DNA of 51,100 nucleotides from Vampirovibrio chlorellavorus (lineage in GTDB: Bacteria; Cyanobacteriota; Vampirovibrionia; Vampirovibrionales; Vampirovibrionaceae). The translations under genes and the position numbers were made by a program. The notes below the pieces were generated by a model. That model was not told the DNA's origin and searched no databases. It saw nothing but the letters and a program-made list of their open reading frames with translations. The DNA lies in contig CAIPMU010000009.1 of assembly GCA_903866275.1 (NCBI GenBank), forward strand, positions 1 through 51,100, read 5' to 3'. Position 1 is the first letter of the stretch. Every line of letters begins with the position of its first letter. This document shows positions 1-51,100 of the stretch, one piece after another.

Positions 1-60
1 ACAATACTCGGACTGTAAGGTCCCGGAAAGATAGCTCTCTGCCAAGGGTTAATATTCAAA

Positions 61-100
61 GAAGCGCTTCTGAATCAGTTCAGAGGCGCTTCTTTATTGC
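61..100. terminator. Intrinsic terminator downstream of coaBC
   Basis: A 13-bp stem (61-73 with 80-92, one G-U pair) closes a 6-nt loop and is followed on the plus strand by TTTATTGC and a second T-run near 104. It could end a plus-strand transcript entering from the left edge. It also lies just past the coaBC stop, so it may act in both directions. Confidence 0.75.
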
Positions 101-134
101 ACTCTTTTTATGACAAGCCCAGGAACTTTTTGCT

Positions 135-1349
135 TCAGCTTTTGAGGAGCTGTTCGTGTAACGTTAACAGCAGATTACGGGCAATGCGATCTTTACGATC
201 TCGTTCCAGTTTGTGGTGATTTCCATTGGCTAGTATGAGAGTCATTTCATTTTGATCTGCTTCAAAACCAATATCTGTTCTGCTAATATCGTTAGCTGCT
301 ATGGCATCCAGGTTTTTACGATGGAACTTGTCAGTGGCGTTTTTCAGTAAATCCTGAGATTCTGCAGCAAAGCCTACTAATAGTTGACCGGTTCGCTTTC
401 GTTGTCCCAACGAGGCCAGTATGTCCGGGTTTGGCGTTAATGCCAGTGTGGGTGTAAGTTGTTGCTCGCGTTTGATTTTATGTTCAGCTGGGTTCGCCGG
501 GGTGTAATCTGAAATGGCGGCTGCCATCAGAAGTAGATCCGTATCCTCGAATCGTGTGTTCAATTCGGTTTGCATATCAGATGCGGTCTTTACTGTAATA
601 ACATCGTACAATCGGTGATTCGGTGGTTTTGTGCTGATGAGAGTCACTGTTGCGCCCATTGCATAGAGTTCATCCGCCAATGCCAGGCCCATTTTTCCGG
701 AGCTTCGGTTGGAGATGACCCTGACGGGATCGATGGGTTCACTGGTGCCTCCAGCGGTTACGATGGCCTTGATGCCTTTGAATAAGTTTTTTTCTGGGTG
801 TACTGATTGATAGAGCGCCTGTAAAATGGTTTCCTGATCAGCCAGATGTCCGTCACCGGTTTCACCGCAGGCTAAGTTCCCCGAGGTTGGCTCTACAATC
901 ACGTAGTTTGGTAGTTGTCGGATTGTGTCCAGATTTTGCCGGGTTAAGGGATGATCCCACATGCGTGTGTTCATGGCTGGAACGACGATAACAGGCTTTC
1001 CAGTGAACGTGATGACTGACGTTGTTACAAGGTTGTCCGCTGCGCCATGAGCGAGCTTACAGAGGCTGTCAGCTGTCGCTGGTAAAACAACCAGCGCATC
1101 GGCCTGCTGTGCAATGACAATGTGGATGGGAATCCCACCATGATCTACTGCGAGCGTCTCCGTAAATACCGGATACCGACTCAATGCCTGCAGTGTGAGT
1201 GTCGTAACGAACTCTGCCGCATTGGGGGTCATAATGCAAAGTACCCGTTCCGCATTCCGTCGATAAAGTTCTCGGACGAAATCGCATGCCTTATAGGCTG
1301 CAATACCGCCCGTTACTGCGACAGCTATTGTTTTTCCGGTTAAATCCAT
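135..1349 (-). CDS. coaBC: Bifunctional phosphopantothenoylcysteine decarboxylase / phosphopantothenate-cysteine ligase
   Basis: Makes 4'-phosphopantetheine for coenzyme A in two steps: CoaB joins cysteine to phosphopantothenate and CoaC decarboxylates the product with FMN. The 404 residues match the usual bifunctional length. The N-terminal flavoprotein half starts with VTGGIAAYK, carries the catalytic His region (IPIHIVIAQQADALVVLPATA), the PAMNTRMW substrate loop and a LACGETGDGHLAD segment with the active cysteine; most homologues have GRM where this has GHL. The C-terminal ligase half shows VTAGGTSEPIDPVRVISNRSSG, AAAISDYTP, KIKRE and LVGFAAE. The ATG at 1349 puts the flavoprotein motif at residue 10, and AAGG lies about 8 nt upstream. 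Transcribed alone, away from the sRNA region. Confidence 0.96.
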   Translation of the reverse strand: MDLTGKTIAVAVTGGIAAYKACDFVRELYRRNAERVLCIMTPNAAEFVTTLTLQALSRYPVFTETLAVDHGGIPIHIVIAQQADALVVLPATADSLCKLAHGAADNLVTTSVITFTGKPVIVVPAMNTRMWDHPLTRQNLDTIRQLPNYVIVEPTSGNLACGETGDGHLADQETILQALYQSVHPEKNLFKGIKAIVTAGGTSEPIDPVRVISNRSSGKMGLALADELYAMGATVTLISTKPPNHRLYDVITVKTASDMQTELNTRFEDTDLLLMAAAISDYTPANPAEHKIKREQQLTPTLALTPNPDILASLGQRKRTGQLLVGFAAESQDLLKNATDKFHRKNLDAIAANDISRTDIGFEADQNEMTLILANGNHHKLERDRKDRIARNLLLTLHEQLLKS

Positions 1350-1636
1350 GTATGAGCCTTTTTTGCTGGGTTTATTCTAGCGTCTTCTCAGTCTCCTTGG
1401 CTATATTAATGACTGTTTTTGCGCTGATTTAGCCATGCCTGTGTCTTGTATTTCTGTTCCGGATTGCTGTCGGGTGTGCTGTTTACACTTAGTTAGTGCC
1501 ACATGGTTTAGCGGTAAGCAGTTGTTTTCAGGCTTTGTCAATTACCATTCCGGGCATTTTGAGGTTTCTGCGTTTTTTTATTTGGGGTGATTCCCGAAAA
1601 CCCAAAAGCCGCTAATATAGTGTATTTTCAACACTA

Positions 1637-1654
1637 AATGTTACAAATTGTAAA
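1637..1654 (-). promoter_or_regulatory. HLR1-like direct repeat upstream of sRNA A (candidate RpaB site)
   Basis: AATGTTAC-AA-ATTGTAAA read on the plus strand. The cyanobacterial HLR1 element is (G/T)TTACA(T/A)(T/A), two nucleotides, then the same octamer. On the minus strand this site fits 15 of 16 constrained positions. It ends 27 bp before the -35 box of sRNA A. Confidence 0.5.
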
Positions 1655-1681
1655 CACTCGTGTTGAATGCGTCCAAAATGG

Positions 1682-1709
1682 TTGCAATGATCGGTTGAAG
1701 CGATATTCT
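1682..1709 (+). promoter_or_regulatory. Predicted sigma70 promoter of sRNA A
   Basis: TTGCAA (1682-1687), 16-nt spacer, TATTCT (1704-1709). Predicted transcription start near 1716. The geometry matches the promoter of sRNA B. Confidence 0.55.
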
Positions 1710-1715
1710 ACTTAC

Positions 1716-1835
1716 AACAAATCAATCGCGTACCGATTGAAGTAAGTATTAAAACTCTTAAATCTTTCACTTTCCCCCTCACTCCCAACCTAAAAATTGG
1801 ATCGACCCCCTAACTTGTTATGGGGTCTTTTTTTT
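1716..1835 (+). ncRNA. Predicted small RNA A (C-rich loop, tandem copy 1)
   Basis: About 120 nt. The parts in order are: a 5' stem-loop (ACTTAC 1710-1715 with GTAAGT 1742-1747, enclosing TCAATCG 1722-1728 with CGATTGA 1734-1740); an A/T-rich linker; the segment 1767-1790, identical over 24 nt to copy B and including CCCCCTCACTCCCAACC; and a terminator hairpin (GACCCC 1804-1809 with GGGGTC 1822-1827, inner TAAC/GTTA) followed by eight T. Stem-loop, unpaired C/U-rich stretch and terminator is the layout of the cyanobacterial sRNA Yfr1, but the Yfr1 core motif is not present. No open reading frame explains the conservation. The 5' end is inferred from the promoter. Confidence 0.7.
1804..1835 (+). 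terminator. Intrinsic terminator of sRNA A
   Basis: GACCCC/GGGGTC outer stem with a TAAC/GTTA inner stem, then TTTTTTTT at 1828-1835. Confidence 0.85.
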
Positions 1836-1936
1836 GGGTTTGCAATGCTGCTTTACGATTGTCGTTTGTCATTAGGCTGATTGGCGCTTTGCTGATGATG
1901 TGTGGGAGCTGATTTTTGTGTGAGCAAGTGGGTAGA

Positions 1937-1954
1937 ATTGTAACGAAATGTAAA
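1937..1954 (-). promoter_or_regulatory. Perfect HLR1 match upstream of sRNA B (candidate RpaB site)
   Basis: ATTGTAAC-GA-AATGTAAA on the plus strand, which is two perfect HLR1 octamers with a 2-nt spacer on the minus strand (16 of 16 constrained positions). It ends 28 bp before the -35 box of sRNA B, almost the same distance as in copy A. A RpaB-type regulator is encoded at 20226-20993. Confidence 0.6.
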
Positions 1955-1982
1955 AAGGTTAATGTTCAAAATACACAAATCC

Positions 1983-2010
1983 TTGCCTTCAGATTTGGAC
2001 GCGGTATATT
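1983..2010 (+). promoter_or_regulatory. Predicted sigma70 promoter of sRNA B
   Basis: TTGCCT (1983-1988), 16-nt spacer, TATATT (2005-2010). Predicted start near 2017. Confidence 0.6.
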
Positions 2011-2016
2011 TATCTT

Positions 2017-2118
2017 CACAAAGTTAGTAACACACTAACATCCCTACAAAAACACTCACTTTCCCCCTCACTCCCAACCAAAAAATGGATCGACCTCTGA
2101 GCAAGAGGTCTTTTTTTT
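2017..2118 (+). ncRNA. Predicted small RNA B (C-rich loop, tandem copy 2)
   Basis: About 100 nt. It has a 5' hairpin (GTTAG 2023-2027 with CTAAC 2035-2039), the same 24-nt segment as copy A at 2056-2079, then TGGATC and a terminator (GACCTCT 2092-2098 with AGAGGTC 2104-2110) followed by eight T. Outside the shared segment the two copies differ, yet each keeps a 5' hairpin, an unpaired C-rich segment and a terminator, which favours selection on RNA structure. The C-rich segment is complementary to G-rich SD sequences, so a role in blocking translation is possible but inferred. Confidence 0.72.
2092..2118 (+). terminator. Intrinsic terminator of sRNA B
   Basis: 7-bp stem GACCTCT/AGAGGTC with a GAGCA loop, then eight T (2111-2118). 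Confidence 0.85.
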
Positions 2119-2373
2119 GCTTTTTATCCCTTGCTTCTGTAAAGAATTATAACACTATAAGTGTTTATTAAACAATAGGTTTTAATAATCTTATTTCATG
2201 GCGACATTGGGAAGCGGTCGATGCCACTGTTTTTAAGACTTATTTTGTTCCGAAGCAATCGATAGATAGTTGAGAGTACTCATTTATAATTTCAGTCTAA
2301 TTGAAGGCTTAAAAAGCATTTATTATGTTTGTTTTTTATGAAATGTGTTTTGGGTCTCTATTCAAGGACAAAC

Positions 2374-2393
2374 CCCCTGAAGGAAATCAGAGG
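2374..2393 (-). terminator. Possible weak terminator after trpA
   Basis: On the minus strand, CCTCTGA, a TTTCCT loop and TCAGGGG form a 7-bp stem followed by GTTTGT. There is no long T-run, so this is tentative. Confidence 0.3.
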
Positions 2394-2417
2394 TGCCTGT
2401 AAAAAATGTTTTTCATT

Positions 2418-3248
2418 CTATTGCTTGGCGTTTCGCAGACTTTGCAGGTATGTCGCAATAGTTTCCAGACTATCTCCTGGGGGTGTCGCCTGCATGCGTT
2501 CAATCAGCGCAGAACCTACAATGACGCCTTTCGCGCCCATGCCAATCATCTTCGTCACATGTTCCGGCTGGGAAATGCCAAAGCCCACGCAAGCTGGCAG
2601 GTTACTGTGCGCTTTAATTAGCGTTAGCAGGCCGCTGAGGCTTTGATCATGCCTGGCTTCCACGCCGGTGATGCCAAGGCGGGAGACAACGTATAAAAAC
2701 CCGCCACTGACCGCTGCAATCTGTTTCAGGCGGGTTTCATCGGTTAACGGGGACACCATTCCGATCAGGTCCACCCCATTTGCCTGCGCCGCCGGAAAGA
2801 CCTCCTGTGCCATTTCGGCGGGAAGGTCTGCGATCAATACCCCATCCGCCCCGGCTTCGGCCACTTCTGCAAAAAAGCGAGCTACCCCACGGGCCAGCAC
2901 CAGGTTGTAATACACTAGCAAGCCAATGGGGATGTCCGGGTACTTGGCGCGAATCCTGGTCAGTAAGGCCAATGCGTCGCTCACGCCAAAGTTGGCGTCC
3001 AATACTGTCTTGGCAGCCTGCTGAATGGTAGGGCCATCCGCCATCGGGTCGCTGAAGGCAATGCCAAGTTCCAGCGCCGTGGCGCCACCCGCGACAAAGG
3101 TATCTATGCTGCGTAGGCAGGTTTCCGGGTTCGGCCAGCCTAACAGGGTAAATGGAATGAGCGCATGTTGCCCGGCTTCGGCCAGTTGTGCAAAGCTGCG
3201 GGCATACCGGTTTCGGGTTGGGTTGGGTGTGGGGGTCGTCTGGGTCAT
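2418..3248 (-). CDS. trpA: Tryptophan synthase alpha subunit
   Basis: Cleaves indole-3-glycerol phosphate to indole, which passes through the tunnel to TrpB. The 276 residues are a normal length for this TIM barrel. The catalytic pair is Glu60 in ALELGIAFSDP and Asp71 in MADGPTIQ, with the usual spacing of 11 residues. Other family segments are GFLYVVSRLGITG, VGFGIS and the phosphate-binding GVIVGSA. The ATG at 3248 follows AAAGGAG by about 8 nt. Last gene of the trp operon, 69 bp after trpB. Product length and motifs look intact. Confidence 0.97.
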   Translation of the reverse strand: MTQTTPTPNPTRNRYARSFAQLAEAGQHALIPFTLLGWPNPETCLRSIDTFVAGGATALELGIAFSDPMADGPTIQQAAKTVLDANFGVSDALALLTRIRAKYPDIPIGLLVYYNLVLARGVARFFAEVAEAGADGVLIADLPAEMAQEVFPAAQANGVDLIGMVSPLTDETRLKQIAAVSGGFLYVVSRLGITGVEARHDQSLSGLLTLIKAHSNLPACVGFGISQPEHVTKMIGMGAKGVIVGSALIERMQATPPGDSLETIATYLQSLRNAKQ

Positions 3249-3317
3249 GCGGGTTGCTCCTTTGAATATTTTGGGGGCTGATGGCGAAGGTTGTCTGACG
3301 GCAATAGCGATTAGGTG

Positions 3318-4517
3318 CTAAGAGCCATGTGGGGCTTCAGCCGCCTGCTTTTGCTGTTCGGCCATCACCTGATGCAGGTCTTTATCGCCCCGCCCGGAGA
3401 GGTTTACCACGATAATCTGCTCTGGTGAGAACGTGGCGGCCAGATGCTTGGCATAGGCCAGCGCGTGCGAGGATTCCAGCGCGGGCAGTATGCCCTCGGT
3501 TTCGGCCAGCGTTTTGAAGGCAGCCATCGCCTCGGCATCGGTGGCGCTCTCGTAGGTCGCCTCGCCAGTGACCTGCATATGGGCGTGTTCAGGGCCCACC
3601 AGCGGGTAGTCCAGTCCCGCCGAAATGCTGTAGGTTTCCTGTACCTGCCCATCCTGCGTTTGCAGGGCCAGACTCTTCATCCCATGCAGACAGCCCAGGG
3701 TACCCTTGGCAAGTACCGCGCCGTGATGTTCTGTTTCAAGCCCCAGTCCGGCGGGCTCCACCCCGATCAGCTTCACACCGGGCTCATGCCGAAAGCCCTG
3801 AAAGATGCCGATGGCGTTGGAACCACCGCCCACACAGGCCACTACCGCGTCAGGCAAGCGCCCTGCCTGCGCCATAATCTGCTGGCGGGTTTCCTCGCCA
3901 ATGACCTGTTGAAAGAACCGTACCAGTGTGGGGTACGGGTGTGGCCCGGCCACGGTGCCAATCATATAATACGTGGTGTCCAGATGGCTCACCCAGTCCC
4001 GTAGGGCCTCGTTAATGGCGTCCTTCAGGGTCTGTGAGCCGGTGGTGACGGCGTGTACCTTGGCCCCCAGCAGTTGCATCCGGAAGACGTTGGGCTGCTG
4101 CCGTTCCATATCCACCTTGCCCATATAAACCTCGGTTTGCATGCCCAGCAAAGCGCCCACCATTGCCGTGGCGACCCCATGTTGTCCCGCCCCGGTTTCC
4201 GCAATCAGGCGGGTCTTTCCCATTGCCTTGGCCATTAAGGCTTGCCCGATGGCGTTATTGGTCTTGTGGGCTCCGCCGTGCAGCAAATCTTCCCGCTTCA
4301 GGAAAATCCGGCACCCCCACAGTTTGGAGAGGTTTTTGGCCTCGTACAGGGGCGTGGCCCGCCCTGCGTAATGCTGTAGCAGGTGGCGATACTCCGCCAT
4401 AAAGTCGGCATCCTGACTGTAACGCAAAAAGGCTGCTTCCAGCTCTTCCAGCGCGGGCATCAGTAGTTCTGGCACGTAGATGCCGCCAAATTCGCCAAAG
4501 AATCCAAGGGATTGCAT
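3318..4517 (-). CDS. trpB: Tryptophan synthase beta subunit
   Basis: PLP enzyme that condenses indole with L-serine to make tryptophan; partner of TrpA. The 399 residues are typical of the TrpB1 class. It begins [12 protein letters not shown] and has GRATPLYEA, the PLP lysine Lys85 in [18 protein letters not shown] (with the catalytic Glu of the beta family), and the phosphate-binding glycine run [10 protein letters not shown]. It ends LSGRGDKD. It lies between trpF and trpA with a 129-bp gap upstream that holds no clear gene or terminator. Confidence 0.97.
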
Positions 4518-4646
4518 GGGGTGGTTCTCCAGGGTTAGGGGCTTGAGAGGAAATTTGTCAGTTCTATGAGTTCTGAATTGCGAGATCGATCGGGCGCTTT
4601 ATTTTTGGGCTGCTTATTGGGAAATTTTCTGCCGGGATAGTTTCGT

Positions 4647-5360
4647 TCAGGGGAGATGGGCGGGCTTGTTAGCGGGCAATTTCACCAGCTCGCCAAAGGC
4701 TTGCAGGCGTTGGCGGTCTTTTTGCCCCGGTGCTTTTTCCACGCCAGAGGCCACGTCCACGCCCCACGGGGTGAGGTCGTTTAGCACCGATGCCACGTTC
4801 TCCGGGCTCAGCCCGCCCGCTATCAGACAGGGAACATCCTGAGTCAGCTCGCGCAGGCGGGCGTAGTTGGGCCATGCCTGAATGGAGGAGAACCCGCTGC
4901 CCTTGGGCAAGTCCAGCAAGAGGGCACGCACCGGCGCCAGTGGCACGGTGTGGGCGGCTTGCGCTTGTAACTCGGCCATGCTCAAGTCGGGCTTCAGCTG
5001 CAGCACGGGGATCAGGGGCAGCGCCAACCCGGCGTAATCCAGCGGATTTTCGTGACCGTGGAGTTGCACCGCATCCAGTTGCAAGGCCTGAGCGGACGCT
5101 TTCACGTCTTCGGGCGAGGCATCCTGAAATACGCCCACCAGTGTGGTGTGTGGATGGCTTTCCCGCAGGGCGGGGAGCCAGGTTTCAGCCTCGGCAATGG
5201 ACACGCACCGGGGCGAGCCGGGCACGAGGATGAGTCCCAGCCAGTCTGCGCCTGCATCCAGCGCCGCGCGGGCATCGCCTAAATTCGTAATTCCGCAGAC
5301 CTTCAGCAGCGGGACACGGCGAGAAGACGAATTCGGCTGTGCATGGGGCTGATTTGTCAT
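4647..5360 (-). CDS. trpF: Phosphoribosylanthranilate isomerase
   Basis: Isomerises N-(5-phosphoribosyl)anthranilate to the deoxyribulose form. The 237 residues are somewhat longer than the usual 200-210 because of an N-terminal extension of about 17 residues and a short tail. Catalytic Cys is in KVCGIT; DAVQLHG, GVDVASGVE and PGQKD are family signatures. The loop that normally carries the catalytic Asp reads LLLDLPKGSGF rather than the common LLDS...GGTG, so Asp is kept but the flanking loop is unusual. Its ATG overlaps the trpC stop (ATGA), which implies translational coupling. Confidence 0.94.
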   Translation of the reverse strand: MTNQPHAQPNSSSRRVPLLKVCGITNLGDARAALDAGADWLGLILVPGSPRCVSIAEAETWLPALRESHPHTTLVGVFQDASPEDVKASAQALQLDAVQLHGHENPLDYAGLALPLIPVLQLKPDLSMAELQAQAAHTVPLAPVRALLLDLPKGSGFSSIQAWPNYARLRELTQDVPCLIAGGLSPENVASVLNDLTPWGVDVASGVEKAPGQKDRQRLQAFGELVKLPANKPAHLP

Positions 5361-6175
5361 GCGGTCAATTCTTGTAAAACTTGCTCCAGGTGCGTCGTGG
5401 AGGGTTGCCGCATCAGCAGTGAGCCAATCAGGAAGCCGTCGCAGTAGGGCTGCAGTTGTTCAATGTCTGAGCGGTTTTCAATGCCGCTGGCGGACACCCG
5501 CAAAATCCCCGGCGGAATCAGTGGGGCCAGACGGCAGGTGGTGCTCATGTCCATGGCCAGCGTCTGTAAATCCCGGTTGTTGATGAGCAAAATACTGGGC
5601 TCAACCGTGAGGGCGCGTTCCAGCTCGGTTTCATCCTGAATTTCAATTAAAGGGGTCATTCCCCAGTGGCGAATGGTCGCCGTGAGTTCTTGTAACTGAC
5701 TATCGCTGAGGGCTTTCACAATGAGCAGGACTGCATCGGCACCGGCTTGACGCGCCTCGAAGACCTGATACGGGTCCAGAATAAAATCTTTTCGGAGTAC
5801 AGGCACGGAAACTTGTTGAGTGACCCGACTCAGTAAGTCCAGGCTGCCACCAAAGTAGCGTTCATCGGTCAGCACCGAAATGGCTGCTCCGTAGCGCTGG
5901 TAGAGTGTCAGTAACGGTGCGAGATCCAGTTGCTCGGCCAGCACCCCCGCCGAAGGGGATGAGGGCTTGATTTCCAGCATGAGCGGCGGGGCGTTGGAGC
6001 GGTTTGGGTCGGGGTTGGCTGGGGGCGAAAAAGCCGCCTCCAGGCGTCCCGGTAGGGCGGGTTTCAGATCTTGCTCGAAACTGTGGAGGGGTCGTGCCCG
6101 TTTGCTGGCTGCGACTTCCTCGGCTTTGTGGGCCATAATGCGGTCGAGTACGCCGTTTTTAGATGAGTCGTTCAT
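5357..6175 (-). CDS. trpC: Indole-3-glycerol phosphate synthase
   Basis: Closes the indole ring of CdRP with loss of CO2 and water. The reading frame extends upstream, but the ATG at 6175 is preferred: GGAG lies 6 nt upstream inside trpD, and it gives 272 residues, near the family norm. Glu68 and Lys70 (LEIKPSSPS), Lys129 (LRKDF), Glu178 (LIEIQDE) and Asn200 (INNRDL) are all present. The SESGI motif reads SASGI here, so the usual catalytic-site Glu is Ala229. The gene starts 17 nt before the trpD stop and its own stop overlaps trpF. Confidence 0.94.
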   Translation of the reverse strand: MNDSSKNGVLDRIMAHKAEEVAASKRARPLHSFEQDLKPALPGRLEAAFSPPANPDPNRSNAPPLMLEIKPSSPSAGVLAEQLDLAPLLTLYQRYGAAISVLTDERYFGGSLDLLSRVTQQVSVPVLRKDFILDPYQVFEARQAGADAVLLIVKALSDSQLQELTATIRHWGMTPLIEIQDETELERALTVEPSILLINNRDLQTLAMDMSTTCRLAPLIPPGILRVSASGIENRSDIEQLQPYCDGFLIGSLLMRQPSTTHLEQVLQELTA

Positions 6176-7154
6176 GGGCGCTCCGGCATTGCTTGAGGGT
6201 TTCCAGAACTTGTCCGCTGTGTAGTAGGGCTTGTGCTTCTTGTTCGCCTTCAGCGAGCGAGCTCGCTTTGCCCGCAATGACAAAGCCTGCGGCGGCGTTG
6301 AGACACACCAGCCGGTAATAGGGCGAGGTCGTGTCCTCGCCTTGCAGCAGCTGCTGCAAGATTTTTAGATTATCCTGCGGGGAATGTTCGCCATCGGGAA
6401 GGGGATGCAGGCCGTTGGGTGGCAGAAGCTCTGAGGTGTCCAGTTGTTGGCGCTGCACCTTCAGCAGTCGGGTGGGTCCGTGGATGGCGATTTCGTCCAG
6501 CCCGTCCGCGCCGTGGACCAGCCAGGCTTGTTCGCAGTGGGCTTGCGTGCGGAGATAGTCGGCCATCACATCCTGCATGCCTGCATGGGACACGCCCAAC
6601 AGGCGATAGGTGGGCTTCACCGGGTTGAGCAGGGGGCCAAGGAAGTTGAACAGGGTGCGGGTCTTCAGCTGGCGGCGCAGTTGGGCGAACCCCGCCAACG
6701 CCGGATAACAGGCTGGGGCAAACAGAAACGCCACCCCACAGGCGTCCAATACGTCCGGGAGAAGTTGAGGGTTTAACGCTTGCCCAATGCCCAACTGGGC
6801 CAGCAGATCAAAGCTCCCGCTGGGGCTGCTAAAGCCCCGATTGCCGAATTTCACCACGGGCACGCCCCCGGCAGCCAGCACCAGGGCTACTGTGGTGGAG
6901 GTGTTGAAGTGGGCCAGTCCGCTGCCCCCGGTGCCGCAACAATCCAGCACCGGTTGATCCGGCAGGGTGATGGGTGCGGCATTGGCCTCCATACAGCGCA
7001 GTGCCTCGCCAAGTAAGTCGGGCGTGACGCGATCCGGGGTGCAGGCTTGCAACACGGCCAGCGCTTCGGCCTCGGGTAGCTCCAGACGGATGAGGGCCTG
7101 AAGTTGCTCCGGCGTGAGGGCTGGCGGGGTTTCCGGGGACGATGGGGAGATCAT
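6159..7154 (-). CDS. trpD: Anthranilate phosphoribosyltransferase
   Basis: Transfers phosphoribose from PRPP to anthranilate. The 331 residues are typical. An N-terminal helical domain leads to DCCGTGGSG (PRPP pyrophosphate loop), FNTST, KFGNRGFSSPSGSFDLLAQLGI, FLFAP, and RTLFNFLGPLLNP. In two normally strict places it deviates: FLFAPACYP has Tyr where most have His, and RRQLKTRT has LK where most have LG. The ATG overlaps the trpG stop (ATGA). No fusion to TrpG, unlike enteric TrpGD. Confidence 0.95.
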   Translation of the reverse strand: MISPSSPETPPALTPEQLQALIRLELPEAEALAVLQACTPDRVTPDLLGEALRCMEANAAPITLPDQPVLDCCGTGGSGLAHFNTSTTVALVLAAGGVPVVKFGNRGFSSPSGSFDLLAQLGIGQALNPQLLPDVLDACGVAFLFAPACYPALAGFAQLRRQLKTRTLFNFLGPLLNPVKPTYRLLGVSHAGMQDVMADYLRTQAHCEQAWLVHGADGLDEIAIHGPTRLLKVQRQQLDTSELLPPNGLHPLPDGEHSPQDNLKILQQLLQGEDTTSPYYRLVCLNAAAGFVIAGKASSLAEGEQEAQALLHSGQVLETLKQCRSAHERLI

Positions 7155-7750
7155 AGGGCCAGAAAGTTCCTAAGGATCACTTGTCCCTGCGGGGTGCCGA
7201 CCGATTCCGGGTGGAACTGGATGCCGAACAGGGGTTGCTCGGTGTGCTCGATGGCCATGGGCAGGCCGCTGTCCACGTCCCACGCCGTGATTTTCAAGAA
7301 GGGCGGCAGACTCTGCCCTTCCACCAGTAGCGAGTGATAGCGCATGGCTTCAAACGGCTGGGGCATCCCCTGAAAGAGCTTACTGTCTAGTGTGGCAGCC
7401 ATCATGCGGCTTTCGCCGTGTACGATTTCCGGGGCGGCGATGACTTTGCCGCCCAGATAGTGGGCCATGCCCTGATGTCCCAGACAAACGCCCAGCACAG
7501 GGCAGCCCAACTCCTTTTGCCGCTGGATGATGTCGGCGCAAATGCCAAAGTCCTGCGGGTTGCCGGGATGGCCGGGGCCGGGCGATAGCACGACTTTTTG
7601 CGGGTGCAGGGCGCACAGCGCCTCAAACGTCAGCGCGTCATTGCGGAACACTTCCACCGGGGCCTCGGTTTCTATCTGGATGAGCTGGTACAGGTTATAG
7701 CTGAAGGAGTCGTAGTTATCAATGATGACGACCGGTTGCTGCATCCGCAT
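7151..7750 (-). CDS. trpG: Anthranilate synthase component II (glutamine amidotransferase)
   Basis: Releases ammonia from glutamine for TrpE. This is a 199-residue class I amidotransferase with the nucleophile Cys89 in GVCLGHQG and the His180/Glu182 pair in FHPESVGTP. The opening IDNYDSFSYNL is the family signature. The start overlaps the end of trpE by 32 nt; the ATG at 7750 has AAAGGA 9 nt upstream, and a second ATG six bases later is also possible. A second gene of this family lies at 50345-51004, so a role shared with folate synthesis cannot be excluded for either. Confidence 0.94.
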   Translation of the reverse strand: MRMQQPVVIIDNYDSFSYNLYQLIQIETEAPVEVFRNDALTFEALCALHPQKVVLSPGPGHPGNPQDFGICADIIQRQKELGCPVLGVCLGHQGMAHYLGGKVIAAPEIVHGESRMMAATLDSKLFQGMPQPFEAMRYHSLLVEGQSLPPFLKITAWDVDSGLPMAIEHTEQPLFGIQFHPESVGTPQGQVILRNFLAL

Positions 7751-9191
7751 GGGACACCATCCTTTCTGCCATTTGAATTGCTTTTAACATACTCCGGGCC
7801 TTGTTGCGGGTTTCTTCGTATTCGGCCTTGGGTTGCGAGTGATACACCACGCCCGCCCCGGCCTGCACATGCACCCGTCCGTCCTTGATCAGGGCCGAGC
7901 GGATGGCGATAGCCCCATCGGTGTTACCAAAGGGGTCGATATACCCGACCATCCCAGAGTATACGCCCCGTTGCTCGGGTTCCAGCTGGGCCAGCAGTTG
8001 CAGGGCCCGAATCTTGGGCGCGCCGCTTAGCGTGCCGCGGGGGAAGCAGGCCCGGATCATGTCGTAACCGCTTTTCTCCGGTTTTAAGGTGCCGGTGATT
8101 TCCGTGGCCAGATGCATGACATGGGCGTACCGGATCACCTGAGCGATGGGGCCCACGGCAATACTGCCCGGTCGGCACACCCGGCCCAGATCGTTGCGGC
8201 CCAGATCCACCAGCATGCGGTGCTCGGCCATTTCCTTGGCATCCGCCACCAGCTCGCGCCCCAGACGTTCGTCGCTTTCCGGGGTGGCACCCCGTTTGCG
8301 GGTGCCTGCCAGCGCCTTGAGGGTCACTTGCCCGTTGCGGCAGCGCACAAAGGTTTCCGGCGAAGAACCCAGATAGACAAATTCGGGGAAGTTCAGGTAG
8401 TACGCATAGGGTGAGGGGTTGAGTGCCGTCACCATGCGATAGACATCCAGCGGGGCGGCATTTAGAGGCATCGAAAATCGTTGTGCCAGCACAATCTGAA
8501 AGATCTGCCCTTCGATAATATACTGACGGGCCTGCTCCACGGCAGCCATAAAGGCCTCGGGCGTCACGGACGCTTCGACGCCCTGAAATGCAATGTCATC
8601 CGAGGGTTCTTCAAAGGGCATGGGTCGGGTGGTCTTGCCGAAGAAATGCCCCGCCATGGCCTCAGTCACCTGATCGCATAAAATTTGGGCCTGCGCCTCG
8701 TTTCGGTGGGAGACAAAGTAGATGCGGTGATAGAGGTGATCAAAGACGATCATGGAATCGTACAGGGCCATGTAGGCGTCTGGTACGTGGAGTACGTCGT
8801 TGATAGCTTGCGGGATATTCTCGAAGTAGCGGGTCATGCCATACCCCAGATAACCCACCCAACCGGCGGTTACGGGTAAATCGGCAAAGGGGGCGGGCAG
8901 GGGTTTGACTTTCGGCAGTCGTTCAGCCTGTAAGGCTTGCAGCATGGCAAACGGATCGCTGATCACTTCGGTGCGGGTGTGGCCAGTGGTAAAATCGCTG
9001 ATCTCCGCCAGACCTTCCTTCAGCCGGAAGGCCAGCACGGGATCGATTCCCATCAGGGAAAAGCGGGCGACTTGCTTGTCCCGGTCGGCGCTTTCAAAGA
9101 GAAAGGCCAGCGGAAATTTTTCGTATAACTTGCCAAACAGGGAGACCGGTGTTTCGGTATCGGAGAGAAAACTGCGAATAAAAGCGCTCAT
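7719..9191 (-). CDS. trpE: Anthranilate synthase component I
   Basis: Converts chorismate and ammonia to anthranilate. The ATG at 9191 is chosen over an upstream GTG because GGAGG lies 10 nt before it; this gives 490 residues. The N-terminal domain has FLFESAD at the position of the LLES tryptophan-binding motif for feedback inhibition. The chorismate domain has FQIVLAQRF, NPSPYAYYL, LAGTRKRG, MLVDLGRNDLGRV, HLATEITG, CFPRGTLSGAPKIRA and QAGAGVVYHS. The pattern is TrpE rather than PabB. First structural gene of the operon; its mRNA carries about 200 nt between the attenuator terminator and the start codon. Confidence 0.96.
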   Translation of the reverse strand: MSAFIRSFLSDTETPVSLFGKLYEKFPLAFLFESADRDKQVARFSLMGIDPVLAFRLKEGLAEISDFTTGHTRTEVISDPFAMLQALQAERLPKVKPLPAPFADLPVTAGWVGYLGYGMTRYFENIPQAINDVLHVPDAYMALYDSMIVFDHLYHRIYFVSHRNEAQAQILCDQVTEAMAGHFFGKTTRPMPFEEPSDDIAFQGVEASVTPEAFMAAVEQARQYIIEGQIFQIVLAQRFSMPLNAAPLDVYRMVTALNPSPYAYYLNFPEFVYLGSSPETFVRCRNGQVTLKALAGTRKRGATPESDERLGRELVADAKEMAEHRMLVDLGRNDLGRVCRPGSIAVGPIAQVIRYAHVMHLATEITGTLKPEKSGYDMIRACFPRGTLSGAPKIRALQLLAQLEPEQRGVYSGMVGYIDPFGNTDGAIAIRSALIKDGRVHVQAGAGVVYHSQPKAEYEETRNKARSMLKAIQMAERMVSHADAATGRHH

Positions 9192-9394
9192 GATCAACCA
9201 GCCTCCGGACACGGGAAAACAGCTTCAGTGTGCAGGGCGATTTCCGGCAACCTCGAAAGTCGGGTGGCAGGCGGTTGCTCTGTCGGGGTTTGGCGTTGTG
9301 GAAGGGTCATATCCAGTGAACCTCAATGCTTGTTATCATGGAAACAGTTGATACAACGAATGGGTTAAGAGTAAATGGCCAGGGGCTAAATTGC

Positions 9395-9425
9395 AAAAAG
9401 ACCACAGGGTTTGGGCCTGCGGTCT
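9395..9425 (-). terminator. trp attenuator terminator
   Basis: On the minus strand AGACCGCAGG pairs with CCTGTGGTCT (10 bp, one G-U), followed by TTTTT. It lies 34 nt after the trpL stop codon and about 200 nt before trpE. The upstream GGGCTGGGCTG (9461-9471) can pair with the CAGGCCCAAACCC part of the 5' arm and loop as a possible antiterminator. Confidence 0.88.
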
Positions 9426-9459
9426 GATTAAATCTGGGAATGATCACCCGTAAAGAGGG

Positions 9460-9561
9460 TCAGCCCAGCCCGGCAGGCAAGTTGGCAAAGCCTCGCCACC
9501 ACCAACCTTGGGCGGGGGCTTGCTGGGACTGTTCAAACATCTGGGGCATCATCGGTGTCAT
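9460..9561 (-). CDS. trpL: trp operon leader peptide
   Basis: A 33-codon open reading frame encoding MTPMMPQMFEQSQQAPAQGW, then WWRGFANLPAGLG and stop. Three consecutive TGG codons (residues 20-22, 9496-9504) lie two thirds of the way along. AGGA stands 6 nt before the ATG. The stop is followed by a mutually exclusive hairpin region and an intrinsic terminator, and then trpE. This is the arrangement of ribosome-mediated trp attenuation: stalling at Trp codons under tryptophan starvation would favour the antiterminator. The peptide itself is probably not functional. Confidence 0.9.
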   Translation of the reverse strand: MTPMMPQMFEQSQQAPAQGWWWRGFANLPAGLG

Positions 9562-9609
9562 GTAAATCCTGCTAAACTACCGAATCTCGGCGGGGAGATC
9601 TTCCATACA

Positions 9610-9637
9610 GCAAACCAATAGTTTGCCCAATTGTCAA
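9610..9637 (-). promoter_or_regulatory. trp promoter region with overlapping palindrome
   Basis: A clear -35 box TTGACA (9637 to 9632 on the minus strand) is followed by the perfect inverted repeat GCAAAC-N5-GTTTGC (9610-9626), which sits where the spacer and -10 should be. No good -10 hexamer is visible at 16-18 nt; TGTATG slightly further downstream is the nearest candidate. The palindrome is a candidate operator and does not resemble the enteric TrpR site. Confidence 0.5.
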
Positions 9638-9721
9638 GCCTGAATCCGGTTTTATGAGGGGAGCCTGCCTTGCTGTTTGGCCGGGTGCTGCTGGCCTCTG
9701 CCCGCGAGGTGTTTGAATGCC

Positions 9722-10375
9722 TTAATCTGCTTTGGCGCTGATGCCGTGAAACAGGGTTTCTACCAGCAGTTCCGCGGTTGCCGTGTGGTCAAATTCCCGG
9801 CCTTCCAGCATGCTTTTTTGCAGGGTGATGCTGTCAATCAGGCTGAGGTAGAGTATGGCCAGTTCTCGGGGTTTCAGTGGCTTGATTTCTTGTTTTTCAA
9901 TCCCTTCCTGGAACAGGTGTTCAAAGGGCTGGAGCAAATGAAGCTGGCTGGCTTCCATCACGCGTGATAGTGAATCGGTGCTTAAATAATTCTGGGCATC
10001 CCGCAGCATGGACAGCAATGAGGTGGGTGAAAACCGCAGATAGCCTTCGGAGAGGTGAATCAGTTTTTGCGCCAGGCTCATGTCCGGGCTGAGGTTGGCC
10101 GTGACGTAGTGGTGCCCGTAGCGCATCATGGCCATCAGGACTTCAACGAACAGGCCTTCTTTATCCCCGAAGTAGTAGTAGATGGTGGGTTTTTTTACCC
10201 CCACGGCATTCACAATGTCATTCAGGGATACGCCTTCAAATCCTTTTTGGCGAAAGAGCTTTTTGGCCTCTTCCAGAATGCGCTCGCGGGCATCTTTGGC
10301 GGGGCTGGCTGTCGTTCGGGTTGAGGGTTGGTCCGCGGGGAAGTGCGCTTGGGGTTCGGGTGTGAATTCTGTCAT
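9722..10375 (-). CDS. TetR/AcrR-family transcriptional regulator
   Basis: A 217-residue one-component repressor. After a Pro/Ser-rich tail of about 27 residues, the helix-turn-helix reads ARERILEEAKKLFRQKGFEGVS, then LNDIVNAVGVKKPTIYYYFG and DKEGLF, a textbook TetR DNA-binding domain. The C-terminal ligand domain is all-helical and not assignable. The ATG at 10375 is chosen because AAGGA lies 11 nt upstream; the longer frame would run through the neighbouring terminator. GGTATACC (10394-10401) lies just upstream, and ACGAACA (10413-10419) faces TGTTCGT (10438-10444); these are possible autoregulatory sites. It is co-oriented with and just upstream of the trp operon, but has no proven link to it. 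Confidence 0.85.
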   Translation of the reverse strand: MTEFTPEPQAHFPADQPSTRTTASPAKDARERILEEAKKLFRQKGFEGVSLNDIVNAVGVKKPTIYYYFGDKEGLFVEVLMAMMRYGHHYVTANLSPDMSLAQKLIHLSEGYLRFSPTSLLSMLRDAQNYLSTDSLSRVMEASQLHLLQPFEHLFQEGIEKQEIKPLKPRELAILYLSLIDSITLQKSMLEGREFDHTATAELLVETLFHGISAKAD

Positions 10376-10450
10376 TCGCTGGATGTTCCTTTGGTATACC
10401 TCCCAGTATAGGACGAACAAAGCAGTGCAGCTGATTCTGTTCGTTTCGAT

Positions 10451-10490
10451 AAAAAAGTCCACCGGTCGGCATTGATACTCCGACCGGTGG
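10451..10490 (-). terminator. Intrinsic terminator after the first beta-helix gene
   Basis: Perfect 11-bp stem CCACCGGTCGG/CCGACCGGTGG with a 10-nt loop, followed on the minus strand by ACTTTTTT. Confidence 0.92.
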
Positions 10491-10514
10491 CATGCAGGTG
10501 TCGAGGAGGTGTGA

Positions 10515-11750
10515 TTATTTCATCGCGGTGGTGGATTGAGGGCCATAGGCTGTGCCGTCCACGGTGTTGTTGAGAATGGAAACCCCGGTGCTGCCGCTGG
10601 TAATGCCAATGTATTTCCTGTTGGCAATGGCGGAGAGTTTATTATGGGTCACCCGGATTCCGTTGATCTTGCCACTTGTTTCCCACAGGGCGGGAATATA
10701 GCTGGCGGTTTCCGTGACCCCGCTCAGTGTGTTGTTATCCAGAATCAGATTGCTGGGCACATTCTGGAAGCCATTAATGGCCGGTTCATGCGAGTACCGA
10801 ATGCCCCGATTCACATTTTTGAGGGTGTTGCCGCTAATGGTGAAATTATCGCCCCAGGCAAAGCCGGGAATGCCTGCTGCGGTGTAAATGTTGATGGCGA
10901 CGCTTTTGATATTGGCGATGGTGTTATCCCGAATTTCCATGTTGTTGTAGTTGTTGATCTCCAATCCAAAGTGATCGCCACCGTTGACAACGTTATGGAT
11001 AAAATGGACATCTTCAGCCCCCGGCGTTCTGGAGGCGAATTTGATGGAGCCCCGCAGGTTGGCGAAACTGTTGTCCTGCATCAGGTAGTGGGCGGTACCA
11101 CCGTGAATGTTGTCCTGCACGGTGGTGGAGGTTTGATAAATATTGTTGAACACGTTGTTGGTCACGGTGGTGTTAAAACTATGCACGCCCACCACCGGAT
11201 CGCGTTCCCAGGTGGAGACTCTCAGGGCGGCGTTACCGATGTTGAAAAATTGATTGTGATCCACTTTAACCGTGTCGCAGGAGCCAAAGTAAACACCCTG
11301 ATCCGGCCAGTTGGGGTTGGCATTGGTGGCAAAACTGGTTTGTCCGTAAAACGCTATGCCGATTAACTCGATGTTTTTGCACATCCGGAAACTGAGCAGA
11401 TATTCGGCACTGGTGGCGCTGTCCCAGCCGGGCATTTTTACCAGTTGCGCGGGGTGACTTAAATCGGCTGAGGTGATGGTGGTGTTTTGCAGGCCTTGCA
11501 GGCTTATTTGCGCGCTCAGCAAGTATTTTCCGGGATTCAGTTTCAGGGTCCAGTGGGTGTTTTTATCGGGGCGGTTGACCAAAGCGTTCACGGCGTTGCG
11601 CAGTTCCGTGGTGTTCTGGCTGGCGCTGCTGGATGGGGTAACGGTGAGCACATGATTGATTTGATCCGTTTGAAAGGCGAAGGAAGGGGTTTGTACGAAC
11701 ATGGCCGACAAAAAAACAGATGCCAAAGAAAGACGGATGCTGTTCCGCAT
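10515..11750 (-). CDS. Secreted right-handed parallel beta-helix protein (paralogue 1)
   Basis: 411 residues with a signal peptide (basic start, hydrophobic core, likely cleavage after PSFA near residue 26). The rest is a run of Asn-, Ile- and Val-rich turns of about 20-25 residues (for example NNTTITSADLSHPAQ, LEINNYNNMEIRDNTI, NFTISGNTLKNV, LILDNNTLSG) typical of pectate-lyase-like beta-helices. I see no certain catalytic residues, so substrate is unknown; polysaccharide binding or cleavage is possible. Very similar throughout to the next gene upstream (12315-13529), so the pair arose by tandem duplication. GGAGAG lies 9 nt before the ATG. It has its own promoter at 12002-12030 and its own terminator. 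Confidence 0.8.
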   Translation of the reverse strand: MRNSIRLSLASVFLSAMFVQTPSFAFQTDQINHVLTVTPSSSASQNTTELRNAVNALVNRPDKNTHWTLKLNPGKYLLSAQISLQGLQNTTITSADLSHPAQLVKMPGWDSATSAEYLLSFRMCKNIELIGIAFYGQTSFATNANPNWPDQGVYFGSCDTVKVDHNQFFNIGNAALRVSTWERDPVVGVHSFNTTVTNNVFNNIYQTSTTVQDNIHGGTAHYLMQDNSFANLRGSIKFASRTPGAEDVHFIHNVVNGGDHFGLEINNYNNMEIRDNTIANIKSVAINIYTAAGIPGFAWGDNFTISGNTLKNVNRGIRYSHEPAINGFQNVPSNLILDNNTLSGVTETASYIPALWETSGKINGIRVTHNKLSAIANRKYIGITSGSTGVSILNNTVDGTAYGPQSTTAMK

Positions 11751-12001
11751 GGTGGTTCACTCTCCAGGGTTGCTCACTACACTCGATACAAAAATGGATT
11801 CGGAAAAACTGCTGCGAAGTGACGAGTCTTCGACAGCTGGTTGGGTTTTTCAGGGAATTTTGGCGTGACCGTTAAACGAAAACACAAAGCCCAACAATGC
11901 GACAGACGTTGCTGAAGTCGAGTCTGTTGGTGCTGAAGCGATCACTCCGCCGGAAGGCTTGATGAATCTTTCGGTTTGGGGATGTGGACTGGAATAAACT
12001 T
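11751..12001 (-). other. Long untranslated leader of beta-helix gene 1
   Basis: No gene is visible. If the promoter call is right, this is a transcribed 5' leader. It contains short dyads such as CGAAG/CTTCG near 11815-11832 but no recognisable riboswitch. Confidence 0.4.
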
Positions 12002-12030
12002 ATACTAGCAACGCGATATTTTCCTGACAA
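12002..12030 (-). promoter_or_regulatory. Predicted promoter of beta-helix gene 1
   Basis: TTGTCA, 17-nt spacer ending TGC, TAGTAT. The 11-mer TGCTAGTATAA recurs at the promoter of paralogue 2. Implies a 5' leader of about 245 nt. A palindrome CCGTT-N6-AACGG lies just upstream (12037-12052). Confidence 0.6.
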
Positions 12031-12245
12031 GCGCGGCCGTTTTGCAGAACGGAATGCGTCGGCGGATAGGGTCGTGCTTGCCTCAGCTGTTGAAATCCTG
12101 AATGGATGCACGATTGTGCCTGTTTTAATACTGCCAGCCTGACTAGCGGTGAACGACACAAAATTAGACGGTTGGTCGGTGTCAACTAGACAGGTGGCTG
12201 ATTTGCGCGTTTTGTCCGCTGTGTGGGTTTTCCCTGAAATCGAAC

Positions 12246-12280
12246 AAAGCCAGGCCTCTCTTTCGATGAGGCCTGACTTT
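12246..12280 (-). terminator. Terminator after beta-helix gene 2
   Basis: A 13-bp arm (12246-12258 with 12268-12280, one mismatch), followed on the minus strand by GTTCGATTT. Moderate T-run. Confidence 0.65.
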
Positions 12281-12314
12281 GTAGCGTGGGGCTGCGTTTT
12301 CCTGTGGTCAGGAT

Positions 12315-13529
12315 TTACTTCAGCCCTGTGCTGGACTGGGTGCCAAATGGCAGACCGTCCAGGGTGTTATCCAGAATGGAGACGTTGGTGCTGCCGGTGC
12401 TGACGCCAATGTATTTTTTATTGGTGATATTGCTCAGTTTGTTTTTGGTGATGCTGACCCCGTTGACGTTGCCATTGGTAACCCAAATGGCGGGAATATT
12501 CGGGACGTCATTCACATTGCTGAGGGTGTTGCTGTCGATGACCAGGTTTTGTGGCACATAGTCCGGGTTGTGTTCATACCGGATGCCTCGGCCGACTGTG
12601 TCGATGATATTGTTCGCAATGGTGAAATTATCCCCCCAGGGGAAGTCCACCGTACCACCGGTATAGATGTTCATCGCCACGCTCTTGATGTTGGAGATGC
12701 GGTTACCTCTTAGGTTGAACTTGGAGTAATTGTTGATCTCCAGTCCAAAGTGGTCGCCGCCATTGATCACGTTGTTAAAGAACTCGATATTTCCGGCACC
12801 CCCAGTGCGTGAGGCGAATTTGACCGATCCTCTCAAATTCACGAACGTGTTGTTGAGCCAGGTCGATGCGTTGGTGCCGCCGTGAATGTTATCCTGCACG
12901 GTGGTGGAGGTTTGATAGATGTTGTTGAACAGGTTATTGCTCACCATCGTTTTGAAACTATCGACACCCGCGATCGGATCCCGTTCCCAGGTGGCCACGC
13001 GCAGGGCGGCGTTGCCGAAGTTAAAGAATTTGTTGGAGTCCACTTTTACCACGTTGCAGGAGCCAAAGTACACCCCTTGATCGGGCCAGTAGGGATCGGC
13101 GTTTGCAGCGAAGCTGGTTTGTCCGTAAAATTCCAGGCCAATGAGTTGCACGTTTTGACACATACTGTTGAAGAGTAGATACTCCGCACTGGTGGCGCTG
13201 TCCCAGCCCGGCTTTTTAAGCAGCTGGGCGGGGTGTGTTAAATCCGCCGAGGTGATGATTGTGTTTTGCAGGCCGTTGGTGGTCACTTGCCCGGAAAGCA
13301 CATATTGACCGGGATTCAATTTGAGGGTCCATTGGGTGGTTTTGTCCGGTCGTTTCACCAGAAAGCCCAGCGCGTTCCGCATATCGGTGGTGGTTTTATT
13401 CATATCGGTGTTCGGGGTTAATGTCACCACATGGTTTACGGCATCGGTTTCGTAAGCCAGGGCGGCTGAGGCCTGTAACACCAATACGGAAGCCAGACCC
13501 ACAACGGGCCAGTTGAATAATTTACGCAT
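12315..13529 (-). CDS. Secreted right-handed parallel beta-helix protein (paralogue 2)
   Basis: 404 residues from the ATG at 13529, chosen over an in-frame GTG at 13538 because GGAG lies 8 nt upstream. Signal peptide MRKLFNWPVVGLASVLVLQA, cleaved about after ALA. The body repeats short Asn-rich beta-helix turns and can be aligned end to end with the 10515-11750 product; for example both contain GGDHFGLEINNY and TSTTVQDNIHGGT. No catalytic signature is certain. Predicted to act outside the cell or at the surface. It has its own promoter at 13918-13945 and a long leader, so the two paralogues are separate transcription units. Confidence 0.8.
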   Translation of the reverse strand: MRKLFNWPVVGLASVLVLQASAALAYETDAVNHVVTLTPNTDMNKTTTDMRNALGFLVKRPDKTTQWTLKLNPGQYVLSGQVTTNGLQNTIITSADLTHPAQLLKKPGWDSATSAEYLLFNSMCQNVQLIGLEFYGQTSFAANADPYWPDQGVYFGSCNVVKVDSNKFFNFGNAALRVATWERDPIAGVDSFKTMVSNNLFNNIYQTSTTVQDNIHGGTNASTWLNNTFVNLRGSVKFASRTGGAGNIEFFNNVINGGDHFGLEINNYSKFNLRGNRISNIKSVAMNIYTGGTVDFPWGDNFTIANNIIDTVGRGIRYEHNPDYVPQNLVIDSNTLSNVNDVPNIPAIWVTNGNVNGVSITKNKLSNITNKKYIGVSTGSTNVSILDNTLDGLPFGTQSSTGLK

Positions 13530-13538
13530 TTCACTCAC

Positions 13539-13911
13539 TCCATCTTGCTTGTCGTTGTTTCAGGGTTGTTTGGGTGCCTTGTATTTCATCGCAAATCAAC
13601 CCAGCCGGACTAAAACCCAACATCAGCCCTTTGATGAGAGACTCAGGGGTGAATATTGGGGGGGATTGTCGGGCTTGGTTATTTCGGATGAAAGGGGAGA
13701 GGGCGACGTTATTGAGTATGAGGGGACACTGGTTTTCCCGGCCGAAAAAGCGGGCTTGCAAACTGGATTAAAGTGGGCGAGCTGATTTTTTTCGGGCTGA
13801 AAACACCTGAGCCATGCAACTGGTTAACAGGTTATGTGCTCAATGCTGACTGCTCACTCACAGGAATAAACTGGAATCAAAAGGATTAATGGGTTCCGTT
13901 CTGTTAAGTTT
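13539..13911 (-). other. Long untranslated leader of beta-helix gene 2
   Basis: About 370 nt between the predicted start site and the ATG. Minus-strand frames here lack start codons with an SD. No known RNA element recognised. Confidence 0.4.
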
Positions 13912-13917
13912 GTTTTT

Positions 13918-13945
13918 ATACTAGCATATCTTATATTCAGTGCAA
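13918..13945 (-). promoter_or_regulatory. Predicted promoter of beta-helix gene 2
   Basis: TTGCAC, 16-nt spacer ending TGC, TAGTAT, with the same TGCTAGTATAA 11-mer as paralogue 1. Confidence 0.6.
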
Positions 13946-13959
13946 TCCTAATCTCTCAG

Positions 13960-13977
13960 CTTGTAACATAACGTAAA
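13960..13977 (-). promoter_or_regulatory. Degenerate HLR1-like site before beta-helix gene 2
   Basis: TTTACGTT-AT-GTTACAAG on the minus strand, 14 of 16 HLR1 positions, ending 14 bp before the -35 box, about -49 to -66 from the predicted start. Weak evidence on sequence alone; position is that of activating HLR1 sites in cyanobacteria. Confidence 0.3.
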
Positions 13978-14122
13978 GCCCCAATGGACGAGCTTTTTAG
14001 GGGTTTGTATGTCTGTAATTGCAAGCATTTCCGGCTGGTTTGAACCTCAGCGGTAAACGGGCCGAGTCGGGCCAGAAATCGATCGGTTGGGGGAGGAGGG
14101 GACCTGCCTCCAATCTGATCCG

Positions 14123-14935
14123 TTACTGAGGCGGGTGGCGAATCTCATCGATTTGCAGATCGGGTTCCTGCTGATCGGTTTCTGGCCGAAACCGGGTACG
14201 GGCTGCGTTGATTCGGGTGGCCTCCAGTTGGTAGATGCCGTAAACCTCGTCGACGACTTGGCCGTTTTTGATCGTTTGAATCTTGTTCAGGCTTTTGCCG
14301 CTGAACTGATCGCCGTTGACCGTGATGGTTGGAATTTCCTGATAAATGGCATGATCTCCGGCGGTACCCGATCGGTGAAAGGTGGCTTGATTGCCATCGG
14401 CGCGATCCACGCTGATGGAGGCGCGCGCGCCGTTCGTGGGATTGGTGACTGTAATTTCGTTTCCCTCGCGTTCCAGTAGCCAGATGTCATTGGAGTTGGG
14501 GCTATATAAGTCGGGGGCGTTGGTTTCAATCAGGCGGCCACTGACATTCCATTCGCCGTACATGGCGGGAGGCAGATAGAGCGTGTGGGTCACGGTGGCC
14601 GATAAAACCGGGGCGGATTCAGCGGGCGTTTGGGGGATGGATGACCTGATGGGAGATCGGGGCATGGTGATTCGGGTGGATTGGCCAGTCGTGGGGTGCG
14701 GTTTGGTGGACCGGGTGTCGGTGGATTTTCGCAGAAATGCGGGTGGTAAATCGGGTGGGATATAGCGATCCAGTGCCCGTGAACCGGAAGTGGATTGCTT
14801 GGCGGGTCGAGTGCCCAGATCCAGTTGTTGTGCCGGGGCGCGCAGTGGGATAAGGCACATCAGGCATATCAGCCCGCTTGCGGTAAGACTGCGCTTGCCG
14901 CTGTTTTTTCCGCGACTCAGGGTCATCCGGGTCAT
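14123..14935 (-). CDS. Secreted protein of unknown function
   Basis: 270 residues. A basic N-terminus and hydrophobic stretch (LTASGLICLMCLIPLRAPAQ) look like a signal peptide cleaved near residue 35. Residues 40-115 are Pro/Ser/Thr/Arg-rich and probably disordered. From about residue 115 a compact domain begins (LPPAMYGEWNVSGRLIETNAP), with alternating beta-type segments ending in a DEVYGIYQLEATRI strand; this could be a small beta-barrel, but I do not recognise the family. The ATG overlaps the acylphosphatase stop (ATGA), so the two are translationally coupled. Confidence 0.7.
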   Translation of the reverse strand: MTRMTLSRGKNSGKRSLTASGLICLMCLIPLRAPAQQLDLGTRPAKQSTSGSRALDRYIPPDLPPAFLRKSTDTRSTKPHPTTGQSTRITMPRSPIRSSIPQTPAESAPVLSATVTHTLYLPPAMYGEWNVSGRLIETNAPDLYSPNSNDIWLLEREGNEITVTNPTNGARASISVDRADGNQATFHRSGTAGDHAIYQEIPTITVNGDQFSGKSLNKIQTIKNGQVVDEVYGIYQLEATRINAARTRFRPETDQQEPDLQIDEIRHPPQ

Positions 14936-15246
14936 CGCCGGATCTCGAATGTCTCAATGGTTTCCCGCAACATCGGTTCCAGAACGGCCTGATCCTCGAT
15001 GGCCACATGCTCAACCATAGCCGAGGGCGGTCCTTGCTGCATCCAGTCCAGCAGTTGCTCAACGGTGTGCCGAGATCCCTGCACCCAGGCTTCCACCTGT
15101 CCGGTGGATAAATTGCGGCACCAGCCGGAGATGTTCAGTGCTCGGGCCAGCTCGGCCAGGTTGTATCGATAGCCAACCCCTTGCACTCGTCCGGAAATTA
15201 ACACGCGGCGGGCAATGGTTTCATCAGACGCTTTGGACGATGGCAT
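14932..15246 (-). CDS. acyP: Acylphosphatase
   Basis: Hydrolyses carboxyl-phosphate bonds such as acetyl phosphate. 104 residues, ferredoxin-like fold, cytosolic. The signature GRVQGVGYR supplies the phosphate-binding loop and the catalytic Arg27, and Asn45 in GWCRNLSTGQVE is the catalytic Asn. It heads a two-gene unit with the secreted protein at 14123-14935, with which it overlaps by 4 nt. The functional link between the two is not evident. Confidence 0.93.
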   Translation of the reverse strand: MPSSKASDETIARRVLISGRVQGVGYRYNLAELARALNISGWCRNLSTGQVEAWVQGSRHTVEQLLDWMQQGPPSAMVEHVAIEDQAVLEPMLRETIETFEIRR

Positions 15247-15643
15247 GGGCTTTACCTTTATCTCATCTGTTATCTCATCTGTACTGATACTTCATTGGTA
15301 CGGGTATCAAAAACCGTGTAGCAGGGTGTCTGGATAGCTCTGGACTCTGGTTTTGAAACGAACCGGGGCTGGTGTTTTTTGGGGGTGGTGAGGAACCCGT
15401 TGTCTCACGGGGCGTCTCCCTCGGGGGGAGGATGCGACTGAAATGCTACATGTGTCAGTCTATTGTAAGAAGGGTGGTTTGAAATTGTAAAGTGCCTTTC
15501 CCAAGGCTGAGTTTCCACCCTTCGGTGAGTCGTTTTCATGGTCGGGACCAGCTGCCATTCGTCGTTGATTTTTGTTTAAAACGGCATACCGTTGAGTTGT
15601 TCCGCTTCATATACCAGCTCGTCAGTCACCAGAAGGGGTACCC
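15247..15643. other. Intergenic region between divergent acyP and PDZ genes
   Basis: About 400 bp. Two ATTGTAA motifs occur near 15451 and 15473, but neither forms the paired HLR1 arrangement. No gene, RNA or convincing promoter seen. Confidence 0.4.
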
Positions 15644-16288
15644 ATGCGCCAGCTTGATGCTTCTTGTGCGAAAATCCTGTCCATTCTGCGTCGTTTTTCG
15701 GTTGCCCTGGGGGGCGGGGCTGATTCCGGGGCGACTGAGCGCATGCGGCAATGCAAGGGATGGCTTGGGGCGCTCGCGTTGTGGTGTGTGTGTGGTGCGG
15801 GGTTGATGATGAATGGTTCCATCACCTGGGCCTCAGAGCGCCCGGCTCCGGATGCAGGCACGTTTGATCTGCCCGCTTCGCCGCAGTCATCTGAAGCCGC
15901 ACCCGGCCATCAAGTCCCTTTTAGTATTCGAGCGGTGTATGAGCACAAAGAACCGGCAGAAAAACCCGCCCACGGTGTGGTGGGATTGAACCTGCTCATT
16001 CAGCAGGGACGTTATCCGGTGGTGCACGGGGTATATTCGGGCACACCCGCAGCCCGGCAAGGCCTGCAAACCGGCGATCGGATTCTGTTTATTAACGGCG
16101 TCACCACGATGGGTAAAACCGTGACCGAGGTCGATGCGATGATTTCGGATGTGCCCGGCGAGACCGTGGCGTTTACCTTGCAACGGGGGGCTCGCATGGT
16201 GCCGGTGCACCTGACCGTGGCTGCCGTGGAAAGTTTGTCGCCGCAAGTTCGCCCGGCATTTTCCGGTTTGTTTGGCAGTGTCCCTTGA
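15644..16288 (+). CDS. Membrane-anchored or secreted PDZ-domain protein
   Basis: 214 residues. AGAAGGGG stands just before the ATG. A basic first 40 residues lead to a hydrophobic segment (WLGALALWCVCGAGLMMNGS), so export or membrane anchoring is likely. A single PDZ domain spans about residues 110-200: GVVGLNLLIQQGRYPVV, VYSGTPAARQGLQTGDRILFINGV, then VTEVDAMISDVPGETVAFTLQRG. No protease domain is attached, so it may be a scaffold or regulatory partner. Monocistronic. Confidence 0.82.
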   Translation: MRQLDASCAKILSILRRFSVALGGGADSGATERMRQCKGWLGALALWCVCGAGLMMNGSITWASERPAPDAGTFDLPASPQSSEAAPGHQVPFSIRAVYEHKEPAEKPAHGVVGLNLLIQQGRYPVVHGVYSGTPAARQGLQTGDRILFINGVTTMGKTVTEVDAMISDVPGETVAFTLQRGARMVPVHLTVAAVESLSPQVRPAFSGLFGSVP

Positions 16289-16334
16289 GTTCTTGCCGGG
16301 TCGCTTTGACGGGCGAGCGTAAGTTGCGTCCGCC

Positions 16335-17441
16335 CTAGGAGACGAAGTGCACGCTTTCATTCAGGTTTTTGCCGCGACCATAGTGGTAGCCTCGAGCCTG
16401 GGCTTCCTCAATGCGGTTCAGGGCCAGTTTCTGGGCGGCGTTCCAGGGGAGCATCCCGTGCTGTTTGGCGTACTCAAACACGCGCAGGGTGGTGTCGTAA
16501 ATGCCCAGGGTTTTCTCTCGCGCAGCTTCAAAGCTTTGCTTTTCCAGCTCGCAGGCCACCATAATCACTCCGCCGGAGTTGATGACAAAGTCCGGGGCAT
16601 AGAGAATGTCGCGTTCGTGCAACATATGGGCTACTTTCTCGCTGCCCAGCGGATTGTTGGCGCCGCCCGCTAAAATTTTGGTCTTCAGGCTGTGTGCTAC
16701 GCCCGCATCAATGGTGCCGCCAATGGCGTTGGGCGAGAACACGTCGACATCCTTGTCGTAGAGTTCCAGCGGATTGCAGAGGGTGACTGTGGGGTAATGT
16801 TCCTTGACCTGAGCCAGGACGGGCTCGTTAATATCGGCAATGAAGATCTCGCAGCCTGCCGCCAGCAGGTGTTCCACCAGATGAAAGCCCACCTTGCCTG
16901 CGCCCTGGATGGCAATTTTCAGCCCGTCCATCTCATCCCGGTTCAGTTTTTCCTGAACGGCGGCCTGAATGCCCCGAAACACGCCCAGCGCGGTCAGGAT
17001 GGAAGAATCCCCCAGTCCGCCGTCTTTCTGATCCAGACCGGTGATGTAGGGGCACTGTTCGTGCATGATCTGTAAATCGTTGGTGTTTGAGCCCACATCG
17101 CCTGCGCCAATGTAGTTGCCCCGCAACAGGCTGATGCGATCGGCAAAGGCTTTTAGTAGTTCAGGCGTTTTCTGTTCCGGGCGGTCCAGGATGACCACCG
17201 ATTTACCGCCCCCCAGATTCAGTCCAGCCACGGCCGATTTATAGGTCATGGCGCGAGAGAGTCGCAACACGTCCGTCAGCGCGTCGCTTTCGGAGCTGTA
17301 GCTTTTCATGCGGCAGCCGCCCAGCGCGGGTCCGAGGGTGGTGTCATGAATGCCAATGATGGCTTTCAGCCCCACGTCGGGATCAGAGCAAAAGAAAACG
17401 CCCTCGTGTCCTCGGGACTGGATCATATCGAAGTATGGCAT
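16335..17441 (-). CDS. Leucine (branched-chain amino acid) dehydrogenase
   Basis: NAD-dependent deamination of leucine, valine or isoleucine, or the reverse reductive amination. 368 residues. The catalytic domain has GPALGGCRM, then MTYKSAVAGLNLGGGKSVV with Lys68 and Lys80 matching the two active-site lysines of leucine dehydrogenases, and GDVGSNTNDL. The Rossmann domain has IQGAGKVGFHLVEHLL and an acidic residue at the end of the second strand (IADIN) as expected for NAD. Valine or phenylalanine dehydrogenase specificity cannot be excluded from sequence alone. It starts 11 bp after the cysteine-cluster gene, so the two are likely cotranscribed. Confidence 0.88.
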   Translation of the reverse strand: MPYFDMIQSRGHEGVFFCSDPDVGLKAIIGIHDTTLGPALGGCRMKSYSSESDALTDVLRLSRAMTYKSAVAGLNLGGGKSVVILDRPEQKTPELLKAFADRISLLRGNYIGAGDVGSNTNDLQIMHEQCPYITGLDQKDGGLGDSSILTALGVFRGIQAAVQEKLNRDEMDGLKIAIQGAGKVGFHLVEHLLAAGCEIFIADINEPVLAQVKEHYPTVTLCNPLELYDKDVDVFSPNAIGGTIDAGVAHSLKTKILAGGANNPLGSEKVAHMLHERDILYAPDFVINSGGVIMVACELEKQSFEAAREKTLGIYDTTLRVFEYAKQHGMLPWNAAQKLALNRIEEAQARGYHYGRGKNLNESVHFVS

Positions 17442-17452
17442 TTGGGAACCCC

Positions 17453-18172
17453 CTAACAGCGTGTAAACACAAACCCGCGCAATGGCGAAGCAACATAGAG
17501 ACTGGTCAAGGACAGGATCAGACTCAGGTTAGCCGTATTATGGGATGTGGAAAAAGCGGCGTCAATCTTGGTGTGCACATCACTGTAAGGTGGCGGGGGG
17601 GTGAAGTCGGCTCCCTGAGCCGGTATTTCTACGGAAAAAGACAGGTTAGTTTGCTCGCCAAAGGTTATGTCTGGATTTTGAATGGCTTTCAGGGTTTCCA
17701 GTTCTGCTTTCAGGGCTTTGAGCTGTTCCACTTCGGCCTTCATCTGGTTGTATTTATCCTTGCAGGCCGCGCCCCATGATTCAAATGCGCAACCGGGGGC
17801 CATCACCACGAAGGGGGTGTCCGGGTAATCCCGGCAAAACTGCGGCCTGTCCTCCCAGACGCCGCATTTGTTATCGGCGGTCTGATACCGGCACTGATAA
17901 AACACAATGTCTTCGGGGCTTTCAAAGGCTTCCTGTTTGGCAGCGGCCTTTAGGGTGCGCTCCACCAGCCCCGGAACGACGGCTTCTGCTTCCGCGTGGG
18001 TGGCGTAGGGTTGCATGATCGAGAAAAATCCCCGTGCAAAGTCATCGCCCTGGACGGCACGTGCCATCAGCTGATGGTAGGGGGTACTGGGTGAGGCGCC
18101 CTTGCAGCAAGCGCCGTTACTGCAGCATTTGGGGAGGGGAATGCCCAGTTCTCGTTCAAACGTGTTCGGCAT
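17453..18172 (-). CDS. YkgJ-type cysteine cluster protein
   Basis: 239 residues. N-terminal cysteines KCCSNGACCKGA (Cys16, 17, 22, 23) and a second set in YQCRYQTADNKCGVWEDRPQFCRDYP match the YkgJ/UPF0153 family, thought to bind zinc or an iron-sulfur cluster. A charged helical stretch (KYNQMKAEVEQLKALKAELETLKAI) is a probable coiled coil. The C-terminus has a hydrophobic run (LSLILSLTSLYVA) that could be a tail anchor. The molecular function of the family is unknown. First gene of a likely two-gene unit with leucine dehydrogenase. Confidence 0.8.
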   Translation of the reverse strand: MPNTFERELGIPLPKCCSNGACCKGASPSTPYHQLMARAVQGDDFARGFFSIMQPYATHAEAEAVVPGLVERTLKAAAKQEAFESPEDIVFYQCRYQTADNKCGVWEDRPQFCRDYPDTPFVVMAPGCAFESWGAACKDKYNQMKAEVEQLKALKAELETLKAIQNPDITFGEQTNLSFSVEIPAQGADFTPPPPYSDVHTKIDAAFSTSHNTANLSLILSLTSLYVASPLRGFVFTRC

Positions 18173-18354
18173 GGTTGGCTCACTTCCCTGTCACGGCCTG
18201 AGGGTATCAAATCCTCAGGCATACTCGACGGACTCGCTGAACATCTGTGTCCGCCCACTTGTGTCGGGCTCACTGGCACGGGCATGTGAAGGTGCAGACT
18301 GTTGAGCCCTGCCGGGTATGCCGCGAGATCTGTTTTGATTGTGCGTGACATGCA

Positions 18355-18391
18355 CAAAAAAGCCATCCTGCGTTCAAGCGAGTTATGGCTT
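18355..18391 (-). terminator. Possible terminator after 18447-18767
   Basis: AAGCCAT (18360-18366) pairs with ATGGCTT (18385-18391); on the minus strand the stem is followed by TTTTTTGT. The 18-nt loop is large, so strength is uncertain. Confidence 0.5.
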
Positions 18392-18446
18392 CCTTGTCGT
18401 TGGCGCTATCCTATCGTGGAGGAACTGTCCTGAACGTGGCTGCCGT

Positions 18447-18767
18447 TTAGGAGGACACCCACCGGTAGGCTTCAATCTGGTTGCCATGAATCTGGCTGAG
18501 CAGGTCAAAGCGACGATCTTCCAGGGTTCGAATTCCGGCCAGACATTCATCTTCTTCCGGGGTACCGCTGGGCAGTAGATGAACCACTTGATAAGCGTTT
18601 TCCAGTGCCTGATCCATGGTTTGGAGTAGTTCCAGCTTCTCATCGGTGTTTTTGGGCAGTCGCATAAAGCTGAGCAGCTGGTTGGACCGGATTAAATTCC
18701 GCTGAGCCCGAGCAGCCTTGTTGGCCGTACCCTCCTTGGTGGATTTAGCTCTCTTTGACTTTGGCAT
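18447..18767 (-). CDS. Small helical protein of unknown function
   Basis: 106 residues with a lysine/arginine-rich start (MPKSKRAKSTKEGTANKAAR) followed by predicted helices (EKLELLQTMDQALENAYQVV, DECLAGIRTLEDRRFDLLSQI). It ends NQIEAYRWVSS. Neither signal peptide nor membrane segment is visible, so cytosolic. A weak AGG lies 9 nt before the ATG. I do not recognise the family. Its codon use resembles its neighbours and no longer overlapping frame competes with it. Confidence 0.65.
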   Translation of the reverse strand: MPKSKRAKSTKEGTANKAARAQRNLIRSNQLLSFMRLPKNTDEKLELLQTMDQALENAYQVVHLLPSGTPEEDECLAGIRTLEDRRFDLLSQIHGNQIEAYRWVSS

Positions 18768-19304
18768 AGCTATGTACCTGCTTGATTTCCCGTCTCACTA
18801 AACAATACATCTATAGTATTAAAAACAATTTGTCCGGCTGAATTGCGCGATGGGCTGTTATGGAATGAATTTGAACCCTAATAATCCGTTTTTATATATT
18901 AAATATATTCAAAATAAAGGCACGATTGAGGGACAGTATAGGCCATGTGAATGAAAAAACAGTATAATGAGAAAAGTTTATCAACAGTTGCTATACAATC
19001 ATTAGGGTAGCCAGAATCGGCTTGTGGGTGTTGCCGACATGGAAAATCGGTCGCTGAAACAGAACTGTGACGTTCTGGAGACACTGTCAATATCGAACGT
19101 TACCGTGGCTTGGCATTACTCAACACTATTGAATTGAATGGGTCATTTTTTGAGTTTTTAACATTGTAATTGAAGTCCTTGATCCAGACGCTGTAGGGTT
19201 TTCGCCCTGGGAATGTAAATATTTGTTCATCCAGCCTAAAGATTTTCTCAAAGTTGACGATCAGACCTAAGTGAGCGGTACACGATATGTAGGAGCAGTC
19301 TTGA
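18768..19304. other. A+T-rich divergent intergenic region
   Basis: About 540 bp, markedly richer in A+T than the genes. A TATAAT at 18963-18968 (plus strand) lacks a recognisable -35 box. Two short minus-strand frames here have no SD and no protein-like composition. No RNA element recognised. Confidence 0.4.
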
Positions 19305-19703
19305 ATGACAGACTTTAACAATATTAATCCGGATAGAAGTTTAAATGCCAAGTTTAATACGCATCGCCCGGCGCAAGGCGGTCAGCCTGATGCAACTGCC
19401 GCTCAGGGGCAGTCCGGCGAGTCGGTGGATCCCTACGCTGACCTGAAGATGGATCCGGATAAAATGTTGAACCTGCTGGCAGCCCAGGGGCGAGTGAATA
19501 CCCAAACTCAGATTGAAAACCCCGGTATTGAGCGTTCCGTTGGGGCTTTTACCCAGGCGGTTTCTCCGGAGCAGCATTCTCAGGTGGCTCAGCAAATGTC
19601 TCAGGCCTATCAGCATGAATTTGGGGTCAATCCTCATCCCGCAGTCCTGCAGGACCTGGTTGACAATCATCTGATTGGTAAGCCCGTGGTGCAGAATCCG
19701 TAA
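19305..19703 (+). CDS. Small protein of unknown function
   Basis: 132 residues. AGGAG lies 9 nt before the ATG. The first 45 residues are Asn/Gln/Gly-rich and probably disordered; a Gln-rich helical region follows (SPEQHSQVAQQMSQAYQHEFG) and the protein ends LVDNHLIGKPVVQNP. There is no signal peptide or membrane segment. I do not recognise it. A strong terminator follows at 19748-19782, so it is a single-gene unit. Confidence 0.65.
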   Translation: MTDFNNINPDRSLNAKFNTHRPAQGGQPDATAAQGQSGESVDPYADLKMDPDKMLNLLAAQGRVNTQTQIENPGIERSVGAFTQAVSPEQHSQVAQQMSQAYQHEFGVNPHPAVLQDLVDNHLIGKPVVQNP

Positions 19704-19747
19704 CGGCACATCCCCAGTCCGGTTACTTTCAGGCTTGAAATTTACTC

Positions 19748-19782
19748 AAACGTCTGGCCCAAATGCCGGACGTTTTGGTTTT
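19748..19782 (+). terminator. Intrinsic terminator after 19305-19703
   Basis: 11-bp stem (19748-19758 with 19765-19775, one G-U pair), loop CCAAAT, then TTTTGGTTTT. Confidence 0.85.
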
Positions 19783-20225
19783 GGGGCTGAGGGTTGGTCA
19801 TGGCGTGTTTCAGGGGGTTGGGGCCACTGTAAGCCGGGGGCTTGGAGGCTCTCCTCCCCATAGAGGATTCTGCCTTGCGGGATTGCCGAAATGGTGCAAT
19901 GATGGCTTTACGGTGGCTTATGATTCTAGTATCATTAGTACTGGACTGCACAAATAGGAAGAGTCTGTTGGCAGTTTAAACCTGTCTGGCCAGATCAATC
20001 ATCAGGCAGTTTTTGGTCAAAGAGAGTCAAAGGGCAGTTGTCTGGGTAAAGCAATCGGCAGTAATATCAGCAGAACCAGTCATGGAAAGCTGATAAACGA
20101 ATCACGATACGGGTTTCTCAATTGACTCGGTGGTTGCTTTTCAAGGATTGTCACACCCGGCCTCCCGAACAGGATATTAATACACACGATATTGATACAG
20201 TAGAAACGGCAAGAGGTTTTCCCCA
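19783..20225 (+). other. Upstream region of the RpaB-like gene with GGCAGT repeats
   Basis: No gene seen. GGCAGTT occurs at 19970, 20005 and 20033, and GGCAGTA at 20057. No HLR1 pair is present here, so autoregulation through HLR1 is not supported by this sequence. Confidence 0.4.
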
Positions 20226-20993
20226 TTGAGCGCTACAGAGAAAGAAATCGCCGGAAGCAGTCAGAAATCGTCTGGCCGGGCTGAGAAAGTCTTAATTGTG
20301 GATGACGAGGCGAGCATTCGCCGCATTTTGGAAACCCGTTTCAAAATGTTGGGATTCGATACGGCGACCGCTGCCGATGGCGAGGAAGCCCTGGACGTTT
20401 TTAACAAGTTTTCCCCCGATGTGGTGGTACTGGACATTATGATGCCCAAGCTGGACGGCTATGGCGTGACCAAAGAGATCCGCAAGCAGTCCGATACGCC
20501 CATTATCATTCTGACCGCCCTCGGTGATGTGGCTGAGCGTATTACCGGCCTGGAGCTGGGTGCCGATGATTATGTGGTGAAGCCCTTTAGCCCCAAAGAA
20601 CTGGAAGCCCGCGTGAAGTGCATTCTGCGGCGTACTGTGTCTAAGGGCGGTTCCGTGGCGCCTTCCAGCAAGGAAGCCAATAACGTTGTCGTGGTGGGTA
20701 ACCTCAAGATCGATTTAAACAAACGCCAGGTGTTCAAGAAAAATGAGCGTGTGCGCTTGACCGGCATGGAATTCAGCCTGCTGGAACTGCTGGTGAACAA
20801 CTCCGGTAAGCCGTTTTCCCGGGGTGAAATTCTGCAGCACGTCTGGTCTTACCCGGCGGATCATCGTATTGATACCCGCGTGGTGGACGTGCATATCAGC
20901 CGTCTGCGTTCCAAGCTGGAAACCGATATTAGCAATCCGGAACTAATCCTGACCGCTCGCGGTATTGGCTACATGTTCCAGAAAATCGATTAA
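20226..20993 (+). CDS. rpaB: RpaB/Ycf27-type OmpR-family response regulator
   Basis: 255 residues. The receiver domain (about 20-137) has the acidic pair Asp26/Asp27, phosphoacceptor Asp70 in VVVLDIMMPKLDGYG, Thr97 and Lys119. The stretches EASIRRILETR, AADGEEAL, MMPKLDGYG, LTALGDVAERITGLELGADD and VKPFSPKELEAR are those of cyanobacterial RpaB. The winged-helix domain (about 155-254) ends VDVHISRLRSKLETDISNP and TARGIGYMFQKID. RpaB is an essential cyanobacterial regulator of light-stress and other genes through HLR1 sites. The start is a TTG with AAGAGG about 9 nt upstream. No sensor kinase adjoins it, as is usual for RpaB. Confidence 0.88.
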   Translation: MSATEKEIAGSSQKSSGRAEKVLIVDDEASIRRILETRFKMLGFDTATAADGEEALDVFNKFSPDVVVLDIMMPKLDGYGVTKEIRKQSDTPIIILTALGDVAERITGLELGADDYVVKPFSPKELEARVKCILRRTVSKGGSVAPSSKEANNVVVVGNLKIDLNKRQVFKKNERVRLTGMEFSLLELLVNNSGKPFSRGEILQHVWSYPADHRIDTRVVDVHISRLRSKLETDISNPELILTARGIGYMFQKID

Positions 20994-21104
20994 GCGCAGC
21001 CAACCACAGCGCTAACCTGAGCGATGCGGTTGTTCGTGGATTGACCTCTGGTATTTTTCGCCATTTCTCATGGGATGCTGGTAAAATGCCGATAGAATAA
21101 GAGA

Positions 21105-21159
21105 GTTAATCTGCTGTTAGTTTGCAGTTATTTGGCAGTTGTTTGATAGTTAGAGGCTT
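21105..21159 (+). repeat. Five imperfect 11-bp direct repeats before 21165-22298
   Basis: GTTAATCTGCT, GTTAGTTTGCA, GTTATTTGGCA, GTTGTTTGATA and GTTAGAGGCTT follow one another with no gap. The 11-bp period keeps the half-sites on one face of the helix, as in OmpR-family operators. It starts just after a possible -10 (TAGAAT, 21093-21098) and runs to the start codon region. Confidence 0.6.
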
Positions 21160-21164
21160 CCGCA

Positions 21165-22298
21165 ATGCGTTCAAGGGCTCCCGCATTCACCCTGAAAACC
21201 GGCTTGATATTGCTGGGGCTTGGGTTGCTGGGCATTTGGACCTGGATGGGGCTGGCTTCCTGCCATAGTGATCGGGTCGCGGTAAATCCCAAAGATCCGC
21301 AATCGCCGCAGTTTGCATACCGTCAGGATCAGCTGGCCCTGTTGAGCATGTTGGCCGATGATATTCAGGATTTGGAGCGTAAAAAGCAATACGCCACGAT
21401 TTATGATGACTACACCAGTCAGGAATTCAAGACCGGGATTAGTCGCCGTCGGTTTTTGGTTATCTCCAACTGTGTGGAAACTTACCTGGGCGGGCTGGAA
21501 GAGTACGACCCGCATGATTTGGGGTTTCGGCGCGAAATGCTGAAAACCGGGCATGATCAGTTTCTGGATGTGCTCAACCGCAAGGTGAAGCGCATCATGG
21601 GCCCTATCGATGAACAGATGGTCTTTGTGCCGGACGATTTAAACTTTAAGCTCAATGGGTTGTACTGGATTGCCAAGGATAAACTGTTCCTGCAATGTGT
21701 GGCGGAAAGCCCGCAGCGCGAGGCCGAAGGCCAGCCGGTGCCAGAAATAGCTCCTGAAGAAGGGGCTACCCCCTCTACCACACAGGCCACCTCGCCAACG
21801 ACCGCTGAAACCCCTGCCGCGACCTCCCCGGAGAGTGGGGCAGCGGTGCCGCCCGCTAGTGAGCAACCGGGTACGGAGGCTGCTCAGTCCGGGGCGCCTC
21901 AGGGAGAGTCTTCCGAAAAATCACCGGCGACTGAATCACCAACTAGCGCTGGCAGCTCGGAGCCTACGCACAAAAAGTCAACGGGCGTGACCGTTCCTGT
22001 TGCATCCCCGGTGCAGGAGATGAAACCGGCGGAGGCCCGCAAGGCCACAACCTTGCAGGCGCGTCCTGCAGGTGCGGGCGCTGTGATTGACGAGCGTCCT
22101 GTACTCAAACCCAAAGCGCCTGTGCCGGGAAAGGGCGATTCGACTCAGACTCACGCGCCCGTTCCAGGGGATTCCGGGAAGTCTGAGGTGCGTCATGATG
22201 CCTATCGTGATAATCCCGCCAACGCTGGAAAAGCCGTGCCTTTGCCCATTTCGCCCTTAAAGCCGGAGCCGGCCATGACACCGCCAGTACCCCGTTAG
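21165..22298 (+). CDS. Membrane-anchored protein with Pro/Thr/Ser-rich tail
   Basis: 377 residues. A single N-terminal hydrophobic segment (LILLGLGLLGIWTWMGLASC, about residues 13-33) ends near a Cys, so it could be a lipoprotein or a signal anchor. Residues 50-185 form a folded region (LALLSMLADDIQDLERKKQYATIYDDYTSQEFKTGISRRRF and onward) that resembles the helix-rich part of NTF2/DUF4019-type domains, but I am not certain. From residue 185 to the end it is low-complexity Pro/Thr/Ser/Ala/Glu. It follows the RpaB-like gene and may share its transcript or use its own promoter by the 11-bp repeats. Confidence 0.65.
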   Translation: MRSRAPAFTLKTGLILLGLGLLGIWTWMGLASCHSDRVAVNPKDPQSPQFAYRQDQLALLSMLADDIQDLERKKQYATIYDDYTSQEFKTGISRRRFLVISNCVETYLGGLEEYDPHDLGFRREMLKTGHDQFLDVLNRKVKRIMGPIDEQMVFVPDDLNFKLNGLYWIAKDKLFLQCVAESPQREAEGQPVPEIAPEEGATPSTTQATSPTTAETPAATSPESGAAVPPASEQPGTEAAQSGAPQGESSEKSPATESPTSAGSSEPTHKKSTGVTVPVASPVQEMKPAEARKATTLQARPAGAGAVIDERPVLKPKAPVPGKGDSTQTHAPVPGDSGKSEVRHDAYRDNPANAGKAVPLPISPLKPEPAMTPPVPR

Positions 22299-22373
22299 GC
22301 TTGTGCTGCTAAAGCATTCAGCGTGTTCAGTCGGCAAAAGCCATTGCCACGTCGTGATGGGTTTAGTTGCGAT

Positions 22374-23219
22374 CTACTTCACCAATACCAGCGTGAGGTT
22401 TTTGCGGGTTTTGGTGCGGCCCAGGTCTTTGTTGAGGCTGATGATGCGCTTTTCGATAAAGTCTGCGTTCTTGGTGGTGGGGCGCATGCGGAGTACCAGT
22501 TGGTAGCAGTCCAGCGCTTCGCGGAACTTTCCGGCTTTGTCCAGCGTAATCGCCAGACCTAGATGCCCACGGGAGAACTCGGGAGCCTTGCTCACCAGTG
22601 TGCGGAAGAGGGTTTCCGCATCGGCGTAACGGCCCACGCGCATATACAGGCTGCCCAGGTTGTTGTATGCGGGCAGAAAGTCGTTTTCAATCTCGATGAT
22701 TTCCTGATAGAGCCGAATGGCAGTATCCAGATCGTCACTGGTTTCTACCAGCAAGGCCAGACCGAAGCGGGCTTCGATGTTCTTGCGATCCAGCTTGATC
22801 ACCCGCTCGTAGTGGTAGGTCGATTTGGTGGTGAAGCCGGTTTCGGCATAGCATTTGGCCATATCTAGGTGTAAATCCTTGCGGAAGGCGTTTTGCGCCA
22901 GCCCCTTGCTCAAGTACTCAATGGCGGACTGCACATCGCCCTTGCGACGGTAGCACTTGGCCATGCCGAGATAGGCTTCAGTAAAGTCGTCCCGGCATTC
23001 CAGTGCCAGCTGGTAGTGAGAAATTGCGGTTTCAATCTCTTCCCGGTAACGAAAGGTATCGCCGGTGATGAGGTGTTCGTATGCCTTGCCGTACTTGGCC
23101 TTCAGGGGGTTGGCAACCTCGGTGGCCAGCCCGGCGGTAAAGCGGTTCAGGGCGGTCATAAGCTTGGAGGAGTAACGAACCCCGCTCTGTGCTGATTGTC
23201 GTTGTTCAATAGAACTCAT
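22374..23219 (-). CDS. TPR-repeat protein
   Basis: 281 residues, cytosolic. About five or six tetratricopeptide repeats span residues 60-245: EEIETAISHYQLALECRDDFTEAYLGMAKCYRRKGD, VQSAIEYLSKGLAQNAFRKDLHLDMAKCYAETGF, then IRLYQEIIEIENDFLPAYNNLGSLYMRVGRYADAE and FREALDCYQLVLRMRP. TPRs mediate protein-protein contacts; no partner is identifiable. GGGAG lies about 10 nt before the ATG. A promoter TTTCAC-N16-TACAAT is seen at 23353-23380. Confidence 0.85.
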   Translation of the reverse strand: MSSIEQRQSAQSGVRYSSKLMTALNRFTAGLATEVANPLKAKYGKAYEHLITGDTFRYREEIETAISHYQLALECRDDFTEAYLGMAKCYRRKGDVQSAIEYLSKGLAQNAFRKDLHLDMAKCYAETGFTTKSTYHYERVIKLDRKNIEARFGLALLVETSDDLDTAIRLYQEIIEIENDFLPAYNNLGSLYMRVGRYADAETLFRTLVSKAPEFSRGHLGLAITLDKAGKFREALDCYQLVLRMRPTTKNADFIEKRIISLNKDLGRTKTRKNLTLVLVK

Positions 23220-23313
23220 TCGTTCAAATCTCCCTGTTCAAAAAGGGGTGGAGCAGTCTAGCCATTCCATTCCACAGTCCACGCCGAGCCACATCTCGTA
23301 CCTTGTTGTCCAA

Positions 23314-23380
23314 AAATCTCACCGGGAGGCAAATCTCACCGGACACAGTCTTATTGTAAAGTTTGCCGCCCCCCGTGAAA
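23314..23380 (-). promoter_or_regulatory. Predicted promoter and direct repeats of the TPR gene
   Basis: On the minus strand TTTCAC (23380-23375), 16-nt spacer, TACAAT (23358-23353). Immediately downstream the 12-mer AAATCTCACCGG (plus-strand reading) occurs twice, at 23314-23325 and 23331-23342, a 17-bp period, possibly an operator. Confidence 0.45.
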
Positions 23381-23649
23381 TCGTCCAGAGGATCGATGCC
23401 AAAGGGTCAATGTTTTTGGGTGAGCTTTTGTTGTGGTTGCGAAAACGTGAGTGTGAAAAGTTTGGCAAAGTGAAACGGCTGAATTGGGTTTCCGTTATCC
23501 TCCTTATATAAAAACAGCGGAGATTTCAAAACTGCGTGTATAGGACCCATTCACCAGGTGTCAGGGTTTCACGTCTATCTGGGAGAATGCGTGTAAGGTG
23601 GTTGTCGTGCATTTAGAGGGTTTTAGGGAAACAGTCTGAAACGAGAAGC

Positions 23650-23677
23650 TTGCCTTTCATGAGGTACGTGTTACAAT
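23650..23677 (+). promoter_or_regulatory. Predicted promoter of the ilv operon
   Basis: TTGCCT (23650-23655), 16-nt spacer, TACAAT (23672-23677). Predicted start near 23684, about 44 nt before the leader-peptide ATG. Confidence 0.7.
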
Positions 23678-23727
23678 GACACAATCTAATTAACTCAGCT
23701 TTAGTTAGGCGAGTTAAATTTGATATT

Positions 23728-23820
23728 ATGCATTTCAACGAAAGCCTAATTTCAATGCAATTTTTGAACAGCGTACTCGTAATTATTCTTGTCATTCTCA
23801 GCGGCCCATTGCCGGTGTGA
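23728..23820 (+). CDS. ilvL: ilv operon leader peptide
   Basis: A 30-codon frame encoding MHFNESLISMQFLNS, then VLVIILVIL and SGPLPV, then TGA. Nine consecutive branched-chain codons (residues 16-24) are what a leader for attenuation by leucyl-, valyl- and isoleucyl-tRNA would need. A good promoter lies 50 bp upstream and an intrinsic terminator 38 nt after the stop. The SD is weak (GGCGAG some 14 nt upstream); an internal ATG at residue 10 is an alternative start. The style recalls the enteric ilvGMEDA leader, though the sequence is not a close match. The peptide is presumably regulatory only. Confidence 0.82.
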   Translation: MHFNESLISMQFLNSVLVIILVILSGPLPV

Positions 23821-23821
23821 C

Positions 23822-23893
23822 TTGAATCCTGTTCACAAACAGCAGACCAGATTCAACAAACCGCCGGCCCCTCAGGACCGGCGGTTTTGTTTT
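23822..23893 (+). terminator. ilv attenuator: upstream hairpin and terminator
   Basis: The terminator stem AAACCGCCGG (23858-23867) pairs with CCGGCGGTTT (23878-23887) and is followed by TTTTGTTTT. Between it and the leader stop, TTGAATC (23822-23828) pairs with GATTCAA (23850-23856) and CTGTT (23829-23833) with AACAG (23838-23842), a candidate pause or anti-antiterminator hairpin. GCCGG near the leader 3' end can pair with CCGGC (23864-23868) in the terminator arm. Confidence 0.85.
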
Positions 23894-23993
23894 AACCCCA
23901 GATTTAAAAAAATAGTTAGAAAATCACTGAAAACAATGTTCATACAACCCTGTTCACACCGTTAGTAGCAAAGTCATAGAAGGAATCGATCCC

Positions 23994-24182
23994 ATGACCC
24001 AAGCCAACAGCCACACCGTTCGCAGCGCAATCTCCCTGTCCAACCTGCTGAACCCGGTCGTGCTTCTCCTGTTGGGAACCCCGCCGAGGCTTGGTGTCCG
24101 TGTCGTCGTCAGCCTGAAGTCAGTGGTCGCGGCTGCACAAATTCGAATTAATATGGGAGGTGCCATTCATGCCTGTGCATAA
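23994..24182 (+). CDS. Leu/Val-rich upstream reading frame overlapping ilvB
   Basis: 62 codons with a strong SD (AGAAGGA, 9 nt before the ATG) between the attenuator and ilvB. Twenty-two residues are Leu, Val or Ile, including NPVVLLLLG and VRVVVSLKSVV. It is out of frame with ilvB and its stop falls 14 nt inside it, so ribosomes translating it would reach the ilvB start. It could be a second regulatory leader, a translational coupler or a small hydrophobic protein. I cannot identify it as a known family. Composition is biased enough that chance alone is a weaker explanation. Confidence 0.5.
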   Translation: MTQANSHTVRSAISLSNLLNPVVLLLLGTPPRLGVRVVVSLKSVVAAAQIRINMGGAIHACA

Positions 24183-25932
24183 TGCGAGCCAAACCTTGAC
24201 TCCCAACGCCAAAAATAGCGCCACGGCTGAGGCTGCTTCTAAAACCCTGACCGGGGCGCATATCTTTTTATCCAGTCTGGTCGCTGAAGGCGTGGATACC
24301 GTCTTTGGCATGCCGGGTGGCGTGATTCTGTCCATCTACGAAGCGTTGCCCGATTATCCGATCAATCACATTCTGGTGCGCCACGAACAAGGCGGCGCAC
24401 ATATGGCCGAAGGCTACGCCCGTGCCACTGGCAAACCCGGCGTGGTCTGGGCTACTTCCGGGCCGGGCGCGACCAATCTGGTGACCGCGCTGGCCGATGC
24501 CTACTACGATTCCACCCCGCTGGTGGCCTTTACCGGCAATGTCCCCAGCGCCATGCTGGGCAACGACGCCTTTCAGGAGGCCGATATTGTGGGCATCACC
24601 CGCCCCGTGACCAAGCACAACATCATCGTGCGTCGGGTGGAAGATCTGGCCCAGGCCATTAAAGAGGCCTTCCATATTGCCATGACCGGCCGCCCGGGCC
24701 CCGTGCTGGTGGACATCCCCAAGGATGTCTTGCTGGCCAGCGCTGAATTTGATTATGAGCAAGCCACCATAGACTTGCCCGGTTACACCATCGAAGAAAC
24801 CTATACCGAAGCCGACTTGGACGCGGTACTGGATCTGCTGAAAACGGCGCGCCAGCCCGTGCTGCTCTCTGGCGGCGGCGTGATCAATGCCGGGGCTCAT
24901 GCGGAAGTGCTGGCCTTTGCCGAGCGGCTCAATATGCCCATTGCTTGTTCTCTCATGGGCTTGGGCGGGATTCCAATGAGCCATCCCTTAAATATGGGCT
25001 TTACCGGAATGCACGGTCATTATTGGGCCAACATTGCCATCGCCAACGCGGATGTGTTGCTGATTGTGGGCAATCGTCTCAGCGAGCGGCAGACCGGCAA
25101 GGCGGATCGCTTTGCCCGCAACGCCAAAATCGTGCACATCGATCTCGATCCCAGCACCCTGCAAAAGAACGTGGAAGCCTTCTTGCCGGTGCAAGGCGAG
25201 ATTCGGGGCATCTTTCAGCACTTGCTGGCCAAAACCGAAGATATGTCTCTTTTTGCTGAAAGCCTGTCCACCCGCGCGGACTGGTTTAAAGCCATCGAAG
25301 GCTGGAAAACCCGTCGCCAAACCGAACCCTTCCCCGAAGGCGTGTTGAGCCCGCAGTTCGTGATTGATCGGCTGTTTCACTTTATGCCTGCCGATGGCTT
25401 TGTGACCACGGAAGTCGGTCAGCACCAGATGTGGGCCGCTCAGCGCTTTAATCTGGATCGTCCGCGCAGCTTTGTGACCTCCGGTGGGTTGGGCACGATG
25501 GGCTTTGGGTTTCCTGCCGCGATTGGCGTGCAGGCGGCCTTTCCGGATAAAACCGTGCTGGACATTGCCGGGGACGGCAGTTTCCAGATGACCTTGCAAG
25601 AGCTGGCCACCGCGCGCGACAACAAAATGGGCGTCACCGTGGCCGTGATCAACAACGGGTATCTGGGCATGGTGCGCCAGTGGCAGGACAAAACCTGGAA
25701 CCGCGCCAGCGAGTCCCGCATGACCTCGCCCGATTATGTGAAGTTGGCCGAAGCTTACGGCGGCGTGGGCTTTGTGGTCAACCACCCGGATGAAGTGGAT
25801 GCCGTGATTCAACAAGCCTATGCCATCACCGATCGGCCCGTGATCATCGATTTCCGGGTGCGCGAGAAGGCCGATGTCTATCCGTGGGTGCCCGCCGGTG
25901 GCGCCAACGAGGACATGCTCATTGAAGAGTAA
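24169..25932 (+). CDS. ilvB: Acetolactate synthase large subunit
   Basis: First common step of valine, leucine and isoleucine synthesis; needs ThDP, FAD and Mg. The ATG at 24169 is chosen over a GTG three codons earlier because GGGAGG lies 8 nt upstream; 587 residues. The N-terminal domain has VFGMPGG and Glu73 in RHEQGGAHMAEGYARATG (ThDP activation), then TSGPGATNLVTALADAYYDS and PVTKHN. The C-terminal ThDP-binding domain has GDGSFQMTLQELAT with NNGYLGMVRQWQ, whose Trp/Met pattern marks acetolactate synthase rather than pyruvate oxidase. First structural gene of the ilvB-N-C-A unit and downstream of the attenuator. Confidence 0.96.
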   Translation: MPVHNASQTLTPNAKNSATAEAASKTLTGAHIFLSSLVAEGVDTVFGMPGGVILSIYEALPDYPINHILVRHEQGGAHMAEGYARATGKPGVVWATSGPGATNLVTALADAYYDSTPLVAFTGNVPSAMLGNDAFQEADIVGITRPVTKHNIIVRRVEDLAQAIKEAFHIAMTGRPGPVLVDIPKDVLLASAEFDYEQATIDLPGYTIEETYTEADLDAVLDLLKTARQPVLLSGGGVINAGAHAEVLAFAERLNMPIACSLMGLGGIPMSHPLNMGFTGMHGHYWANIAIANADVLLIVGNRLSERQTGKADRFARNAKIVHIDLDPSTLQKNVEAFLPVQGEIRGIFQHLLAKTEDMSLFAESLSTRADWFKAIEGWKTRRQTEPFPEGVLSPQFVIDRLFHFMPADGFVTTEVGQHQMWAAQRFNLDRPRSFVTSGGLGTMGFGFPAAIGVQAAFPDKTVLDIAGDGSFQMTLQELATARDNKMGVTVAVINNGYLGMVRQWQDKTWNRASESRMTSPDYVKLAEAYGGVGFVVNHPDEVDAVIQQAYAITDRPVIIDFRVREKADVYPWVPAGGANEDMLIEE

Positions 25933-26008
25933 TTTAAATTTTTCCATTCGACAGAATGCTATTTGAGTAAGCCACCTTGACCGCAAGGAAGCCAAAAGGA
26001 TTTTGAAA

Positions 26009-26362
26009 ATGACTGAACAACATTTAACCCATCTTTACTGCCTGATGCAAAACCGGCTGGGCGCGCTGGACAGAGTGCTGAACGCCCTGACCCACCGCGG
26101 CATTTTGCCCCAGCGCATGACTTCGACGTTGTTGAGCGAGCGCCCGGTCACCGAAGGCAACGAAGATGGACAGGCCCGTCCCGCGCTGGAGCTGGTGGTC
26201 AGCTTTCATGCCGATGATGAAAAAATCGTGGATAAACTGGTGAAATTTCTGCAAAAACAGGTCTACACGCTGGAAGTTCACTACACCACCCTGAACGATC
26301 CCGAGCTGGATCCGACCGACGTTCATCCCGCGTTGCTAGAAGCGCAAGCAGCCACGCGATAA
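26009..26362 (+). CDS. ilvN: Acetolactate synthase small (regulatory) subunit
   Basis: 117 residues from the ATG at 26009, with AAAAGGA 8 nt upstream. A single ACT domain (HLYCLMQNRLGALDRVLNALTHRGILPQ and on) that in this family binds valine at a dimer interface and activates the large subunit. It is much shorter than the roughly 160-170-residue subunit common in cyanobacteria, which carries a second domain; here the chain ends soon after the ACT domain, as in the short enterobacterial subunits. It lies 76 bp after ilvB. Confidence 0.88.
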   Translation: MTEQHLTHLYCLMQNRLGALDRVLNALTHRGILPQRMTSTLLSERPVTEGNEDGQARPALELVVSFHADDEKIVDKLVKFLQKQVYTLEVHYTTLNDPELDPTDVHPALLEAQAATR

Positions 26363-26464
26363 GCGGGGAAAGTCTTTCGGCGATTTGAACCTATTTTGAA
26401 TCAGAAATTCACATTAATCACAATTACACCGTTTAAAGATGAATCTCAAAAAGGAGAACACCCC

Positions 26465-27523
26465 TTGTCTACAGCCACTTCGACCATTGATAAAACGACT
26501 CAAACCCTGAATATTTTTTATGACAAAGACATTGACCGCAGCAAACTGCTCAGCAAAAAAGTAGCCGTGGTCGGCTTTGGCAGTCAGGGCTTCGGGCAGA
26601 GCCTGAACCTGAAGGAATCCGGCGCCAATGTGAAAATTGCCTTGCGCGCTGGCAGCGCTACCACCGCCAAGGTGGAAGCCGCCGGTCTGGAAGCTTTGAG
26701 CCTGGAGCAGGCCGCCGAGTGGGCAGACATTATTATGTTCCTGATCCCCGATGTGCAACACGGGCCTGTTTACAAGGAATTTTTTGAAGGCAAACTGAAA
26801 CCCGGTCAAGCCTTGGTATTCAGCCACGGTTTCAGCATTCACTATGGCGAAGTAGTGCCGCCCGCAGACGTCGACGTTTTCCTGATCGCCCCCAAGAGCC
26901 CTGGCCACTTGGTGCGTTCCGAGTTCCAGCGTGATCGCGGCGTGCCTTCCCTGTTTGCCGTGCATCAGGACGCCACCGGGGAAGCCCGTGATTTGGCGCT
27001 GGGCTATGCTGCTTGTCTGGGTTCCGGCAAGGCGGGCATCATCGAAACCACCTTCAAGGATGAAACTGAAACCGATCTGTTCGGCGAGCAAGCCGTCTTG
27101 TGCGGTGGGGCGTCCGCGTTGGTAAAAGCCGGGTTTGAAACCTTGGTGGAAGCTGGCTATCCGCCCGAGTTGGCCTACTTTGAGTGCCTGCACGAGCTGA
27201 AGTTGATCGTGGACCTGATGTATGAAGGCGGTCTGGAAGACATGCGCTACTCCATCAGCGATACCGCCCGTTATGGTGATGTGATCTCCGGCCCCGCCGT
27301 GGTGGGCCCGGAAGTGAAAGTGGCCATGCAGGGCGTACTGAAACGCATCCAGAACGGCGAATTTGCCAAAACCTGGATTGCAGAGTACCGCAATGGCAGC
27401 CCCAACCTGAAATCCTTGGTGGAAGCCGATCGCAACCATCCGCTGGAAGTGACTGGCCGCAAACTGCGTGGCATGATGAGCTGGCTGGCCGGTGGCCGTC
27501 TGGTGAATCGGGACAAAAACTAG
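26465..27523 (+). CDS. ilvC: Ketol-acid reductoisomerase (NADP+)
   Basis: Isomerises and reduces acetolactate or acetohydroxybutyrate. Class I enzyme; 352 residues from a TTG start at 26465 that has AAGGAG 8 nt upstream. The frame also extends 23 codons further with no SD. Nucleotide-binding loop VVGFGSQGFGQSLNL with RAGS after the second strand, which favours NADPH. Metal and substrate residues lie in APKSPGHLVR, FKDETETDLFGEQAVLCGG, YFECLHELKLIVDLMYEGG and SISDTARYGD. It lies 102 bp after ilvN. Confidence 0.96.
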   Translation: MSTATSTIDKTTQTLNIFYDKDIDRSKLLSKKVAVVGFGSQGFGQSLNLKESGANVKIALRAGSATTAKVEAAGLEALSLEQAAEWADIIMFLIPDVQHGPVYKEFFEGKLKPGQALVFSHGFSIHYGEVVPPADVDVFLIAPKSPGHLVRSEFQRDRGVPSLFAVHQDATGEARDLALGYAACLGSGKAGIIETTFKDETETDLFGEQAVLCGGASALVKAGFETLVEAGYPPELAYFECLHELKLIVDLMYEGGLEDMRYSISDTARYGDVISGPAVVGPEVKVAMQGVLKRIQNGEFAKTWIAEYRNGSPNLKSLVEADRNHPLEVTGRKLRGMMSWLAGGRLVNRDKN

Positions 27524-27558
27524 ACCCTTATTAATAAACAGAAAGAGACTCAAAGCCC

Positions 27559-28719
27559 ATGCTAGAAAGCCTGAACGCCTATTCAAAATTCGACCGCCAT
27601 CAAGTGTCCGCCGCTGCTGCGGTGTCCATTGATGAGAACGGCCGAATTAGGCTGCCGGGCTTTCCGGCAGGGCTCTCGATCCAGACTTATCTGCCTTTGG
27701 TGCATTTGTATGCCAAGGTGCTGGAAGCCAGCCGGATTCTGGATCGCTACCGGGATGCCCTGCGTTTGGAAGAAAACGATTTACAGCAGGCGACCCTGGC
27801 CGGGGATGCGCCGGTTTTGGAATCCTCGCAAGCGCCCTTGACTGCGCTGCGGCCCTCCAACCGGATGCCTCATCTCTATTACAAAAGGGAAGACCAGACT
27901 GTGACGCGCGCCTACAAAGTGCGCGGCGCAGTGGTGGGCATGGCCAAGGTCATGGAAAGCAGCAACGCGGATCGGTTTCTGGCGGTGTCTACGGGCAACC
28001 ATGCGCTGGGCGTGCTGAAGGCGGCCTCCTTGCTTAGCCCCAAAGCGGTGCGGCTGGTGGTCCCCGCTAATACTGCCAGCCTTAAACTGGAAAAGTTGCA
28101 TCAAGCCATCGACGGTCTGAACGCTCAAGGGGTTCAGGCCGATTTACTTTTTAGGGGCGATACGTTTGATGAGGCCCGCAATTGGGCCTTAAATGCCCAA
28201 GGGCCGGATGAAGCCTATCTCGACCCGTACAACGATCCCTGGGTGGTGGCCGGTCAGGGCACATTGGGGCTGGAACTGTTGGCTCAGATCAGTGAGTTGC
28301 TCAAGCATCATCCTTACGAAGAAGTGGTGGTGGTGTCCCCCGTGGGTGGTGGCGGTTTGCTCACTGGTACGGCCACGGCGTTGAAACTGGGCGCGGTGTG
28401 GGGCGCGGCTTTCCGCAATGTGAACCTGCGTTTTGCGGGCCAGCGGCTGGATGACTTTAACTCCCCGCTGGGCGATGCCATTCGCGTGGCCCACATGGCC
28501 GATAACAATCGCACCCTGCTGGATGCTCTCAACGTGCCCCTGCGCGAAATGTCGGATGTGAACATGGCCGAGGGCATGCAGTTTGTTCAGGCCGATCTCG
28601 GCGTGAAAGTGGAAGGCGCTTCGGGTGGCGCTGTCTATCCTGTGCTGGCTGAGGCGGATTTTCAGCCCAGCGAAAAGCGTCTGGTGATCAGTGTGCTCAG
28701 CGGGGGGAATACGGTTTAG
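27559..28719 (+). CDS. ilvA: Threonine dehydratase (ammonia-lyase), catalytic-domain type
   Basis: Deaminates threonine to 2-oxobutanoate for isoleucine synthesis. 386 residues, fold-type II PLP enzyme. PLP lysine Lys120 in YYKREDQTVTRAYKVRGA; STGNHALGV for substrate binding; the phosphate loop PVGGGGLLTGTA; and the closing SGGNTV. Unusual points are an N-terminal extension of roughly 75 residues ahead of the core and no C-terminal ACT-like regulatory domain, so isoleucine feedback may be absent or rest on the extension. Its position 35 bp after ilvC supports the isoleucine role over serine or other PLP deaminases. Confidence 0.87.
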   Translation: MLESLNAYSKFDRHQVSAAAAVSIDENGRIRLPGFPAGLSIQTYLPLVHLYAKVLEASRILDRYRDALRLEENDLQQATLAGDAPVLESSQAPLTALRPSNRMPHLYYKREDQTVTRAYKVRGAVVGMAKVMESSNADRFLAVSTGNHALGVLKAASLLSPKAVRLVVPANTASLKLEKLHQAIDGLNAQGVQADLLFRGDTFDEARNWALNAQGPDEAYLDPYNDPWVVAGQGTLGLELLAQISELLKHHPYEEVVVVSPVGGGGLLTGTATALKLGAVWGAAFRNVNLRFAGQRLDDFNSPLGDAIRVAHMADNNRTLLDALNVPLREMSDVNMAEGMQFVQADLGVKVEGASGGAVYPVLAEADFQPSEKRLVISVLSGGNTV

Positions 28720-28778
28720 ACGTTTCCGGTTTTTTGGAAACGGTTGGTGTCTGCGGGCTGCGCCCCTGATGCCAGCTT

Positions 28779-29792
28779 TTAGCAGGGTTCTGAACTTTCC
28801 CGCTGTTCGGAACGCAAGCGCCGACTCATCAGGCTCTTGATGATCATTTTTTCCGAAAAAGGTCCGGAGAGACACATTTCCACCATCTGCACAATCGGCG
28901 TTTCCAGCCCCATCTTCTGGGAGAGCTCGTAGACGGCGTGGGTGGTTTTCACCCCTTCGGCCACCACTTTGAGGTTGGTTAAAATTTCATCCAGCGTTTC
29001 GCCCCGCGCCAAGCGGTCGCCGACCTGGAAGTTTCGGCTGAGGGGGCTGTTGGCGGTGGCCAGCAGGTCACCCAGGCCGCTCATGCCATAGAGGGTCTTC
29101 TGATCCGCGCCCAGCGTCACGCTGAAACGGGTCATTTCAGCGAGGCCACGGGTGAGCAAGGCCCCTAGCGCGTTATCGCCCAGTTGTTTGGCCTTCATGT
29201 AGCCGCTGGCAATGGCAAAGATGTTTTTCAGCGCCCCACCCAGCTCCACCCCGGTGACATCGGTGTTGGAGTACAGGCGGAATAAATCATGCGAGAGGTG
29301 TTGTTGCAGTTTTTCAGCCACTTGCAGGTCTTCGCAGGCAATGGAACAGGCGGTGGGCAGGCCATTCAGGATTTCCAGTGCCAGGGTTGGCCCGGACAGC
29401 ACCGCATAGGGGTTCTGGGGCATTTCTTCTGCAAAGACTTCCGACAGGCGTTTCAGGCTGGGGAATTCAATCCCTTTGGAGGCGTTGACCAGAACCACAC
29501 GGGAATCCAGTCCCAGATCCCGCAATTGGCGCAGGATTTCGCGGGTGCCACTGACGGTTACCACCAGCAGAATCACATCCGCGCCGTCCACAGCGTCAGC
29601 CAGTGAACTGGTGAGCTTGAGGCGGGCGGGCAAAATCACCGGAACGGGGAAGAGCACCTTACGATCCCGGTTCATGGTCTCCACTTTGTCCGCCTTGCGA
29701 TCCCACAGCCAGACGTTGTCGTGGTCGCTGGCGGCTAACCATGCCAGCGTAAGTCCCCAACTGCCCGCTCCCAAGATTGCCAGTTTCTTCAT
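28779..29792 (-). CDS. gpsA: Glycerol-3-phosphate dehydrogenase [NAD(P)+]
   Basis: Reduces dihydroxyacetone phosphate to sn-glycerol 3-phosphate, the phospholipid backbone. 337 residues. N-terminal Rossmann motif GAGSWGLTLA, then NASKGIE, SGPTLALEI, and the catalytic Lys in VELGGALKNIFAIASGY; GMSGLGDLLAT and NFQVGDRLARG follow. Its ATG overlaps the plsY stop by one base (TAATG), so translation is coupled to the acyltransferase that uses its product. The last 20 residues are a charged tail. Confidence 0.95.
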   Translation of the reverse strand: MKKLAILGAGSWGLTLAWLAASDHDNVWLWDRKADKVETMNRDRKVLFPVPVILPARLKLTSSLADAVDGADVILLVVTVSGTREILRQLRDLGLDSRVVLVNASKGIEFPSLKRLSEVFAEEMPQNPYAVLSGPTLALEILNGLPTACSIACEDLQVAEKLQQHLSHDLFRLYSNTDVTGVELGGALKNIFAIASGYMKAKQLGDNALGALLTRGLAEMTRFSVTLGADQKTLYGMSGLGDLLATANSPLSRNFQVGDRLARGETLDEILTNLKVVAEGVKTTHAVYELSQKMGLETPIVQMVEMCLSGPFSEKMIIKSLMSRRLRSEQRESSEPC

Positions 29793-30376
29793 TAGATTCG
29801 ATTCTCCGTGCCTTTTAACAGGCGCTGAATATTGGCTTTATGCAGAAAAATAACATAGGCCCCGGTCACGGCGCCATAAATAATGTACTCCAGCGGACAT
29901 TTAAACCAGAAAAGAATGAAGGGGGTCAGCACGCTGGCCGTAATCGACCCCAGCGACATCAGACGCGAGGTTTTGGTGACAACGTAAGCCGTCAGACCCA
30001 AAATTACGGCAGGAATGGGGGCGAGCCCCAGCATGCCGCCCAAGCCGGTCGCCGCTGATTTTCCACCCGCAAAGCCCAGGAAAATGCTTTTGCTGTGGCC
30101 AATCACGGTGGTCATGGCCACAATCACATGCAGCAGGAAGAGATCCGGGAAGAATGCCTTGCTGAGCAATACCGGAATGGTACCCTTCAACAGATCCGCC
30201 ACCAATACAAAGATAAAGGGCTTGGTGCCGCAGGCGCGCTTGACGTTGGTGGCGCCCACGTTGCCGCTGCCAATCTGGCGAATGTCCTGTCCGGTGAGTT
30301 TTTTGACCACAAAGTAGGCAGTGGGAAATGAGCCAATCAGGTAGCCCAATAAAGCCGCGATGAGATAAACCAACAT
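29792..30376 (-). CDS. plsY: Glycerol-3-phosphate acyltransferase PlsY
   Basis: Inner-membrane enzyme that transfers an acyl group from acyl-phosphate to glycerol 3-phosphate, the first committed step to phosphatidic acid. 194 residues with about five hydrophobic segments. Motifs GSFPTAYFV, GSGNVGATNVKRACG and FAGGKSAATGLGG are the three conserved PlsY regions. It ends one base into the gpsA start. The der gene lies 27 bp upstream, so der-plsY-gpsA is probably one transcript. Confidence 0.94.
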   Translation of the reverse strand: MLVYLIAALLGYLIGSFPTAYFVVKKLTGQDIRQIGSGNVGATNVKRACGTKPFIFVLVADLLKGTIPVLLSKAFFPDLFLLHVIVAMTTVIGHSKSIFLGFAGGKSAATGLGGMLGLAPIPAVILGLTAYVVTKTSRLMSLGSITASVLTPFILFWFKCPLEYIIYGAVTGAYVIFLHKANIQRLLKGTENRI

Positions 30377-30403
30377 GTCTCTTCCCTAGTCCAATATCTG
30401 AAT

Positions 30404-31918
30404 TTAACGGGTCTTTTTGGCCGGTTTGCCAGCGGGTTTGCGGGCCGGTTTCTTGCCGGAATCCGTAGCGGTGGCCGCCGTTTTGGCCGTGCCCTTGTTG
30501 GGGCGAGATTTGGGAGCTTGCCCCGGCTTGTCCGCTTTCACGCGGGGTGCCCGACCGCCCTGTTTTTCCTCTCGGGAGCGAGGCACCACCACCAGCGGCG
30601 TGCCCTCAAACTCAAAGTTCTCCCGCAGTTTTTTCTCGATGTACCGACGGTAAGAATCCTTCATGAGTTTAGCATTGTTGACGAACAGAATAAACGTCGG
30701 CGGCCCCACGCTGACCTGAGTGGCGTAAAGCAGCTTCAGGCGGTTGTTTTTAATGGGCGGCGGCGGCGAGAGCGTGAAGGCCTCGGCCATCACTTCGTTC
30801 ACCAGACTGGTTTTAATCCGGCGGTTGGCGTTTTCATACACTTTGGCAGCCAGTTCAAAGATGTTGTGTAGGCGCTGGCCCTTGGGGGCGCTGGTAAACA
30901 GCACCGGCGCAAAGGTGCCGTGCGGCAACTCCTGATACAGCTTACGTTTGAACTCTTCGGTGAGCTTGGGGGTCTTGTTGGGAATCAAATCCCACTTGTT
31001 GATGACCAGGATCAGGCCTTTGCCGGCCTCGTTGCTCATCTCGATAATTTTCTTGTCCTGATCCGTCACCATGCCAGCAACCTGGCTGGACTTGTTTTCA
31101 GTGGCGTCCAGCACGACTACGGTCACGTCTGCGTCTCTCAGCGCCCGAATGGAACGATCCACCGAGAACATTTCAATGCCGTAGTCTACTTTTCCCTTTT
31201 TGCGAATCCCGGCGGTGTCCACCAGCAGGTATTCGCGGCCTTCATGCGTCATGGGCACGTTCACGGAATCACGAGTCGTGCCGGAAATATCACTCACAAT
31301 GGAGCGTTCTTCGCCCAGCAGGCCGTTCAAAATCGATGATTTCCCCACGTTGGGGCGCCCCACCAGCGCGATGCGGATGCGCGGCTCAGTCTCTTCGGCC
31401 TCAGGCGGCGGGGGCATGCGCTTGGTGATTTCATCCAGCAAGTCGCCCACGCCCAGGTTGCCGTGTAAAGCCGACAACGAGTAGGGTTCGCCCAGCGATA
31501 ATTCGTAAAACTCGGCGGCCAGCGCCTTTTGATCGTGACGATCAATCTTGTTGACGGTCAGCAAGACGGGCTTGCCGCTGCGGCGCAACTGCTCGGCCAC
31601 TTCCTGATCCATCGGGGTAATCCCGGCCAAGCCGTCTACCAGAAAGATGACCAGATCCGCTTCTTCAACGGCCACGTCCACTTGCAGGTTAATCAAATCA
31701 GCAAACGGATGCTCCGACAGCTCAGCGTCCAGCATGATCCCGCCGGTATCCACCAGAATGAACTCACGGCCTTGCCATTCGGCATCGTAATAGGAGCGGT
31801 CGCGGGTGACGCCGGGCATGTCGTCCACAATGGCCTTGCGGGCACCGATAATACGGTTGACGAACGTTGATTTACCCACGTTAGGGCGGCCTACGACGGC
31901 TACAATAGGTTTTCTCAT
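30404..31918 (-). CDS. der: Ribosome biogenesis GTPase Der (EngA)
   Basis: Double-GTPase needed for 50S subunit maturation. 504 residues. G domain 1: GRPNVGKST, MPGVTRDR, DTGGI, NKID. G domain 2: GRPNVGKSS, ISGTTRDS, DTAGI, NKWD. A KH-like domain follows with PPTFILFVNNAKLMKDSYRRYIEKKLRENFEFEGTPL. About 65 extra residues at the C-terminus are rich in Lys, Pro, Ala and Arg and probably disordered and RNA-binding. There is no clear SD before the ATG, which lies in A-rich sequence. Confidence 0.96.
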   Translation of the reverse strand: MRKPIVAVVGRPNVGKSTFVNRIIGARKAIVDDMPGVTRDRSYYDAEWQGREFILVDTGGIMLDAELSEHPFADLINLQVDVAVEEADLVIFLVDGLAGITPMDQEVAEQLRRSGKPVLLTVNKIDRHDQKALAAEFYELSLGEPYSLSALHGNLGVGDLLDEITKRMPPPPEAEETEPRIRIALVGRPNVGKSSILNGLLGEERSIVSDISGTTRDSVNVPMTHEGREYLLVDTAGIRKKGKVDYGIEMFSVDRSIRALRDADVTVVVLDATENKSSQVAGMVTDQDKKIIEMSNEAGKGLILVINKWDLIPNKTPKLTEEFKRKLYQELPHGTFAPVLFTSAPKGQRLHNIFELAAKVYENANRRIKTSLVNEVMAEAFTLSPPPPIKNNRLKLLYATQVSVGPPTFILFVNNAKLMKDSYRRYIEKKLRENFEFEGTPLVVVPRSREEKQGGRAPRVKADKPGQAPKSRPNKGTAKTAATATDSGKKPARKPAGKPAKKTR

Positions 31919-32099
31919 GGCGTTTTTCGTTGTTTCTGGAAAATTTCCGTTGCTGCAAGTGGTCGCTCGCTGCCAGCACAGCCCGAATTCCGTAACGTAA
32001 AGATCGGTGACCCAGGAACGATAGGGGTTTTGCCGAAACCGGACAAATTTTTTCCGGTTGTTTGGAATGGGCGGCTTTTTATTGGGAGCGAGTTGGTAT

Positions 32100-32111
32100 T
32101 AGAATAAGGCT
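32100..32111 (+). promoter_or_regulatory. Promoter -10 box implying a leaderless btpA mRNA
   Basis: TAGAAT (32100-32105) ends six bases before the ATG, so the expected start of transcription is at the start codon. The stretch TAGAATAAGGCTATG closely parallels TATAATAAGCCCATG before the methyltransferase at 36220. The -35 region is poor. Confidence 0.4.
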
Positions 32112-32972
32112 ATGTTATCGGAAATATTCAAAAAACCCAAGCCAATCCTTGGTAAAATTCAATTGCTGGCCCTGCCGGGGGCTCCCGGTTGGGACGGCCA
32201 CTGGGAAACCCTGATTACGCGCGCCGAGCAAGAAGCCACCGCTCTGGCCACCGGCGGGGTGGATGGCCTGATTCTGGAGAACTTCCACGACACCCCTTAC
32301 ACCGCGGGGCGCATGGATCCAGCGGGCGCGATTGCGATGGCCCTGTTGGCCCGCAGACTCAAGCAGTTCACCGACCTGCCCATCGGCATTTCCGTGCTGC
32401 GCAACGATCCGGAAACCGCTTTGGCCATTGCCATGAACACCGACGCCGACTTTATCCGCTTGTCGGTGGTCACTGGGGCACTGATGACCGAGAGTGGGGT
32501 CATCAATAGCCGACTGAACGAGCTTTTACACTATAAAAACCACCTCAAGGCTGAATTGCCCTTATTGTTGGTGGATGTGACCACGGCCCATCTTAGTGCC
32601 AAAGGCAACACGGCCAGTGGACAGGGCTTGGCCCATCTGGCGGATATTGCCGCCCAGATTCCTGGCTTGCAAGAGAAACTGGCCCTCGTGCTCTCGGATC
32701 GGGATATTTCAACGCAGGAGCTGGCGACTTTCAAGGGCACCACCGCCTACCCGGTGATTCTGGAGCACCAGACCTGTCCGCACAGCGTGGATGCCTACTT
32801 TGGCATAGCCGACGGCCTAATACTGGATGTGGACACGCGCAAGAAAAGCGTCATGCATCCCGAATTGCCGCCCACCATTGACATGGCCCGCATCGAAACC
32901 GTGGTCAACCGCCTGCGCGGGGTGATGAACCTGTCCCATTTGGATCCGGATATTTTTCTCAACCGCCCCTAA
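32112..32972 (+). CDS. btpA: BtpA/SgcQ-family protein
   Basis: 286 residues, predicted TIM barrel. Opening KIQLLALPGAPGWDGHWETLITRAEQEATALATGGVDGLILENFHDTPY matches the family, followed by GISVLRNDPETALAIAMNTDADFIRL and a central ILEHQTCPHSVDAYFGIADGLILD. In Synechocystis BtpA is needed for photosystem I accumulation, but the family is broad and includes proteins from non-photosynthetic bacteria and archaea with no settled activity. There is no photosystem gene nearby. Divergent from der. It has no SD; see the leaderless promoter just upstream. Confidence 0.82.
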   Translation: MLSEIFKKPKPILGKIQLLALPGAPGWDGHWETLITRAEQEATALATGGVDGLILENFHDTPYTAGRMDPAGAIAMALLARRLKQFTDLPIGISVLRNDPETALAIAMNTDADFIRLSVVTGALMTESGVINSRLNELLHYKNHLKAELPLLLVDVTTAHLSAKGNTASGQGLAHLADIAAQIPGLQEKLALVLSDRDISTQELATFKGTTAYPVILEHQTCPHSVDAYFGIADGLILDVDTRKKSVMHPELPPTIDMARIETVVNRLRGVMNLSHLDPDIFLNRP

Positions 32973-33131
32973 ATCGATCGGCCTTCACAGCGAAGTCCAC
33001 GAAAGCCCGCTGGTTGGATGCTTCAGTGGCCTCTCAGGAAATCGCTTGGGGTTCGTGCGGTTTCCAGCTAGAATAGTGGGTATTCGATTCCCGTTGCCCT
33101 GCGGCATTGGACAGCACGAAGGAGAGTGGTG

Positions 33132-34661
33132 ATGCAAACTTCCATGACGACTGTGACTTCATTGAAAGCGTTTCAGGCTTTGGTGAATGAAATTCACGAT
33201 TTGGGTGCAACGCAGTCCCTGCTGGGCTGGGATCTGGAAACCATGATGCCTGCCAAAGGCGCGCCCTTGCGGGCCAAGCAGCTGGCCACGCTGGCCAAGT
33301 TGTCGCACAACCTGATGACCAGCCCGGACATGCAGGAGCATCTGAAAACGCTGCGTCAGCCATCGATCTACGACCGGCTGGACACCATGAGTCAGGCGCT
33401 GGTGCGTGAAGTTGGCATTGTGTTTGATAAAAGCGCCAAAACGCCCATTGAGCTCCTGCAAGAGATGGTGGAAACCACGGCCGAGGCGCATAGCAGTTGG
33501 GTGGAAGCGCGGGCCAACAAGCAGTTCAAGCAATTTGAACCCGTGTTGCGCAAGATTATCTCTCTCAATCAGCGGCTGGCTGAAGCACTGGGTTATGAAG
33601 ATTCGCCGTATGATGCCTTGCTGGATGAATATGAACCGGGCTTAACCGTAAAGCAGCTCGATCCGTTGTTTGCAAAACTCAAGGCCGAGCTGGTGCCCTT
33701 GCTCAAAGGAATTCATGGCAGTGGCTATCAGCCGGATGTCAGCTTTCTGCATGAGGGAACTTTTCCCGCGCCCCGGCAGCTGGCCTTTTCCGAAATGGTG
33801 TTGCGGGAGATGGGCTTTGATTTTGAGGCCGGTCGTCTGGATCTCTCCGCGCACCCCTTCTCTTCGGGCTCCAGTACGCTGGATGTGCGCCTGACCACCC
33901 GTGTGGACGAGCATGATGTCTTCTCCGCCCTGTCCTCATCGATGCACGAAGGTGGGCACGGTATGTACGAGCAAGGCATCAACCCAGCCTTGAACCGCAC
34001 GCCGTTGGCTTCAGGTACCTCCTTGGGGATTCACGAATCCCAGTCCCGCATGTGGGAAAATCAGGTGGGGCGCTCCAAGGCGTTCTGGCGAGCCTATTTG
34101 CCCAAGCTGCAAGCCGCGTTCCCTGAGTTGGGCAGCGTCACGCTGGATCAGTTCTATCACGCCATCAACCGGGTAAAATCCACGTTTATCCGCGTGGAAT
34201 CGGATGAAGTGACCTACAACTTGCACATTCTGATGCGCTACGAGATTGAAAAAGCCCTGATTGAAGGCCGCATGAAGGTGGATGAAATCCCCGAGGCCTG
34301 GGCCGCCAAAATGCAGGACTATCTGGGGATTACGCCCAGAAATGATGCCGAGGGCGCTTTGCAGGACATTCACTGGTCGCACGGCTCCTTTGGGTACTTC
34401 CCCACATACACCTTGGGGAATTTGTACTCGGCGCAATTCTTTAACACCGCAAAGCAACAGCTCGGGAATCTGGAAGAAACGATTTCCCAAGGGCAATTGC
34501 TGCCCCTGAAAAACTGGCTGAACAAGGAAATCCACGCCGTGGGCAAAATGGAAACCGCCGACACCATCGTCCGCCGCGTCACCGGAGAACCCCTCAACGC
34601 CAGCTACTTCGTGGACTACCTCTGGGCCAAGTACGGCGAGATTTTTTCTATTAAGCGATAG
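33132..34661 (+). CDS. M32-family metallocarboxypeptidase
   Basis: Zinc carboxypeptidase of the Taq/Pfu type, presumably cytosolic. 509 residues from the ATG at 33132, preferred over two upstream GTG codons because AAGGAG lies 7 nt upstream. The active-site motif is HEGGH (His272, Glu273, His276) in SSSMHEGGHGMYEQG; further M32 signatures are HPFSSG, GTSLGIHESQSRMWENQVGRS, FIRVESDEVTYNLHI and GYFPTYTLGNLYSAQ. No signal peptide. Single gene, with btpA ending 159 bp upstream. Confidence 0.94.
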   Translation: MQTSMTTVTSLKAFQALVNEIHDLGATQSLLGWDLETMMPAKGAPLRAKQLATLAKLSHNLMTSPDMQEHLKTLRQPSIYDRLDTMSQALVREVGIVFDKSAKTPIELLQEMVETTAEAHSSWVEARANKQFKQFEPVLRKIISLNQRLAEALGYEDSPYDALLDEYEPGLTVKQLDPLFAKLKAELVPLLKGIHGSGYQPDVSFLHEGTFPAPRQLAFSEMVLREMGFDFEAGRLDLSAHPFSSGSSTLDVRLTTRVDEHDVFSALSSSMHEGGHGMYEQGINPALNRTPLASGTSLGIHESQSRMWENQVGRSKAFWRAYLPKLQAAFPELGSVTLDQFYHAINRVKSTFIRVESDEVTYNLHILMRYEIEKALIEGRMKVDEIPEAWAAKMQDYLGITPRNDAEGALQDIHWSHGSFGYFPTYTLGNLYSAQFFNTAKQQLGNLEETISQGQLLPLKNWLNKEIHAVGKMETADTIVRRVTGEPLNASYFVDYLWAKYGEIFSIKR

Positions 34662-34726
34662 GCTTCTTGGGTGGATACCTGAGTTTTTAAAGATTTGCCG
34701 CGCTGATTGCAGTGTGTCAGTCAGTG

Positions 34727-35509
34727 TTATTTTTTCACCGAGCAGCCCTTTTGGATGCGGGCCTGGAGTTCGCTGGCCTTGGGGGAGTTTTGCTGGGTAA
34801 GGGTTTTCAGCTTGGCTTCAGCGCGGGGTTTTTGACCGGCGTTGCAATAGAGAATCCCGGCGGCCAGACTCGATTGTTCCAGCTTGGGGTTGAGTTCTAG
34901 CGATTTTTCATACTCGGCCACGGCTAGATCGTTCTGGCCGGTGGATTGATAGGCCCAGGCCAGGGTGGCGTGGGGGTAGGCGTTCTTGCCATCCAGATCA
35001 ATGGCCTGCTTGGCCTCTTCCTGTGCTTCATCCCAGTGTTTTTGCTCGGCATAAACCCACGCCAGATTGGAATGGGCGCTGGCATTGTCCGGGCTCAGGG
35101 CCACGGCGCTGAGGAGATGTGTTTTGGCCTCGTCCCACTGCTTAAGCTCCGCATAGGCCCAGCCGCTTTGCACGTGCGCAGTGGCGTTGCGCGGATCAAC
35201 GGCCAGCACTTGCTTAAATTCATCAATTGCGGCTTGCCATTGGCCGCTGGTGGCGTATTTGTTGCCGACGTCAATGTGCTTTTTTAAACTGTTGGCATCG
35301 CCTGAGCTGGAGGACGATCCGTTTGTCCCTGACCCCGATGCGCTGGCAGGGCCCTCGGGCGTAGCAGGATGATTGAGCCAGGGCAGCGGCAACTTTTGAG
35401 TGATCGCATCTACTGCCTCGCATCCAGAAAGCGTGACCGTGGCGGCCAATGCACTAGCCAGAACGGTGCTGATTACCCAAAACTGTTTTGCGGCGGATTG
35501 CTGCGGCAT
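34727..35509 (-). CDS. TPR-repeat lipoprotein
   Basis: 260 residues from the ATG at 35509; GGGAGG lies just upstream, and the in-frame GTG 10 codons earlier has no SD. Signal peptide with lipobox VTLSGC, so lipid-anchored after export. A Ser/Gly/Pro linker follows, then four or five TPRs from about residue 80: SGQWQAAIDEFKQVLAVDPRNATAHVQSGWAYAELKQWDEAKTH and similar repeats. Probably a scaffold in the cell envelope; no partner is identifiable. Confidence 0.83.
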   Translation of the reverse strand: MPQQSAAKQFWVISTVLASALAATVTLSGCEAVDAITQKLPLPWLNHPATPEGPASASGSGTNGSSSSSGDANSLKKHIDVGNKYATSGQWQAAIDEFKQVLAVDPRNATAHVQSGWAYAELKQWDEAKTHLLSAVALSPDNASAHSNLAWVYAEQKHWDEAQEEAKQAIDLDGKNAYPHATLAWAYQSTGQNDLAVAEYEKSLELNPKLEQSSLAAGILYCNAGQKPRAEAKLKTLTQQNSPKASELQARIQKGCSVKK

Positions 35510-35620
35510 GGAACCTCCCAAACGTATACGCGACGACACACGCGATTGAAATGCAACGGGTTTCCCTTCTATTTTAGAAAGTCTGCGGCATTTGGGGAAG
35601 GGGCGGTCGGGTGAATGGCC

Positions 35621-36220
35621 TTAAACTTCCCTCGTTCGGCGGAGAACCACCAATCGTTCGAGGCCCTGACGTCCGCCTGCAGGCTGCCCCGCCTCAACAG
35701 AAACCACCTCAAAGTGCGCGTCAAACGCTTCATGCCATTGGGCTTCCGGGGTACTGAAGGGGGGCCCATCGGGATCGGCATGTTCCCAAAACACGCCAAT
35801 GAGCAGGCCGTTGGGTTTGAGCAAATTTAACGCGCTGCACGCATAGGCTGGGCGCTCCTCCTGCAAGATGGCGCAAAAGCAGGTGTGCTCAATCCAGTAA
35901 TCAAACTGGCCCGCCCACGGGGAGGCCGGATCAGCCAGCTCAAACAGATTGGCCTGCTGAAAGTCGACCATCTCTCCGTAAAGCGCCTTGGCTTCGGCGA
36001 TGGCGCTCGGGGCGTAATCAAAGCCCACCGTCGGGAAGCCTGCTTGGGCAAACAGGGCGGCATCATGCCCGCGCCCGCAACCCACTACGGCGGTTTTGCC
36101 CGGCTGGAGCCAGTCGGGCGCTCGTTGCAATAAGGCGCTCAGGTGCGGCGAGGCCTTCCCGAGATCCCAGGGGGTGTTTTGGCTATCGTAACGCCCTTGC
36201 CAAAAATCGACATTCAACAT
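35621..36220 (-). CDS. TPMT-type SAM-dependent methyltransferase
   Basis: 199 residues from the ATG at 36220. The opening FWQGRYDSQNTPWDLGKASPHL is characteristic of the thiopurine S-methyltransferase family. SAM-binding motif I is AVVGCGRGHDAALFAQAGF, followed by VGFDYAPSAIAEAK and FDYWIEHTCFCAILQEERPAYACSALNLLKPNGLLIG. Small thiols, halides or selenium compounds are plausible substrates; which one cannot be told. It lacks an SD, and TATAAT ends six bases before the ATG, so it may be translated from a leaderless mRNA. rlmB ends 37 bp upstream. Confidence 0.83.
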   Translation of the reverse strand: MLNVDFWQGRYDSQNTPWDLGKASPHLSALLQRAPDWLQPGKTAVVGCGRGHDAALFAQAGFPTVGFDYAPSAIAEAKALYGEMVDFQQANLFELADPASPWAGQFDYWIEHTCFCAILQEERPAYACSALNLLKPNGLLIGVFWEHADPDGPPFSTPEAQWHEAFDAHFEVVSVEAGQPAGGRQGLERLVVLRRTREV

Positions 36221-36232
36221 GGGCTTATTATA
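36221..36232 (-). promoter_or_regulatory. Promoter -10 box implying a leaderless methyltransferase mRNA
   Basis: Minus strand TATAAT (36232-36227) then AAGCCC then ATG. The spacing puts the predicted transcription start on the A of the ATG. Confidence 0.45.
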
Positions 36233-36257
36233 GGTTGTTGATGGGGTTTTTGCGAGG

Positions 36258-37130
36258 CTAATCGTGCTTGACGACTTCAAAGAGCAACACGGCGGTGGCG
36301 CTGGCCACATTCAAGGAATCCACGCTACCGTGCATGGGGATTTTTACCAGAAAATCACAGTTCTTCTGCACCAGCGCGGCCAAGCCTTCGCCCTCGCTGC
36401 CCATCACCAGGGCAATGGGCATCTGGTAGTCCTGCTTGTAGTAGTCCACGGCCTTGGGGTCGTTGGCGGCCCCGGCAATCCAGAAGCCTGCGTCTTTGAT
36501 CTTGGTGATGGCCTGATTCAGGTTGGAAACCACCGCGATATGCACGATTTCTTCAGCGCCGGATGCGGTTTTAGACACCCCCGGCCCAAAGCCTGCGCTG
36601 TGGTGCTTGGGAATGACCACGCCATCAATGCCTGCCGCATCGGCCACGCGCAAAATGGCTCCAAAGTTGCGGGAATCCGTCACCCCATCCAGTATGAGCA
36701 TTCGGGGGTGCTTGCCTTCGGCTTTTTTGACCTCGCAAATTTTGAGCAGCGCCGCTAAATCCAACAAGGCCTTGGGGGCCACCGAGGCCACGATGCCCTG
36801 ATGGGTAAGGGGTTCCTCTTCCGTGGCCTGAATCAGGGTTCGCTCGCCTATGGCATTCACCGAGACCACCTTGGGGCCGGGGCCAGCGGGTTTTGCCGCC
36901 TGAGCCTGCTGATGGCCCAACTGGTGGCTGAGCATATGATCCAGCTTCTGGCGGGGCACCATGAGCACGGGGATGCCATGCTCGCTGGCCACTTCCCGGA
37001 TGGCCTGAATGCGCTTGTCCGGCTTTAAAAATTCGGCGATGAAGATTTTAAACACCCGGTTGGGATGCGTTTCGATCATCGCTTTGACACTGTTTTTGCC
37101 GTAAACGTAGCGCGCGCCGCTGGAGGACAT
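36258..37130 (-). CDS. rlmB: SpoU-family RNA 2'-O-methyltransferase (RlmB/TrmH type)
   Basis: Probably methylates the 2'-O of a guanosine in 23S rRNA. 290 residues. N-terminal SpoU substrate-binding domain (YVYGKNSVKAMIETHPNRVFKIFIAE), then an Ala/Gln/Pro-rich stretch, then the alpha/beta-knot domain with motif 1 LDGVTDSRNFGAILRVADAAG, motif 2 ALVMGSEGEGL and motif 3 IPMHGSVDSLNVASATAVLLFE. RlmB is the best guess, but other TrmH-family targets are possible. AAAGG lies 9 nt before the ATG. Confidence 0.88.
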   Translation of the reverse strand: MSSSGARYVYGKNSVKAMIETHPNRVFKIFIAEFLKPDKRIQAIREVASEHGIPVLMVPRQKLDHMLSHQLGHQQAQAAKPAGPGPKVVSVNAIGERTLIQATEEEPLTHQGIVASVAPKALLDLAALLKICEVKKAEGKHPRMLILDGVTDSRNFGAILRVADAAGIDGVVIPKHHSAGFGPGVSKTASGAEEIVHIAVVSNLNQAITKIKDAGFWIAGAANDPKAVDYYKQDYQMPIALVMGSEGEGLAALVQKNCDFLVKIPMHGSVDSLNVASATAVLLFEVVKHD

Positions 37131-37414
37131 AGGGGGGTACCTTTCTGGTAGTTAATAGGGTCTGGTAGTTAATGGGGGCTGATGCTTCATTGGGTCTGAG
37201 AGTGAATCGAGGCCTGATGCTGGCATGAGGGCTTGAGGCTGGCGGGGCTCCAACTTGCAACGCAATTCAATCGGAAGCGGGTGTGAGTATAACTAAACTC
37301 AGGGACAGTGGTGAATTGATCCGTTGAACGTCAATATGCCAGTTGGAGAGAGGTGTGGCATGCTCAGTGTTTGGGGTTCGTGTTTCAGGAGTTTGGTAAT
37401 GCCTGAGCCTGACC

Positions 37415-38482
37415 TTACGGTTGGTGCTGAAACGGATGACGGAGCCGTTGCCATGCCGACGGGTCGGGCGTTGGCGGGATGGGATCCGGGGTCGCCATCC
37501 AGCCATTGGCCGCCACCGCCACGGGATCATCTTCCAGTTGCAGCAGGGTGGTGCGTTCGGCATCCACATCATAGCGCCAAAGTCCCAGAAACTTCTTCTC
37601 TTTTTTATCGTATGCCCAGGCCTTGAGGAGCACATTGCTGTCGCTGTCCGTCTCCCAGCCCAGGGGCTGGATTTCCCAGACCAGACTCTCCATGTTGGGC
37701 TGATTGCCGTGGGTGAGCCAGTAGTTTTTAATGACCCGGTGTACTTCCGGGTAAATGGTGACCGTGCCTTTTTCCGCGTCGTAGACCAGAATATCCGTCA
37801 CCCGCAAGCCAACGTGCAGCACCCCGCTGCGCTCCTTGAACAGCAGGCGGCGCCCGCTGGCGCTCCAGTCGGTGATGGTCAGTACCCGGAAATCAAAGGG
37901 CTTGACCTGATCGTACCCAACCTTGGCTAATACCGTGCGTTGCTTGGTGGTGCGTTCCGGGTTGTAGCGATCCTGATAGACTTTGGGGCCGGGTAGCGTG
38001 GCCGGGGCTTGGGCGATGTCTTCGCTGGGCAGGTGTTCCTGTGGTGGGGCCGGGGCGGGTGTGACCGGCACGCGATAGAGCTTGCCGATGGTCTGTCGGA
38101 TGTTGGGCACAAACAGTACTTCCGTGTAGACAAACTCGGACCTGTCCGGTGAAATGACGGGAATGCTCCGCACAAAGCGCGTTTTTTCCAGACTCCACAG
38201 ATCCATCTCGCGAGGGAAGGTGTTGTAGGGCTCATAGTGCATATAATCGCGGGTGTTGGTTGCCGTATCCACCGAGAGCGGGCTGCTGCCTCGGGTGTCT
38301 CCCTGTGGCAGGCTTTGTGGCTTGATTCCGGGCGGTGTGGCCATAGGAATGACCGGTCCAGTTCGGGAGCGAGCCAGCGCGGGAACCTCCCATACGGTGG
38401 CAAACAGACTCCATCCCAGCAGAGCGAGTATCAGGCTGCGCTGGCATGCGTGGGTCAGGTATTCTGCCGAGGTCTGTTTCAT
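37415..38482 (-). CDS. Secreted protein of unknown function
   Basis: 355 residues from the ATG at 38482; an in-frame GTG two codons earlier is also possible. Signal peptide (RSLILALLGWSLFATVWEVPALA) cleaved near residue 39. The mature part has repeated beta-type segments with aromatic and Asp/Ser turns (RSIPVISPDRSEFVYTEVLFVP, VLTITDWSASGRRLLFKERSG, LLKAWAYDKKEKKFLGLWRYDVDAERTTLLQLEDDPV), recalling TolB/WD40-like propellers, though too few repeats are clear to assign a fold. C-terminal Pro-rich tail. Its codon use matches the neighbours. Confidence 0.7.
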   Translation of the reverse strand: MKQTSAEYLTHACQRSLILALLGWSLFATVWEVPALARSRTGPVIPMATPPGIKPQSLPQGDTRGSSPLSVDTATNTRDYMHYEPYNTFPREMDLWSLEKTRFVRSIPVISPDRSEFVYTEVLFVPNIRQTIGKLYRVPVTPAPAPPQEHLPSEDIAQAPATLPGPKVYQDRYNPERTTKQRTVLAKVGYDQVKPFDFRVLTITDWSASGRRLLFKERSGVLHVGLRVTDILVYDAEKGTVTIYPEVHRVIKNYWLTHGNQPNMESLVWEIQPLGWETDSDSNVLLKAWAYDKKEKKFLGLWRYDVDAERTTLLQLEDDPVAVAANGWMATPDPIPPTPDPSAWQRLRHPFQHQP

Positions 38483-38761
38483 ACTCACTATTGTCCCATA
38501 GGGAAGCGATTTTGGGCGTTGGGGTCGGATTGAGTGTTTGCCCGCGTCGGTTTGTTGGCCGGATCCGGGTTCCTGGGTGTTCGCGATTTGATGAAGGGAT
38601 GTAACAAATTATCCTGATTCAATCAATTTTATATTTTAAAAATACTTTAAGTATATATGAAAGCAATCTGATGGATGGGATTTTTCACCGTTGATGCTTT
38701 CCACCCGGTTGTTCCGGCTCACGTCTTTCATTCAGGCAAATAACCAGAAGGAAGTTGCTTT

Positions 38762-39547
38762 ATGGCTATTCCATCGCCCGCATTTTTTGCCATTCCCAAC
38801 AGCCCGGGTAACGCTGCACTGCTGGCGTCGAACGATCCGGGGCAGGTGTTTACCTTCAAGGGAAATGATTTTTTAAGCCCGAATTCGACTTTGAAAAATA
38901 TTAATAGCTTTGGTAAATCCATCAACGCCGGTGGTACCGATGTTTTCGGAAAAAATCCCTCCAGTCGGGATATTTTGAAGGTGACGGCCAATACGGCGCA
39001 AAGTATTTTCAGTTCTACGTTTGGACTGCCCGCAAATGCTCAAACTGCCACCGCATCCGGTTCAGCCAATGGCCTGGGAACTGGCTTGCTGTTGACCAAT
39101 AATGGGGTCAGTCTGGTGACTCAAAGCCCCTCACCTGCCTTGCTGAGTGATTTGGCCAATTTTAACCCGAACATCTGGCAAAATCCCAGCGCCACCAATG
39201 TGAACTTTGGCATTATGGACGCCACGAATAAACTCTTTGGCGGTTCCGGCCTGTTTCCCGCTTCAGTCAGTACCGGTAGCACCCTGTTTCCGTTTTTTAC
39301 CCCGCAGCCGCCGCCGTTCAGTCAGCTCAATATCCCCATTAACGGCACCCATGTGAGCTCGCTGGATCAGGCCCAACTCTTTCCTGTCTCGGCGGAAACC
39401 GGTTCTCCTTTTTTTAGCACGAACGTTACGCCGTTGACGACGGGGGCCAATGGCTCTACCAATGCGAATGCGGTGACCCAGCTGTTTAATCTTTTTGGCG
39501 CCTTAATGCTTGCCTTGCAAGGGGGCAGCACAACCGCTAAGGCCTGA
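38762..39547 (+). CDS. Low-complexity protein of unknown function
   Basis: 261 residues rich in Asn, Ser, Thr, Gly, Pro and Phe. AGAAGGAAG lies about 9 nt before the ATG. No classical signal peptide; the C-terminus has a hydrophobic helix (VTQLFNLFGALMLALQ). Segments such as LFPFFTPQPPPFSQLNIP suggest a structural or surface role, but this is speculative. The upstream region (38600-38660) is very A+T-rich with a palindrome ATACTT-T-AAGTAT, possibly an UP-like or operator element. A strong terminator follows at 39662-39690. Confidence 0.68.
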   Translation: MAIPSPAFFAIPNSPGNAALLASNDPGQVFTFKGNDFLSPNSTLKNINSFGKSINAGGTDVFGKNPSSRDILKVTANTAQSIFSSTFGLPANAQTATASGSANGLGTGLLLTNNGVSLVTQSPSPALLSDLANFNPNIWQNPSATNVNFGIMDATNKLFGGSGLFPASVSTGSTLFPFFTPQPPPFSQLNIPINGTHVSSLDQAQLFPVSAETGSPFFSTNVTPLTTGANGSTNANAVTQLFNLFGALMLALQGGSTTAKA

Positions 39548-39661
39548 TCCGGCTTTATATTTTCAGTTAAATTCCAGATTCACGGAGAGACAGTTACACC
39601 CCCATCCATCCCTGATTCCTTCCCCTCCCATACCTACTCACCCTTTTTTAAGATGAGATAC

Positions 39662-39690
39662 GGCGGTTTGCAAAAACCGCCTTTTTTTTT
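39662..39690 (+). terminator. Intrinsic terminator after 38762-39547
   Basis: 8-bp stem GGCGGTTT/AAACCGCC with a GCAA loop, then nine T. A C-rich unpaired stretch (39590-39645) precedes it. Confidence 0.9.
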
Positions 39691-39730
39691 GTTTTATTAC
39701 TTTTTTTCCTGCTTGACCTAGAATGGAGCC

Positions 39731-40993
39731 ATGTTCACACGGATGTCCAGCAGTTCAATGCCAGATTCAGCGCAAAGTTTGTCGAGTACTCAGACGCTCT
39801 CGGTTTCCAACGGGAGCCCTTCGGGCAAACCTCGGAAGGGCCTGAATACCACTGCGATTCTGGAGGCCGCGCAAGAAGGGAAGTCTCTTTCAGCTGTGGA
39901 GGCCTTGCATTTGCTGGGTCTCATGCGGGATGAAGAATTGGCCGCCTTGCGAGAGGCTGCCGATGCTGTGCGGTCTCGACAGGTGGGCGATGTGGTGTCC
40001 TACGGACATGCCTGCTCGATTTATTTCACCAATTTTTGTGAAATGGCGCCCGCGCTTTATCCTTATCCCCGGTTGCCGGGCGATGCCGGTGGCTTTGTCC
40101 TTTCGATTGATGACATCGATGCCATCTTAGAGCGGGCGCTTTCGCAAGGCATAACCCAGCTGGCACTGAGTGGGGGTGGGTTCTGGTCAGCCCTCAGTAT
40201 TCCCGGCCTGGAAGCCCCCACGGCGCTGAAAGCTTATGCGCGGGTGTTGTCTTATGTGCGTGGGGTTGCCCCAGCGCTTGAATTGAACGGCTTTTCTCCC
40301 GATGAAATCGAGTTTCTGTCGATTGTCAGTGATCGTTCGGTCAGCTATGTCCTTGAATTATTTCAGGATCTGGGCTTGCGGCAGTTGGGTGCGGCCGGGA
40401 TTGAAATTCTGGATGACCGGTTACGGTATCAGATCTCACCCAAGAAAGCCACGGTTCAACGCTGGTTTGAAATTGTTTCTGTTGCCAGAAAACTGAATTT
40501 ACCCGTACTGGCCAAGCTGGAGGCTGGCCCTTTGGAAACTGCCCTGCAACGGGCGGCTCATCTGGATCGCCTGAGAAATTTTCTGCAAGCCAACCGGGAA
40601 GAGTCCCCGTGGCGTTTTGAGTCCCTGGTTCCGCAACACTGGACCCATCGACCCGATAAACTCACACATCCAAAATCCCCACGCCCCTTGGTCGCTTCCG
40701 TCGATCGGCTGAAGCTGACCGCTGTCTCACGCCTGTTTTTGGGGGAATTGTTACCCCAGCAACAAGTCTGCTGGATGCCCGGGGGATCACATGAAGCGCA
40801 GGAGGCCCTGCAATGGGGCGCTAATTCCCTGGGTGCAACCAATGCACTGGACTATCTGAATTTTCTGGCGGCAGGCAAGCAAGGGGTGCAGGAGTTTCAG
40901 GCTTCTGATTTTCATACCCTGATTGCGGAAACGGGTCGTCAACCAGTCTTTTTGGGAGAGCCGGTACCTGTCTCACCCGCCTTGGGCCATTAA
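39731..40993 (+). CDS. Cysteine-less relative of CofH/MqnC-type radical SAM enzymes
   Basis: 420 residues. From about residue 60 it follows the CofG/CofH/MqnC/MqnE enzymes: SAVEALHLLGLMRDEELAALREAADAVR, the barrel strand TQLALSGGGFWSAL, PALELNGFSPDEI, GLRQLGAAGIEILDDRLRYQISPKKATVQRWFEI and HLDRLRNFLQ. The CxxxCxxC cluster motif should follow TN in SIYFTNFCEMAPALY: Cys103 is there, but the other two places are Pro107 and Tyr110. The frame is open and the rest well kept, so it is probably a functional protein without the usual radical-SAM cluster. About 40 N-terminal residues are Ser-rich. The start is uncertain. Confidence 0.68.
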   Translation: MFTRMSSSSMPDSAQSLSSTQTLSVSNGSPSGKPRKGLNTTAILEAAQEGKSLSAVEALHLLGLMRDEELAALREAADAVRSRQVGDVVSYGHACSIYFTNFCEMAPALYPYPRLPGDAGGFVLSIDDIDAILERALSQGITQLALSGGGFWSALSIPGLEAPTALKAYARVLSYVRGVAPALELNGFSPDEIEFLSIVSDRSVSYVLELFQDLGLRQLGAAGIEILDDRLRYQISPKKATVQRWFEIVSVARKLNLPVLAKLEAGPLETALQRAAHLDRLRNFLQANREESPWRFESLVPQHWTHRPDKLTHPKSPRPLVASVDRLKLTAVSRLFLGELLPQQQVCWMPGGSHEAQEALQWGANSLGATNALDYLNFLAAGKQGVQEFQASDFHTLIAETGRQPVFLGEPVPVSPALGH

Positions 40994-41001
40994 ATTAGCC
41001 T

Positions 41002-41031
41002 TTGACATTCCGGGTGAAATGCCAATAATAG
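41002..41031 (+). promoter_or_regulatory. Predicted promoter of the aminotransferase gene
   Basis: TTGACA (41002-41007), 18-nt spacer, TAATAG (41026-41031), or ATAATA at 17 nt. Leaves a leader of about 165 nt containing GAAGGTG/CACCTTC dyads. Confidence 0.55.
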
Positions 41032-41203
41032 ATAAACCACCCTGGAGGGGTAGATTTCCTCATGCAGGGTGTGTTGATTGAAGGTGGTGTATTCTGCTTT
41101 ATGGTTGGGGTAGTCACCTTCAGCATGATCAATCTCACTCACGACTCATCAAACTGCTTACGGGTCAGTGAATCGTTGTTTATCAAAAAGGGAAAAGCCG
41201 CGC

Positions 41204-42382
41204 ATGTCCAATCGTACCTCGATTAAAGCCGCCCAGTTTTCGGAGTCTGTCATTCGGCAGATGAGCCAGATGGCCCGAAAATACAATGCCATCAATCTGG
41301 CGCAAGGCTTCCCGGATTTCCCGTGTCCGGTGGCGTTGAAGGATGCCGCTTCCAAGGCCATTTACGATGACATCAACCAGTACGCCGTCACCTGGGGTGA
41401 TCCCGAATTTCGTCGGGCCATTGCGGAAAAAGAAGGTCCCTATCTGGGCATTACCATCAATCCCGACACGCAGGTGACTGTGACCTGCGGGGCCACCGAG
41501 GCCATGGCTGCCGTGATGCTGGCCACCATTAATCCCGGTGATGAAGTGATTGTGTTTGAGCCGTATTACGAAAATTATGGCCCGGACGCCATTATTGCGG
41601 GCGCTGTGCCGCGTTACGTGACATTGCACCCCCCGGAATGGCGCTTTGATGAGGCTGAACTGGCCGCTGCTTTCAATGAGAAAACCCGCGCCATTATTAT
41701 CAACACGCCTCACAACCCCACCGGCAAGGTGTTTAGTCGTGAAGAACTGGAAGTCATTGCTAAATTATGCCAGAAGTGGAATGTACTGGCCTTCACCGAT
41801 GAAATTTACGAGCACATTCTCTACGACAACAATCAGCACGTGGGGATGGCCGCCTTGCCGGGTATGGAAAACCTGACCGTGACCATTAACGGTTTGTCCA
41901 AAACCTACAGCGTGACCGGCTGGCGGGTCGGGATTGTGATCGCTCCCGAAGACATTACCAACGCGGTGCGTAAAATGCATGACTTCCTGACGGTGGGTGC
42001 CGCCGCGCCCCTGCAACGTGCCGGGATTGCCGCCATGCAGTTGCCACAATGTTACTACGATGATCTGGCGACCCTCTATAATCAGAAGCGCGAGATCATG
42101 CTGGGCATTCTGGACGAGGCCGGCATTAAATACTTTCGTCCGCAGGGCGCTTATTACGCCTTTACCGATATTTCCAACTTTGGTTATCAGACCGATGTTG
42201 AATTTACCCACTTTCTGGTGCGGGATATTGGTGTGGCCGTGGTGCCGGGTTCCAGCTTTTTCAGTCGCCCGGAACTGGGTCGCAAGTTTGTGCGCTTCTG
42301 CTTCAGCAAACAGCCGGAAACCCTGGAGGCGGCGCGCTTACGTCTGCAAAAACTGAAAGACGTGGTGCGTCTGGGCGTTTAG
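41204..42382 (+). CDS. Class I/II PLP-dependent aminotransferase
   Basis: 392 residues from the ATG at 41204 (AGGG about 11 nt upstream; the frame is open further up without an SD). Fold-type I aminotransferase with the opening NAINLAQGFPDFPCP, Asn171 in NTPHNPTGKVF, Asp199/Tyr202 in FTDEIYEHILY, the PLP lysine Lys233 in GLSKTYSVTGWRVG and RFCFSKQPETL with the substrate-carboxylate Arg. The group includes methionine/kynurenine-type and aspartate-type enzymes, so specificity is not assigned. Its own promoter and terminator make it monocistronic. Confidence 0.88.
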   Translation: MSNRTSIKAAQFSESVIRQMSQMARKYNAINLAQGFPDFPCPVALKDAASKAIYDDINQYAVTWGDPEFRRAIAEKEGPYLGITINPDTQVTVTCGATEAMAAVMLATINPGDEVIVFEPYYENYGPDAIIAGAVPRYVTLHPPEWRFDEAELAAAFNEKTRAIIINTPHNPTGKVFSREELEVIAKLCQKWNVLAFTDEIYEHILYDNNQHVGMAALPGMENLTVTINGLSKTYSVTGWRVGIVIAPEDITNAVRKMHDFLTVGAAAPLQRAGIAAMQLPQCYYDDLATLYNQKREIMLGILDEAGIKYFRPQGAYYAFTDISNFGYQTDVEFTHFLVRDIGVAVVPGSSFFSRPELGRKFVRFCFSKQPETLEAARLRLQKLKDVVRLGV

Positions 42383-42400
42383 TACCTAGATATTGAGCTC

Positions 42401-42430
42401 ACGATCCTGCCAGTTCACTGGTAGGATCGT
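42401..42430. terminator. Bidirectional hairpin between aminotransferase and KGG genes
   Basis: 14-bp stem (42401-42414 with 42417-42430, one G-U pair). T-runs on either side are short (TTTGTT on the plus strand), so it may be a weak terminator shared by the convergent genes. Confidence 0.6.
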
Positions 42431-42450
42431 TTGTTATGAAGGGCTTAGGC

Positions 42451-42753
42451 TTAATGGAAGGCCTCGAAGTCGTCTGCGTCTGCCGCCGCATACGCGTTCA
42501 TTGTGGCTTTGAATTCTGCCGGGGTGGAATTTTCCGGGTTGGCTTTAGCGCTGGATTTGGCGCGTGCTTTTTCGCTTTTTTTGGAACGTGCGACTCCGCT
42601 GGCCTGACCGCCTTTGCGGCCTGCAGCGCGGGCTTCTTCCGAGGTGAACTGGTGAGCCGTGCCTTTCTGGTGCGCCGCTTTTCCGCCTTTGCTGGCGATT
42701 TCCCGTTGCTTGTCGGGGGACATGGATGCAAACCCCCTGGAACTATTCCCCAT
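42451..42753 (-). CDS. KGG-repeat stress protein (YciG/GsiB-like)
   Basis: 100 residues from the ATG at 42753, with GGAGG 8 nt upstream; a longer frame upstream has no SD. Two KGG-type repeats, RGFASMSPDKQREIASKGGK and FTSEEARAAGRKGGQASG, are the glucose-starvation/general-stress hydrophilic repeat, separated by AHQKGTAHQ. A Lys/Ala/Ser-rich stretch and an acidic tail (AADADDFEAFH) follow. Proteins of this type are highly soluble and are induced by desiccation or starvation in other bacteria; that role here is by analogy. Confidence 0.85.
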   Translation of the reverse strand: MGNSSRGFASMSPDKQREIASKGGKAAHQKGTAHQFTSEEARAAGRKGGQASGVARSKKSEKARAKSSAKANPENSTPAEFKATMNAYAAADADDFEAFH

Positions 42754-43200
42754 AGATGATTCCTCCGCAAGATGTGAGTCAATGGACCATTGCAACCCTG
42801 CCTGATGTTCGGGTTGAATGCCAAGCCGTGGCTCATCATCGATGATGATTATGAGTCGGACCCCCTGAGCATCGATGAAGAACGGTTTCATCATTACGCA
42901 GGCGCTGGTGCCATCCAATTAGTGCACTGGGTATGATTGCGCGGCCAATGCGGTGATTGACAGGCTCAAGCTCTCTCGAAAAGCATGATTGTGGTTGACT
43001 TCATTTTTTGGTAGTCCGGCACTCGGAGGGTGACCTTTGTCCAGACTATCGATCTTGCTGTGCCTGTAAAAATTTCTTCATGGACGTTGGACCAATTGAC
43101 GAGCCAAGGGCCACACCGTGTATGATGAAATCAGATTTGTAGGATGTATACGGTTTTAGCCATTCCGGCTGACCAAAAATGCGGGGGAAGAGAAAGCGTC

Positions 43201-44013
43201 ATGCCAGTAAATCGCAATTCGGAGTTTGTCCGCGTAGCCCGTTGGGTTGGGTTCGGTCAGTGTCGTCGATTCCCTGCTCTGATGCTTGGCCTTGTCTTGC
43301 TTTTGTCGGCACCCGTGGGTTGGGCCGAGCAGGTGCTCCACAGCCTGAAAAGTCCGTTGCAAGTGCAGTTGCAAACGTCTGTGAATGGCGCTACGGCATC
43401 CGTGGGGCAACCGTTTCAGGCGAGTCTGGCGGCGTCGGTTCGCTATCATCAATGGACCTTGCCTGCGGGCACGCAATTTGCAGGACACATTGCCAGGGTG
43501 GTTCATTCCAGACACTTTGGGCGTCCGGGGGCTGTGTTGCTCCAGACTGATAACGCTGTGTTGCCCGGTGGGGACGTGTTTAAGTTTGATGCCGCTCACT
43601 ATACACCGCGTCGCAATGTCTTGCGGGATGTTGATGCCGAAACCTTTCCACAGTCGGTGGTGCATCAGTCGGCGTATTCTGTTGCTTCTGCCGGGGTGAC
43701 GGTGCCTTTGTACTATGCTGCAGGGGTTTCGGCGGGGCCTGCCCTAGTAATTGGGCAAGGCGTGCGCATTTTGGCTGGCGCGCTGGTGGGGCTGGTTCGC
43801 CCGAAGTTTCGTCAGGAGCCAGTGCCTCGACAGTTGGCACTGGGTGGACTGGATGGCTCCGGGATTCCTCGCGTGGTGCATTTTATTGGGACTTATCCGG
43901 ACCCGAACTATGGGGTGGGTGCTACCGTCAAACTGTATTTACCCCCACAAGGCTTGCAGGATTTGCTGCAAACTGGCAAAAATCCGGCGAGTGCATCCAG
44001 CGCCTCTCGATAA
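43201..44013 (+). CDS. Secreted protein, paralogue of 44349-45320
   Basis: 270 residues from the ATG at 43201, which follows GAAGAG; the frame is open upstream without an SD. Signal peptide (ALMLGLVLLLSAPVGWA, cleavage near residue 43). The mature part begins SLKSPLQVQLQTSVNGATASVGQPFQASLAAS and continues LPAGTQFAGHIARVVHSRHFGRPGAVLLQTDNAVLPGG, which can be aligned with the neighbour's PLQVKLTTTLNAETAHYGDPFTGVL and LPQGTVFKGHVQRARKSLPLGMPGYVVLDIDEAQLPSG. A GAxVGL-type hydrophobic stretch sits mid-protein. Function unknown; envelope role likely. Confidence 0.72.
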   Translation: MPVNRNSEFVRVARWVGFGQCRRFPALMLGLVLLLSAPVGWAEQVLHSLKSPLQVQLQTSVNGATASVGQPFQASLAASVRYHQWTLPAGTQFAGHIARVVHSRHFGRPGAVLLQTDNAVLPGGDVFKFDAAHYTPRRNVLRDVDAETFPQSVVHQSAYSVASAGVTVPLYYAAGVSAGPALVIGQGVRILAGALVGLVRPKFRQEPVPRQLALGGLDGSGIPRVVHFIGTYPDPNYGVGATVKLYLPPQGLQDLLQTGKNPASASSASR

Positions 44014-44348
44014 TTGGGTTTTGATGGGGTGGACCATATTCCGATTTAGATCATCTGGTCAGAGGATCTGGTGTGACATGTGAATTTAGCGCGACTGAAA
44101 AACCCGCCTGTTCGGGTGAGATATGGCGGTCAGATCTAGCTGTTTTGTGGAAATCTCTCTATAGTGGATCTAGAGCAAAAGATGGGTCTGTGTCTTGAGG
44201 ATCGCGGACCAGATGCCGATGCTGCTAAAGGCAAGTCGTTGCCTTTGCGCCTGAGGTCAGTTTTTAGTAGTGAGTGATGAACGCCAAGCGACCGAATCAT
44301 TGGAATTAGGGCCGCTTTGCACGCATTAAAACAGGAGTGACGATACTC
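44014..44348 (+). other. Intergenic region between the two secreted paralogues
   Basis: 335 bp. ACCCG-N6-CGGGT near 44105 forms a short hairpin without a T-run. GATCTAG occurs twice (near 44134 and 44166). No gene or firm promoter is seen. Confidence 0.35.
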
Positions 44349-45320
44349 ATGAGAACATCCCTTGGTTTAGCGCCGCGTTTTATGGCGGTGGGTTTACTGG
44401 CAGCCCTGACGGGTGTCGCATTGATGACTGCGGGGATGACTGCCGGAATGGCCGCCAGTCTGGCCCAACAGTCTCCCGTTGAGGCTGATCAGCCCTTGCA
44501 GGTGAAGTTGACCACGACCCTGAACGCAGAAACGGCCCATTATGGGGATCCCTTTACGGGCGTGCTGACTGAGGATTATACCCTGCATGGCAAATCCTTA
44601 CCGCAGGGAACCGTGTTTAAAGGGCATGTGCAGCGTGCCCGCAAGTCGCTGCCGTTGGGCATGCCCGGCTATGTGGTGCTGGACATCGATGAGGCCCAGC
44701 TGCCTTCTGGCGTGATTCATCACTTCGAACAGGGCAAAACGGCCCCTAAAACCAATCGCATTGTGAATCCTTCCGTGAAAAGTCGGGCCGCCATGCTGAA
44801 AGATTCCTCTCCCTATACAGCCATCAGCACAGCGACTTCCATTCCCTTGCGATACGCTGCCGGGTTTAACTCCTGGACCATCGTGCCCATTGCTCTGGGT
44901 AGCCGGATTGCGTTGGGTGTGGCCATGCATCTGAAAAATCACCACCAGCAGGCCTTGGCCCAGAGTAGCGCAAAGCACAGTGCCACTTCCCTCATTGTGA
45001 ATTCGCCGGTGACGCAGGGTATCGTGGATGGTTCCGGCCTGAATGCGGCTTACTACTTCCTGTCTACAGCACCTGAGCCGGTGTTGACGGAAGGAACTGT
45101 ACTGCCCCTGCACTTTAAAACTCAGGATTTAAACAGTCTGTTGAGTGCCGCCGATACGGCACCGGCGCAAGCCCAGCCTACCGCGTCCACTCGGGCACAA
45201 GAGCCGGTTACTGAGCCTAAAGCGCAAAGCACGGTGGTGCCGGTGTCCGGGCAGCAGCAACAGCAGGCTACCCTGAATGCTACCACCGGGCAAATGACGG
45301 TTCCGGGCAACCAGCACTAA
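44349..45320 (+). CDS. Secreted protein, paralogue of 43201-44013
   Basis: 323 residues from the ATG at 44349, with AGGAG about 12 nt upstream. Signal peptide with a long Ala/Gly/Met-rich hydrophobic core (FMAVGLLAALTGVALMTAG). The conserved domain (residues 50-255) shares the PLQV, LPQGTVFKGH and VLDIDEAQLPSG blocks with the upstream gene. A mid-protein hydrophobic run (FNSWTIVPIALGSRIALGVAM) could cross a membrane. The last 60 residues are Gln/Thr/Ala-rich with poly-Gln. The family is not recognised. Confidence 0.72.
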   Translation: MRTSLGLAPRFMAVGLLAALTGVALMTAGMTAGMAASLAQQSPVEADQPLQVKLTTTLNAETAHYGDPFTGVLTEDYTLHGKSLPQGTVFKGHVQRARKSLPLGMPGYVVLDIDEAQLPSGVIHHFEQGKTAPKTNRIVNPSVKSRAAMLKDSSPYTAISTATSIPLRYAAGFNSWTIVPIALGSRIALGVAMHLKNHHQQALAQSSAKHSATSLIVNSPVTQGIVDGSGLNAAYYFLSTAPEPVLTEGTVLPLHFKTQDLNSLLSAADTAPAQAQPTASTRAQEPVTEPKAQSTVVPVSGQQQQQATLNATTGQMTVPGNQH

Positions 45321-45370
45321 GGTTTATGGCCTGCTTTTAACGGTTCCTGACTATTCAGGCCAGTGTTCTG

Positions 45371-45410
45371 ACCAACACCCCCACCCTTCGGGTTGGGGGT
45401 GTTGGTTTTT
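45371..45410 (+). terminator. Intrinsic terminator after 44349-45320
   Basis: 16-bp stem with a TTCG tetraloop (45371-45386 with 45391-45406), ending in a run of T. Very strong. Confidence 0.95.
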
Positions 45411-45523
45411 GCGTTGGATGCGGGCCGCGTGCTGGCGATGAAACGGCGCTGGATTTGGCATTGACCCGCTTCTGAAATGTGGTTAAATTGGCTGAAGGCG
45501 TTTGATGCAAAGGGGTACAGGCC

Positions 45524-45946
45524 ATGGCGGTAATCATTAGCAGTCAGTCCGACGAATCGTTTTTGCAAACCATCCAGTGTGAGCAGTTGCAGTATCTGGC
45601 GGATATTGAACCGGCATTGGGCGGTCAAGGTCAGGCCCCGGCTCCCTTTGACCTGTTGTTTGGTGCCTGGGGCGCGTGTACCAATATGACCCTGCAGGTG
45701 TATTGCCGTCGCAAGGGCTGGCCCCTGCATCGGGTGGAAACCACCTTGCAGCATCAGGGGGGTGGAGCGCAATCGGTTGGGCCTAAGAACATTCAGAAAA
45801 CCATTCGCCTTTGGGGGCCGTTGAACCCGGCGCAAGTGACGCATCTGGGGCGAGTGGCTGAAAAATGTCCGGTGCATCTGTTCCTGATGAGACAAGCCCC
45901 GGCTCAATTTTTAACAACCGCCATTGAACGGGTGGCTGAGCATTAA
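45524..45946 (+). CDS. OsmC/Ohr-family protein
   Basis: 140 residues. Thiol-dependent peroxide reductase family, cytosolic. The two redox cysteines are Cys52 in FGAWGACTNMTLQVYCRRKGWPL and Cys115 in VAEKCPVHLFL, at the usual spacing. The preceding PFDLLFGAWGAC is the OsmC family signature. The Glu and Arg that complete the active site are not certain here, and this could be an OsmC-like protein rather than Ohr. ACAGG lies just before the ATG. Confidence 0.87.
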   Translation: MAVIISSQSDESFLQTIQCEQLQYLADIEPALGGQGQAPAPFDLLFGAWGACTNMTLQVYCRRKGWPLHRVETTLQHQGGGAQSVGPKNIQKTIRLWGPLNPAQVTHLGRVAEKCPVHLFLMRQAPAQFLTTAIERVAEH

Positions 45947-46016
45947 GCTTGGATCAGCGGTGAGCAATGTATTTTTCTGATACACTCAAATCGTTCGTTC
46001 AATGGGAGTCTGTCGC

Positions 46017-46412
46017 ATGACCATTACATTATCGCCCAATCCGGTTGAAACCCTGGCTCACGATTTGGTTTCAAAATGCCGTCTGGGTCAATTTGAAGAA
46101 GCCAAACACGCGCACTACGCACCGACTATTGTCAGTATTGAAGCCACGGAAATGCCTGGTTTTCCGAGCGAAATTCACGGGCTGGACGCTGTGATCGCGA
46201 AAGGCCAGCACTGGGCCGCCAACACCGAAGTTCATCAGATGGCAGTGTCGGACCCTCTGGTTGCGGGTGCTCAGTTTGCTGTGAAATTCACCATGGATGT
46301 CACCTGCAAGATGACCAATCAACGCAACGTGATGGAAGAAATTGGCCTGTATCATGTTGAAAACGGAAAGATTGTTCGCGAGCAGTTTTTCTACAATCAA
46401 TGCCAGGGTTAG
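46017..46412 (+). CDS. SnoaL/NTF2-like protein
   Basis: 131 residues from the ATG at 46017, with GGGAG 8 nt upstream. Cone-shaped alpha+beta fold: an N-terminal helix (PVETLAHDLVSKCRLGQFEEAKHAHYAP), a GFPSEIHGLDAVIAKGQHW linker that is common in SnoaL-like proteins, and beta strands VAGAQFAVKFTMDVTC and VMEEIGLYHVENGKIVREQFFY. Most such proteins bind or isomerise small hydrophobic ligands; no catalytic assignment is possible. 70 bp after osmC and probably cotranscribed. Confidence 0.82.
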   Translation: MTITLSPNPVETLAHDLVSKCRLGQFEEAKHAHYAPTIVSIEATEMPGFPSEIHGLDAVIAKGQHWAANTEVHQMAVSDPLVAGAQFAVKFTMDVTCKMTNQRNVMEEIGLYHVENGKIVREQFFYNQCQG

Positions 46413-46438
46413 ATCGCTAAAACAAAATTCAAAATTTC

Positions 46439-46468
46439 AAAAAGCCTGTCTGCAAAGACAGGCTTTTT
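46439..46468. terminator. Bidirectional terminator between SnoaL-like and metalloprotease genes
   Basis: Perfect 13-bp stem (46439-46451 with 46456-46468) with a GCAA loop, flanked by A-rich and T-rich ends so that it can serve both convergent genes. Confidence 0.93.
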
Positions 46469-46494
46469 GGTGAAAGTAGCGTTGTTTTTTTGAG

Positions 46495-48324
46495 TTACTG
46501 AGGCCCATTCATTGGTACAGCGCCAGCAGACAATGAAGAAAGAAAACCTGAAAACCAGCCTTTCTTTTTGGGGCTGCCTTGTGAGGGGCTCTCGCTGACC
46601 CATTGAATGGGTTGTCCCACCATGGCCAGGCGGTGATTTAACCAGGTTAACGCTTCATAAATTGCTTTTTTATTATCCGGCTCAACCGGCATGGTTTGTA
46701 AGCCCTGATTGAGCCACTGGAATGCCCGTCGATACTTTTCTTCGGCATTGGCTCGGGCGCCTGCCTTGTCATCCTGTTCGCCGGATTGAATGAGTGCGTA
46801 TCCCGATAATTTCAGGGCTTCATCCTGACGTTTTCCGGGGACGGCTGCTGCAGCCATGAGGTAGGGAATGGCGTCGCCATACTGATGCAACTGGTATAAC
46901 GAGGCACCATACCAAAACCGGGTTTCGGGTTCTGCACTATAAAGGAATAACGCATTCCGAAAGGCGTTGGCCGCGTCCTGATAGGCTTGCTTTTCAAACG
47001 CTTTGCCACCGGCCACGATGAGATTTGCATACTGTTGATAGCGAACCAGATGAATGCCGGCGGGATTGGTTATGGCTGGGGGGCTGGCATAGAGTCGCTG
47101 AATGGTTCGGATGTCCCGGGCTGATAGCTGCGTGGGACGGCCATCTTCGTACCGGTCATTGGGAAAAAGGACATCGCCCGGATTCCGGCTGTGTCCGCCA
47201 CTTAATCCCAGCGCATGACCAATTTCATGCAGTGCGGTGTGATGAATCTTGTTCGCCAACATGGGCTTGCCATCGGTGTCGTTCAGGGCAATGACAATAT
47301 CATCCTGAGTCAGGACATCCCGAAGCGACTGGGTCTGACATTCTCCGTTCCGAAGTTCGGCGGACTTGGCTGGATTGCTTTCCGAGTCACTGGCCTTGGG
47401 ACGATCAATCCATTGAATCACAATATCTGCGTCCTGCGGGTTGGTCACAAACGCAAAATGGACCTGATCCAACAACGCCTGTTGCCATTCGGTAAATGCC
47501 TGTTGCACCAGAATGGCATCGTCCGGCTTCCAGTTGGGTGTGGCGATGCCATCGGCAATAAAAATGGTAATGGGCTGTTCCGGATGACTCCAGTGGGTCA
47601 CTTTGGGACCCACTTCGGCCAGATAATCCGGCCCATTATCAATATGGGCAATTTCATCCAGTATGTCGCGGGTGAGTTTGACCTTTGAATCTGTTGGGCC
47701 CAGTTTCTGGGTTTGCAGGGGCAGGGCCTGTTGATAGTCGTTTTGGGCCTGTGCATATTGTCCCTCGTAGATGGCCATCTGGCCCAGGGTCAGCAAAATA
47801 TTCAGGATGGCATCCGGGTTGTCTGCCTGAAATTCAGGTTGGCTGTAAAGGTTGAGTGCCTGCTTCAGGTAGCGGGAGGCTTCGGTATATTTTTTGAGTT
47901 TAAAGGCATTGTGACCGACCAGACTGCTCACGATGGCCAGATTTTTGCGTTGATCCGACTGTGGTTTTTGAGCATAGACTTTTTCAGCCAGGCTTAAGGA
48001 TATTTTGAGGGGTTTTTCAGCGTCTCGGAATTGTTCGTGATTGTAGCAATTTTGCCCCTGATAGTAATAGGGGATAAAGGCATTGGGGTTGGTGATCTGG
48101 GTCGATTTCGCGGCAGAAGTTGTGGTCGTTTTTTTAACCGTCGTTGTCTTCCGGGGGCTGTTGGGTTTGACTGCGGCTTTGCCGGAAGCGGGGCGATGCA
48201 GGGTTGCAGGATGGGCGCCTGAATGTGCCGGTATGTTGGCCCAGCCGGATGATTGTCCCAGAATGCTCACGGTCAGGATGAGGGCATTCGTAAAAGCTGC
48301 TGAATGACGGCGCATTGAAAACAA
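46495..48324 (-). CDS. Secreted matrixin-like metalloprotease with TPR domains
   Basis: 609 residues from a TTG start at 48324; AAGGAG lies 9 nt upstream, whereas the next ATG is 18 nt away. Signal peptide (SAAFTNALILTVSILGQSSGWA), then a Thr/Lys/Pro-rich linker, TPR-like repeats (residues 85-220), a metalloprotease domain (residues 240-415) and more TPRs (430-575). The zinc motif is HEIGHALGLSGGHS (His366, Glu367, His370, Gly373). The third His is His378, two residues later than in HExxHxxGxxH. The Met-turn position reads DVLFP (Leu386) instead of DVMYP. A proteolytic role at the surface or in prey contact is plausible but unproven. Confidence 0.82.
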   Translation of the reverse strand: MFSMRRHSAAFTNALILTVSILGQSSGWANIPAHSGAHPATLHRPASGKAAVKPNSPRKTTTVKKTTTTSAAKSTQITNPNAFIPYYYQGQNCYNHEQFRDAEKPLKISLSLAEKVYAQKPQSDQRKNLAIVSSLVGHNAFKLKKYTEASRYLKQALNLYSQPEFQADNPDAILNILLTLGQMAIYEGQYAQAQNDYQQALPLQTQKLGPTDSKVKLTRDILDEIAHIDNGPDYLAEVGPKVTHWSHPEQPITIFIADGIATPNWKPDDAILVQQAFTEWQQALLDQVHFAFVTNPQDADIVIQWIDRPKASDSESNPAKSAELRNGECQTQSLRDVLTQDDIVIALNDTDGKPMLANKIHHTALHEIGHALGLSGGHSRNPGDVLFPNDRYEDGRPTQLSARDIRTIQRLYASPPAITNPAGIHLVRYQQYANLIVAGGKAFEKQAYQDAANAFRNALFLYSAEPETRFWYGASLYQLHQYGDAIPYLMAAAAVPGKRQDEALKLSGYALIQSGEQDDKAGARANAEEKYRRAFQWLNQGLQTMPVEPDNKKAIYEALTWLNHRLAMVGQPIQWVSESPSQGSPKKKGWFSGFLSSLSAGAVPMNGPQ

Positions 48325-48732
48325 GACAGAAAGCTCCTTGGCGTTGCTGTGTAAATAGTTGCGGTGTCAATGAAATATAAAGGGAGTGCATCACAGCGTC
48401 AGGTTGACACCTGCCAGCTGGCCATCGGTTAAGGCATGGGGCACGATGAAAATGACCATCCTGCCAGGGTTGTACCGGCAAACAGTCATTGGCCTGAACC
48501 CATTTGTTCAACCTCCCACTGAAAGTAGTCCGGTCATGTGTATACAGTAAAATTGAAGCCCATGCAAAGTGATTGGGATGAAATGATTGGAATTCAGCAA
48601 ATTGGATCAAACTTGCTGAATGCTACCTGAGCGCCTAATGGCTTGCAAACGGATCTAGCGTCTTTTGGGGTGATTGTGCATGAAAGGGGTTGGGTTCGGC
48701 AGGATTTAACGCAAGTTAGCACCCTTTTAAAT
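48325..48732. other. Intergenic region between the protease and membrane-protein genes
   Basis: About 400 bp upstream of the metalloprotease. A sequence of roughly average G+C with no gene, RNA element, HLR1 pair or clear promoter that I can support. Confidence 0.35.
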
Positions 48733-50025
48733 TTAGTGCCTTGACTGGCTGCGCGCTAAAGAATGCGTTGCCCAGGGATTGTAGACAGTTTGCCCTGAAA
48801 AGAAGGTCTGGTCCTGAAACGGGTTTGGGTGGGTCAGGGTAGGAGATTGAAACGGCTGGCTGTCTGGTGCTTGCTGTGTTTTTGATTGAGTTGCAGCACT
48901 TTTATTGCTGTCATCGTTTCGGTAACCAATGCCTGTCCGATACCCCGAAAATCCGAAGAAGAGGGGAATAAAGGGTTCCACAATTTCCAGCCCGGCCAGG
49001 GCCATGGCCGTAGGCACGTCATCCAGATGCAAAATAACATCCCAAAATTCAATTTTCCGCTTTCCCTGATTGGGATCGTCGGCAACGGGTTGGGGGGCTT
49101 TCCCCTGAATTTTGTCGCAGAGGGGGTTAATCACTTTGCGACCTAACTGGTTGGCAATGGCGCCCCCGCCGAAAATGCCCAGCGACAGTCCAGCGCCAAT
49201 GCCGCCGGTTTTCAGGAGCTTGCCTGTACCCCCCATTTTGGCCAGACGCTCGGCAATGGGTTTATGCGACATCCCCAGAATGGCCGCGGACGCGCCCACT
49301 GCGCAGAGGGCAATATTGGCGATAAACTGAAACACGCCCTCTTTCACCATGTTGGTGGTGGCATCCGGGTCGTGGTTGCCGTTGACCTTGTTGGCCAAAA
49401 CCCCTCCGAACAGGCCGCTCAGCACTGAAGCCCCGCCCACTGTGAAAAAGTTGGCCATCTTGCGGACTTCGCCTTCTTCAATGCCGTTGGCCGGATCGCC
49501 GTGTTGGGTTAATTTGTGCCACAGTTCCTTGGTGAAACCGGGAAAGTCTTTTTCCCCTTCAAAAATGGCCGCCAGATGCTTTTTCGCATCAGGGTGTTCC
49601 CCCTCGGTAATGCGGTGAATGATGTTTTTGTAATCGTTGACCTTTAACCGGGTTTTACCTGCCAGCTGGTCCAGTTCACTGGCGAGCGTTGCATAAGACT
49701 TGGGCGCATTTGTCACGCCTGCCAGCACGTCTTTGGTTTCCTGAATAAAAAATTTCACAGCCCCTTCGGCTTCTTGGGTGGTGGGGAGTGGCATCCATTT
49801 ATGGGTGGCCAGCGCGGTGCCCAGCAAGGTGCTACCCAACACCAGCGCATCCCGTTTGAGGATGGCTGGTCGATCCTGCGGCTGTGCCTTGTAGGCATCT
49901 GCCGCCGTGATGGCGCCAACGCACCCGACACTGCCCAGACTGAGCGCGTACTTGCCGACTTTCCGGATGACATCGGGTTGTTCCAGAAAGTGACCATAAG
50001 TGCGAACGGTGTTGGTGAGTGACAT
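48733..50025 (-). CDS. Membrane protein of unknown function
   Basis: 430 residues. AGAGG lies 6 nt before the ATG. Several Gly/Ala-rich hydrophobic segments may cross the membrane: VGKYALSLGSVGCVGAITAA, LVLGSTLLGTALA, FFTVGGASVLSGLFGGVLA, FIANIALCAVGASAAILGM and GIGAGLSLGIFGGGAIA. A charged region lies between the second and third. The last 80 residues are polar and Gln/Ser/Pro-rich. No family recognised. It is divergent from the amidotransferase gene and shares the region that holds the Fur-box-like site. Confidence 0.72.
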   Translation of the reverse strand: MSLTNTVRTYGHFLEQPDVIRKVGKYALSLGSVGCVGAITAADAYKAQPQDRPAILKRDALVLGSTLLGTALATHKWMPLPTTQEAEGAVKFFIQETKDVLAGVTNAPKSYATLASELDQLAGKTRLKVNDYKNIIHRITEGEHPDAKKHLAAIFEGEKDFPGFTKELWHKLTQHGDPANGIEEGEVRKMANFFTVGGASVLSGLFGGVLANKVNGNHDPDATTNMVKEGVFQFIANIALCAVGASAAILGMSHKPIAERLAKMGGTGKLLKTGGIGAGLSLGIFGGGAIANQLGRKVINPLCDKIQGKAPQPVADDPNQGKRKIEFWDVILHLDDVPTAMALAGLEIVEPFIPLFFGFSGYRTGIGYRNDDSNKSAATQSKTQQAPDSQPFQSPTLTHPNPFQDQTFFSGQTVYNPWATHSLARSQSRH

Positions 50026-50127
50026 AAGTACCTCTTTCGGATGGGCATCCGGGGCTGGGAAGGAAACAAGGGGCTGATGACGAGTTAGAAGTGAGTGGGC
50101 TCATTTCAGAAAGCCGGGAACTTTCAA

Positions 50128-50156
50128 TTGAGAACCTGTCTCAACTGGAATATTTA
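50128..50156 (+). promoter_or_regulatory. Predicted promoter and palindrome before the amidotransferase
   Basis: TTGAGA (50128-50133), 17-nt spacer, TATTTA (50151-50156). The -35 box is one half of a perfect inverted repeat TTGAGA-N5-TCTCAA (50128-50144). Confidence 0.45.
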
Positions 50157-50157
50157 A

Positions 50158-50172
50158 TGATAATAATTCTCA
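50158..50172 (+). promoter_or_regulatory. Fur-box-like 7-1-7 site
   Basis: TGATAATAATTCTCA differs from the ideal Fur-family 7-1-7 palindrome TGATAAT-N-ATTATCA at one position. It overlaps the region just downstream of the predicted -10 box, where a repressor would block transcription. Confidence 0.5.
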
Positions 50173-50344
50173 TTTGTAAACCCCTAATGCGACTGATTCT
50201 CAAAACAGATGGTCGCTGGGTGGGCTCATTTCAAATGGGCCGGTTGCGCCGGGTGCTGGCAAGATTTATGGAGGGAGACCTTGCGCGGGCATTGCGTTTT
50301 GGGTTAGGGTGAACGCTATCATCGGGGTCGTGGCCTTGGGGTTG

Positions 50345-51004
50345 ATGTCTGTGAATGGCAAGGATGATGACGATTTGAGCATCGTTATACTGGATAACTT
50401 TGATTCCTTTACCTATAACCTGTTCCAGATGGTGCAGGCGCAAACAGACTTGCCCGTGAAGGTCTATCGCAATAACGCCCTGAGCTGGGAGGCCTTGCTC
50501 GCCCTGCGGCCCGAACGGGTGATTCTCTCTCCGGGGCCGGGGCACCCGGCCAAGCCTGTGGATTTTGGTTTGTGCCAGCAGGTGTTGCAGCAGCACGAGG
50601 CTCTGAATTGTCCCATTCTGGGGGTTTGTCTGGGGCATCAGGGGATGGCCCATTATTTTGGCGGTCAGGTGATTCCTGCCCCAGCCATTGTGCACGGCAA
50701 GACTTCTCCGGTTCGCATTGTTCGGGAATCACCCTTACTGGCGGGTTTGCCTAACCCGTTTACGGTCATGCGCTACCACTCATGGATGGTGGATCCGGCC
50801 TCACTGCCCCCGGAGTTTGAAGTGACGGCAACGCTGGATGTACCCAAAGATACTGAAGATGCTTCAGTGCCGATGATTATGGCCATGCAGCATCGAGCTA
50901 AGCCGCTCTATGGCGTACAGTTTCATCCGGAATCTGTGGGTACACCCGAGGGGGCGAGGTTATTAGCCAATTTTCTCGCGCTTCCTTCCTGCGAACACAC
51001 CTGA
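50345..51004 (+). CDS. pabA: PabA/TrpG-type glutamine amidotransferase
   Basis: Glutamine amidotransferase subunit for a chorismate-using synthase. Opening IVILDNFDSFTYNLFQMV, nucleophile Cys95 in GVCLGHQGMAHYFGG, and the His/Glu pair in FHPESVGTPEG. With a dedicated trpG in the trp operon, aminodeoxychorismate synthase (folate) is the most likely use, but the partner is not in the window. The start is uncertain: the ATG at 50345 gives 219 residues, a GTG at 50309 is possible, and a TTG at 50375 with AAGGA upstream would start at the usual point of the family. The Fur-like site upstream would also fit an iron-linked chorismate pathway. Confidence 0.85.
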   Translation: MSVNGKDDDDLSIVILDNFDSFTYNLFQMVQAQTDLPVKVYRNNALSWEALLALRPERVILSPGPGHPAKPVDFGLCQQVLQQHEALNCPILGVCLGHQGMAHYFGGQVIPAPAIVHGKTSPVRIVRESPLLAGLPNPFTVMRYHSWMVDPASLPPEFEVTATLDVPKDTEDASVPMIMAMQHRAKPLYGVQFHPESVGTPEGARLLANFLALPSCEHT

Positions 51005-51080
51005 AAGTATAAATTTTAAAGTTTTAGAATAACTGGCCGATAATAGAGTTATAGTTTACCTTGACTGGAGGTTCGGTTTA

Positions 51081-51100
51081 ATGTATCTTACCCCCCCCCC
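51081..51100 (+). CDS. Possible start of a further gene, cut by the window edge
   Basis: GGAGG lies 9 nt before an ATG at 51081. Only about six codons remain, and they run into a poly-C tract that may be an assembly artefact, so nothing can be said of the product. Confidence 0.3.

Follow-up and report, generated by a model that had tools for sequence, protein, structure and literature searches.

Tandem genes of a putative HLR1-linked, C-rich small RNA family in Vampirovibrio, a lineage described as non-photosynthetic

The response regulator RpaB has been discussed mostly as a light and redox regulator of photosynthesis. It is the regulator known for exactly the HLR1 motif, and the position of this motif is related to its effect, with activating sites at -66 to -45 in PCC 6803, and repressing sites that overlap -38 to +23 in PCC 6803 and PCC 7942 (PMC13421787). 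In Synechocystis, the HLR1/RpaB regulon includes PsrR1 (SyR1), a trans-acting small RNA (sRNA) that blocks the translation of its target mRNAs (PMC13421787). The cyanobacterial Yfr1/Yfr10 RNAs (RF01116) are formed by two stem-loops around an unpaired, C-rich core containing CCUCAC, with the last stem acting as the terminator (PMC2190773, PMC6778093). The Vampirovibrio lineage has been described as non-photosynthetic and related to the Cyanobacteria, a status taken here from the published work, and homologues of both RpaB and NblS have been noted, with no known function, in the wider group to which it belongs (PMC3787301, PMC4451040). The retention of RpaB by these relatives has been known since 2013 (PMC3787301).

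The window (the whole stretch of 51,100 nucleotides analysed here) comprises the whole of contig C9 in a 98% complete draft genome of 3.0 Mb, which belongs to the genus Vampirovibrio, whose other members include G001 and G004 (V. chlorellavorus NCIMB 11383). An earlier note on this DNA had proposed a pair of RpaB-controlled regulatory RNAs at positions 1637–2118, and nearly all its numbers proved to be correct. This segment most likely represents two genes in tandem, each transcribed independently, that belong to a family of trans-acting sRNAs not previously described. A probability of roughly 0.7 is given to the reading in which RpaB, via HLR1, would activate these multi-copy, C-rich sRNAs, which would in turn block ribosome-binding sites.

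Like PsrR1, the RNAs are presumed to be controlled by RpaB, but they differ in being tandem and multi-copy, with an HLR1 located well upstream of the promoter, outside the repressing zone. The photosystem I (PSI) and phycobilisome targets of PsrR1 are not expected in the Vampirovibrio lineage, given its description as non-photosynthetic (PMC3787301, PMC4451040). The scans of Rfam, which were the sole comparison made with PsrR1 and whose coverage of this RNA is uncertain, returned no match. As in Yfr1, the folds and the compensatory changes in the hairpin indicate two stem-loops parted by an unpaired stretch, but the core is CCCCCUCACUCCCAACC rather than ACUCCUCACAC, the RNAs are approximately 100–120 nt long, in comparison with 54–69 nt, and they are linked to HLR1. 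The sRNAs RsaE and FsrA of the Firmicutes also carry UCCC or C-rich motifs, in unpaired stretches that are thought to pair with ribosome-binding sites, but there is no homology with the present family, and both the phylum and the regulator are different.

Structure and distribution of the RNA family

The two genes, whose transcription start sites (TSSs) are predicted, occupy positions 1716–1835 (copy 1, type A) and 2017–2118 (copy 2, type B) of the forward strand, and, in the fold of each RNA, a 5' hairpin and a terminator flank a long, unpaired, C-rich core (UUUCCCCCUCACUCCCAACC). In copy 1, the hairpin (1722–1740) is followed by the core (1767–1790), a small CCAA/TTGG stem (1785–1800), and the terminator (1804–1827, with a T-run to 1835). 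Copy 2 has a 5' GTTAG/CTAAC hairpin (2023–2039), the core (2056–2079), and the terminator (2092–2110, with a T-run to 2118). The 24-nt single-stranded core reported for both modules is indeed identical in the two copies, TCACTTTCCCCCTCACTCCCAACC, and is conserved across genera. Both modules also fold as had been claimed, with z-scores of -2.4 (copy 1) and -3.5 (copy 2) in relation to dinucleotide shuffles, and terminator stems that differ in sequence and share the same form.

The RNA was searched for by DNA comparison (BLAST) and by a covariance model (R1) built on the RNA alone, which together recovered 20 strong copies in 11 of the 18 genomes sampled from the order, distributed in two of its three families. 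Tandem copies are also found in G001, G003, G004, G007, and G009, and G005 may have a diverged second copy; further copies occur at unlinked loci. No copy was detected in G002, a genus-mate (sister species) of the source, or in G008, a member of the family (G002 and G008, 94% complete), both of which have RpaB. In approximately 220 further genomes of the class, the covariance model returned no confident match, and the one weak match was in G211 (E 6e-4 among 240 genomes). Exact matches to the core outside the order, in Gastranaerophilales (L056), Proteobacteria (L057), and Oscillatoria (L058), were attributed to chance, with the layout of hairpin, terminator, and HLR1 being absent. The earlier note had proposed that the pair was either kept or re-used. 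Given that the RNA is restricted to this lineage, re-use is better supported than inheritance, and the RNA looks lineage-specific, rather than an inherited part of photosynthesis.

Two forms of the RNA can be distinguished by the 5' end, which is GTTAGTAA in type B, with other sequences in type A, a form that includes copy 1 and the copies in first position in the genus-mates and in G007. The type B hairpin is maintained by compensatory changes (CAGTTA/TAACTG, GGTTA/TAACC, CGGTTAG/CTAACCG), with a combined p of 1e-8 for a set of 14 copies that includes related ones. Almost no variation is seen among the copies in the core, TTTYCCCCTCACWCCCAAC, and the terminators retain their stem with different letters. 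The application of RNAalifold to the MAFFT alignment recovered no structure, because the lengths of the hairpins vary among the copies, and shuffles of the individual sequences were used in its place. A diverged fourth member lies between the tandem copies of G009 (L006:1051-1146), with the shared 5' hairpin GGTTAGTAATAAACC, a terminator, and the core ACTCACACACTCACTC. No Rfam family was recovered at the sRNAs, in either the gathering or the E-value mode, and a search of the open literature yielded no publication dealing with sRNAs or HLR1 in the Vampirovibrionales lineage. On the comparative evidence, this sRNA family of the Vampirovibrionales, with its conserved HLR1 promoter architecture, is real and undescribed.

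HLR1 sites, promoters, and RpaB

The HLR1 motif was defined as the 18-bp direct repeat KTTACAWW-N2-KTTACAWW, scored out of 16. The site of copy 1, TTTACAATTTGTAACATT (1637–1654, reverse strand), scores 15/16, and that of copy 2, TTTACATTTCGTTACAAT (1937–1954, reverse strand), scores 16/16, values which were reproduced on recomputation, and these are the only sites of at least 15/16 on either strand of the 51.1 kb window. The promoters consist of a TTGCAA -35 and a TATTCT -10 in copy 1 (1682–1709, forward strand), and a TTGCCT -35 and a TATATT -10 in copy 2 (1983–2010, forward strand). The 16-nt spacers, and the onset of the -35 at 27 and 28 bp past the HLR1, are exactly as previously described. 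Both copies carry an HLR1 direct repeat upstream of the promoter, as predicted for an RpaB regulon, and each repeat is reversed in relation to its sRNA, an orientation that is absent from the earlier note and conserved in the relatives.

The motif and an orthologous regulator are shared with the HLR1-RpaB regulon of the photosynthetic Cyanobacteria, but the geometry is different. The sites lie at approximately -80 to -62 of the predicted TSS, as in the window, or at about -75 to -53, with those of some relatives reaching -70 to -53, and they are always reversed and phased by 10 bp, in comparison with the activating position of -66 to -45 in PCC 6803 (PMC13421787). Relative to these predicted starts, the sites of the window fall in neither the activating nor the repressing zone, and, as these zones were described in two photosynthetic species, they do not strictly define the possibilities here.

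The maintenance of the HLR1-promoter spacing in related genomes, which the earlier note had set as a check, was strongly confirmed. An HLR1 of at least 13/16, in the same reverse orientation and at a helically phased position, is present in 15 of 17 non-redundant copies, with a gap between the end of the HLR1 and the -35 of 27–29 bp in 11 copies and of 17–19 bp in four, that is, two classes separated by one helical turn (10 bp). The p-values of the single copies, in relation to first-order Markov sequences, range from 0.0003 to 0.004, and the combined value (p ~8e-28) overstates the evidence, given that the copies share ancestry and that the gap classes were chosen after the data had been seen. 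The phased HLR1 is missing from two of the three strong copies of G009. A third paralogue of the source genome (G000:C16:183602-183704), a weak match of 33.9 bits to the RNA-only covariance model, carries TTTTCCCCTCACTA as its core and also includes a terminator, and the gap between its 14/16 HLR1 and a TTGAAA-17-TATACT promoter further on is exactly 27 bp. As the model that recovered this paralogue was based on the RNA alone, its HLR1 represents an independent check. Throughout the genome, the HLR1 pattern outnumbers its reversed control in all four genomes analysed (24 v 9, 20 v 3, 25 v 5, and 22 v 8).

The window also encodes the predicted binder of both HLR1 sites, an OmpR-family response regulator (20226–20993, forward strand), which is a true RpaB by the NCBIfam equivalog NF045944, with 354.8 bits against a cut-off of 330, in agreement with the initial identification. 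All 18 genomes of the order contain a match, 15 of them above the cut-off, and only one genome of the control set exceeds this value. The anatomy of the genes, their conservation, the geometry of the HLR1, and the presence of RpaB can be read directly in the sequence. The phased HLR1, the RpaB of all the order genomes, and the genome-wide excess of HLR1 support the proposal that the two regulatory RNAs are probably controlled by RpaB.

Proposed mechanism and its implications

From these features, we infer the transcription of the RNAs, the binding of RpaB and its sign, and the pairing with ribosome-binding sites. In the proposed mechanism, RpaB would bind the HLR1 approximately 62–80 bp upstream of the predicted start of each sRNA gene, and contact the RNA polymerase, activating the promoter rather than blocking it. 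The unpaired C-rich core would then pair with G-rich ribosome-binding sites in several mRNAs, whose translation would be reduced, so that the output of RpaB would be passed on post-transcriptionally, with the gene dosage provided by several sRNA copies. Activation is suggested by the fixed orientation of the HLR1 and its phasing by one helical turn, and is favoured by a location further upstream than the known zones, with the helical face maintained. Against this, the HLR1 is located approximately 16 bp upstream of the known activating position of Synechocystis (-66 to -45).

Pairing of the core is stronger with 133 initiation regions than with random 50-mers (means of -10.6 and -8.5 kcal/mol), but the core does not outperform shuffled C-rich cores on these regions (rank 16 of 60), and the genome has no excess of its perfect complements (47, in comparison with 47 for the reversed control). 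For these reasons, no specific target is named. An intergenic segment at L105:1460-1530 (G000:C13:159872), GGGTGGGAGTGAAGG ... GGAAGGGGGTGTGAGTTTTTTTT, matches the complement of the core at all but one position, and may possibly be a sponge RNA or a product of chance.

A link between HLR1 and the prepilins was also considered. Five of the 24 HLR1 sites of the source genome are near prepilin genes, but none of the 30 sites in three relatives repeat this association, and it was thus left out of the claim. The five loci (L025, L031, L036, L037, and L041) lie within 400 bp of the starts of N_methyl-like prepilins, in comparison with 0/26 control loci, by a crude motif test in which the ORF flagged at L041 is not a prepilin, although a PF07963 prepilin adjoins the site. 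The source genome has 43 type IV prepilin (PF07963) genes in 3.0 Mb, a set that looks unusually large.

Alternatively, a different OmpR/PhoB-type regulator encoded in the source genome may bind the HLR1-like sites. Direct repeats of the TTTACA type are common in this family, and in most genomes of the order RpaB is accompanied by one or two additional OmpR-family regulators (205–224 bits to the RpaB model), any of which could recognise HLR1-like DNA if its half-site were similar. The two paralogues of the source genome are located at G000:C14:57550 and C18:147129. Binding by such a regulator is rather unlikely, as the conserved sites match the full 18-bp consensus, including the 2-nt gap, at up to 16/16, and this very motif is known as the site of RpaB (PMC13421787), which alone exceeds the equivalog cut-off. 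A reversal of the sign, in which RpaB would repress the sRNAs, as in the cyanobacterial high-light regulon, and its release would induce them, has a precedent in PsrR1 of PCC 6803, a member of the RpaB regulon that is active under high light (PMC13421787). Repression is nonetheless improbable here, given that repressing sites overlap -38 to +23 (PMC13421787), whereas in this family 17–29 bp separate the end of the HLR1 from the -35 that follows, with conservation of the helical phase.

Two further explanations concern the RNA itself. An ancestral Yfr1/Yfr10, highly diverged and retained even though photosynthesis was lost or absent, would account for the similar layout of hairpin, unpaired C-rich core, and terminator, and for the CCUCAC in common, and one relative (L007) reads CCCCUCACACCC. 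The second tandem pair of the source genome, described below, also holds the exact undecamer of Yfr1, ACTCCTCACAC. Such descent is doubtful, as the Rfam check for Yfr1 that the earlier note had proposed gave no RF01116 match in the source genome, and detected the S. elongatus control. The ultraconserved undecamer is also missing from the HLR1-linked family, nearly all copies of which have the core CCCCCUCACUCCC, the family is undetected in the approximately 220 other genomes of the class, and short C-rich motifs converge easily. Leaders, in turn, can carry C-rich segments that sequester ribosome-binding sites, followed by terminators, and the segment might be read as a pair of cis-acting leaders or attenuators, or the 5' UTR of a downstream gene. 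This is very improbable, given that an intrinsic terminator closes both units and no gene is conserved downstream. The divergent coaBC (135–1349, reverse strand, in the window) remains beside the locus in six relatives (G001, G003, G004, G005, G006, and G009), whereas the flank on the other side differs between species, the adjoining trpA is on the opposite strand, and the unlinked copies are also contrary to a leader.

The second tandem pair of C-rich RNAs in the source genome (L203:1501-1590 and 1834-1920; G000:C16:247770 and 248103), TTTTCACCTCACTCCTCACACTCACTCC, ends in terminators and is spaced by approximately 333 bp, with the undecamer in the first RNA and ACTCCTCATAC in the second. This pair has no HLR1 and no Rfam match, and was not found in 28 relatives.

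The activation of the sRNAs by RpaB, as proposed here, would provide a candidate for a concrete and conserved output of this regulator, consisting of a new sRNA family and a defined architecture of its promoters, in the lineage of the once-cultured predator V. chlorellavorus. It suggests that a regulator of photosynthesis acts, in this lineage, on some other process by way of RNA, and permits questions on the role of RpaB outside photosynthesis, and on whether the wiring of RpaB to sRNAs arises repeatedly. It is tentatively possible, at well below even odds, that RpaB has been rewired in the predatory, non-photosynthetic cyanobacteria to a dedicated, multi-copy, and lineage-specific family of C-rich sRNAs, a post-transcriptional arm that may tune attack-phase or surface functions, for example the numerous prepilins. 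If this is true, circuits from RpaB to sRNAs would have evolved separately in the photosynthetic and non-photosynthetic branches.
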